Assembly (NCBI GenBank): GCA_013792005.1
Contig: VMSU01000174.1
Span: 1 to 45,774, forward strand
From: Desulfobulbaceae bacterium
GTDB taxonomy: Bacteria; Desulfobacterota; Desulfobulbia; Desulfobulbales; VMSU01
Direction: 5' to 3'
Length of the DNA: 45,774 nt
How positions within the stretch are numbered: the stretch's first letter is position 1; each line of letters starts with the position of its first letter. A program made the position numbers and the translations under genes. Below the pieces are notes generated by a model, which was given only the letters and a program-made list of their open reading frames with translations, was not told where the DNA came from and did not search any database. Of this stretch, positions 1 through 45,774 are shown piece by piece.

Positions 1-1
1 A

Positions 2-1537
2 ACCCCATGGTATATCACCATCATGGTATCATGGTTTCCCATGCTGCTCCTGATCGGGGTATGGATATTTTTCATGCGCCAGATGCAGATGGGTGGTGGT
101 AAAGCCATGAGTTTCGGCAAGAGTCGCGCCCGTCTTCAAGATAGTGAAAGCGCCACCAAAATCACCTTCAAGGATGTGGCTGGTGTTGAAGAAGCTAAAG
201 AAGAACTTACAGAAATTATTGATTTCCTTAAAGACCCTAAAAAATTCACTGACTTAGGCGCAAGAATTCCAAAAGGAGTTCTCCTTGCCGGTTCTCCTGG
301 CACAGGTAAAACCTTACTGGCCAAGGCTATTGCAGGTGAGGCTGGAGTACCATTTTTCTCAATTTCAGGTTCTGACTTTGTTGAAATGTTTGTTGGCGTC
401 GGCGCTTCACGAGTCCGTGACCTCTTTGAACAAGGTAAAAAGAATGCTCCATGCATTATCTTTATTGACGAGATTGATGCTGTTGGTCGCCATCGCGGCG
501 CTGGCCTCGGTGGCGGGCATGACGAACGGGAACAAACCCTGAACCAGTTATTGGTCGAAATGGATGGTTTTGAGGCTAACGAAGGCGTCATCATCGTCTC
601 TGCTACCAACCGACCGGATGTGCTCGATCCTGCACTATTACGTCCTGGACGTTTCGATCGGCAAGTTATCGTCCCTGCGCCTGACGTCAAAGGACGCGAA
701 GCCATCCTTCAAGTTCACGCCAAAAAAGTCCCGCTGGCCGAAGAAATTGACTGGAAAATTATCGCCCGAGGCACTCCAGGATTTACCGGCGCCGACCTCG
801 AAAATATGGTCAACGAGGCTGCACTATTGGCCGCCAGAAACAACCAAAAAACAGTTACCATGACTGATTTGGACAAGGCCAAGGATAAAGTCATGATGGG
901 GGCAGAACGCCGTAGCATGATCATCACTGAAAAAGAAAAAGAGATCACAGCCTACCATGAGGCCGGGCACGCCCTGGTTGCCAAGCTTCTCCCCGGAACC
1001 GACCCGTTGCATAAAGTCACGATCATACCGCGTGGCCGTGCTTTAGGCTTAACCCAACAGTTACCGACCCATGACAAATACACCCATGCCAAGTCGTTTC
1101 TCTTAAACAATATCTGTATCCTTCTCGGAGGACGGGTAGCCGAAGAATTGATTTTTGATGAAATTACTACCGGTTCCGGCAACGACATCGAACGCGCCTC
1201 GGATCTAGCCCGAAAAATGGTATGTGAATGGGGAATGAGTGACAATCTTGGCCCCTTGACCTTCGGCAAGAAAGAGGAACAGATATTCCTTGGTCGCGAG
1301 ATCTCCCAACATCGCGACTACAGCGAAGGAACCGCAATTACAATCGATAACGAAGTCAGAACGATCATCCTCAATGCCAACAATAAAGTAAAGACTCTGC
1401 TCACCGAGAACCTGGATAGCCTCAAAGCTATCTCCCATGCCTTGCTTGATCGGGAGACGTTGGTCCTTGAAGATATTGAGGCATTGATTGCAAGCTCCCA
1501 ACCAAACAACACAGCCTCAGCTCCTGCCACAGCCTAG
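2..1537 (+). CDS. ftsH: ATP-dependent zinc metalloprotease FtsH, 5'-truncated by window edge
   Basis: FtsH is a membrane-anchored AAA+ protease that extracts and degrades membrane and regulatory proteins. The frame is open to the left edge; the Met at 23 is internal, so the first transmembrane helix and the periplasmic part are missing. Counting from that Met, residues 5-18 form the second membrane helix. Then come Walker A GSPGTGKT (90-97), Walker B IIFIDE (145-150), the second region of homology with two arginines in LLRPGRFDR (205-213), the zinc motif HEAGH (312-316), and the third zinc ligand Asp388 in GSGNDIERA. The Walker A has Ser where Pro is usual. The gene is followed 31 bp later by folP, the same ftsH-folP order as in E. 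coli. The assignment is certain; only the N-terminus is unseen. Confidence 0.97.
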
Positions 1538-1568
1538 CTGATAACTCACTTCCTCTTATTGCTGCCAG

Positions 1569-2402
1569 GTGAATTTAACTATCAGAGACCAACAGATAGA
1601 TCTCAGCAGCCGTGTTCACATCATGGGAATTCTCAATGTGACCCCGGACTCATTTTCAGATGGCGGCCTTTTTTTCTCAGAACGAACTATTGAGAGAAGA
1701 GGTGAACAGTTAATCGAAGAGGGGGCAGACATTATCGATATCGGGGGTGAATCAACCCGCCCCTTTGCTGCCCCCGTTTCAGTAGAAGAGGAACTTAAGC
1801 GGGTTATCCCAGCAATCAAAGCTATTCGTCGGATATCAAACATTCCACTATCCATCGACACCACAAAATCATCCGTCGCAGAACAGGCCCTTGACAGTGG
1901 CGCTGATATTGTTAACGATATCAGCGCCATGCGCTTTGACCCCAAGATGGCCATCCTTGTGCGCAATCATTGCTGCCCGGCAGTGATCATGCATATGCAA
2001 GGAACCCCCAAGGATATGCAAATCAAACCCAGCTACACCGATGTTATCGCCGAAACAATCGCTTTTTTCCGTGAACGTCTTGCCTCTCTCGGCAATCAAG
2101 GTGTAGACTTGAGTCAAATCATCATTGATCCCGGCATTGGCTTTGGCAAATCGCTGGCCCACAACCTTACCATCCTCAACAATGCAGCAGCATATCAAGT
2201 CCTCAACTGTCCTGTATTAATCGGCCACTCTCGCAAATCATTCCTTTGCTCGCTTCTTGGCCAAGACTTGAAAGACCGTGATCAGCCAACTGCTGTCATT
2301 GCCGCGCTGTTGGCCCAGCGGCAGGTATCAATTGTTCGTGTCCACGATGTCACTGGGACAAAACAGGCGCTTCAACTTGCCGAGGGCATTGCCCGCGCTT
2401 GA
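1569..2402 (+). CDS. folP: Dihydropteroate synthase
   Basis: The enzyme condenses 6-hydroxymethyl-7,8-dihydropterin pyrophosphate with p-aminobenzoate in cytosolic folate synthesis. The 277-residue TIM barrel has normal length and the family signatures in order: MGILNVTPDSFSDGG (19-33), IDIGGESTRP, DIVNDISAM, IIDPGIGFGKS, and the C-terminal IGHSRKSFL and VRVHDV motifs. The start is GTG at 1569, because a stop lies in frame at 1542 and the next candidate, ATG at 1623, would begin inside the first conserved motif. No good Shine-Dalgarno precedes the GTG, so translation may be coupled to ftsH, which ends 31 bp upstream. The next gene follows within 30 bp on the same strand. Confidence 0.95.
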   Translation: MNLTIRDQQIDLSSRVHIMGILNVTPDSFSDGGLFFSERTIERRGEQLIEEGADIIDIGGESTRPFAAPVSVEEELKRVIPAIKAIRRISNIPLSIDTTKSSVAEQALDSGADIVNDISAMRFDPKMAILVRNHCCPAVIMHMQGTPKDMQIKPSYTDVIAETIAFFRERLASLGNQGVDLSQIIIDPGIGFGKSLAHNLTILNNAAAYQVLNCPVLIGHSRKSFLCSLLGQDLKDRDQPTAVIAALLAQRQVSIVRVHDVTGTKQALQLAEGIARA

Positions 2403-2429
2403 ATCAAATATGTGACGCGGAAGCGAATA

Positions 2430-4388
2430 ATGCCGACAAAAATCAGAATCGACCGCTTTCTGGCCTATAACCGAAGTAGAATCATTAAGGCCGTTAAATT
2501 CAAAGAGGAAAAAGCCACCCTCCTTTTCAAGGTGGTACCATTCCTCCTGCATATTAATCTCCCCGGCCTGCCAGGTTTTATTGACGCACCCTGCCCATGC
2601 GGCATAATGCGCTACAACCCCTTTCAACCTCTATCCCTGGAACAGTTCCGCAGTTATTTTTCTTTCCCTCTTGCCCTGGCAATCGATGCAGACCTGAGTT
2701 CTCCGTCGCCATGTTACATTCACTCCCTCAAGACCATCGGCAGTATCGGCACCATTGCCCAAACCGAAAAGTCAGACTGCGACTACTGGCTCAGCGTTCG
2801 CTTTGCCGACTTCCCGGAAAATGGACTTAAACTCCTTTCCCAAAAGTGCAAAATTATCGAAGAGTGGGCCATGGGTGTTGGCCATGAACTCCATTTTTTC
2901 CTCATGGATATTGACCAAACCCGTGACAACAGTTTCGAATCACGAGCCGATGACGAATCAGCAGGTTCCGCAATCAAGCTTTTGTTAAAAGACGAACTTT
3001 TCAGATCGCATATTCTTGTAGCTGGTAAAATGCCTCTCTGGTGGCTGACACCACCAGGCATGTCCGAATCGGAGTATCGCAACTTCGTTGCAGAACTGCC
3101 CGCCAAAGAAAAAATCAATATGGATAGCTTTATTGACCTTGGTTACATCTCTAATCTACCAAAAGCCGAAATTTTTGGCGCTTGTCTCTGGCAGATGAAT
3201 AAAGCCCTGGACAGCCCTTTTAAGTCGGTAATCAAGTTCGCTTATCTGGAACTGCTGATGAACGATCAACAGACATTGAACCTTTTTTCCGATAGGATCA
3301 AGCAACTGGTCACTTTCCCCGAGGAGTTAAGCCCGGAGAACCGATTACCCATTGATGATATCGATCCATACCTGCTACTAGCCAAAGAGCTTGTAGCCTT
3401 CTATCAGAAAGAAGACACTGACAAAAGACGGGATGAGTTCATCAGAGGCTGCCTGTTCATGAAAACTCTGGAGGACATCAACTCGCTAAAAAAAACGAGC
3501 GACTCCTCCTCTCGTCTGAAAAAAATCACCGCCCTGATGCAGCACTGGGATCTCCTGCCATCAGATGTTGATCACTACCTGAATTACCCCTCCTGGAGCC
3601 ATCAGGATCGTGTCCAAGCAGGGGCAATGGTCCACAGTTATCTTGGAGATACCTATAAACGTCTCAATTGGTACCTGAGCTCCTTCTCTAAAGATCCAGA
3701 CCGAGCTGTCACTATCACAGAGGAAGATATTGCCATTCTTGGCCGTAAGTTATCCTCCTTTTACGAAAAGAAACCTAATAAGATTGACTATATTCAAAGT
3801 CTTTCCCGCGAGATGATGTTCCAGCCCACCATCGTACTCCATCTTGCCAAAATAGAAGGCCAAAACAACTTTTTCGCCTTCCAAGGTGATAATGACACCG
3901 TCATTAAAAACCCCAAGCAATTCCTGATCAAGCGCGAAACAAACCTCATCCGCTTGCTTACCTGGCTGATGGCAAACGGTATCTTAACTAATAAAACCGG
4001 TCTCATCATGGCTGTAAATGCCCCGGAACTCAACTTACAAAACATCCAACTTCTGGTCACAACTATGCTTGATTCCTTTCCCCTGGTACAATTTTCTCAT
4101 ATCTCTACCAGCCAACTCCTCGCCCAGGAAGTCATTCTCCGAGCTCTAGCAGTAATCAACTTCGACCAATCGCCAGTTCGTGGCGCCAAAATCATCAAGA
4201 CCTCAATTATTACCACCAACAGCTATGGTGAGTATTTCTTTCACGAATATGATACGTTAGATCAATATAAAAGCGCTCTTCGTATTCTACTTACCAAACA
4301 TGAAGTCAGCCGCTGGCACCACAATCTAACAGTCTTCATCCCTTCTCAACCAGAGCAGCACGCCTTGCAAGCGCTACTTAATCAATAA
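2430..4388 (+). CDS. cyaA: Class I adenylate cyclase (CyaA-like), lacking the long C-terminal regulatory part
   Basis: It probably converts ATP to cyclic AMP and pyrophosphate in the cytosol. From memory of E. coli CyaA, several blocks align: VPFLLHINLPGLPGFID, KTIGSIGTIAQTEKSDCDYW, EEWAMGVGHELHFFLMDID, DELFRSHILVAGKMPLWW, and FGACLWQMNKALDSPFKSV. The nucleotidyltransferase core is intact: Gly-Ser at about 104-105, then Asp-x-Asp at 116 and 118. The protein is about 652 residues against about 850 for the enterobacterial enzyme, so most of the C-terminal regulatory region is absent or diverged. I chose ATG 2430, which has GGAAG seven bases upstream, over an in-frame GTG at 2412 that has none. 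It sits directly behind folP, where many bacteria carry other genes, so co-transcription with ftsH-folP is likely. The stop codon overlaps the edge of a repeat A copy. Confidence 0.85.
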   Translation: MPTKIRIDRFLAYNRSRIIKAVKFKEEKATLLFKVVPFLLHINLPGLPGFIDAPCPCGIMRYNPFQPLSLEQFRSYFSFPLALAIDADLSSPSPCYIHSLKTIGSIGTIAQTEKSDCDYWLSVRFADFPENGLKLLSQKCKIIEEWAMGVGHELHFFLMDIDQTRDNSFESRADDESAGSAIKLLLKDELFRSHILVAGKMPLWWLTPPGMSESEYRNFVAELPAKEKINMDSFIDLGYISNLPKAEIFGACLWQMNKALDSPFKSVIKFAYLELLMNDQQTLNLFSDRIKQLVTFPEELSPENRLPIDDIDPYLLLAKELVAFYQKEDTDKRRDEFIRGCLFMKTLEDINSLKKTSDSSSRLKKITALMQHWDLLPSDVDHYLNYPSWSHQDRVQAGAMVHSYLGDTYKRLNWYLSSFSKDPDRAVTITEEDIAILGRKLSSFYEKKPNKIDYIQSLSREMMFQPTIVLHLAKIEGQNNFFAFQGDNDTVIKNPKQFLIKRETNLIRLLTWLMANGILTNKTGLIMAVNAPELNLQNIQLLVTTMLDSFPLVQFSHISTSQLLAQEVILRALAVINFDQSPVRGAKIIKTSIITTNSYGEYFFHEYDTLDQYKSALRILLTKHEVSRWHHNLTVFIPSQPEQHALQALLNQ

Positions 4389-4555
4389 CTGAAACCACAT
4401 TAGGTTGACGGTAATCAGTTACCGGTTTACGGTTAACACATTCATGTGTCAATCATGATTCATTGGATGAAGCATGATTGACACATGAATGTTCAGCCAT
4501 TTTCGGCTTACTTACCGTCAACTGTAAACTGTAATCCGACAACCTAAGCAGTTAG
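4386..4555. repeat. Dispersed palindromic repeat, family A, copy 1
   Basis: This 170-bp element fills the gap between cyaA and hypA. Its arms are imperfect inverted repeats (AGGTTGACGGTAATCAG on the left; the right arm ends CCGACAACCTAAGCAGTTA). The centre, 4438-4492, is an exceptional hairpin: a perfect 20-bp stem starting ACATTCATGTG, then one mismatch, then TTCAT/ATGAA closing a three-base loop. Related copies lie at 8147-8499, 17204-17365 and 45706-45774. The element begins on the stop codon of cyaA and could end transcription, but there is no T-run. Confidence 0.85.
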
Positions 4556-4642
4556 GGATTATTGAGCACAATTCCGGCCGTTATCTACCCCATGACCGAC
4601 CTCTTGTGCAGAAAAGAAGCAGGCCCCAGGAGACGTAAAACC

Positions 4643-5011
4643 ATGCATGAAATGTCATTGGCACTTCGCATTATCGAAGTAGCCGAGAGCGAAGCAAAAA
4701 AAGCAGCTGCCACAAGGATCTCGTCGATTGAGGTTGAGGTTGGCCGGCTGGCCGGAGTCATGGCCGAAGCACTCACCTTCTGTCTTGATGCCGCCTCCCG
4801 TGGCACCATGGCTGAAAGTGCAAAAATCGTCTTCATCACAACAGCAGGAAGCGGTCACTGCCTGGACTGCAAGCGCGACATTTCGGTAGATGAGTTCCCA
4901 GCCCAATGCCCCGACTGTCATGGGTTTGGAGTAACTATTAATAACGGGACCGAACTCAAGATTCGATCCATCAGCATTGACGACAACGAAGGGAGACAGG
5001 ACAATGTGTGA
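4643..5011 (+). CDS. hypA: Hydrogenase maturation nickel metallochaperone HypA
   Basis: HypA brings nickel to the NiFe site of hydrogenases together with HypB. The 122-residue product begins MHEMSLA, giving the essential His2 nickel ligand, and has the structural zinc site Cys73-x2-Cys76 ... Cys89-x2-Cys92. I start it at ATG 4643, which has AGGAG about ten bases upstream; the longer frame from 4562 would place His2 internally and has no family support. The stop overlaps the hypB start, so the two are translationally coupled. Function is well supported; whether it serves one or several hydrogenases cannot be told here. Confidence 0.95.
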   Translation: MHEMSLALRIIEVAESEAKKAAATRISSIEVEVGRLAGVMAEALTFCLDAASRGTMAESAKIVFITTAGSGHCLDCKRDISVDEFPAQCPDCHGFGVTINNGTELKIRSISIDDNEGRQDNV

Positions 5012-5768
5012 TTCCTGCCACTGCAACGGCAATCATGACCACCAGAATGTGACTATCCACCATCGGTCCAGCCATAGTCATAATCATAGCCAGACCGAGA
5101 AAACCATCAGGGTCGAACGTGATGTCCTGGACAAAAACAATACCTTGGGGGCAGCCAATCGAGCCTTCTTTGCCCGACAGCAGATTCTAGCCCTCAACCT
5201 GGTCAGTTCCCCTGGTTCTGGGAAAACCTCCATCCTTGAAAGAACAATCCGTGATGTTGGCAGAGAACTGACTATTTCCGTCATCGAGGGCGACCAACAA
5301 ACCGTACGCGACGCAGAGCGCATCCAAGCGACTGGCGCTGAAGCCATTCAAGTCAATACCGGTACCGGCTGCCACCTTGACGCACACATGATCCAAAGCG
5401 CCTTGCCACAATTAAAGCCAACTCCCCATTCATTGCTGTTTATTGAAAATGTCGGCAATCTAGTATGCCCTGCTCTCTTTGACCTGGGCGAGGCTGCCAA
5501 GGTAGTGATTATCAGCGTTACCGAGGGTGAAGATAAACCCCTCAAGTATCCGCACATGTTCAGGGCCGCCTCAATCTGCGTGATCAATAAGATTGACCTT
5601 CTTCCCTATCTTGATTTTGACCTTGCCCTCTGCAAAGAACTGGCACGGCAAGTCAACCCTGAGTTGATTTTTTTTGAAGTATCAGCCAAGAATGGAGACG
5701 GCTTTGACAACTGGTATCACTGGTTACGGCAGGAATTTTTACTGATAAACACCGTTGAAAACAGCTAA
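5004..5768 (+). CDS. hypB: Hydrogenase/urease nickel incorporation GTPase HypB
   Basis: HypB is a SIMIBI-class GTPase that drives nickel delivery to hydrogenase large subunits. The 254-residue product starts MCDSCHC, the high-affinity Cys-x2-Cys-x-Cys nickel site, followed by a His-rich stretch (11-28) that may store nickel. The P-loop is PGSGKT (70-75), the base-specificity motif NKID is at 195-198, and the G-domain metal ligands Cys123-His124 and Cys155 are all present. ATG 5004 is chosen for its GGGAGACAGGA ribosome site and for placing the CxxCxC motif at the N-terminus. It overlaps hypA by 8 bp and hypF by 14 bp, so the three form one operon. Confidence 0.96.
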   Translation: MCDSCHCNGNHDHQNVTIHHRSSHSHNHSQTEKTIRVERDVLDKNNTLGAANRAFFARQQILALNLVSSPGSGKTSILERTIRDVGRELTISVIEGDQQTVRDAERIQATGAEAIQVNTGTGCHLDAHMIQSALPQLKPTPHSLLFIENVGNLVCPALFDLGEAAKVVIISVTEGEDKPLKYPHMFRAASICVINKIDLLPYLDFDLALCKELARQVNPELIFFEVSAKNGDGFDNWYHWLRQEFLLINTVENS

Positions 5769-8022
5769 ACGACGTCGAATTACTATCAACGGGATTGTTC
5801 AAGGGGTCGGATTCAGACCCTTTGTCTCCAGATTAGCACACCGTTACAGCCTTGGCGGCTTTGTGACCAACACCAATCATGGTGTGCTGGTCGAGATCCA
5901 GGGCGAAAACGATTCCATCGAACACTTTATTCTCGATATCCGCGAGCAAACTCCTTCCCCTGCCGTCCTGTATGATATCGTCATCACCACACTTGCCCCA
6001 AACAACGACACAGGTTTTACCATCATGCCCTCTGACCCAAGCGGGTCAGCATCAACCCTAGTCTGCCCTGACCTCTCTCTCTGCAGCGAATGCCTGCGAG
6101 AACTGTTCGACCCACATAACCGCAGGTACCGTTATCCCTTCATTAACTGCACCCATTGCGGACCTCGATTCACGATCATCACCAGCATCCCCTATGATCG
6201 CCCGGCAACATCCATGGCCTCGTTTACCATGTGCCCGGCCTGCCAAAATGAATATGACGATCCACACGACCGGCGATTCCATGCTCAACCCAATGCCTGC
6301 CCAGTATGCGGACCGCAGGCTCACCTCTGCAACAAAGAAGGACACTTGATTGCCGATAAGAACGAGATCTTCCCAACCGCCGCCACCCTTCTGGCCCAAG
6401 GTGCGATCCTGGCAATCAAAGGGTTAGGAGGATTCCATCTTGCAGTTGACGCCGAAAATCAGGAGGCCGTCACCCGTCTCAGAAACCGCAAAGGCCGCCA
6501 GGATAAACCCTTTGCCCTGATGGTAGCAGACCTGGCCATGGCCCATACCCTCTGCCACCTTACCCCCGAGGATGAGGTGATCCTTACGTCATGCCAACGT
6601 CCAATCCTTCTGGCCCATCGCCACAGTTCAGCGTCAGTGTGCACAGGAGTGGCGCCGTCAATGCCGGAACTTGGTCTGATGCTCCCATACACACCTCTTC
6701 ACCATTTGATATTCAACTCTTTTCGCAAACCACTGGTTTTGACTAGTGGCAATCGGAGCGAAGAACCACTCTGCATCGACAATAACGAGGCCTTCTCTCA
6801 CCTCAAAGATATCAGCGATGCTTTCGTGATCCATAATCGGGACATTGTCTGCCGCGCTGACGACTCTGTTGTCATGACTTCTCGGAACAATCACCTGATC
6901 CTGCGTCGCAGTCGAGGGTATATCCCGGCCCCCATCCAGATCAAAAGTGATGGACCTCAAATTCTCGCCGTCGGCGCTGAACTGAAAAACACCATCTGTC
7001 TGCTCAAGAACAACTATGCATTCCTGAGCCAGCACCTGGGCGATCTCAAAAATCTCTCCGCTGCTTCTTTTTTTAGAGAAACACTCTCTCGACACCTCAC
7101 TCTCTTTGCCGGCCATCCGAAATTAGTGGCCCACGATCTTCACCCGGGCTATCTTTCCAGCCGCTGGGCTCGTGAGGAAAACACCCTGCCGAGCCTGGCA
7201 GTCCAGCACCACCACGCCCATCTCGCAGCCTGCCTGGCAGAAAATCACTATCCAGATCCAGCCATTGGAGTCATCCTTGATGGCACCGGCTATGGTCCAG
7301 ATGGCACCATCTGGGGCGGAGAGGTTTTGGTCGGTGACTTTTCCGAATTCACACGGTACGCATTTCTTGAACCCATGCCTCTCCCTGGCGGAGATGTGTC
7401 CATTCGAGAACCGTGGCGAACTGCAGTGGGCTACCTGACCACACTATTCGGCGCCGACCTCCCCAACCTTGCCTTTTTGGATAACCATAATTGGCAGCCT
7501 ATAGCTGAAATAGCTCAAAACCGCCAATACTCACCGTTAACCAGCAGTTGCGGACGCCTTTTTGATGCAGTTAGCGCCATGGCGGGTGGACGACAGGCAA
7601 TAACCTATGAGGCGCAAGCAGCAATCGAACTGATGAATATCGCCGATCGAACCACGAATCACAGTTATGAAATCAACCTACAGAAAATCAAGGAAGGATA
7701 CATGATGATGATCACACCCTTACTCCACCAGATCGTCTCCGATATTCAACACGGCGCCAGTCTGGCAAGCATCAGCGCCTCATTCCATCAAACCTTGATT
7801 AACCTTCTCACTCAAACCGTGCTGCTCGCATCAGAGCAAACCAACATAAAAACAGTAGCACTCTCTGGAGGAGTCTTTACCAATCGTCTCCTCCATGACG
7901 GATTGCGAGATCGGCTAACAGCGAGAGGACTTACCGTCCTCAGCCACTCCCTGACCCCACCCGGCGACGGCTGCATTGCCCTGGGGCAGGCTATCATCGG
8001 ACGACATCATTCAGACTCATGA
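5755..8022 (+). CDS. hypF: Carbamoyltransferase HypF (cyanide ligand synthesis for NiFe hydrogenase)
   Basis: HypF uses carbamoyl phosphate and ATP to make the carbamoyl group that becomes the CN ligands of the NiFe site. The 755 residues show the full architecture: an acylphosphatase domain (GIVQGVGFRPFV, 13-24), two zinc fingers (Cys110, 113, 132, 135 and Cys160, 163, 182, 185), a YrdC-like nucleotide-binding domain (about 200-390), and a Kae1-like domain with HHHAHLAAC and LDGTGYGPDGTIWGGE. The start is TTG at 5755, inside the end of hypB, which fits translational coupling and gives the expected N-terminus. HypF passes its product to HypE, but hypE, hypC and hypD do not follow; an 850-bp repeat-rich gap does. 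Confidence 0.97.
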   Translation: MKTAKRRRITINGIVQGVGFRPFVSRLAHRYSLGGFVTNTNHGVLVEIQGENDSIEHFILDIREQTPSPAVLYDIVITTLAPNNDTGFTIMPSDPSGSASTLVCPDLSLCSECLRELFDPHNRRYRYPFINCTHCGPRFTIITSIPYDRPATSMASFTMCPACQNEYDDPHDRRFHAQPNACPVCGPQAHLCNKEGHLIADKNEIFPTAATLLAQGAILAIKGLGGFHLAVDAENQEAVTRLRNRKGRQDKPFALMVADLAMAHTLCHLTPEDEVILTSCQRPILLAHRHSSASVCTGVAPSMPELGLMLPYTPLHHLIFNSFRKPLVLTSGNRSEEPLCIDNNEAFSHLKDISDAFVIHNRDIVCRADDSVVMTSRNNHLILRRSRGYIPAPIQIKSDGPQILAVGAELKNTICLLKNNYAFLSQHLGDLKNLSAASFFRETLSRHLTLFAGHPKLVAHDLHPGYLSSRWAREENTLPSLAVQHHHAHLAACLAENHYPDPAIGVILDGTGYGPDGTIWGGEVLVGDFSEFTRYAFLEPMPLPGGDVSIREPWRTAVGYLTTLFGADLPNLAFLDNHNWQPIAEIAQNRQYSPLTSSCGRLFDAVSAMAGGRQAITYEAQAAIELMNIADRTTNHSYEINLQKIKEGYMMMITPLLHQIVSDIQHGASLASISASFHQTLINLLTQTVLLASEQTNIKTVALSGGVFTNRLLHDGLRDRLTARGLTVLSHSLTPPGDGCIALGQAIIGRHHSDS

Positions 8023-8146
8023 AACTCTTAAGAAGTACCTCTGGCACGATAAAGAAATCTCTCACCTCAGACCTGTTTACTCTTCAGTTCAATGTCCACC
8101 CGAAAAAGATCGCACCATCCAATCAAATCAGAATCATTCATTTTTC

Positions 8147-8499
8147 GTAACTACACAGGTTAACGGCAATCAGTTATTGATGGCGTCGCAAAAAGTCCGA
8201 TCTACTGCGTTGCGTGGCGGTTTTGCTCGTTCGGCATACCAGATGTATGGCCTCACTCACAAAACACACCCCGCGCCTCGGAGTCTCTCTTCGATCGCTT
8301 ACCTGTATATCGCACCTTTTGCTTAGCCATCCCCGGACTTTTTGCGAGATTGTCAGTTATTGGTTTACGGTTAAAAGAATCATGGTTAGTCATAAATCAT
8401 CGCATGACACTCAATGTCAGTGTGTCCTTAGCCATTGGCAGGGTCCAATCACCGTCAACTGCCAACTGTCAACCGTAAACCTACAACCTGAGCAGTTAC
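8147..8499. repeat. Dispersed palindromic repeat, family A, copy 2, interrupted by a MITE
   Basis: The left arm (GTAACTACACAGGTTAACGG from 8147) and right arm (ending CCTGAGCAGTTAC at 8499) belong to the same family as copies at 4386, 17204 and 45706. Removing the 176-bp element at 8179-8354 and one 7-bp duplicate restores a 170-bp element, the length of copy 1. Beyond the insertion the sequence GGTTTACGGTTAAAAGAATCATG closely matches copies 3 (inverted) and 4. Confidence 0.85.
8179..8354 (+). mobile_element. MITE-like element, family C, copy 1 (176 bp, 7-bp target duplication)
   Basis: The element starts GATGGCGTCGCAAAAAG and ends CTTTTTGCGAGATTGTC; the ends match as imperfect 17-bp terminal inverted repeats with TCGCAAAAAG identical. 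It is flanked by AGTTATT on both sides (8172-8178 and 8355-8361), a 7-bp target duplication. It has no plausible gene. A second copy in the opposite orientation, with its own different 7-bp duplication, is at 36727-36901. It was inserted into a repeat A copy. Confidence 0.9.
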
Positions 8500-8872
8500 C
8501 ATTTTTCGGTTGTCAATAGGCAAACAACCACAGCCTACCGCCTGAATAATTACCCATCTTTAATGATTGTAAACACCAGACAAATAGATTATTCTTTTTG
8601 TTACTGTTAACAACAGGCTTGTTTTCCGGCAGAAAAATGACTCAGAACAACATCAGTACTATCACCACAAAGCCCAAGAAGGAAATCCCCTCCGGGCTGA
8701 AATATTAATAAATGACTCAAATTAGAAAAATTTATGGAAGCCGGTTTCATGGCTGAAAGGATTTTGATTGTCCCTTGTGCAACACAAGTTTTTTTCGGCT
8801 TGCGCGTTGAGAATAGCTGCCGCTTACTGCCGTCCTACACGGTCATAATCCCGTTCATACAACAAGACCATC
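8500..8872. other. Non-coding region upstream of the HD-GYP regulator gene
   Basis: No gene is supported here. The stretch contains a small hairpin CTTGTG/CACAAG at 8774-8788 followed by seven Ts, which could be a weak terminator or attenuator, and an AGCCC/GGGCT pairing around 8670-8697. I see no convincing sigma-70 promoter. Confidence 0.5.
8774..8795 (+). terminator. Small hairpin followed by seven Ts
   Basis: A 6-bp stem CTTGTG/CACAAG with a CAA loop is directly followed by TTTTTTT. The stem is short and AT-rich, so termination would be weak. It lies 78 bp before the regulator gene at 8873 and might act as a leader attenuator instead. Confidence 0.3.
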
Positions 8873-10501
8873 ATGCTTAACAAACGTAAATTTTCGGGAC
8901 ATGAATCTATCGATTCCACTCCCGGTACTCTTCTGATCGTCGATGACGATCCTATTAATCGCCAGGTCCTCCGTTGTCTCTTCGAGCTGGAGAGTTATCA
9001 AATCATTGAAGCGGTGAATGGCCAGGATGGCCTTAATCGAGCCCTCGCCGACCGTCCAGACCTTATCCTTCTCGACATCATGATGCCTGGTCTTGACGGA
9101 TACGACGTCTGCAAGGCGTTGTCACAAGATGAAGCAACTGCATCGATCCCGGTGATCATGGTCACGGCGCTCAGCAGCGCCCAGGACGAAACCAAAGGCC
9201 TTGACGCCGGAGCTGTCGATTTTATAACCAAACCTTTTAATCCCAAAGTTATCCAGGCTAGAGTGCATGCTCACCTCCAACTAAAAAGGGATCGTGACAT
9301 CCTCGCCAACAAGTCCGCAAGGCTCGAACTCAGCAACCGCCTGCTGGAGCAGGAGATTGAGGATCACTTGGCTACAGAGGAAGCCCTGAGCAAAGCTCGA
9401 AATGACCTCGCCCAATTCAGCCGCGTCCGCGAAGGGGTAATCAAGGATCTGTTTCATGCCATGTGCGAAATGCTCTCATCCCGGGACATGTACACCTTTG
9501 AACACGGCCTGCGCGTTGCATCCATAGCCAGACTCATCGGTGAAGACATGAAATTATCAGCTCATGATATCGAAGCGCTGGAACTCGGTTGCATGCTCCA
9601 CGATATCAGTAAGGTTGCGATCCCCGATGACGTACTACTCAAGCCCGGCCTTTTTAACACCCAAGACCGTAAAATCATGATGATGCACCCGGCCTTGGGC
9701 GCAAAAATATTTTCTCGCCAGGCCTGCGACCCAGATATCATTGACATTATCCATCACCACCACGAACGCCTGGATGGCAGCGGCTACCCCGATCAACTTC
9801 GGGGGGATCAAATTAACCACCTCACCAAAATCACCATGGTGGCTGACAGCTATGAAGCCATGATCGCCCGTCGCCCATACAAAAAGGCAATGACACGAAC
9901 CAATGCTCTGGCCCGTCTGCAGCAAGAAGTAGAGAAGGGCCGCCTTGATGGAGATATTGTTGCCAGACTGGTCAAGGTAACCGAATCATGGGATCCTCTT
10001 GCCATCAATCATGATTTTCATGATGACAGCACACGAGACCTGGAATTATTTCGCAAAAAAACCTACTTCAAAGAACCGCTAAGCGACTTCTACAACTACC
10101 GTTATCTCTTCTATCTCGAAGAAGTCGGCCTGCTTGAGAGCCACAGCGGCTACACTATAACCAAAATCTCATTTACCAGCCTCGACCAGATCAACAAACA
10201 GCACGGCTACCTTATCACCGACCAGGTCATTGACGAAGTGGGCATGAACCTCTACGAAGCAATCGACAAATTGAATGAACACCTGGAGTGCATTACTATT
10301 TTGCTGAGAAAAGGGACCACCTATCTCCTCTACACCAATTGCCAGGACGACACGATCAAACGGCTTGACCTCGACATCAACACCTGCCTGCAACGATTCT
10401 CCGATGAGTGGCATGGCACAACCCAACTCACCACGCAGCATTTCAATGAACACCAATCAATTCAAGACGCCATCTATCAAATGCTCGACCACACCGGTTA
10501 A
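8873..10501 (+). CDS. Response regulator: REC, coiled coil, HD-GYP phosphodiesterase, degenerate GGDEF-like tail
   Basis: This is probably a phosphorylation-controlled cyclic-di-GMP phosphodiesterase in the cytosol. Residues 18-135 are a receiver with acidic Asp24-Asp26, phosphoacceptor Asp68 (LLDIMMP) and Lys120 (TKP). A coiled coil follows (about 140-185). The HD-GYP domain has His243-Asp244, the HHHHERLDGSGYP signature (294-306), and DSYEAM. The last 160 residues resemble a GGDEF fold (YNYRYLFYLEEVG, then FTSLDQINKQHGY), but LLRKGTTYLLY stands where GGDEF should be, so it cannot be a cyclase and may be a binding or dimerisation domain. No kinase gene is adjacent. The stop codon overlaps that of the convergent ABC gene. 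Confidence 0.9.
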   Translation: MLNKRKFSGHESIDSTPGTLLIVDDDPINRQVLRCLFELESYQIIEAVNGQDGLNRALADRPDLILLDIMMPGLDGYDVCKALSQDEATASIPVIMVTALSSAQDETKGLDAGAVDFITKPFNPKVIQARVHAHLQLKRDRDILANKSARLELSNRLLEQEIEDHLATEEALSKARNDLAQFSRVREGVIKDLFHAMCEMLSSRDMYTFEHGLRVASIARLIGEDMKLSAHDIEALELGCMLHDISKVAIPDDVLLKPGLFNTQDRKIMMMHPALGAKIFSRQACDPDIIDIIHHHHERLDGSGYPDQLRGDQINHLTKITMVADSYEAMIARRPYKKAMTRTNALARLQQEVEKGRLDGDIVARLVKVTESWDPLAINHDFHDDSTRDLELFRKKTYFKEPLSDFYNYRYLFYLEEVGLLESHSGYTITKISFTSLDQINKQHGYLITDQVIDEVGMNLYEAIDKLNEHLECITILLRKGTTYLLYTNCQDDTIKRLDLDINTCLQRFSDEWHGTTQLTTQHFNEHQSIQDAIYQMLDHTG

Positions 10502-12330
10502 CACACAGGCAAAGAGTTGACCGCAAATCCCTTTCCCGGCACAGGAGCCTTGAGTTGCTGCTGCGCCACCAGGTCCCGAAAAATCCCCCCCTGCCTCATC
10601 AACTCTTGGTAGCTCCCCTGCTCGGCAATACGGCCCTGATCAAGGACAACAATCCGATCTGCATCTCGGATTGTCGACAGCCGGTGGGCGATCAAGATGC
10701 TGGTCCGACTGCGGATAGTCGCCCGCACCGCCCTTTCAACCAGCATCTCGGTCATGGAATCGATATTAGCGGTGGCCTCGTCCAGAATTAAAATCCTGGG
10801 ATCTCGAACCAGCACCCTGGCCAGAGCCAAGAGTTGCTTCTGCCCGGTAGAAAACTCCCACCCGCCCTCTCCGATCACGGTGTCAATCCCCGCCGGCAGG
10901 CGGCTTGCCACCTCGGTTAATTGCGCCTTTGCCAGAATGGTCCCCAGCGCCTCATCACTAATCGCCTCACCCAGGCAGATATTTTCTCGCAATGAGCCAG
11001 GGATCAGCAACACATCCTGGATCACCATCCCAATCTGTTGCCTGAGCCAGCGCAGGTCAAAATCATGGAGCATATTGCCATCAATACTGATCGTTCCGTG
11101 CTGAGGGGAATACAGCCGCTCCAATAAGTTAATAATAGTCGTCTTGCCAGAGCCAGTAGCGCCAACAATAGCAATGGTCTCTCCCGCCTGGATGTTCAGG
11201 TTGAAACCGGCCAGTATCCACTCCGGTTCCTGATACGCAAAATGAACTTCGGAAAAACATATCTCGCCCTGGAGAGAGACTCCTCTCTCGTTCCCATCGG
11301 TGATCGCTGGAGCACGATCAAGGAGTTCGAAGATACGCTCGGCAGAGGCCATGGCTGATTGAATAATAGAATATTTTTCCGAAATTTCCCGAACCGGCTT
11401 GAAAAAAAGCCGCATATAAAAAATGAACGCTGTGAGATCACCGAAGGTCATATGAAGTTTAAGGACCTGACCACCTCCATACCAAATAATCAGGGCTATG
11501 GCGACTGCACTCAGAACCTCAATAAAGGGGACAAAGATGGCAAATATCTTAATCTGTTGCAGATTCTTTTGAGTATAATCCTGATTCTCCTGCCTGAACC
11601 TAGCCACAGCGTCATCTTCCCGCAGAAAATGCCTGATCAAGGCAACCCCAGCTAAAGACTCCTGCAGGAATGAGTTAATGATTGCCAACTGAGTACGAAT
11701 CGCCCGAAACACCTTTCGCGCCATTCGACTGAACACCACCAAATTGAGGATGATCAATGGCACCAAGGCAAGCATCATCAAGGCAAGTCGCCAATTGACT
11801 GTCATCAAGATGACCAGAATAGCCACGAACTGAACACCATCATTGAACAGGGTAACGATAACCGAGGTGAACATTTCGTTCATATTCTGGATATCGTTAC
11901 TTAAGCGCGTAACCAGCTTCCCAGTAGGCGTCTTATTGAAAAAGGCAAGATCCTGCTTTAATAAGTGGGAAAAGAGATGCTGACGCACCCGGTGCATAAT
12001 GTTTTGGCTGGTCCACTCAAGAATCGTGGTTTGAAAGAAACTGGCGATAAACCCCATAATCACCATTACGATAAAGATAGCAGTCATCTGCTGCAGACCG
12101 ACAAGGCGGGCCGTGCGCGTAATAGAGTCATCCATGATAAATCGATCAATGGCAATTCGAACCAAATGAGGGAGTACCAGACCGGTGGCAATTACGATCA
12201 AGGCCAGGAGGATAGCGATAATCATTCCTTTAGCCTGGGGTCGGATGTAGGAAAACATCCGCCGCCAAAGATGACGATCATGCAATTCGCCAAGGGTATC
12301 CTCCTCGAAGAAGCCAAAATTATGCTCCAT
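10498..12330 (-). CDS. ABC exporter, fused permease/ATPase, MdlB-like half
   Basis: This is the second half of a probable heterodimeric type IV ABC exporter in the inner membrane. About 610 residues comprise six membrane helices and one nucleotide-binding domain: Walker A GATGSGKT (about 389), a signature reading FSTGQKQ instead of LSGGQ (about 491), and Walker B ILILDEATANID (about 512) with the catalytic Glu present. I start it at ATG 12330, which has AAGGGG at good spacing; an in-frame GTG at 12348 is possible. The gene overlaps the end of the MdlA-like gene, so the pair is co-translated. The substrate is unknown; lipid or drug export is typical for the family. Confidence 0.9.
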   Translation of the reverse strand: MEHNFGFFEEDTLGELHDRHLWRRMFSYIRPQAKGMIIAILLALIVIATGLVLPHLVRIAIDRFIMDDSITRTARLVGLQQMTAIFIVMVIMGFIASFFQTTILEWTSQNIMHRVRQHLFSHLLKQDLAFFNKTPTGKLVTRLSNDIQNMNEMFTSVIVTLFNDGVQFVAILVILMTVNWRLALMMLALVPLIILNLVVFSRMARKVFRAIRTQLAIINSFLQESLAGVALIRHFLREDDAVARFRQENQDYTQKNLQQIKIFAIFVPFIEVLSAVAIALIIWYGGGQVLKLHMTFGDLTAFIFYMRLFFKPVREISEKYSIIQSAMASAERIFELLDRAPAITDGNERGVSLQGEICFSEVHFAYQEPEWILAGFNLNIQAGETIAIVGATGSGKTTIINLLERLYSPQHGTISIDGNMLHDFDLRWLRQQIGMVIQDVLLIPGSLRENICLGEAISDEALGTILAKAQLTEVASRLPAGIDTVIGEGGWEFSTGQKQLLALARVLVRDPRILILDEATANIDSMTEMLVERAVRATIRSRTSILIAHRLSTIRDADRIVVLDQGRIAEQGSYQELMRQGGIFRDLVAQQQLKAPVPGKGFAVNSLPVC

Positions 12331-14128
12331 GGCTTTTCCCCTTGGCACTACACCCTGCCTGTTTATGGTATATCGTCTGGTAATAAACGTTTTGAGCCAA
12401 CAGGTGATGATGACTACCCACCCCGGTAATCATACCACCTTCAAGCACTGCCACCTCTTTCGCCCCGGCAAGTTGAGCCAATCGATGCGAGGCCATGATC
12501 ACAATGGCCGAACGTGCATACTCCATAATAGCCGCGAGGACCTGCTGTTCGGTCCCTGCATCAATCGCGGACAGACCATCATCAATAATCAGAACAGGCG
12601 CCTTGGTGAGCAGGGCTCGAGCCAGAGATATCCTTTGCCGCTGTCCTCCAGACAATTTGACGCCTTTTTCTCCAATCCGACTCGCATACCCTTGAGTGAA
12701 TTGACGAATCTCATCATCAATCCCAACAGCACGAGCAACGCTCTGAATGTCATCAGCCGTAGCCTCTGGTCGACCAAAACTGATATTGGCGGCAATGGTA
12801 TCAGAGAAGAGAAACGGTTCCTGAGGTGCGTAAGCGACAGACTGGCGATACCAGGCCAGATCAAGCTGGTTCACATCCTGTCCATTGACGAAAACGGAAC
12901 CTGCCGGAACAGGATAGAGCCTGGCTAATAGATGACACAACGTGCTTTTTCCCGATCCGGTTGGTCCCAAAAGACCAAAGAGCCCAGAAGAAAAATCTAG
13001 ATTAATGCCCTGTAACACAGCTGAGGCCTGTCCAGGATAGACAAAATCAAGTGAGCGAAGCTCTATCAATGAAACAGACACCGTCGGAACAAGGCCAGGC
13101 CCTCCGACCTCAAAAGAAGGACGTTCATCTAAGATTTCCTGAATACGGGCCAGAGAGGTCACTCCTCGCTGAAAGAGATTCGCCACCCAGCCAATTGCCA
13201 TCATCGGCCAGACCAACATGAACAGGTAGCTAATAAAAGCGACAAAATCACCAATAGTAATTGTGCCGTTGATGGCCATCCTGCCCCCAACAATAACCAC
13301 CAGCAGCAGACTGATATTGGCAACCAACCCGGATATGGGAAAGAGAAGGCCTTGAATGGTGGCAACCATCATGGCATGCTTGATGTAAGTTCGTCCCAGA
13401 CGATCAAAGCGCTCGGTTTGATCTTTTTCCCGAGTATAAATTTTGACCAGTCGCATGGCATTAATTGTGCTGCGGGCCATCTCGGTAATCCCGGAAAACG
13501 TCTCCTGGACCGTGCTGAAACGCTTATGGAGACGAGTAGAGAGTATCTTGGTCAGAGCTGCCAAAAAAGGCAACGGGCTAAGGGCAATCAGAGTAAGTTC
13601 GGGGTTAATATAAGCCATGAACGACAAAACCGCCGCAGTCATGATCACAGCATCAACCAGCGAGATCAAACCCATGCCCAGCGCCAGTTGCACCGAGGCC
13701 AAGTCGTTGGTGGCCAAGGCCATCAGTTCGCCGGTACTACGACGCTGAAAAAAAGGCCGATCAAGGGTCATCAGGTGGGAAAAGAGTTGATCACGAAGAT
13801 CCCGCTCCATGAAACGGGAGAATCCTAAGATCAAATTTCGCCAGAAATAACGAAAAACAGCTACGCCAAAGGCGAGCACGACGATCACGACTCCCCACTG
13901 AAAAAGGGCAGATTGCCCACCTGCACCGCGCTCAATGCCGTCGATACTGGACTTAATGACCCTGGGAATCAGAAGTTGGCACAAATCAACACCGATCAAG
14001 GCCAAGATGCCTCCGGCAACCCATAGGCGATACTTCACAAAATGAGGTCGAAGCAGAGCAAAGGAGTGCGCTATCTGCCCTGAAAGTTCAGGGTTGGTGG
14101 ATGGTTTGATGGAGTGATTCTCCTTCAT
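12320..14128 (-). CDS. ABC exporter, fused permease/ATPase, MdlA-like half
   Basis: The 602-residue protein has an N-terminal six-helix exporter domain and a C-terminal ATPase domain. Walker A GPTGSGKS is near 387, the signature LSGGQRQ near 489, and Walker B VLIIDDGLSAID near 510. In the last motif the catalytic Glu is Asp, as I recall for E. coli MdlA and for the degenerate site of heterodimeric exporters. With the canonical Glu in its partner, the two genes form an asymmetric pair with one strong ATPase site. Its ATG overlaps the stop of dus by one base (TAATG), so dus and the exporter genes are one operon. No substrate can be inferred. Confidence 0.9.
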   Translation of the reverse strand: MKENHSIKPSTNPELSGQIAHSFALLRPHFVKYRLWVAGGILALIGVDLCQLLIPRVIKSSIDGIERGAGGQSALFQWGVVIVVLAFGVAVFRYFWRNLILGFSRFMERDLRDQLFSHLMTLDRPFFQRRSTGELMALATNDLASVQLALGMGLISLVDAVIMTAAVLSFMAYINPELTLIALSPLPFLAALTKILSTRLHKRFSTVQETFSGITEMARSTINAMRLVKIYTREKDQTERFDRLGRTYIKHAMMVATIQGLLFPISGLVANISLLLVVIVGGRMAINGTITIGDFVAFISYLFMLVWPMMAIGWVANLFQRGVTSLARIQEILDERPSFEVGGPGLVPTVSVSLIELRSLDFVYPGQASAVLQGINLDFSSGLFGLLGPTGSGKSTLCHLLARLYPVPAGSVFVNGQDVNQLDLAWYRQSVAYAPQEPFLFSDTIAANISFGRPEATADDIQSVARAVGIDDEIRQFTQGYASRIGEKGVKLSGGQRQRISLARALLTKAPVLIIDDGLSAIDAGTEQQVLAAIMEYARSAIVIMASHRLAQLAGAKEVAVLEGGMITGVGSHHHLLAQNVYYQTIYHKQAGCSAKGKSHGA

Positions 14129-15081
14129 TATAGAGAGTGATTACAGCCTGTATCAGAATCAACACTCTGAATAAGTTGACACAACTCGGCAAAAGACTGG
14201 ACGGCAAAAATCTGATTGCGGATGGTGGCGCCATTATGCGCGCCTTTGAAATAGCGGATAGCTGTACTTTTGATTCGGCCAAGCATCCGATCAGCAGGAA
14301 GAAATTGCTCGATAAGCGATAAATGTCGGATCAGGGCTTTGGTCCGCACGACCATGGTGACAGGCAATTGCTCGGGAGAGAATATCCATGGAGCGCCCAG
14401 GGCAGCGCGACCGATCATTACTCCGTCGCAGCCAGTGACTGACATCATCTCCCTACCCTCCTCAATGGAGGCCAAATCGCCGTTGCCGATGACCGGGATG
14501 GAGACAGCTCGTTTGACTGCTGCAATCACCGACCAGTCCACCGTGCCGCCAAAACCGTCAGACCAGGTCCGGGCATGAACCGTAACCGCAGCCGCCCCGG
14601 CACCTTCGGCCATCCGGGCAAACTCCGGGGCATTGATCCGGTCATGGGTCCAGCCGGAGCGGAACTTTACCGTCACCGGCTTGTCGGTATTCGCTACAAC
14701 CTGCCGAATAATCTGTTCCGCTAGGAGTGGGTACTTCATCAGGGCCGACCCAGACAATTTCTTGACCACCTTCTTGACCGGACACCCCATATTGATATCA
14801 ATTATGTCAATGGGATGACTATTCACAAGAGCGGCAGCCTGCCCCATAACCTCGGGTTCTCCCCCAAAAAGCTGGATGGCCACCGGTCGCTCTTCCGGGA
14901 GACTAAACAACATGGCGTGGGTCTTTTCCTGCTGATAGGTAAGGCCATGACAGCTGATCATCTCGGAAAAGCAGCACCCTGCCCCATACTCACGGCAGAG
15001 CAAACGAAATGGCAGGTCGGTATATCCTGCCAGAGGAGCAAGTATGAATGGATTATCAAGTAAGACTGAACCGATACGCAT
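14128..15081 (-). CDS. dus: tRNA-dihydrouridine synthase, DusB-like
   Basis: This flavoenzyme reduces specific uridines of tRNA to dihydrouridine. The 317-residue product begins MRIGSVLLDNPFILAPLAGY and has the catalytic Cys100 in DINMGCP, followed by KKLSGSALM, the phosphate-binding VTVKFRSGW, and VIGNGD and GCDGVMIGRAALG near the FMN site. The length matches DusB. A longer frame from 15192 exists, but its extra part would lie over the tkt terminator and has no family likeness, so I start at ATG 15081. Its Shine-Dalgarno is weak. It leads an operon with the two ABC exporter genes. Confidence 0.93.
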   Translation of the reverse strand: MRIGSVLLDNPFILAPLAGYTDLPFRLLCREYGAGCCFSEMISCHGLTYQQEKTHAMLFSLPEERPVAIQLFGGEPEVMGQAAALVNSHPIDIIDINMGCPVKKVVKKLSGSALMKYPLLAEQIIRQVVANTDKPVTVKFRSGWTHDRINAPEFARMAEGAGAAAVTVHARTWSDGFGGTVDWSVIAAVKRAVSIPVIGNGDLASIEEGREMMSVTGCDGVMIGRAALGAPWIFSPEQLPVTMVVRTKALIRHLSLIEQFLPADRMLGRIKSTAIRYFKGAHNGATIRNQIFAVQSFAELCQLIQSVDSDTGCNHSL

Positions 15082-15123
15082 GAATAAGAAGCTAAAAGCA
15101 AAGGAGTGACGAATGTCACTCCG

Positions 15124-15158
15124 GAAAAAAAAGAGGGGCACGACAAGTCGTGCCCCTA
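15124..15158 (-). terminator. Rho-independent terminator of tkt
   Basis: Read on the minus strand, a perfect 10-bp stem GGGGCACGAC/GTCGTGCCCC with a two-base loop is followed by CTCTTTTTTTT. It lies just after the tkt stop codon and before dus, so tkt and dus are separate transcription units. Confidence 0.92.
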
Positions 15159-15184
15159 TGGATGAAAATAAGTGCGGCCCCAGA

Positions 15185-17176
15185 TCAACCAATCAAGGCC
15201 ATAGCGGCCTTAATCGCATGATCCTTGGTCACGCCAAAATACTCGAAAAGAACTTCGGCAGGAGCGGACTCTCCAAAACGATCTATACCGATAACCGCCC
15301 CCTCAAGTCCAACATATTTCCGCCAATAGCCAGTTACTCCCGCTTCAATGGCAAGACGCGGCACTCCTGACGGTAGCACCGAAACCTGATACGCCTTGTC
15401 TTGGTCATCAAAGATATTGGGGCATGGCATGGAGACCACCCTGACCCGATGTCCGGAAGCACCAAGATCGGCGGCAACGGCCATGGCGATTTCAATCTCG
15501 GAACCACATGAGATAATCACCACCTGCGGCACACCCGTGCAATCATTCAGGACATAACCACCCCGCTCAATCGCCGAAATCTGCTCAGGAGTCCGGGGCT
15601 GGTGAGGCAAGCCCTGACGAGAGAAGAGCAGCGAACTGGGTCCGGTCCTATTTTCAACCGCCACCTTCCATGCCACCGCCGACTCGACACCATCACATGG
15701 CCGCCACACCTGCATATTAGGAATCATCCGCAGGGTTGCAGCCTGCTCCACGGCCTGATGAGTGGGGCCATCTTCGCCCAAACCAATTGAATCATGGGTG
15801 AAGACAAAGATCCCTTGAATCTTCATCAGCGCCGCCATTCTCAAAGCGTTACGGGCATATTCGGAAAACATCAAGAAGGTAGCGCCATAGGGGATGAATC
15901 CGCCATGAAGAACGATTCCGTTCATAATAGCCGCCATCCCGAATTCGCGTACTCCAAAGTAGATATAATTGCCGCCATCCTCTTCCTTGATATTGCGACT
16001 TCCTTTCCAGATCGTCAGGTTCGAGCCGGCAAGATCTGCAGATCCCCCGATCAACTCGGGCAGAAAAGGAGCAAAACCGTTAATGGCATTCTGTGAGGCC
16101 TTACGGGTTGCCACCTTTTCGGCCTTGGCATTGACAGAGGCCACAAAAGCGCCGGCCTGGTCTTGCCAGTCGGCAGGCAGTTCCCCCTTCAATCGGCGAG
16201 CCAGTTCCTTGGCCAGTTCCGGATGACCCTTACGATAGGCATCAAATCGGCCCTGCCATTCCAACTCCAAGCTCTGTCCCTTGTTTTTAGCATCCCACCC
16301 CTGATAGACATCGGCCGGGATCTCAAACGGGGCGTGGGGCCAACCGATAGTCTGGCGGACCAAGGCAATCTCATCTACCCCCAAGGGCGCACCATGACAC
16401 TCCTCTTTCCCCTGCTTATTGGGAGAGCCCCACCCGATAATGGTCTTGCAACAAATCAGGGTCGGTTTATCAGTGACTGCCTTGGCATCAATAATCGCTT
16501 GCTTCACCTTCTCCGGGTCATGCCCATCAACCGCCGAAATAACATGCCAGCCATAGGCCTCAAAACGCTGTGGGGTGTTGTCGGCAAACCAACCCTCAAC
16601 CTCGCCATCAATACTGATCCCGTTATCATCATAAAAGGCGATCAGTTTTCCTAGGCCAAGGGTTCCGGCAAGAGAGCACACCTCGTGCGAGATACCCTCC
16701 ATCATGCAGCCATCGCCTAAGAATACATAAGTGTGATGATCGATGATCGGATGCCCCGGACGATTGAATTGTCCGGCAAGAGTCCGCTCGGCAATCGCCA
16801 TGCCCACGGCATTGGCAATCCCTTGCCCTAAAGGACCGGTAGTCGTCTCAACACCGGGGGCATAGCCATATTCTGGATGGCCAGGGGTCTTGGAGTGCAG
16901 TTGACGAAAATTCTTGATTTCATTGATATCAAGATCGTACCCGCTTAAATGCAGCAAAGAGTAAAGAAGCATTGAGCCATGACCGTTAGAGAGGACAAAA
17001 CGATCTCGATTCGGCCATTGCGGGTTGGCAGGATTATGATGCAAAAAATCGTTCCACAAGACTTCGGCAATATCAGCCATGCCCATGGGAGCGCCAGGAT
17101 GACCTGATTTAGCTTTCTGAATGGCATCCATGCTCAAGGCACGGATGGCGTTGGCAAGATGGCGACGGGATGTCAT
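15185..17176 (-). CDS. tkt: Transketolase
   Basis: Transketolase moves two-carbon ketol units between sugar phosphates in the non-oxidative pentose phosphate pathway, using thiamine diphosphate. The 663-residue protein has the normal full length. It shows [18 protein letters not shown] at the N-terminus, [18 protein letters not shown], the cofactor motif [13 protein letters not shown] with DDNGISIDG, and the central-domain [18 protein letters not shown] 17176 has GGAG at suitable spacing. It is a single-gene unit between a repeat A copy upstream and its own terminator downstream. Confidence 0.97.
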
Positions 17177-17203
17177 GAGCTATTCTCCAATAAGGTAATA
17201 GTG

Positions 17204-17365
17204 GTAACTGCTTAGGTTAACGGTTTACGGTTGGCAGTTGACGGTAAGCGATCCTGTCAATGGCTGAGCACATCCTGACTTCATGCATCTACGATGCATT
17301 CATGACTGGCCATGATTCTTTTAACTGTAAACCGATAACTGATTACCGTTAACCTAGGTAGTTAA
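17204..17365. repeat. Dispersed palindromic repeat, family A, copy 3
   Basis: This 162-bp copy lies between tkt and lptE in the opposite orientation to copies 1, 2 and 4. Its ends AACTGCTTAGGTTAACGG and CCGTTAACCTAGGTAGTT are nearly perfect inverted repeats. Its reverse complement reads GGTAATCAGTTATCGG, then AAAAGAATCATGGCCAGTC, matching copies 2 and 4. The inner hairpin contains ATGCATC/GATGCAT around 17283-17301. Confidence 0.88.
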
Positions 17366-17439
17366 AATGAACTGTAGGTAATCAATCCATAGAACGAAAA
17401 AACGCTCGGCAGTGCGTGTCCCTTCCTGTCCATTCCCTA

Positions 17440-18018
17440 TCAGTCTTGAATTACGTCTTCTGTTACATCTTCGACCGGCGGTGGTACCCCCGGACGGAGA
17501 ATGGTGTTGATCATGTAGAGATAGATCTCTTGACCAAAGCTGTCTGCTATCTTCTCAAACGCTGCCCTTCTGTTGGCCTGGATCACCATGGGATCCTGGC
17601 TCATTAAAAAAGTCTGCGTTCTGGTGGCTTCGCGTTTCCATGCTGGCTTACCACTCTTCCGGTCCACAAGCGTAAAATTGACAGTAAGCTCGACCTTGCC
17701 CTGGGTGGCCAATTGATAACGGCCAAAAGCAACTTCAGGGTAATTGACTCTCTCGATGACGCCACTCAGTTGATAGTCGGCCTCTGCCGCAGAATCGACT
17801 GAGTTAATAAGTCGACTCTTTCGCAACCAGTCCGACTGAGCCTGATACAAGATGTTCTCCAGACCAAGCTCCCCGGTTTTGTTAGTCCACATGGTACGGT
17901 ACAACTGGGAAGGATTCCCGTCCTTGGCCGCAGCATAAGGATTATAGTACCCGCAAGCAGCAAGAATAAGGGCGACAACCACCGCCATGGTAGCCCTGAG
18001 CAGTAAGCGCACTTTCAC
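17440..18018 (-). CDS. lptE: LPS-assembly lipoprotein LptE-like
   Basis: LptE is an outer-membrane lipoprotein that plugs and assembles the LptD translocon for lipopolysaccharide. The 192-residue product has a signal peptide ending in lipobox LILAAC with the lipidated Cys22, then Gly-Tyr-Tyr as in many LptE proteins, and a small soluble domain. Sequence likeness alone is modest, but the gene lies 45 bp after leuS, as in E. coli, which supports the call. The GTG start at 18018 has GGAGG seven bases upstream. It is the last gene of the mazG-to-lptE run. Confidence 0.85.
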   Translation of the reverse strand: MKVRLLLRATMAVVVALILAACGYYNPYAAAKDGNPSQLYRTMWTNKTGELGLENILYQAQSDWLRKSRLINSVDSAAEADYQLSGVIERVNYPEVAFGRYQLATQGKVELTVNFTLVDRKSGKPAWKREATRTQTFLMSQDPMVIQANRRAAFEKIADSFGQEIYLYMINTILRPGVPPPVEDVTEDVIQD

Positions 18019-18063
18019 TAAACCTCCATCGGCAAAGAGACTTTCGAGGTGGAATGCCGGATT

Positions 18064-20547
18064 CTATACCACAATATTAACGAGTTTATCCTTAACCACG
18101 ATAACCTTACGAATCGGTTTTCCGTCCACAAATTTCAGCACCCGGTCATCGGCCATGGCCAAGGACTTCAACTGCTCTTCTCCTGTTCCAACCGGAACCT
18201 GCAGACGACTGCGCACCTTACCGCAGATCTGAACTACTATGGTCAACTCATCCTCCTTAGCCGCCTCCGGGTCTGACACTGGCCAAGACTGAGTATCAAG
18301 GGCTTCTCTGTGACCGATCATCTGCCACAGTTCGGCACAGATATGGGGCACCATCGGATAGAGGAGTGTAATGATAGTCTCAATGGCACATCGCACGACT
18401 GCAGGATGGGCCTTCTCACGGGCCGCCTCCCCACCATGGGCAGAGAGGGTATTCATCAACTCCATAACTGAACTGATACAGGTGTTAAAATGAAAATCAT
18501 TTTCGATATCAGTCGAGAACTTATGGATCGTTTGATGAATTTTACGATGCAGGGTACGGCTTGCAGCATCCATGCTCTCGGGAATGTCTCCAACCGTGCC
18601 CCTACCGTTAGCTGCGACAAAGCGATACAGTTTGAGCAGAAACCTTGAAGCGCCTTCCACTCCCTGGTCGTTCCACTCAAGATCTCGTTCCGGTGGGGCC
18701 GCAAACAGACTGAACAACCTTACGGTATCGGCTCCATACTGCTTAACAAGAGTATCAGGATCAACAACATTCCCTTTCGACTTACTCATCTTAGTACCGT
18801 CTTTGATGACCATTCCCTGGGTAAGAAGGTTGGTAAACGGCTCGTCAATGGTAAGGTAACCAACATCACGCATGGCCTTGGTAAAAAACCGAGAATACAA
18901 CAGGTGAAGAATGGCGTGCTCTACCCCGCCAATATACTGATCCACCGGCAGCCAGTAGGAAGCTGCCTCTTTATCCACCATACCTTCGGTAAATCGAGGC
19001 GAGGTGTAGCGGGCATAATACCAAGACGACTCCACGAAGGTGTCCATGGTGTCGGTCTCACGACGGGCAGCCCCGCCGCAACTCGGACAGGTCGTGATAT
19101 AATAACTCTCCAAGGTATGGAGCGGTGACTTCCCAGACTGTTCAATTTGAACCTCAGTAGGAAGAACCACGGGCAAATCTGCCGAAGCCACCGGTTGAAT
19201 TCCGCACCCCTCACAGATCACCATCGGGATAGGCGCCCCCCAATAACGCTGGCGGGAAATCCCCCAGTCACGGAGCCGAAATGTAGTCTCGCTCTTGCCA
19301 AAGCCACGAGCCTCGGCTTGGGTGGTAATCGCGCTCTTGGCCTCGACACTGTCCATGCCGGTAAATTCTCCGGAATCGACCAAAATCCCAGGTCCTTCAT
19401 AAGCTGCATCATCGGGGATCGACTCGCCAACTGGTGGCTGAACAACCTGCTTGATCGCCAGACTATGTTGACAGGCAAATTCATAATCCCGCTGATCGTG
19501 GGCCGGAACCGCCATGACTGCTCCAGAGCCATACTCCATCAAGACAAAGTTAGCGGCATATATCGGCAACCGTTCGCCAGTAAAGGGGTTGAGGCAGTAG
19601 CCGCCGGTAAAGACTCCATCCTTATCCAGCACGTCTTCGTAACTGGCACGCTGTTTGGCTGTTTTAGTCTCCTCCACAAAACTGCGAACCTGCTCTTGCT
19701 GAACGGTGCCGCGGGAAAGTTCCGCCACCAACGGGTGTTCGGGAGCTATGGACATAAAAGTGGCCCCAAAGACGGTGTCAGGGCGAGTGGTGAAGATGGT
19801 AAGAGAGATGTCGGAATTTTCAACCGGGAAATCAATTTTGGCGCCCTGACTCTTGCCGATCCAATTACGCTGCATGATCAGAACTTTATCCGGCCACCCT
19901 TTCATGGTGTCAAGCTCAGCTAAAAGTTCCTCGGCATACTCCGTGATCTTGAAGAACCAACCATTCATCTCCCGGGGAACCACCTTGTGATCGCAACGCC
20001 AGCAGGCTCCTTCGACTACCTGCTCATTGGCCAATACCGTCTGGCATGGTTCACACCAGTTGACCGTGGTCATCTTGCGATAGACCAATCCCTTGCGATA
20101 AAGGTCAATAAAAAATTGCTGTTCCCACCGATAATAATCGCTATTGCAGGTGGCGATCTCACGATCCCAGTCGTAACTAAAACCCATCCGTTGCAACTGA
20201 CACTTCATGTACTCAATATTTTCATACGTCCACTTGGCAGGATGGGTGCCATGTTTAATCGCAGCATTCTCAGCAGGCAGGCCAAAGGCATCCCAACCCA
20301 TGGGGTGAAGGACGTTGAATCCTTTCATCCGCTTATATCGGGCAATCACATCACCGATGGTGTAATTGCGGACATGACCCATGTGGATCCTCCCCGAGGG
20401 GTAAGGAAACATCTCAAGAAGGTAGTACTTAGGGAGGGATGACTCCTCGCCAACCTTAAAACTGGCCTGGTCACGCCAATACCCCTGCCACTTATCCTCA
20501 ATGACCGAAAAATCGTAAGTCAACGTCTCGTCGTTGTTCATGTTCAC
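18064..20547 (-). CDS. leuS: Leucine--tRNA ligase
   Basis: This class I aminoacyl-tRNA synthetase charges tRNA-Leu. The 827-residue product has the HIGH box as HMGH (55-58), four zinc-domain cysteines in CEPC and CWRC, the editing-domain [12 protein letters not shown] and [11 protein letters not shown], and KMSKSKGN near residue 585. The length is typical. The exact start is uncertain: ATG 20547 and a second ATG six bases on both lack a clear ribosome site. It follows dnaB after 79 bp and precedes lptE. Confidence 0.97.
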
Positions 20548-20626
20548 TGCACAATGAATAGAAGAATTAATGAATCAGCAACACGGTCACCGCTATGCTG
20601 CTGCCGCCTCACAACTTCGTCTAAGA

Positions 20627-22000
20627 TCAGTGTTCATTCGACGAATATTCCTGGCGGGCCAGATTTTCAAAGGTGGTAATGGTGTTAAGAAAGGCTAGAT
20701 CAATAGTGCCGACAGGACCATTCCGCTGTTTACCGATAATGATCTCGGCAACACCGCGGCGGGGATTGTCTGGTGACTTGTTATATACTTCATCACGATA
20801 AATGAAGCAAATGACATCGGCATCCTGCTCGATAGCTCCTGATTCTCGTAAATCAGAGAGTTGAGGACGTTTGTCGGTCCGATTTTCAAGACTGCGGTTA
20901 AGCTGGGACAAAGCGATTACCGGAAGATGTAACTCCTTAGCCATCGCCTTAAGTGAGCGAGAGATTTCACTGATCTCCTGCTCCCGGCTATCGGTATTGC
21001 GATGCCCCCTCATCAGCTGAAGGTAATCAACCACCACCAGGCCGACATTGTGCTCGGCTTTCAAGCGACGGGTCTTGGCCCGCATCTCAAGGACTGAGAT
21101 CGCCGGAGTATCATCAATAAAGATCGGTGACTTGGCCAAGATTCCGGTGGCCCGCACCAGCTTGGGCCAATCGTGGTCATTAAGGTGTCCGGTGCGCAGT
21201 CGACTTGAGTCTACCCGGCTAATCGAACAGAGCATTCTCATAGCCAGCTGTTCCTTGGCCATTTCCAGGCTGAAGACCGCAGCCGGCACCTTGGCAAGTA
21301 TAGCTGCATTCTGAACCATATTCATGGCAAATGCGGTTTTGCCCATACTGGGACGGCCAGCAACAATAATCAGATCGGAAGACTGCAACCCTGCAGTCAT
21401 CCTGTCAAACTCGTCATACCCGCTGGGTACGCCTGTGATCAACTCCCTCCGTTCAGACAGTTTCTCGACATTTTCAAAGGTCTTTTTGATGATCTCGCTC
21501 ATCGGCGCAAAGGCCTGCGCGCTCTTGGCGCTGGAGATATCAAACACCGTCTGTTCAACGCTATCGAGCAAGACCTCAATGTCGTCCTGCTCCTCATAAC
21601 AACGACCAGCAATATCTGCTGATGTTTGAATCAAACGGCGGAGGATACTCTTATCTCGAACAATACGACCATAAAAAACAATATTGGCAGAAACAGGGAC
21701 AATATCGGTCAGACCGGCGAGATAGGCGGGACCGCCGACCTCATCGAGTTTGTGGGCATCCCGCAAACAACTGGTAACAGTAATGATATCGATTGGTTCA
21801 GACTTCTGGAACAGGCTCAGCATAACCCCAAAGATGGAGCCATGAGTCGGTCTATAGAAATCTTCGGGAGAGAGAAGGTCGGCGACCTTTTCGATGGCGC
21901 CTTGACGAAGCAGGATGGATCCGATTACGCATTGCTCCGCTTCGATGTTGTGCGGCGGCAACCGATGCATTGAAGCTGATACAGGCACAGCGGGTCCCAT
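20627..22000 (-). CDS. dnaB: Replicative DNA helicase DnaB
   Basis: DnaB is the hexameric helicase that unwinds the replication fork. The 457-residue protein has the N-terminal domain (PPHNIEAEQCVIGSILL, 15-31), a linker, and the RecA-like core with Walker A GRPSMGKT (215-222), VVVDYLQLM, LSQLNRSLE, and LSDLRESGAIEQDADV. ATG 22000 has AGGA at good spacing. No intein or truncation is seen. It lies downstream of rplI, a common rpsF-rpsR-rplI-dnaB order, separated from it by a strong hairpin. Confidence 0.97.
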   Translation of the reverse strand: MGPAVPVSASMHRLPPHNIEAEQCVIGSILLRQGAIEKVADLLSPEDFYRPTHGSIFGVMLSLFQKSEPIDIITVTSCLRDAHKLDEVGGPAYLAGLTDIVPVSANIVFYGRIVRDKSILRRLIQTSADIAGRCYEEQDDIEVLLDSVEQTVFDISSAKSAQAFAPMSEIIKKTFENVEKLSERRELITGVPSGYDEFDRMTAGLQSSDLIIVAGRPSMGKTAFAMNMVQNAAILAKVPAAVFSLEMAKEQLAMRMLCSISRVDSSRLRTGHLNDHDWPKLVRATGILAKSPIFIDDTPAISVLEMRAKTRRLKAEHNVGLVVVDYLQLMRGHRNTDSREQEISEISRSLKAMAKELHLPVIALSQLNRSLENRTDKRPQLSDLRESGAIEQDADVICFIYRDEVYNKSPDNPRRGVAEIIIGKQRNGPVGTIDLAFLNTITTFENLARQEYSSNEH

Positions 22001-22065
22001 GGCGCAATCCTAGTGAGGCATTCTCCAAAAAAAGAAGAATGATGAACAGAGGGTGTAATGAGAAA

Positions 22066-22110
22066 CTGGTCTACTTCCCTCAGACTGTGAGGTGGGGGAA
22101 AGTAGACCAG
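22066..22110. other. Strong inverted repeat between rplI and dnaB
   Basis: CTGGTCTACTTCCC pairs with GGGAAAGTAGACCAG (one bulged base), and an inner CTCA/TGAG pair closes the loop. On the transcribed minus strand it is followed by TTTCTCATTAC, not a clean T-run, so it may be a processing site or attenuator that lowers dnaB relative to the ribosomal genes. Confidence 0.8.
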
Positions 22111-22127
22111 GGATACACAGGGAAGAG

Positions 22128-22577
22128 CTACTCTGCCTGCGGAATAATATTGACTTTAATTTGGGCGGTGACCTGATAGCCAACCTTAACCGTAACTGAA
22201 GTCTCGCACAAAGTTTTGATCGGTTCATCAAGGACGATCTTACGGCGATCAATCACAATACCCTGTTCAGCGAGCTTGTCTGCCAAATCACTAGAAGTAA
22301 CAGAACCGTAGAGCTTGTTCTCGTCGCCAACCCGCTTTTCGATAGTGATTGTACACGCTTCAAGTTTTCTGGCGACACTTTCCGCGTCTTCACGCTGCTG
22401 CTTCTTGCGGGCTTCAATAGCGACCTTCTCTATCTCAAGCTGAGCAAGATTCCCCTTGCTGGCAGTTATTGCCATTCCCTGGGGCATCAGATAATTCCGG
22501 CCGTATCCGGGTCTTACTTTGACGACATCGCCTTCCTCGCCCAAGTTTTCAACGGTTTGTTTCAGAATCAATTGCAT
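22128..22577 (-). CDS. rplI: 50S ribosomal protein L9
   Basis: L9 binds 23S rRNA at the base of the L1 stalk. The 149-residue product starts MQLILKQTVENLGEEGDVV and carries the signature region PGYGRNYLMPQGMA, then the long connecting helix and a C-terminal rRNA-binding domain. Length and start are standard, with GAGG eight bases before the ATG. It follows the DUF2232 gene after 19 bp. Confidence 0.97.
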   Translation of the reverse strand: MQLILKQTVENLGEEGDVVKVRPGYGRNYLMPQGMAITASKGNLAQLEIEKVAIEARKKQQREDAESVARKLEACTITIEKRVGDENKLYGSVTSSDLADKLAEQGIVIDRRKIVLDEPIKTLCETSVTVKVGYQVTAQIKVNIIPQAE

Positions 22578-22596
22578 GACTGTGCCTCATCTTATG

Positions 22597-23526
22597 TTAA
22601 GTTTCACTTGTTTTCGGTTTACGGAAATCCGCCCATGTATCTGCTATGCCAAGTAGGGCCAGCAGGATAAAACCATAGGCTTGGATAACCAAAAAAAATA
22701 TAATCAGCAGCCGGATCAGATTAGGAACCGACCATTTCAGGCATAAGTGATTTAAAATCTCAAACCCTTGCATGAAATATAGAGTCACCATGATGATCAT
22801 CAAATTCAAGCCGATCACATTCATGGTTCCAGGGACAAATAACAATACCCCCGCGGAAATAAACAACCAGACCAAAGGTTCAGGTAATCGCCACAGGGTT
22901 AGGTCTACCCACCCAGTCAGCCCCTTTTTCTTCAACAACCAATTGCCCAGCAAGATATTAAGCCAAACCGTACCGATAGTCATGACTGCAAGTACGGCCG
23001 GGAATATCTTTGGAGTCACATCCCGAATCCGAGCAAATGCAGGCTGAAGCTCAGCCTTGACCTCTAAGGGGATGTCCGGCGCCTGGTCATATACAACAGA
23101 TGCCATAACAAGTCCGGCATCGATCTCTTTCAACACTTCATGATAAAGGTTAACATTATTAAGGCCACTTATCAAAATGGCGGCCAACAACCACGTCATA
23201 CCTAATATCACCGATCCTCGACTGAATGCATCAAGAACCGGCTGACGCCGATTCAGACTTCTAGCAACAACAAAACCAGTCGGCATCATACAGAAAGACA
23301 ACAGCAAGAGTGCGGATGTCCCTGCCAGCAAAGAAATCCCGCAAGAGATCAGCATTGCATGAAAAATAATCCTAAAACCTTTATCAACGCCTAAAGCGAT
23401 GGGAAAATAAATAATAGGGAGAGAGGAAAAAAATATAAGCCATGCCATACCGGCCGATAAAGCAGGCAAGGTCAGCACAGCAGTGGTCAAAGCAACCCCT
23501 CTCAAATAATCACGATCATATCCCAT
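22597..23526 (-). CDS. DUF2232 family membrane protein
   Basis: This is an inner-membrane protein of 309 residues with about eight hydrophobic segments, several rich in Leu, Ile and Phe. The family (DUF2232, related to YybS) has no established function that I know of, and is often found between rpsR and rplI in Desulfobacterota and related groups, as here. It starts 10 bp after rpsR and ends 19 bp before rplI, so it is co-transcribed with ribosomal genes. The assigned ATG 23526 has only a weak GGG upstream, so expression may depend on coupling to rpsR. Confidence 0.8.
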   Translation of the reverse strand: MGYDRDYLRGVALTTAVLTLPALSAGMAWLIFFSSLPIIYFPIALGVDKGFRIIFHAMLISCGISLLAGTSALLLLSFCMMPTGFVVARSLNRRQPVLDAFSRGSVILGMTWLLAAILISGLNNVNLYHEVLKEIDAGLVMASVVYDQAPDIPLEVKAELQPAFARIRDVTPKIFPAVLAVMTIGTVWLNILLGNWLLKKKGLTGWVDLTLWRLPEPLVWLFISAGVLLFVPGTMNVIGLNLMIIMVTLYFMQGFEILNHLCLKWSVPNLIRLLIIFFLVIQAYGFILLALLGIADTWADFRKPKTSET

Positions 23527-23536
23527 CCCGCGTTAA

Positions 23537-23884
23537 TTATCGATTATCTCCCCGATTTTCTCCTCGACTATCCCCCCGGCCTTCACCTCGTCCTTCCCCT
23601 GAACCCATCCGGGCAGACGGCGTCCGGGCAATGATCCCGGTATACGGCAATAGAGCAATCTGTCTGGCCCGTTTGATTGCCTCAGTCATCTGACGCTGAT
23701 GCTTAGCACAATTCCCATAGATCCGCATAGGGATGATTTTACCGCGCTCAGTCAGAAAATTCGACAGCGTCTTGATATCCTTATAATCAATCTCAGTGGC
23801 CTTTTCAGCGCAGAAACGACAAACTCGCTTGCGATCAAAGGTCTTACGTGGTCTCTTGGTCTGTTTGGTTTTTGGTCTCTTCAT
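23537..23884 (-). CDS. rpsR: 30S ribosomal protein S18 with Gly-Arg repeat tail
   Basis: S18 binds with S6 on the 30S platform. The core (about 1-92) is normal, with CRFCAEK (22-28), [19 protein letters not shown], and [25 protein letters not shown]. After this the protein carries an unusual tail, ending in five tandem tetrapeptides of the form Gly-Asp/Glu-x-Arg (23540-23599). This makes it 115 residues instead of the usual 75-90. The ATG has AGGAG at good spacing. The tail is in frame and runs cleanly to the stop. Confidence 0.95.
23540..23599 (-). repeat. Five 12-bp tandem repeats encoding the S18 tail
   Basis: On the minus strand five consecutive 12-base units encode [16 protein letters not shown] and GDNR. 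All begin GGN GAN and end CGN. The units diverge mostly at third positions and in the third codon, so the peptide pattern is better kept than the DNA, which suggests selection on the protein rather than recent slippage. Confidence 0.85.
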
Positions 23885-24014
23885 TGATATCTCCTAATCC
23901 AGTCACACTGGATAAGCCCTTTCGACGAGCAACCTAACAGGCGCTCGTTCGTGTATTTCTTTAATCACACTAAAATAAACAATGTGAACTACAGGAAATC
24001 GTCACTCGGGTCGA

Positions 24015-24380
24015 TTAATCCTCATTATCATCGTCAGACGAAGCGGCTTCAGGATCAATAACCTTGACGACCTTTTCAGCTTTAGGCCCATAAACATCCT
24101 GAGTCTTGACAGTCAGGTACTTAAGGACTTTATCATCAATCCGGAAAAGACGTTCGATCTCACTAACCGCCTCAGGCGCCCCAGCGTATTCGGTGAATAC
24201 ATAATAGCCCTGAGTCTCTTTGGTGATAGCATACGCCAGTTTCTTGATCCCCCAACGATCAAGCAAATCAATTTTTCCACCGAATTTTTCAATGACGCCA
24301 TTGGTCCGTTCAATAATGGCGGTTATATCATCTTCATTGGCACCTGGCCTGATGATATAGATGGTTTCATACCTGCGCAT
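24015..24380 (-). CDS. rpsF: 30S ribosomal protein S6
   Basis: S6 forms a heterodimer with S18 on the 30S platform. The 121-residue product begins MRRYETIYIIRPGANEDD, has WGIKKLAYAITKETQGYYV, and ends in an acidic tail SSDDDNED. The very strong ribosome site AAAGGAGGAACTC precedes the ATG. A short hairpin lies in the leader. It is followed by rpsR after 130 bp and preceded by mazG. Confidence 0.97.
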   Translation of the reverse strand: MRRYETIYIIRPGANEDDITAIIERTNGVIEKFGGKIDLLDRWGIKKLAYAITKETQGYYVFTEYAGAPEAVSEIERLFRIDDKVLKYLTVKTQDVYGPKAEKVVKVIDPEAASSDDDNED

Positions 24381-24402
24381 GAGTTCCTCCTTTTGGACAT
24401 TA

Positions 24403-24419
24403 GCGGTAATAATTACCGC
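24403..24419 (-). promoter_or_regulatory. Hairpin in the rpsF leader, possible S6:S18 autoregulatory element
   Basis: GCGGTAA/TTACCGC forms a perfect 7-bp stem with a three-base loop, about 22 bases upstream of the rpsF start and just before its ribosome site. S6:S18 leaders that feed back on this operon are known in bacteria; this one has CCG in the stem, but I cannot match the full consensus by eye. Confidence 0.4.
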
Positions 24420-24506
24420 AAGGCCCTCTGTTTCCTGCGGAGAGCAAGAAGGGTTAATGAATAGTGGCTGTAAAGTTAAACAGCTCTGATACCATAATCG
24501 GGGATT

Positions 24507-25298
24507 TTATGTCAAATCTTTTTTAGCTTCATTCCAGAGTGCGAGCTGTTCATCCATGGTCAGTTCTCCGATTGAACGTCCTGTGTCTTTGGCCTTGCGC
24601 TCAATAAGGTCGAAGCGTTTAATAAATTTACTTGTCGTCCTCTGCAAGGCCTCTTCGCAATTTGTTTTAGTCAACCGACCCAGATTTACCAGCATAAAAA
24701 GAACATCACCAAGCTCTTCTTCAATATGACCAGGATCGCTGTTAGCAACCGCCTCATGCAACTCACCAAGCTCCTCATCCAACTTTCCCAAGGCTTGCTG
24801 AATGTCCCGCCATTCAAACCCATTATGCGCAGCACGCTCAGATACCCGTTGCGCACGCCGCAAGCCCGGCAGGCTGCCGGGAACGTTGCGAAGAAGATCG
24901 GCTACCGATGAGCCCTCTTTTTTCTCCTTAGCCTTGATTTCATTCCATCGCCGACGTTGATCCTCCTCCGAGGCGACAATTTCGTCACCAAAAACATGAG
25001 GGTGGCGTTGAATCATCTTATCAGTGATCCCGACCAGAACCTGCGATAGAGTAAAATGACCCTGTTCCTCAAAAAGCTGATTAACAAAAAGCAGCTGAAA
25101 AAAAAGATCCCCGAGTTCTTCCTTCACCATGACGGGGTCATTACGCTCAATAGCCTCGAGCAGTTCGTGTGTCTCTTCAATAAGATAGGACTTAATACTT
25201 TCCGGCGTCTGCCTGAGGTCCCACGGGCATCCGTCTGGCTGACGAAGTATCACAATAATATTTCGCAATTCCTCAAATCTTTTCCCTGAAGTAGGCAT
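24507..25298 (-). CDS. mazG: Nucleoside triphosphate pyrophosphohydrolase MazG
   Basis: MazG hydrolyses nucleoside triphosphates to monophosphates and pyrophosphate, cleaning abnormal nucleotides. The 263-residue protein has the two tandem MazG domains of the long form: the first with CPWD and YLIEETHELLEAIE and KEELGDLFFQLLF, the second with KLDEELGELHEAV and EEELGDVLFMLVNLGR. These acidic motifs bind the magnesium ions. It begins at ATG 25298 with a modest AGGGG upstream. It lies 126 bp before rpsF on the same strand. Confidence 0.95.
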   Translation of the reverse strand: MPTSGKRFEELRNIIVILRQPDGCPWDLRQTPESIKSYLIEETHELLEAIERNDPVMVKEELGDLFFQLLFVNQLFEEQGHFTLSQVLVGITDKMIQRHPHVFGDEIVASEEDQRRRWNEIKAKEKKEGSSVADLLRNVPGSLPGLRRAQRVSERAAHNGFEWRDIQQALGKLDEELGELHEAVANSDPGHIEEELGDVLFMLVNLGRLTKTNCEEALQRTTSKFIKRFDLIERKAKDTGRSIGELTMDEQLALWNEAKKDLT

Positions 25299-25621
25299 GG
25301 GTAACCCCTAATATTAATAAATTCTTAATCCAACAGCCCTTGGCTACTCAGCTCCAACAACGCAGAGACAACAGCAGACAGAGCCGATTGCGCTCTTCAA
25401 TAAACCTGCGCTTATCATTCATCTTTCAACCACAGCAATACAATTTTATTTGTAACTTAGAAGCGCCCCACGCCGCACGCGGCGGTTTATCATAAAGTAA
25501 CTTTCTACCGATTCTGCCACGGGCGTTGGTCAAAATCGTAAAAATAAAAACACACAATTTCAATCACTTATCTGTAGTTACTTGGAAGCTCGATCCGCAA
25601 AATAAGCAGATGTCGGGAACT
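25299..25621. other. Non-coding gap between mazG and repeat B copy 1
   Basis: No gene is supported. The region holds a GC palindrome CGCCGC-AC-GCGGCG at 25471-25484 and scattered GTAACT motifs (25452, 25497) like those that bound the repeat elements, so it may contain decayed repeat copies. Confidence 0.4.
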
Positions 25622-25752
25622 GTAACTATTCAGCAGCGCTACAGGTGCGCGAAATAAGCCTGCGAACTATAGCCCGTCTATGTGAGCAGGCTTATGACAG
25701 CTAAGCGACCGCAGAGAGACTGCGAAGCAGATGTGGTGTTGCTGGAAGTTAC
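25622..25752. repeat. Structured repeat, family B, copy 1
   Basis: A 131-bp element is bounded by GTAACT and AGTTAC. The outer arms (GTAACTATTCAGCAGCG and TTGCTGGAAGTTAC) pair. Inside are a hairpin closed by GCCTGC/GCAGGC and a motif starting AGCTAAGCGACCGCAGAGAG (25699-25729). Copies are at 28721-28853 and 41121-41227. About 60 bp upstream of it may also belong to the element. Confidence 0.78.
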
Positions 25753-25929
25753 TTTTATTTAAAATTTGAGGCATGAATATCGCAATACATTATCAATCCC
25801 CCTACGCCTCTTCTTTTACCTTCATCAGTAATCGATAATCTGGTAAGCTAAAGATTATGTTACACTATCATGGACCTTGCCGCAGTTTCCAATCATACCC
25901 GGTTACCCCAAGAATCACGGAGTCCTTGA

Positions 25930-28566
25930 ATGAAGTTCACCTTAAAAACCAGGATGACCTCCGCCATCTCGCTACTGTTCCTGTGCCTGATGTGCGCCAC
26001 ATCCTTCCTGGTTCTATCGATGTTCAAGCAGCAGCTCACAGAAATTATTTCGACCGAACAGTTCTCCTTGCTCTCCGAAATTGCAGACTCACTTGAGGAC
26101 AAGCTCTTCCTTGCCCAATCCCAACTCACCAACACAACCTCCTTGATCTCAGCTGAAACCATTGCCTCAGGCGATACAGCCCAGGATTTTCTGGATCATC
26201 ACCCAGGGTTGCACAAGGCCTTTGACAATCACATCTTTCTCTTTTCACCAGAAGGGAAAATCATTGCCGAATCCCCATTCAGTCCCAATCGGCGAGGAAA
26301 AGATTTTTCTTTCCGACCCTATCTTAAAGACACCCTTGCCACCTCAGCGCCTGTAATCTCCGATCCCTATATCACCTCCCAGGCCCACAAGCACCCGGTG
26401 ATTATGATGACCGCTCCGGTTTTTGACCGTGAAGGCAAGATCATTGCCATCCTCGCTGGCAGTATTGATCTGATGAGAAGCAATATGCTAGGCAAGATCT
26501 CGGAAAAAAGGATTGGCAAAACCGGCTATCTCTCCCTGATCACGGCGGACAGAATCGTGATCATGCACCCGGACAAGGCCATGATCTTCAAAGAGATGCC
26601 CAACGGGAAAAACATCCTGTTTGATCAGGCCATTGATGGCTTTGAAGGCACGAAGGAGAACATTACTGCGTCCGGCATAGCAATGCTTACCTCAGTCAAA
26701 CGCCTGAAAGTGCGAAACTGGATCCTATCCGCAAATTACCCTCAGGCTGAGGCCTATGTCCTGATCACTCGTGCCGTCAAGATCCTTCTGGCCGGAATAA
26801 TGATCATCACCCTGACGGCTATCGTTATCATTCGCTATTTCAGCCAATATCTAACCACCCCCCTATTAGCGCTCACCCAGCATGTGGCAGAGCTGGATAA
26901 CAAAAAAGGAGAGGCCCGACTGTTCCACACCACGGCAGAAGACGAAACCGGTACCCTGGCCAGAACCTTCAATTCCATGCTCGAAAAACTTGATCGGCAG
27001 CAGGCAGAATTACAAAAAAGCGAAGAGATCTACCGCACCGTCACCGTATTCGCTACCGACTTCATCTTCTGGCGGGCACCAAGTAAGGAGATGCTCTTCG
27101 TCTCCCACAATTGTGCAGAACTCACCGGATATTCAGAAGAAGAGTTCCTCTCTGATCCTGGCCTCTTGGATATGATCTTCCACCCGGAAGACCGGGAGCG
27201 ATGGGCCAACCATACGCATCCCACCGACGAAAACAACAAGGAAATCGCCTTGGAATTCCGGATCGTCACCAAAACAGGCCAAGTCCGCTGGGTCAGCCAT
27301 GTCTGCACAGAAATACATGACAACTCGGGTAAATTCCTTGGCTTACGAGGGAGCCTTACCGACATCATGGCGCTAAAACACGCGGCAGATGAACAGGAAA
27401 AACTAAAGAGCCAGCTTACCCAATCCCAAAAGATGGAATCCATCGGCATCCTGGCCGGCGGGGTTGCCCACGACTTCAACAACATCCTCTCTATCATTAT
27501 CGGCTACAGCGAGTTGTTACTAATGGATCTGGACCAAAATGCCCCGACTAGAGGAAAGATCCAGTGCATCATGGAGGCCGGGCACAGGGCCGCCGAACTC
27601 ACCAGACAACTCCTGGCCTTCAGCCGAAAACAAACGATACAGATGGCGCCCTGCAGCCTGAATCAGCTCGTCCAGAATCTAACCAAAATGCTGGGCAGGA
27701 TGATCGGGGAAGATATCTCCCTGGAGGTCCGTACCGCAGCAAAAAATGACACCGTACTCCTTGATTCCGGGCAGATGGAACAAGTCCTGCTGAACATGGC
27801 GGTCAACGCCAGAGACGCAATGCCCACAGGCGGCAGCCTGATCCTTGAAACGGAAAATCGGGAACTTGACGATGCCTATGTCAGTACCCACGACGGGGTA
27901 CTGCCAGGCCAACACGTAGTGCTTTCAGTGAGTGATACCGGGGAGGGCATGGACCGGAAAACCCAGGAAAAAATCTTTGATCCATTCTTCACCACTAAGG
28001 AACGGGGGAAAGGCACCGGTCTGGGACTGTCCATGGTCTATGGCATCATTAAACAACTCGGCGGCCACATTTTTGTGTACAGCGAACTGGGCAGGGGCAC
28101 TACCCTGAAAATTTTCCTGCCGGTTGTCGACCGTTCAGTCGAAAAAACTATTGAACCATCCCCCACAATAACACTCCCCCATGGCCACGAAACCATCTTG
28201 GTGGTAGATGACGAGTCCTCGATCAGAACTCTGGTCACAGATATCCTGCGACCTCTTGGCTACACAATACTGGAAGCGGGCAATGGAGCTGAGGCCTTAG
28301 AACTCAGCGACTCCTTTGACGGACAGATCGACATCCTGCTGACCGATGTCATCATGCCCGGCCTCAACGGACGGGAACTCGCTGAGGCCATCACGACCAA
28401 AAGACCAGAAACCAAAATCCTCTACATGTCCGGCTACACGGATAACGCCATCGCCCATCACGGTGTCCTGGATCAGGGCATCATCCTCATTGAAAAGCCC
28501 ATTACAGCGAATAAACTTACTAGTGTGCTGTTCGGCCCCCCCCATAGAAGATTAGATCTGAGATAG
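25930..28566 (+). CDS. Hybrid sensor histidine kinase (extracytoplasmic CACHE, HAMP, PAS, HisKA, HATPase, REC)
   Basis: This 878-residue inner-membrane kinase probably senses a small ligand outside the membrane. Membrane helices lie at about 11-32 and 284-302, enclosing a double-CACHE-like domain (33-283, with SFRPYLKD and KTGYLSLI). HAMP follows (about 303-356), then PAS (366-486). HisKA has phosphoacceptor His514 in GGVAHDFNN, and the ATPase has its N box at Asn626 (NMAVNARDAM), DTGEGM, and GTGLGLSMVYGI. The C-terminal receiver has Asp759, Asp760, Asp761 at its acidic pocket, phosphoacceptor Asp806 (LLTDVIMP), and Lys856. ATG 25930 has GGAG at good spacing. No output gene is adjacent, so its partner is encoded elsewhere. 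Confidence 0.93.
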   Translation: MKFTLKTRMTSAISLLFLCLMCATSFLVLSMFKQQLTEIISTEQFSLLSEIADSLEDKLFLAQSQLTNTTSLISAETIASGDTAQDFLDHHPGLHKAFDNHIFLFSPEGKIIAESPFSPNRRGKDFSFRPYLKDTLATSAPVISDPYITSQAHKHPVIMMTAPVFDREGKIIAILAGSIDLMRSNMLGKISEKRIGKTGYLSLITADRIVIMHPDKAMIFKEMPNGKNILFDQAIDGFEGTKENITASGIAMLTSVKRLKVRNWILSANYPQAEAYVLITRAVKILLAGIMIITLTAIVIIRYFSQYLTTPLLALTQHVAELDNKKGEARLFHTTAEDETGTLARTFNSMLEKLDRQQAELQKSEEIYRTVTVFATDFIFWRAPSKEMLFVSHNCAELTGYSEEEFLSDPGLLDMIFHPEDRERWANHTHPTDENNKEIALEFRIVTKTGQVRWVSHVCTEIHDNSGKFLGLRGSLTDIMALKHAADEQEKLKSQLTQSQKMESIGILAGGVAHDFNNILSIIIGYSELLLMDLDQNAPTRGKIQCIMEAGHRAAELTRQLLAFSRKQTIQMAPCSLNQLVQNLTKMLGRMIGEDISLEVRTAAKNDTVLLDSGQMEQVLLNMAVNARDAMPTGGSLILETENRELDDAYVSTHDGVLPGQHVVLSVSDTGEGMDRKTQEKIFDPFFTTKERGKGTGLGLSMVYGIIKQLGGHIFVYSELGRGTTLKIFLPVVDRSVEKTIEPSPTITLPHGHETILVVDDESSIRTLVTDILRPLGYTILEAGNGAEALELSDSFDGQIDILLTDVIMPGLNGRELAEAITTKRPETKILYMSGYTDNAIAHHGVLDQGIILIEKPITANKLTSVLFGPPHRRLDLR

Positions 28567-28720
28567 CCCTCCCCCTCAGCAGACATCAATCCATCCAACA
28601 TAGGGAAAAACAGCAGTAGAATGAAACTCGTTTAAGGGACCAACACGCCGCCCACACCACGTCAGCTATCAATTGGTAATCGTTCACCAGAAGCGTTGAA
28701 CGTGCGGATTTCACCGGACT

Positions 28721-28853
28721 GTAAACGTTTACCGGGTGCCCCAGATGCGCGAAAGCGGTCTGCGAAGTGTGCTAGTTGCACATGAGCAGGCCGCTAACAG
28801 CTAAGCGAGTTTGCGAGACTGCGAAGCAAATGGGGTGCCCGGTGAACGTTTAC
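28721..28853. repeat. Structured repeat, family B, copy 2, overlapping a gene end
   Basis: The 133-bp element has 28-bp outer arms, nearly perfect inverted repeats (GTAAACGTTTACCGGGTGCC and its mate ending GGTGAACGTTTAC). The arm sequence differs from copies 1 and 3 but still pairs. The inner part (GGTCTGCGAAGTGTGC, then TGCACATGAGCAGGCC) matches copy 3, and the motif AGCTAAGCGAG matches copy 1. The last codons and the stop of the HAD phosphatase gene lie inside it. Confidence 0.82.
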
Positions 28854-29507
28854 ATCAATTGCAGTAAGGAACTCGAGAGGATGAGCTAAGAGCGTCTTGG
28901 CGCCGAACTGTTCAAGTTCACTCCGGGTCCGAAACCCCCAGAGCACCCCAATCGGATACATACCCGCGGAACTCGCCGTGATCATGTCAGTATTAGTATC
29001 CCCGAGATAGAGGAACTGACAAGGGTCAAGATCAAGCTCCCTGGCAATGGCAAAGGCTCCGGCAGGATCTGGCTTCCGCGGCACCCCTATCCGAGCGCCG
29101 CGAACCTGAGCCCACGGGAAGCCGGCAAAAAAATGATCTGCCATCAGACAAGTAAACTCGTCAGGTTTATTCGACAGAATATTAAGGATATAACCACGAC
29201 GTGACAATAGTTCGAGCAACTCAACAATGCCGTCGTAAGGCTTAGTCCGGTCTGCCCACCGACCTTGATACTCAACCCGCATCTCATCACTTACCCGCCG
29301 AACCATCTCATCCGTCCGATCAACCTCAGGCAAAACACGGCGGGCTAAGTTTTCCATCCCATCACCGACAAAATATCGATACTGGTCTCGCAAGTGAACA
29401 GGAAAATCAAGACGCGCCAAGACATCATTCATCGAGTCGGCAAGATCATCCAGAGTATCAAGAAGGGTTCCGTCAAGATCGAAGACAACAGCCTTAACCT
29501 GCTTCAT
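28794..29507 (-). CDS. HAD-family phosphatase, phosphoglycolate phosphatase-like
   Basis: A 237-residue soluble HAD hydrolase. It has motif I FDLDGTLLDT with nucleophile and acid Asp residues, an alpha-helical cap, motif II in ILSNK, motif III Lys in PRKPDP, and motif IV LGDTNTD. The likeness is to Gph, which removes phosphate from 2-phosphoglycolate, but related HAD enzymes are hard to tell apart. I start it at ATG 29507, which gives MKQVKAVVFDLDGT, with GAGAGG upstream; GTG 29531 is possible. The final 20 or so residues (from about NVHRAPHLL) are encoded by a repeat B copy and are not family sequence, so the native C-terminus was replaced or extended. Confidence 0.85.
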   Translation of the reverse strand: MKQVKAVVFDLDGTLLDTLDDLADSMNDVLARLDFPVHLRDQYRYFVGDGMENLARRVLPEVDRTDEMVRRVSDEMRVEYQGRWADRTKPYDGIVELLELLSRRGYILNILSNKPDEFTCLMADHFFAGFPWAQVRGARIGVPRKPDPAGAFAIARELDLDPCQFLYLGDTNTDMITASSAGMYPIGVLWGFRTRSELEQFGAKTLLAHPLEFLTAIDVNVHRAPHLLRSLANSLSC

Positions 29508-29782
29508 TAGCACATGCCTCTCAACACTCACCCAGCTTCAATTGAATAAAGGGACTGCCCCCAGTGAACTATCATGGCCTTTAATAATGAATAGTCCGAT
29601 CACCGGCTGACATTATTTTTTCTCCAGCAATCGATAATTTATACCATCCTTCATTGGCATTGACAACGAAAGAAGACCCAAGCTGCCTGCTGACAAAACG
29701 TCATCGAGCATTTTCTTGACATCTCCAGAGTGGCGACATTGACACCTATCTTACCAAAGAAGTCCTGAATCATTTTTTGTGC

Positions 29783-29811
29783 TTGACTGGATTTTTGATT
29801 AGCACTATGTT
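29783..29811 (+). promoter_or_regulatory. Probable sigma-70 promoter of ppaC
   Basis: TTGACT and TATGTT are separated by 17 bp, about 84 bp before the ppaC start. The -35 matches five of six consensus bases and the -10 four of six. The rest of the 387-bp gap before ppaC shows no gene. Confidence 0.5.
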
Positions 29812-29894
29812 TTGTCGGCTGCTATCCACAGGGAGGATAGTCAGGCTATACACAGGTTCATTATTATTCATTTCACAAGGATGGAGGAGTAAGT

Positions 29895-30809
29895 ATGTCA
29901 ATTTACGTTGTAGGGCACAAGAGCCCGGATACCGATTCAGTAGCCTCAGCGATTGCCTATGCTGCTTTTAAAAAAGCCCAGGGCGTTGACGCTACCCCGG
30001 CTATGCAAGGCGAGCTGAACCCCGAGAGCAAGCTGGTTCTGGACAGGTTCGGTTTTGCTGCCCCGGAGATCATGACTGACGCCGCCGGCAAACAACTCAT
30101 TCTGGTAGACTTCAGCGACATCGCCCAGGGTCCTGCCAATATGTCTGACGTTGTCGAAGTGGTTGACCATCACAAGATCGGCGATGTGACTACCAACAGC
30201 CCGATTTTCTTCTACGCTAAACCAGTTGGCTGTACCTGCACCGTTATCAACGAAATTTTCAAGACCAATGGCATTGCTATTGACAAGAATATTGCCGGAA
30301 TCATGACCGCTGCGATCTTAAGCGATACCGTTAACTTTAAGTCTCCTACCTGCACCCCGGAAGACAAAGTTGCTGTTAAAGAATTAGCTGCTACCGCAGG
30401 AATCACCGATACCGATTCACTGTTCATGGACATGCTCAAATCAAAATCCGCTATCGACGGCATCCCGATCAAGGATCTCCTCAATCGTGACTACAAGGAT
30501 TTCGACATGAATGGCAAAAAAGTTGGCATCGGCCAGCTCGAACTTGCCACCCTTGATCAAGCAGCCGCCGTACGCGCCGACCTGGTCAAAGCAATGGAAA
30601 CCCTGAAGGCTGAAGGACGTCACTCCGTCCTCTTCATGCTCACCGATGTCGTCAAGGAAGGCACCGACCTGCTGATTGTATCCGAAGACAACGCACTCAT
30701 CGAGAAGGCATTCAACGGCAAACTGGACAACGGGTCCATGTGGGTTCCAGGCATGATGAGCCGCAAGAAACAAACCGTTCCGCCGCTGCAAAAGGCTTTT
30801 GGTTGCTAA
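29895..30809 (+). CDS. ppaC: Manganese-dependent inorganic pyrophosphatase (family II)
   Basis: The enzyme hydrolyses pyrophosphate to phosphate in the cytosol, pulling biosynthetic reactions forward; in sulfate reducers this includes sulfate activation. The 304-residue protein has the DHH-family metal ligands His8, Asp12, Asp14, Asp72, His93 in VVDHHK, and Asp144 in ILSDTVNF, and the C-terminal substrate-binding SRKKQ (about 290-294). No CBS or DRTGG regulatory insert is present, so it is the short, unregulated form. GGAGG upstream of ATG 29895 is strong. A promoter and a terminator bracket it as a single-gene unit. Confidence 0.96.
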   Translation: MSIYVVGHKSPDTDSVASAIAYAAFKKAQGVDATPAMQGELNPESKLVLDRFGFAAPEIMTDAAGKQLILVDFSDIAQGPANMSDVVEVVDHHKIGDVTTNSPIFFYAKPVGCTCTVINEIFKTNGIAIDKNIAGIMTAAILSDTVNFKSPTCTPEDKVAVKELAATAGITDTDSLFMDMLKSKSAIDGIPIKDLLNRDYKDFDMNGKKVGIGQLELATLDQAAAVRADLVKAMETLKAEGRHSVLFMLTDVVKEGTDLLIVSEDNALIEKAFNGKLDNGSMWVPGMMSRKKQTVPPLQKAFGC

Positions 30810-30891
30810 TAAGATCAGAGGGATCTATTCCTTAATAAACGGAATCAATCCTTTTTTAGCCATACCAAAACCAACTGACACATCCATGACC

Positions 30892-30918
30892 CGACAGACC
30901 TATCTGTCAGCCTTTTTT
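30892..30918 (+). terminator. Rho-independent terminator of ppaC
   Basis: GACAGA-CCTA-TCTGTC forms a 6-bp stem followed by AGCCTTTTTTG. It lies about 85 bp after the ppaC stop. Confidence 0.7.
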
Positions 30919-30967
30919 GTTGAGCAGATGTAACGAGTCATTCCAATAAGAAAGTTTGTGTCACCCC

Positions 30968-31007
30968 AAAAGAGGTCATGCCGCTATCAAGGCGCATGAC
31001 CTCTTTT
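30968..31007. terminator. Perfect 14-bp inverted repeat, possible bidirectional terminator
   Basis: AAAAGAGGTCATGC pairs perfectly with GCATGACCTCTTTT around a 12-base loop. The A- and T-runs at its ends would serve as T-tails in either direction. It may back up the ppaC terminator, or terminate transcription from the right. Confidence 0.6.
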
Positions 31008-31174
31008 CTTATAACTATCTATAATCCCGCTCTTGATTCGTCATCCCCCTCTTCGTAGACAAAAGTACAACTAATAGGTCTCCTTTCGCATTATCGCTCC
31101 TGTTACTGTGTAACGTCATAAAATAATTTTATATTTTTGGCTTTTCGCTTAACAATACCCTTATGTTGGTCACC

Positions 31175-31203
31175 TTGACTTATTGGCATAATGCCCTTAT
31201 ATT
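31175..31203 (+). promoter_or_regulatory. Probable sigma-70 promoter of the sulfatase-like gene
   Basis: TTGACT and TATATT are separated by exactly 17 bp; each box differs from consensus at one position. It lies about 145 bp upstream of the GTG start at 31349. The 539-bp gap between ppaC and this gene holds two hairpins and this promoter, and no gene I can support. Confidence 0.6.
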
Positions 31204-31348
31204 TTTTCTGTTTTTCGTCGCCATATCCTTCCCCACTTAAACCAAACCGAAAGCAACAAAAAATCTCTTCCTTGATGATGCTTGTTCCCCACCAAAAGTT
31301 CAAACACAAGTCATCTTGGTCATCTCCTCCATCATAGAGGCCTAGTCT

Positions 31349-33571
31349 GTGAACCCAACCCCCTTCATCAGACATCACTCCACACAACTGATTATTTCAT
31401 TACTGCTTTTCGTGCTCCTGCTACCGCTCATCATTCACGGATTACTCTGGGGCTGGTCTGCCGCAGGAGTAATCTCATCTTTAGGCAGCGCCGCTCTTAT
31501 CGCCCTACTTACCTACCGCAGCCCCCCCCTCATTATCGCTCTCACCCTCGTTTTCTGGAGCATCATCCAAAGCGTCACCGTGGAACTTGTTCTTGCCGTA
31601 GGACGAATGCCCAGCGTCACCGATGCCATTTACCTTGTGGACCGCACTATGGTTCAGCAGTCCTTACAAGGCAACGGCCTGACTCACCCAGCCTTTCTGC
31701 TGGCGATGCTCACCGGCAGTCTCGGTTTAACAGGCATACGCCTTCTTTCAAGACCTACACCCCGTTCATTAGGGTTTCGCAATATCTGTTTGGCAGTAAT
31801 TCTGCTCTCTCCCCTGCATATGATAACTCGACAATGGGATTTGGCCGCACCGCCCTGGAAGCAGTATGATATTCTGCACAAACTTGTCGTGGAAACAACC
31901 TCCAAATACATCTTCAACAACCAAACGACAGACATCGCCTGGGCCAGTGTCCAAGCAAGAAAACTCACCAGCCTGGACCTGCAAGGAACTCGACTGATCA
32001 ACCAAGGCAAGGCACGAAATGTCCTCCTTATTGTACTTGAAGGAATTTCGGGGGCCGATATCGATCAAATCAGAGAACACCAAGGCTATCCGTCCGATCA
32101 AAAGCCCATGCCCCAACTCAGTGCCCTGGCCCAAGAGTACGACGCCATGCACATCCCGGACTTCGTAGTCCATAACCATCAAACCATACGCGGACTGTAC
32201 TCATTACTCTGCGGAGACTATCCCAAGCTCGACTTCAGCACACCTAAGGCTACGGAATTGCTAACATTTAAAGAAATACGAACATCATGCCTTCCTGCCC
32301 AACTCGCCAATTACGGATTTTCCACCCACTTTCTGCAAGCGGCAGAACTCGCATTCATGTCAAAAGACAAGGTCATGCCCCACATAGGATTTGAGACGAC
32401 ACGTGGACGAGAGAGCATCACTCCCTTACCTGGAGAGGGTGATGAAATTACTTGGGGATGGGATGACAAGGCCTTTTTCTCCGGCTCCATCCAAGCTATC
32501 CAGCAATTGCAAGAGCAAGAGAGACCATGGTTTCTGACACTCCTGACCGTAGGTACCCACCAGCCTTATGGCGCGCCTCAATCATACCTTGAGCGCTATC
32601 CGTCACCAATACTAGCTGCCATAGCCTTTCTGGATGAGTCAGCAAGCCACTTCCTGACTCAATTGAAAGAGATGGGAGTTTTTGAAAACACACTTGTTAT
32701 TATCACCTCGGACGAGGCCCGAGGGAATGAACTACGAATGGGGAGTGCTTGGGGAATAAGCATGATTATTGCCCCGGAGCACGAAGAGTTACCCGCGTTC
32801 AAGGAGGGAGTATACGGTCACATCGATCTTGCCGCGTCAGTGTTGGACTACTTTAGTTTGCCCATGACTCCGGGCATCTCTGGCAGAAGTATGTTCCGTA
32901 ATTACGACCAAGGCCGAGAGATCCTCTCTTACACCAACGGATTCAACCGTCACCTAAACAGCGCTGGGAACCTTGAAGAGTGTAATTTTCAGAGAGTCTG
33001 CCGAGAATATGACCAGGGATACCGGTTTAACATCCCGCAAGCCCCAGAGTTACGACGTTTCTCTGATACTAAAGCAAAAAAGCAATTCGCCTTGGTCGAG
33101 GCATTAAATCGCTCGGTCTTGCAGCCTGATGATGAACAAAACTTCCTGTTTGCCAATGGCGACATCCGCCAACTCAAACCGACAGTGATGAATGACTGGA
33201 CAGATAATCTCATCGGTGCCCAATACCTCGATTTTGGCAAAGGGACGCGAACCTCCGTCAGCCTGCGCATCACTGCCGTGCAGACTGATAACCAAGGGGC
33301 TGCGCTCAAGCTCTCCTTAAAGGAATTCGACAAAGACAGCTCTGCACAGCCACCCGAGCTACCTCTACTTCACACCGGCGAAGAGATGTCGATCAACTTT
33401 GATATTGACAACCCGACAGGACGAAGAGGGTTTTCATTTCACTTACTGGGAGAAGGGTATGGTGAGATTCAAATCGATGAATTTCGCGTCAACACCAGAC
33501 CAATCACTGCTCCGCCGGCTGCGACCAACGCCCCCGACGCCACCAGTTCCCACGCCAAGAAAAGAACCTGA
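31349..33571 (+). CDS. Membrane sulfatase / phosphoglycerol transferase-like protein (LtaS/OpgB type)
   Basis: It is probably an inner-membrane enzyme that moves a phospho- or phosphoglycerol group onto a cell-surface glycan, acting in the periplasm. The 740 residues begin with about five membrane helices (to about 160). The alkaline-phosphatase fold follows, with NVLLIVLEGISG (metal Glu231), NHQTIRGLYSLLCGDYP (nucleophile Thr279), LTVGTHQPYG (His404), and ITSDEARGNE. The usual Asp-His of the last metal motif reads Asp-Glu here. A further 230 residues at the C-terminus (about 510-740), ending in a Pro/Ala-rich tail, are not explained by the transferase. GTG 31349 has AGAGG eight bases upstream. 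The substrate is unknown. Confidence 0.8.
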   Translation: MNPTPFIRHHSTQLIISLLLFVLLLPLIIHGLLWGWSAAGVISSLGSAALIALLTYRSPPLIIALTLVFWSIIQSVTVELVLAVGRMPSVTDAIYLVDRTMVQQSLQGNGLTHPAFLLAMLTGSLGLTGIRLLSRPTPRSLGFRNICLAVILLSPLHMITRQWDLAAPPWKQYDILHKLVVETTSKYIFNNQTTDIAWASVQARKLTSLDLQGTRLINQGKARNVLLIVLEGISGADIDQIREHQGYPSDQKPMPQLSALAQEYDAMHIPDFVVHNHQTIRGLYSLLCGDYPKLDFSTPKATELLTFKEIRTSCLPAQLANYGFSTHFLQAAELAFMSKDKVMPHIGFETTRGRESITPLPGEGDEITWGWDDKAFFSGSIQAIQQLQEQERPWFLTLLTVGTHQPYGAPQSYLERYPSPILAAIAFLDESASHFLTQLKEMGVFENTLVIITSDEARGNELRMGSAWGISMIIAPEHEELPAFKEGVYGHIDLAASVLDYFSLPMTPGISGRSMFRNYDQGREILSYTNGFNRHLNSAGNLEECNFQRVCREYDQGYRFNIPQAPELRRFSDTKAKKQFALVEALNRSVLQPDDEQNFLFANGDIRQLKPTVMNDWTDNLIGAQYLDFGKGTRTSVSLRITAVQTDNQGAALKLSLKEFDKDSSAQPPELPLLHTGEEMSINFDIDNPTGRRGFSFHLLGEGYGEIQIDEFRVNTRPITAPPAATNAPDATSSHAKKRT

Positions 33572-33601
33572 CTCCCAGCAGACAATTCATTGCCGAAACA
33601 G

Positions 33602-35017
33602 TTACGCAGACGCCCCTTCAATGACTCGGATCTGAACGGTCTCGACAAATTTCCCCCCAGCCAGAATATCGGAAAGGACAATAACCCGATCTCCAGGCAA
33701 CAAGGTCATCTTCCGCCGCAGGTGCTCTATCGCACGCTGAATAGTCACCTCAGGATCATTTGAAAATTTAATGCGAAAGGCATGAATTCCCCAATGAATA
33801 CCTAACCTGCGGCGCACATGAGACGTATTGGTAATGGCAAGGATTGGAGCGATAGGTCGACATTTGGACAACAATACAGCCATCAGTCCCCGCCTGGTAA
33901 TCACCAGAGTTCCAGCCGCCTGCAAGTTATTACTCAAAATTGCCGCGCTCCGTGCTATCTCATCCTTAGGATTTATGGAAGCAAGCACCTCAACAACTTT
34001 CGATAACTCCATCTGCCGCTCAATTCTCCGCGCTACGGCATCCATGACTTCAAACGCCTTGAACGGATACTTGCCAGTAGCGGTCTCACCGGAGAGCATG
34101 ATGGCGTCGGCCCCCTGTTGTACAGCATAGGTAATATCAGTAACCTCAGCCCTGGTGGGCGTTGGATTAACGATCATGGACTCCAACATATGGGTGGCAA
34201 CAATAACTGGTTTTCCAACCAACCTGCATTTTTTGATTATCTCGTCCTGCAACAACGGCACTTCTTCATAGGGCAACTCAGCGCCTAAATCACCACGGGC
34301 AATCATAATCCCGTCTGCCACCGCAATAATTTCATCCAGATGGGGAATGGACTCGGCGCTTTCAATCTTAGCAATAAGATCAATCGGGGCCTTCCTCTCC
34401 GCCAGATAGCTCTGCAATTCGCTTATTGACGAAGCGCCACGCACAAAGGAAAGAGCAATAAAATCAACATTGTTATCAATGCCAAAATTAATATCTTGCC
34501 AATCCTTGTCGGTAATTGAAGGCAGGTCAGCGCTCTTGCCGCGGATATTGATATGCCTCCTTGAACTGAGAATCCCATCATCCAATGACTCACAAACCAC
34601 ATCGGAATCGTGAATGGCCCTCACCAACAGACTGATCATCCCGCCATCGACAAGGACAATATCACCCACCTCAACATCATTGACAAACCCGTCATAGCTG
34701 ACCTCGACGCAATATGGCTCAAGCTCTGCCTGACGTCGAACTGTCAGGATAAGGATCTCTCCCTTCTGAAGAGGTAAGTCCTGCTTAACATCACCGGTCC
34801 GCACCTCTGGGCCCTTGGTGTCCAGCATAATAGCGATAGTCGTACCAATCTTCTTGTTGATCCTTTTAATATTTCGAATAGCGTCCCAATGCCACTCCAG
34901 AGAGCCATGAGACATATTCAAGCGTGCGACATTCATCCCTTTTTCGGCAAGCTGTTGCAGCATGGCATAGGGCGCTGTCTTTGGGCCAATAGTACAAATT
35001 ATTTTTGTTTTACGCAT
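33602..35017 (-). CDS. pyk: Pyruvate kinase
   Basis: The enzyme transfers phosphate from phosphoenolpyruvate to ADP in the last step of glycolysis. The 471-residue protein begins MRKTKIICTIGPKT. It has NVARLNMSHGS, MLDTKGPEVRTGD, the active-site segment MIARGDLGAELPYEEV, the catalytic loop Lys in LIAKIES, and MLSGETATGKYP. The C-terminal allosteric domain is present. The length is standard. It is convergent with the sulfatase-like gene, with 30 bp between stops. Confidence 0.97.
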   Translation of the reverse strand: MRKTKIICTIGPKTAPYAMLQQLAEKGMNVARLNMSHGSLEWHWDAIRNIKRINKKIGTTIAIMLDTKGPEVRTGDVKQDLPLQKGEILILTVRRQAELEPYCVEVSYDGFVNDVEVGDIVLVDGGMISLLVRAIHDSDVVCESLDDGILSSRRHINIRGKSADLPSITDKDWQDINFGIDNNVDFIALSFVRGASSISELQSYLAERKAPIDLIAKIESAESIPHLDEIIAVADGIMIARGDLGAELPYEEVPLLQDEIIKKCRLVGKPVIVATHMLESMIVNPTPTRAEVTDITYAVQQGADAIMLSGETATGKYPFKAFEVMDAVARRIERQMELSKVVEVLASINPKDEIARSAAILSNNLQAAGTLVITRRGLMAVLLSKCRPIAPILAITNTSHVRRRLGIHWGIHAFRIKFSNDPEVTIQRAIEHLRRKMTLLPGDRVIVLSDILAGGKFVETVQIRVIEGASA

Positions 35018-35126
35018 AGTTACTAGAACTCTCCAAAAATCAGAATAGATGATCCCCTGAAATATTTATTTTACTGTGATGTGAGTAAGCGGCTCATGAG
35101 GAGCCCCTTCACCAGTTTAAATCTCG

Positions 35127-36707
35127 TCAATGTCCCACCTTCTTGATCTGTTTGGCATAGTCAAAATCCGGATCATGAGGTGGAATGTGACAGTGCAAAC
35201 ATACCGAAGGACTCGGTGTGCTGACCATGGCATTGCCCTTTGGCGCTACGGCGTGACCTCGCCCTGCACCATGGCATGATTCACACCCCACCCCTCTTAG
35301 ATATTCAGGCAGAGACAATGCCTCCTTACCTTGAGCCATGGACATACCAGTAACATGACACGGCAAACACTCCGGGTTGAATTGCTGTCGAGCCTTCTCC
35401 AAGGTCTTAAAAGCCATAGCATGAGGTGTTTTCAACCAGGCTGCGCGCTGAGCGCTGTGACACTGTCCGCACCCCGTACTCCCGAGATAGAGCTGACTGA
35501 CAGGAGCAGATGGTTCCATCTTGCTCTGTTGTTGACCCAAGGAATTAACCGCCTCTTTAAGACGAGTGACTATCTCAAGCACCTCAGGCTGGTCAGGCAG
35601 GCTGACTTCCATGGGCACAAATCGGTTGCGGTACGTCGCAGGCTGCCCATTGGTTGCCACATCCTTCTTTATCTCTATAGTCAACTTATCTATGTCACTC
35701 ACAAATTCACGCTCTCTCCCCTGCAGGAGATGGTATGTATTTAATTGATCAGGGCGATTGCGCAGGGCGATTTCAGGATCTTTCTCCTGCCGAAATTGTA
35801 GAAGATGAAAACGAACCTGCTCCAGAGCCTCTTTTTTACGGATCAAAGCTTCTCCCTTCTGGTTGTCCCACCATTTGCTCGGTTGCCAATCGATCTCCAT
35901 GACTCCAAGCTGCTTGCCTTGCGACCCGACACTCACAACTACCGTATTATTGATCGGTTCAGGGGTGATAGAGTTTGCTGAAACCCCGGACTGAATGATC
36001 AAATGAACGGTCTTGTACCTTTCAGCTATACGTTGATTATCTGCAACAGGGAGGTTGGACAAAATAACAACCAGATCGTGTTTCTTACTGACTTTAACGA
36101 GCAATTCGGGCAGAACCTGATCCCAAGGCAGGATCATGGCATCTTCAGTGGCGGGGAGTATCGCCGGTCCGGTCAGACCTATCACTCCAACCTTAACATC
36201 ACCCGCCTTCAAGGTCACACCAGGCCGAACAATTAATTTCTTCGTCGATCTGGTCACGAGATTAGCGCTGACCCACACAAACTTCGATTTCTTACGCAAC
36301 GATTGCAGAAAAGGAATACCCGCAGCAAGATCTTTTCCTCCAACCGCAACCGCATCGTAGCCCATAACGTCATAAGCCTCAACAATGGCTGCGGCCCTCA
36401 ACGTACCAAGCGTCTCCTGGCCAGGAAGAGTGACAGCGCCACCCTTAAACAACAGGTCTCCCGCATCCAGAGTGAGATGAGACCTGGCCTCATCCTTAGT
36501 GGCAATGGCATTCAACTGAAAGGCTTTCTTGGACAGACCGCCCAACTGATGGCTATGTCAGCCGCAGGGCTCCGTCTCGCCATGGACATCGTTGGAATAA
36601 AATATCATCAAATCAAGATCTTGCCCAACTGACACTACCGGACAGACACAAACAAGCAACATAACAAGAATGATACGTTCTATGGCATATACAAAGATCT
36701 TCATCAT
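35127..36707 (-). CDS. Probable selenoprotein: secreted metallophosphatase-like domain fused to tetrahaem cytochrome c
   Basis: The gene reads through one in-frame TGA (36560-36558) at codon 50, read here as selenocysteine; about 526 residues. From ATG 36707 there is a signal peptide (RIILVMLLVCVCPVVSVG), then YSNDVHGETEPCG, the UGA codon, HSHQLGGLSKKA. This is the first motif of the 5'-nucleotidase/UshA-like fold (Asp40-x-His42), with Cys48-Gly-Sec50 where family members, as I recall, carry Pro-Cys-Gly-Cys. The second motif LDAGD follows (81-84). GGKD (123-126) stands where Asn-His is usual, so phosphatase activity may be lost. Four haem sites lie at 413-417 (CGQCH), 447-451 (CLPCH), 475-479 (CESCH) and 503-507 (CLHCH), in a cytochrome c554-like pattern. 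Secretion is predicted. No good ribosome site is seen, and a MITE lies 19 bp upstream. A frame starting TTG at 36545 would lose the signal peptide and is rejected. Confidence 0.85.
36529..36560 (-). promoter_or_regulatory. Predicted bacterial SECIS element following the UGA codon
   Basis: The UGA (36560-36558) is followed 18 nt later by a hairpin TTGGGC-GGTCT-GTCCAA (36545-36529): a 6-bp stem with one G-U pair and a GGTCT loop. The spacing and the loop sequence match what I recall of the E. coli fdhF SECIS, which recruits SelB with Sec-tRNA. Confidence 0.8.
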
Positions 36708-36726
36708 TTTTATTCAGTTAAATTTT

Positions 36727-36901
36727 GACAATTTCGCAAAAAGGTAGTCGATGTCTAAGCAAAAGGGCCGATATACAGGTAAGCGAGCGAAGAGAGACTC
36801 CGAGGCGCAGTGTGCTTTTGCGAATGAGGCCACACATATGGTGTGCCGAATGAGCAAAAGTGCGCTGCAACGCAGTAGATCGGGCTTTTTGCGACGCCAT
36901 C
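36727..36901 (-). mobile_element. MITE-like element, family C, copy 2 (175 bp, 7-bp target duplication)
   Basis: This is an inverted copy of the element at 8179-8354: read on the minus strand it starts GATGGCGTCGCAAAAAG and ends CTTTTTGCGAAATTGTC. AAATTTT flanks it on both sides (36720-36726 and 36902-36908), a 7-bp target duplication unrelated to that of copy 1. Its centre contains the near-palindrome GGCACACCATATGTGTGGCC. It lies directly upstream of the selenoprotein gene. Confidence 0.92.
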
Positions 36902-36908
36902 AAATTTT

Positions 36909-37561
36909 CATTACAATATCAGACTGAAGAAGATAGAAAAAAACCTGCAGTTAGTAGTATGTTCATACCGAAAGATCTTCTTTGCCTGACCTTCAAACCA
37001 ACCACCTGGCGGCTGCAATTTTATCAGTATCTTTTTTCCTTAAGAATAACAACATAGGTGTCACTGCACATGAAAATGATCCTCCATGATAGCATGCGCC
37101 AATTAAAAAATTCAACCGAATAGAGACGTCCTTTTACTCCTTTACCCTTAACACCCCACATCGAACAAACAATTTCACAACCTCGATTTGACTATGATTT
37201 CGTAACCATTCAGCATCTTCAACACCACTTGGCACTTTCAATCCCGAGGTTCTAGAAAATTCTGGCCCCCCTGATGAATGGTTCAATTAATTCATATAAA
37301 TTTTATCGTATTTACAAAAAACTAGATATTATTCTAAACTTCGTTTACATTTATTAGTTTAAAAAGGTTGTTTTTTGTTGTTTTGAATATTTTCAACACC
37401 TTAGGCATCATCAAACATACCCCTATACTTTCAGCGTACGAGAGTGTTGAGTACTCGACGGTCTTCCCACTTCGACTCCTCGCCTCAAGAAACCACACCA
37501 TTTAATTAATTATTCCTCATAACTTTCACTCTTACTTAAAAAATAAGCAAAGGAGAAATCT
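36909..37561. other. AT-rich non-coding region upstream of por
   Basis: No gene is supported in these 650 bases. A weak promoter candidate is TTTACA at 37311-37316 and TAAACT at 37335-37340 with an 18-bp spacer; another TATACT lies near 37423. The long leader and divergent neighbour suggest room for regulation, but I recognise no operator. Confidence 0.4.
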
Positions 37562-40500
37562 ATGTCCCGAAAAATGGTCACCATTGATGGAAACCAGGCC
37601 TGTACCCATGTAGCTTACGCAACCAGTGAAATCATCACCATCTACCCTATTACCCCTTCGTCATCGATGGCTGCCGAAGCCGACTCCAAGGCAACAGCCC
37701 TTCAGGAGAATATCTGGGGTTCCGTGCCGGCTGTTACCCAAATGCAATCAGAAGGCGGCGTGGCCGGCGCTCTGCACGGCTCTCTGACTACAGGCGCCAT
37801 GTGCACCACCTTTACCGCCTCACAGGGCCTGCTGCTCATGCTCCCCAATATGTTCAAGATCGCCGGGGAATTGACTTCGACTGTCTTCCATATCTCCGCC
37901 CGGGCTTTGGCCGGCCAAGGACTATCGATTTTCGGTGACCATAGCGACGTCATGGCCGCCCGCCAAACTGGCTGGGCAATGCTCTGCTCACAAAACGTTC
38001 AAGAGTGCCAGGATATGGCCTTGATCTCAACCCAAGCCACTCTCAAGAGCCGCATCCCCTTCATGCACTTCTTTGACGGTTTCCGAACCTCACATGAAAT
38101 TCAGAAGGTCGAGCAACTCACCTATGACGACATGAACGCTATCATCGACGAAGATCTGTTGATTGCCCACCGCCTTCGTGGCTTGACCCCAGATCATCCA
38201 ATGATTCGCGGCACCGCCCAGAATCCTGATGTCAATTTCACTGGCCGCGAGACCGCCAACAATTTCTACAGCGCTTGCCCTGCCATCGTTCAAGACACCA
38301 TGGACAAGTTTGCAGCGATCACTGGCCGCCAGTACCACCTGTTTGACTATCACGGAGCGCCTGACGCTGAAGAAATTGTCATCATGATGGGTTCTGGTGC
38401 CGAGACTGTTGCCGCCACCATCGACCACCTCATTTCCACTGGCAAAAAGGTCGGATTAATGATCGTCCGTCTATTCCGGCCGTTCGACTGCAAAGCAATG
38501 GTCAACTCAATTCCAAGCACTGTCAAGAAGATTACCGTTCTTGATCGCACCAAAGAGGCCGGATCCGTTGGTGAGCCCCTTTACCTTGATATCCGCGCTG
38601 CTATAGGCGAGGCTGTTGAATCATGCCGGACCAACTGTCAGCCATTGATCCTTGGCGGCCGTTACGGCTTAGGTTCCGCTGAATTCACCCCAGCCATGGT
38701 CAAGGCAGTTTTTGACAACATGTCCTCATGGGCCCCCAAGAACCACTTCTGCGTCGGGCCAAACGATGACGTTGCCTTTACCAGTTTAAACTATGACCCC
38801 TCGTTTAACATCGAAGGAGCTGATGTCTACCGTGCTATGTTCTACGGCTTAGGTTCAGACGGCACTGTCGGAGCAAACAAGAACACCATCAAGATCATTG
38901 GCACCGAGACTGACAACTCAGCCCAAGGTTACTTTGTTTACGACTCAAAAAAATCAGGTTCGATCACCACCAGCCACCTGCGCTTCGGCAAGAATCCAGT
39001 AGTTGCCCCCTACCTGATCAATAAAGCAAACTTCATCGCCTGCCACAACTTCACCTTCCTTGACAAATACGACATGCTGTCCAATCTGGAAGTCGGCGGC
39101 ACTTTCCTGCTGACCACAAACTTTGACGCCAAGTCTATCTGGAAGCAATTACCTGCCAAAGTTCAACAGCAGATGATCGACAAGAAGACCAAATTTTATG
39201 TGATCGATGCGATCAAATTGGGTCATGCCATCGGTCTTGGCGCCCGCATCAACATGATCATGCAGACCGCCTTCTTCCTGATCTCCGGAATCCTTACCAA
39301 GGAAGAAGCGATCAAGGCCATCAAGGGCGCAATCAAGAAAACCTATGGCAACAAGGGCGAAAAGATCGTCAAGATGAACTACGATGCAGTTGACGTTGCA
39401 GTGAGCAATATCACCGAGGTCAAGATCCCGAAAACGATCAGTGGCCACGAATTGCCCCTTACCGTACCGGCCGATGCTCCCACGTTTGTACAGGAAGTTA
39501 CCGCCACCATGATCCAGGGCAAGGGCGACAGCTTGAAGGTCTCTCAGATTCCGAACGACGGCACCTGGCCAACCGCCACCACCCAGTATGAGAAACGCAA
39601 TATCGCCGTTTCAGTACCGGAATGGCTTCCAGAAAACTGCATTCAGTGCGGACGCTGTTCACTGGTATGTCCACACGCAGCTATTCGGCTGAAGATCGTC
39701 AAAACCGCTGACCTCAAGAAAGCGCCCAAGACCTTTAAAACCGTTGACGCCGTCGGCAAGCAGTTCGAAGGTCGTAAAGCCACTATCCAGGTCTTCACTG
39801 AAGACTGCTGCGGCTGCACCCTGTGTTTTGAGGCCTGCCCGGCCAAAACCAAGGCTCTGCAGATGATCCCCAACACCGAACCTCTGCGCGTCACCGAAGC
39901 AGCCAACGTCAAATACTTCCTCAGCCTGCCCGAAATCAGCCCGGCAGAGATTGATCCGTCCACGGTCAAAGGCAGTCAGCTCATGCGACCCTTGTTCGAG
40001 TTCTCAGGCGCTTGCGCCGGCTGCGGCGAGACTCCTTACATTAAACTGGTCACTCAGATGTTTGGGGACCGGATGATGATCGCCAATGCCACCGGTTGTT
40101 CGTCGATCTACGGGGGCAACCTGCCGACTACCCCTTACTGCAAGGACGCCAAAGGTCGCGGACCGTCCTGGGCAAACTCCCTGTTCGAGGATAACGCCGA
40201 ATTTGGTCTTGGCATGCGCAACACTGTCAGCAAAATGGCATCTCAAGCGATTGAATTACTGGGCAAGGCTGTCAACGAAAAACTCATCACCAAGAAAATT
40301 GCGAGCGACATTATCGACGCCTCGCAAAAATCACAGACCGAAATTGATACCCAACGTGAGCGGGTTGCAAAACTCAAAGATACTCTGGCAGGATCTAATT
40401 CAATTATCGTTAAACGGCTTCTCCCCATTGCCGATTTCCTGGTTAAAAAATCAGTCTGGATCTTTGGTGGCGATGGTTGGGCATACGATATCGGCTACGG

Positions 40501-41104
40501 TGGTCTTGATCACGTCTTAGCTTCAGGTGAAAACGTTAATGTCCTGATCATGGACACTGAAGTTTACTCAAACACCGGTGGTCAGATGTCCAAGTCCACT
40601 CCTCGCGCTGCCACTGCTCAGTTCGCTGCCGGTGGAAAGAAAATGCCTAAGAAGGATATCGGCATGATCTTCTCCACTTACGGCAACGTCTATGTCGCAA
40701 AAATCGCCTTTGGCGCCAATCCAGGTCAAGCCGCCAAGGCTATCGCCGAAGCCGAGGCTTATAATGGTCCATCTCTGATCATCGCCTACTCACACTGCAT
40801 CAACCACGGCATCAACATGACCAAGGGCCTTGATCAGCAGAAGAAAGCCGTTGAATGCGGACATTGGCCGCTGTACCGTTTCAACCCGGAACTTGAGAAC
40901 GAAGGCAAAAACCCGCTTCACATCGACTCCAAGGCCCCATCTATTCCGTTCGCGGAATACGCCTTGAATGAAAACCGTTACCGAGCGTTGAAACTTACTA
41001 ACCCGAGCATGGCCGATGAGTTGATGGCACTGTCACAGAAGGACGTTGAGAAAAGCTGGAAATTCCTTGAGGGTCGTGCCAAGGCCCTTGAGCCAACCAA
41101 CTAA
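37562..41104 (+). CDS. por: Pyruvate:ferredoxin (flavodoxin) oxidoreductase, single-chain
   Basis: The enzyme converts pyruvate and CoA to acetyl-CoA and CO2, reducing ferredoxin; it is central to anaerobic carbon flow and is often called nifJ. The 1180 residues hold all domains of the homodimeric form: the N-terminal domain (YPITPSSSMAAEAD), the CoA-binding and gamma regions, a two-cluster ferredoxin domain (CIQCGRCSLVCPHAA, then CCGCTLCFEACPAK), a further cluster with GACAGCGETPY, and the thiamine diphosphate site GGDGWAYDIGYGGLDHVL with TEVYSNTGGQ. AAAGGAGA lies about six bases before ATG 37562. A strong terminator at 41286 ends the unit. Confidence 0.98.
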   Translation: MSRKMVTIDGNQACTHVAYATSEIITIYPITPSSSMAAEADSKATALQENIWGSVPAVTQMQSEGGVAGALHGSLTTGAMCTTFTASQGLLLMLPNMFKIAGELTSTVFHISARALAGQGLSIFGDHSDVMAARQTGWAMLCSQNVQECQDMALISTQATLKSRIPFMHFFDGFRTSHEIQKVEQLTYDDMNAIIDEDLLIAHRLRGLTPDHPMIRGTAQNPDVNFTGRETANNFYSACPAIVQDTMDKFAAITGRQYHLFDYHGAPDAEEIVIMMGSGAETVAATIDHLISTGKKVGLMIVRLFRPFDCKAMVNSIPSTVKKITVLDRTKEAGSVGEPLYLDIRAAIGEAVESCRTNCQPLILGGRYGLGSAEFTPAMVKAVFDNMSSWAPKNHFCVGPNDDVAFTSLNYDPSFNIEGADVYRAMFYGLGSDGTVGANKNTIKIIGTETDNSAQGYFVYDSKKSGSITTSHLRFGKNPVVAPYLINKANFIACHNFTFLDKYDMLSNLEVGGTFLLTTNFDAKSIWKQLPAKVQQQMIDKKTKFYVIDAIKLGHAIGLGARINMIMQTAFFLISGILTKEEAIKAIKGAIKKTYGNKGEKIVKMNYDAVDVAVSNITEVKIPKTISGHELPLTVPADAPTFVQEVTATMIQGKGDSLKVSQIPNDGTWPTATTQYEKRNIAVSVPEWLPENCIQCGRCSLVCPHAAIRLKIVKTADLKKAPKTFKTVDAVGKQFEGRKATIQVFTEDCCGCTLCFEACPAKTKALQMIPNTEPLRVTEAANVKYFLSLPEISPAEIDPSTVKGSQLMRPLFEFSGACAGCGETPYIKLVTQMFGDRMMIANATGCSSIYGGNLPTTPYCKDAKGRGPSWANSLFEDNAEFGLGMRNTVSKMASQAIELLGKAVNEKLITKKIASDIIDASQKSQTEIDTQRERVAKLKDTLAGSNSIIVKRLLPIADFLVKKSVWIFGGDGWAYDIGYGGLDHVLASGENVNVLIMDTEVYSNTGGQMSKSTPRAATAQFAAGGKKMPKKDIGMIFSTYGNVYVAKIAFGANPGQAAKAIAEAEAYNGPSLIIAYSHCINHGINMTKGLDQQKKAVECGHWPLYRFNPELENEGKNPLHIDSKAPSIPFAEYALNENRYRALKLTNPSMADELMALSQKDVEKSWKFLEGRAKALEPTN

Positions 41105-41120
41105 ATATTAATTCTATTAG

Positions 41121-41227
41121 GTAACTGTCCAGTAGTGCCACATCTGCGTTGTTATCGGCTTGCTCATGTGCGAAAAGCACACATCGCAGGCCGATGCCTA
41201 GCATCTGCGGCACTGCTGAACAGTTAC
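41121..41227. repeat. Structured repeat, family B, copy 3
   Basis: This 107-bp element lies between por and its terminator, in the opposite orientation to copies 1 and 2. Outer arms GTAACTGTCCAGTAGTGCCA and GGCACTGCTGAACAGTTAC pair. The inner hairpin (TTGCTCATGTGCGAAAAGC, then ACACATCGCAGGCC) matches copy 2 inverted. It is shorter because the AAGCGA motif of copies 1 and 2 is missing. Confidence 0.82.
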
Positions 41228-41285
41228 GGTTCTGGGCTTCGGCACCTTTCTGGGTCAGAAGGTGGATAGTTACTCTATTAGTAAC

Positions 41286-41328
41286 AAAAAAAGGCGGCGG
41301 TTCCTCTTGGAACAGCCGCCTTTTTTTG
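41286..41328 (+). terminator. Rho-independent terminator of por
   Basis: AAAAAAAGGCGGC, then GTTCC-TCTT-GGAAC, then GCCGCCTTTTTTT form a long stem with a four-base loop and a clean T-run. It lies 180 bp after por, beyond repeat B copy 3. Confidence 0.95.
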
Positions 41329-41413
41329 TTGTCAGACAGGCCGGCTAAGATATTCATTAAGTTCTCGATCAGGAATAATCTCAGCTTACCTTCCAATAGA
41401 CAATAGTTACAGG

Positions 41414-41435
41414 GATAACTTGTCACCAAGTTATC
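41414..41435. promoter_or_regulatory. Perfect 9-bp inverted repeat upstream of the GGDEF regulator
   Basis: GATAACTTG and CAAGTTATC flank a four-base spacer, about 100 bp before the gene at 41537. It could be an operator for a dimeric repressor or a small leader hairpin. A possible -10 box TATACT lies at 41477-41482, but no good -35 is seen. Confidence 0.45.
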
Positions 41436-41536
41436 TGCTTAAGGAATTTTTATAGAATTTTTTTTTAATGCTATGCTATACTGACAGGTACTAAGGTCCT
41501 TGACCTCAAACCTCCACAAGAACACTCTCTAAGCTT

Positions 41537-42943
41537 ATGGTTAATACAGAACAGCAACAACAAAAAATCCTCATCGTCGAAGATCAAGTTGATGCCCAAG
41601 CATGGTTGCGCGACAATGCCACAGCCATTGGTTTCGACGCAGAGATTTGTTCTTCTGGAGAGGCTGCCTGGGCCTTATTTAACAATGACTGTTATCGCCT
41701 AGTTATCATCGAATGGAACTTACCTGCCGATACAAGCCGTACTCTTTGCCGACAGATCAAATCATCTCCTGTTGGCGGTTATTGCACCATCCTCATGATC
41801 GCAAATCAAGTCAATTCTATCGACCAGACCACTGCTCTCATGGCTGGGGCCTGCTACTGCATGGACCAACCGGTCATGACATCACAAATTGCTGACTGGC
41901 TCGCCATTGCCAAACGTAGTATGTCGGAACGCCTAGCCATTGAACAAACAGTAAAATCCATTGATCGGTACAAACTTGAACTGGAAGACGTAAACTCACA
42001 ACTTGAAGGGTCCATAGAACACGCAAATCAATTAGCCATGGATGCGGAAAGGGCGTATATCGAAGTCAATCAGATCTTCAAGACCGTGGCTGGCGGGATC
42101 GCTTTAGTCAACAATGACTTCGAAATCATCCGCAACAACGAAACCTTTCTAAAAATGGCCAATACCACCGCTGATCAGGTCAAAAGCCGCAAGTGTTACG
42201 AGGCGTTCCACTCCACCCTCTGCAACACACCAGAGTGTCCTCTGACGAGAATAAATAATGGCGAAAAACGGGTTGAAAGCCAAATCGAAAAGCAAGATAT
42301 AAACGGTGAGACGATCTATTACAGCATCGTCTCCACCCCATTTCGTGGCTTGGTGGGAGAACTGCTGGGAATGGTCGAGCACATCACCGACATCACAACC
42401 AAGGTCAAGGCAGAAATACTGCTTAAGGAGAGTGAGAGCCGTTACAAAGAACTCAGCATTGTCGATGAATTGACAGGTCTCTTCAATAAACGCCATTTCA
42501 ACGAGACCCTGCGGAATGAAACCGACCGATCAAGACGGTATAACCGCCCTCTATCCATGATCATTATGGACATCGACAACTTCAAACACTTTAATGACAC
42601 CTTCGGTCATGCTGAGGGAGACAAAGTTTTGTCCGTCATGGGGAAGATTATCACCCAAAGCATCAGAACCATTGACCGAGGTAATCGCTATGGCGGGGAA
42701 GAATTTACCGTCATCCTGCCAGACACAACAGCAGAAGAGGCGATTTTTGTGGCGGAACGGATCAGACAAACCTTTGCAGCGACGGATTTTTTTCCCCAGC
42801 AGGGCGAAAAGGTTAACAAGACCGTTAGTCTCGGCATCACCCAATTTCTAACCGAGGACACACCAAACAGTCTCATCAAACGCGCCGATAGAAATCTTTA
42901 TCAAGCCAAGGAGTCCGGCAAAAATTGCTACGTGCTGACATAA
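41537..42943 (+). CDS. Diguanylate cyclase with pseudo-receiver and Cys-rich PAS domain
   Basis: It probably makes cyclic-di-GMP from two GTP. The 468 residues begin with a receiver-like domain (10-125) in which the phosphoacceptor Asp is Glu59 (VIIEWNLP) and the conserved Lys is Gln111 (MDQPV), so ordinary phosphorylation is unlikely. A coiled coil follows, then a PAS domain (about 178-290) with the cluster Cys220, Cys229, Cys234 (CYEAFHSTLCNTPECPL), which might bind metal or sense redox state. The GGDEF domain (about 305-468) is intact: DELTGLFNKRHF, MDIDNFKHFND, GGEEF (386-390), and the inhibitory RxxD site RTID (377-380) five residues before it. It is a single gene, convergent with the RlpA-like gene. 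Confidence 0.92.
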   Translation: MVNTEQQQQKILIVEDQVDAQAWLRDNATAIGFDAEICSSGEAAWALFNNDCYRLVIIEWNLPADTSRTLCRQIKSSPVGGYCTILMIANQVNSIDQTTALMAGACYCMDQPVMTSQIADWLAIAKRSMSERLAIEQTVKSIDRYKLELEDVNSQLEGSIEHANQLAMDAERAYIEVNQIFKTVAGGIALVNNDFEIIRNNETFLKMANTTADQVKSRKCYEAFHSTLCNTPECPLTRINNGEKRVESQIEKQDINGETIYYSIVSTPFRGLVGELLGMVEHITDITTKVKAEILLKESESRYKELSIVDELTGLFNKRHFNETLRNETDRSRRYNRPLSMIIMDIDNFKHFNDTFGHAEGDKVLSVMGKIITQSIRTIDRGNRYGGEEFTVILPDTTAEEAIFVAERIRQTFAATDFFPQQGEKVNKTVSLGITQFLTEDTPNSLIKRADRNLYQAKESGKNCYVLT

Positions 42944-42982
42944 CCTGAGGATGAGGCGTCAAGCCCACATCTCTTCCCTGAA

Positions 42983-43780
42983 CTATCTCGCAATAACAAA
43001 TGACCCGGGATAGCGTCGCTGCCAATCTAGCTCTTCAGACTTCGCAACATCAAGACTGCACCCAACCCACACCTGCACCCTGTAGTAGCGGGTACCGTCT
43101 GCTTGATCATATACCTGGGCAATGGCCTTACTCCCTTGGCTTACCATGACCTCCTTCAAACGATTCGCATTATCCCTGCTGGTGAAGGCGCCGATCTGAA
43201 CGTAAAATTCTCCCTCGTTGAAATCCCGCGACGACACAAAACGATTCCTGACCTGACCTCTCACCAAAGTTCGTTCCGCCTCGCCCAAGGCAGTCACTCT
43301 GACCTTGGCAGTACCCGGACCATCAACTCCAAGCGCTCTCGCTCCACCCAGGCTCAAGTCAATAACACGTTCCTTAGCAAAAGGTCCCCTGTCGTTAACC
43401 CGCAGCACGATCTCCTTGCCATTGGTCAAATTTTTAACCAGGACCCTGGTGTTCATCGGTAAAATCTTATGAGCGGCGGTAAGGCCCCTCATATCATATG
43501 TTTCGCCATTAGAGGTCTTTCTTCCATGAAATTGCGGTCCGTACCAGGAGGCCACCCCAATCTCCTCATATCCATAGGCAGAAGGAATCGGATAATAGGT
43601 CTTGCCGTCAATTGTATAAGGCCGCTGAGTAGGAGGAACATAACGGACAGCAGACTCCTTTCGCGAAGGAACTGGCAACGACTTCGGCTGAGGCGTATAA
43701 CTGTAAGGCACCTTGCTCGCGCAGCCATGAAGCATGACAGCAACAACAAACAACGTAATGATTACAGTATATTTTCTCAT
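42983..43780 (-). CDS. rlpA: RlpA-like lipoprotein with SPOR domain
   Basis: RlpA proteins are envelope lipoproteins related to lytic transglycosylases that cut naked glycan strands at the septum. The 265-residue product has a signal peptide with lipobox MLHGC (Cys20), a Pro-rich linker, and a double-psi beta-barrel: GVASWYGPQFHGRKTSNGE, LTAAHKILP, and NDRGPF with its catalytic Asp. A C-terminal SPOR domain (about 188-265, FYVQIGAFTSRDNANRL) binds denuded peptidoglycan. The ATG overlaps the stop of the cytochrome gene (ATGA), so the two are translated together. Confidence 0.92.
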   Translation of the reverse strand: MRKYTVIITLFVVAVMLHGCASKVPYSYTPQPKSLPVPSRKESAVRYVPPTQRPYTIDGKTYYPIPSAYGYEEIGVASWYGPQFHGRKTSNGETYDMRGLTAAHKILPMNTRVLVKNLTNGKEIVLRVNDRGPFAKERVIDLSLGGARALGVDGPGTAKVRVTALGEAERTLVRGQVRNRFVSSRDFNEGEFYVQIGAFTSRDNANRLKEVMVSQGSKAIAQVYDQADGTRYYRVQVWVGCSLDVAKSEELDWQRRYPGSFVIAR

Positions 43781-45237
43781 GGTAAATGTAAGGGCATAAG
43801 CCGTTGTTGATAAAATTGTCCTGCTTTCCCCGTGGTGTGCGGCGTATATGGGGTCATAACCACTGTCCCTTTCTGTGGAACAATTCGGTCAAATACTGTC
43901 TCACCTTCATTATTAGTGAAAGAGAGATAAAGGTCAAGTAGTGGACGACAAACCTGAAGCATTCCTTGAAGATCAAAGCAGGTGTTAACATCCTCCCACC
44001 GCCTGAGTTCATAGGCCTGTAACCACAAACCAGGCAATGCTTTGCCGGTAATGCCATCGGCCATAGTCACCTCGTCTTCCCCTCCGTCAAGATAAAGCGC
44101 CGTTTCGAGTCTGGATTCAAGCTCGGCGCTCCCCTGCCGGGTCACTCCCTCCCACATTTCGTAATCCGGGTCGTCCATCCGAATGAGATGATTGCCGTAA
44201 TCGCCAAAAGTCCATTGACTATGACAAACCTGACATCCCACCTTCTTGCCATAACGGTCATGGGCGGAATCAACCATCACTGGGATAATCACCGTTTTCC
44301 CATTTGCCAGAACCAAATCCCTGCGACCACCACGGTCAGTCACCGATATCACCCGTTGATCAAGCGAATCTCCATGGCAGGACACACAGGAAAGCGACTC
44401 CTTTCCGGCCATCAATTCGCTCGCACCATGACAGTCGATGCACTGCATCCCAGCCTTCTGGTGAACATCAGGGACTAACTGATGATAACCAAGACCAAAG
44501 GGCTCACGCTGTTCTTCACCTGCAGCGAAAGGGGTGCGATAATCCCAATTGACATCATGATCGAAGCGGCCGTAGTAATCAGCTCCAACCCGATTCCCAT
44601 AATGACAGCTCAAACACTGCTGATCACTTGGTTTTGCCAGAAAATCATGCTTAACCAGTGAACCGCTGGCAAAGGCAAGATGGCAGGCGGCACAGCCAGT
44701 ACCGTGGACAGTCGCCGGATATGCCTCCCCGGCTGAATAGACGTGACAGCGCAGGCAACGCCGACGCAAGAGGTCATCAACGAGCTGCAAAGGAGTTGCC
44801 GGAGAAGAGTCTCCACGCGGGATATCGACGAGTGAAACAAGAGTTTCTGTGCTACCAAAGGCCTGACGGACCATATTGATTTCATTAGCAACAGTGAAGT
44901 GCACCGTTCCCGCCACCTGTTCGACAATTTCCCCATGGCACCTTCCGCAAAAACGAGTCATGCTGACCGGATGGGCTGGTTGTTCGATCAATCCCTGATG
45001 TGCGGCATTTTTGTCGGATCCATGAGCATCACCAAGATGACAGTCCTCACAAAAAAAATCATGATTCTCTCCCAGAGATACCGGATGGCAGCCACGACAT
45101 CCCTTCTCTGATGGCTGAGGTTTCCCGGTTGCATCCAGAGCAACCGGATCACCTGCACTACCGGATGATGCTGGTTCATTCCCAGTGCACCCCCACATCA
45201 TGAGAATTACGCCCATACCCATTATTACTTTACGCAC
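43777..45237 (-). CDS. Nonahaem c-type cytochrome, probable lipoprotein
   Basis: This 486-residue exported electron carrier has nine CxxCH haem sites: CRGCH, CEDCH, CGRCH, CLRCH, CAACH, CLSCH, CIDCH, CVSCH and CQVCH, all in the first two thirds. The rest (about 350-486) has no haem site and is not recognised. The N-terminus MRKVIMGMGVILMMWGC is a signal peptide with an imperfect lipobox (Cys17). I start it at GTG 45237, which has AAGGA at good spacing; a longer frame from 45270 would bury the signal. Many histidines could be distal ligands. It probably sits on the periplasmic side of a membrane in anaerobic respiration or extracellular electron transfer; the partner is unknown. It is upstream of and overlaps rlpA. 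Confidence 0.9.
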   Translation of the reverse strand: MRKVIMGMGVILMMWGCTGNEPASSGSAGDPVALDATGKPQPSEKGCRGCHPVSLGENHDFFCEDCHLGDAHGSDKNAAHQGLIEQPAHPVSMTRFCGRCHGEIVEQVAGTVHFTVANEINMVRQAFGSTETLVSLVDIPRGDSSPATPLQLVDDLLRRRCLRCHVYSAGEAYPATVHGTGCAACHLAFASGSLVKHDFLAKPSDQQCLSCHYGNRVGADYYGRFDHDVNWDYRTPFAAGEEQREPFGLGYHQLVPDVHQKAGMQCIDCHGASELMAGKESLSCVSCHGDSLDQRVISVTDRGGRRDLVLANGKTVIIPVMVDSAHDRYGKKVGCQVCHSQWTFGDYGNHLIRMDDPDYEMWEGVTRQGSAELESRLETALYLDGGEDEVTMADGITGKALPGLWLQAYELRRWEDVNTCFDLQGMLQVCRPLLDLYLSFTNNEGETVFDRIVPQKGTVVMTPYTPHTTGKAGQFYQQRLMPLHLP

Positions 45238-45705
45238 AAAGAGTCCTTCCGAGAACAACAGTCTTCCCACCAGAACAGCTTATAATTGTTCATTTTACAG
45301 CCTAAAGCCAGAGGAATAGAAGAAGAGGCAACCACGATAATGCGCACAGTGGTGAAATAAAAAACATTCCCTTGCGTTATTATCAACGCAGGCCTACACA
45401 TTTAATAAGCAACAAAGAGGGGGCAGAGAAGTAATTCAGATATTTTTTTATTCCTCATCCGCCCCTCTTCGGGTAATTCCTGTGGTGCCAAAATCAAAGG
45501 ATTTAGTTACTGACGGAATCGAGATAAAATTTAATTTTTTCATAGTGATCTGGCAAGACTTTTCCAGATACATAATTCTAAATCCGTGAGTTGAAAAGCT
45601 TCGAGGAAGTCCTGGTCCCTTTTAGTGGCGATTTTGACCGCCACTTTATGCAAATGAGAGCTTATATGGCCAACGTTGAGCGGTTTATTATAGTCAACTT
45701 ATCCT
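45238..45705. other. Non-coding region at the right end
   Basis: No gene is supported. An imperfect GC pairing (AGAGGGGGCAGAG near 45417, CCGCCCCTCTT near 45461) and a short TGGCG/CGCCA hairpin near 45626-45645 are the only structures noticed. Confidence 0.4.
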
Positions 45706-45774
45706 GTAACTACACAGGGTAACGGTAATCAGTTATCGATTTACGGTTAAAAGAATCATGATTAGTCATAAATC
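45706..45774. repeat. Dispersed palindromic repeat, family A, copy 4, cut by window end
   Basis: GTAACTACACAGGGTAACGG begins the element and the visible 69 bases follow copy 2 closely (AAAAGAATCATGATTAGTC, then ATAAATC), without the MITE insertion. The rest lies beyond the window. Confidence 0.85.

Follow-up and report, generated by a model that had tools for sequence, protein, structure and literature searches.

A predicted exported selenoprotein of the UshA-like PCGU family with a tetrahaem cytochrome domain in a Desulfobulbaceae bacterium

Introduction

Inventories of bacterial selenoproteins published in 2008, 2022 and 2026 carry a family described as UshA-like with a CxU motif, for which COG0737 UshA-like is the label in use (PMC2398784, PMC9312934, PMC13188914). 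In the Global Ocean Sampling selenoproteome, UshA-like, CxU was counted with 76 sequences in the 51 previously described families (PMC2398784), and the NCBIfam accession NF041198 is given for the UshA-like selenoprotein in the most recent inventory (PMC13188914). When we searched the literature for a function of this family, only inventory tables were recovered.

Several described proteins resemble parts of the gene product reported here. The 5'-nucleotidase UshA of Escherichia coli shares the fold of the N-terminal domain at about 18% identity, but most of the metal ligands are degenerate, and a selenocysteine (Sec) motif and a haem domain are added. The thiosulfohydrolase SoxB has the same fold and is devoid of Sec, while cytochrome c554 shares the C-terminal domain, which is fused here to the UshA-like domain. 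The closest relative is the NF041198 family itself, from which the product does not differ in substance: the full-length match, the PCGU motif, the interchange of Sec and Cys and the cytochrome C-terminus are all common to both.

Results

The locus lies in a 45,774-nt stretch of Desulfobulbaceae DNA that was analysed as a whole (the window). On the minus strand, a reading frame runs from an ATG at 36707 to a stop codon at 35129-35127 and is interrupted by a single in-frame TGA at 36558..36560 within the context FYSNDVHGETEPCG-UGA-HSHQLGGLSKK. ORF calling with translation table 11 yielded only a 472-aa cytochrome ORF begun at a TTG at 36545. The original prediction had continued this frame upstream through the TGA into a signal peptide, and the frame is indeed open to ATG 36707, from which it encodes a hydrophobic, signal-like N-terminus. 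If the TGA is read as Sec, the complete gene (35127..36707, minus strand) specifies a UshA-like/tetrahaem cytochrome protein of 526 aa with Sec at residue 50 in a Pro-Cys-Gly-Sec motif. A Cytochrome_C554 domain (Pfam PF13435, E 9e-15) with four CxxCH motifs at residues 413, 447, 475 and 503 occupies approximately 35154..35489 on the same strand; together with the N-terminus, this multihaem domain agrees with the predicted, probably secreted cytochrome fusion. Immediately upstream of the gene we found a copy of a roughly 180-bp intergenic repeat (36730-36910, minus strand) that is also present at 8177-8351 (plus strand) and in about 40 copies genome-wide at 79-100% identity. Its ends appear inverted (GCGTCGCAAAAAG / CTTTTTGCGAAAT), resembling a miniature mobile element.

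The 526-aa product scored 571.4 bits against NF041198 (UshA_like_PCGU, "UshA-like (seleno)protein"), for which the cut-off is 275. Since residues 14 to 518 align with positions 5-519 of the 519 profile positions, the domain order is the same as that of the family. The PCG motif followed by Sec or Cys that characterizes NF041198 is present, and PCGU of our protein aligns with PCGC of homologues. With 36.6 bits against a cut-off of 140, the product falls outside the related NF049981 (UshA-like selenoprotein family 2). The suggestion in the original prediction that the protein may be undescribed has to be given up, because the family is curated in NCBIfam and listed in the three published selenoprotein inventories; the gene is a further member of a PCGU family that has been on record since at least 2008. 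Judged from sequence, we hold with high confidence that UGA is read as Sec in this gene and that its product is an exported member of the UshA-like PCGU selenoprotein family.

An AlphaFold model of the protein (pLDDT 90, pTM 0.84) places a UshA/SoxB-like metallophosphatase-fold domain at approximately 35850..36617 on the minus strand. The model superimposes on UshA with a Z score of 32 at about 2.0-2.2 Å over 271-278 residues and on SoxB with a Z score of about 31; the SoxB profile TIGR04486 gave 50.5 bits, far below its cut-off of 550. We mapped the metal-ligand positions of UshA by alignment onto 31 family members. Position D40 is Asp in 23 of the 31, H42, the His of the Asp-x-His motif, is His in 11, and position 84 is Asp in two. 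In the GNH motif, Asn-His is swapped for a variable pair that is followed by a conserved Asp-Leu. Three later ligand positions are unconserved, with Ser, Asn or variable residues at the later His sites. Across these members most of the presumed ligand columns are thus degenerate, and a UshA-type two-metal ligand set was not found. On the other hand, C48, G49, Sec/Cys50, Q54, G56, G57, L58, W145, W195, W280 and the haem motifs are invariant in the family. Because these sites persist while the metal-ligand columns decay, the conserved chemistry would be expected to reside at PCG(U/C) and the haems. A Cys-Gly-Sec pair beside the metal site had been anticipated, and of this the pair itself stands, as PCGU or PCGC, whereas its proximity to a metal site is weakened by the loss of most ligands, including H42 in all but 11 members.

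These data bear on the question of whether the protein could be a working metallophosphatase, similar to 5'-nucleotidase or SoxB, in which Sec either coordinates the metal or tunes the site. Such an activity would fit the structural match and the window's own copy, which retains D40, H42 and D84, but it is hard to reconcile with the 31 members, where H42, position 84, the Asn-His of GNH and three later ligand positions have degenerated, and we regard it as unlikely. From the residues at these positions we infer instead that phosphatase activity has probably been lost.

We then compared the UGA codon across relatives. Querying genome contigs with the single protein returned no match, and an alignment query retrieved 283 relatives. 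An above-cut-off family match is present in 125 of 146 related genomes, and most of these matches contain exactly one internal stop, a TGA, which in the extracted relatives aligns with the identical codon. A pattern scan of named relatives, which belong to Desulfobacterota, Myxococcota, Planctomycetota and other groups, counted 30 with U and 41 with C at this position. In Cys homologues TGC or TGT takes the place of TGA; of the eight that were extracted, one of them a paralogue from the same genome, seven have PCGC and one has SCGC. Both expectations of the original prediction, Cys at the UGA position in homologues and recurrence of UGA in relatives, were therefore borne out. Motif readings in four entries of the pattern scan (L128, L142, L147 and L172) were discarded as chance pattern matches away from the true site.

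The paralogue in the same genome (L022:1453-3033, contig C51) carries PCGC, has no TGA and is 48% identical to the selenoprotein, and its hairpin codons have drifted. Comparable pairs of Sec and Cys genes occur in several related genomes. Outside the main phylum, the myxobacterial Archangium violaceum Cb vi76 carries PCG-UGA together with a matching hairpin, TCTGGC-GGTCT-GGCCAG.

Downstream of the UGA, a putative bacterial SECIS-type hairpin, TTGGGC-GGTCT-GTCCAA, lies at 36529..36545 on the minus strand. Exactly as had been claimed, it starts 12 nt past the TGA and consists of six pairs, one of them G-U, with a GGTCT loop that begins 18 nt past the UGA. These loop, stem and spacing values fall inside published limits for bacterial SECIS elements (PMC13188914). 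Taken by itself, however, the hairpin is weak evidence, since 329 of the 2052 TGAs in the window (16%) are followed by a 6-bp hairpin within SECIS-like limits and since single-sequence folding of a 37-nt stretch did not recover it. Another pairing was preferred, with a z score of -0.46 that is no better than that of shuffled sequences and an energy of -7.2 kcal/mol compared with a published guide value of -7.5 (PMC13188914). A search of the window against Rfam gave no match. This result does not count against the hairpin, as Rfam is not known to include a family for the bacterial SECIS element of such a gene.

The case for the hairpin is therefore comparative, and it gains its significance from recurrence in relatives. 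The six stem pairs form in 93% of all cells across 71 UGA sequences versus 43% across 46 Cys sequences, GGTCT is kept as the loop in 65 of the 71, and the outer (first) stem pair covaries between T-A and C-G (Fisher p 9e-5 without correction for relatedness). Furthermore, the three codons past Leu55 in 46 UGA genes are GGC in 100%, GGT in 91% and CTG in 98%; at other near-invariant Gly and Leu positions of the same 46 genes, the top codon accounts for only 33-80%. Pairing and synonymous codon choice are thus frozen in UGA members and have drifted in Cys members. Such a pattern points to selection on the RNA that is linked to the UGA, and we give it more weight than the poor fold of the single sequence.

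The machinery for Sec insertion, which the original prediction had proposed to look for as selA, selB, selC and selD, is present in full in the same genome. We identified selA (614 bits), selB (385 bits), two selD genes (382 and 343 bits) and a tRNA-Sec with the anticodon tca. Three FdhA genes of this genome also contain an internal TGA. The second SelD gene (L019, contig C98:27331-28260) has one internal TGA, and its product is for this reason probably a selenoprotein itself; the other SelD gene is TGA-free.

A genuine stop at this TGA, or an error in sequencing or assembly, with the cytochrome starting at TTG 36545, would agree with the table 11 ORF and with a hairpin that on its own is no better than chance, but this explanation is ruled out by recurrence of the same TGA in relatives of many genera, and with Cys replacing it in other homologues, hairpin codons frozen with TGA and drifting without it, and Sec machinery in the genome, we give it practically no credence.

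Discussion

Considering these results together with the reading of UGA as Sec, we propose that SelB and tRNA-Sec, aided by the adjacent GGTCT-loop hairpin, would insert selenocysteine at residue 50 of a protein in which a metallophosphatase-fold domain, stripped of most of its metal ligands, is joined to a c554-like domain with four haems. Most likely the Cys-Gly-Sec pair would carry out thiol/selenol redox chemistry, or bind a substrate or a metal, and trade electrons with the haems. We give the redox role roughly an even chance. An enzyme that works by redox or selenol chemistry and hands electrons on to the tetrahaem domain fused to it appears likelier than a phosphatase.

This case confirms that reading a sequence alone can reveal a true selenoprotein, even though the family was already catalogued. 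In this family a conserved PCG(U/C) motif and four haems come together in a fold whose metal site is degenerate, which suggests that the name UshA-like misleads. Somewhat more tentatively, and at slightly less than an even chance, we put forward that the family is misnamed and may represent an exported redox enzyme, not an esterase, in which a fold that lost its metal site would scaffold a Cys-Gly-Sec pair wired to four haems, with a substrate that is perhaps a sulfur compound.
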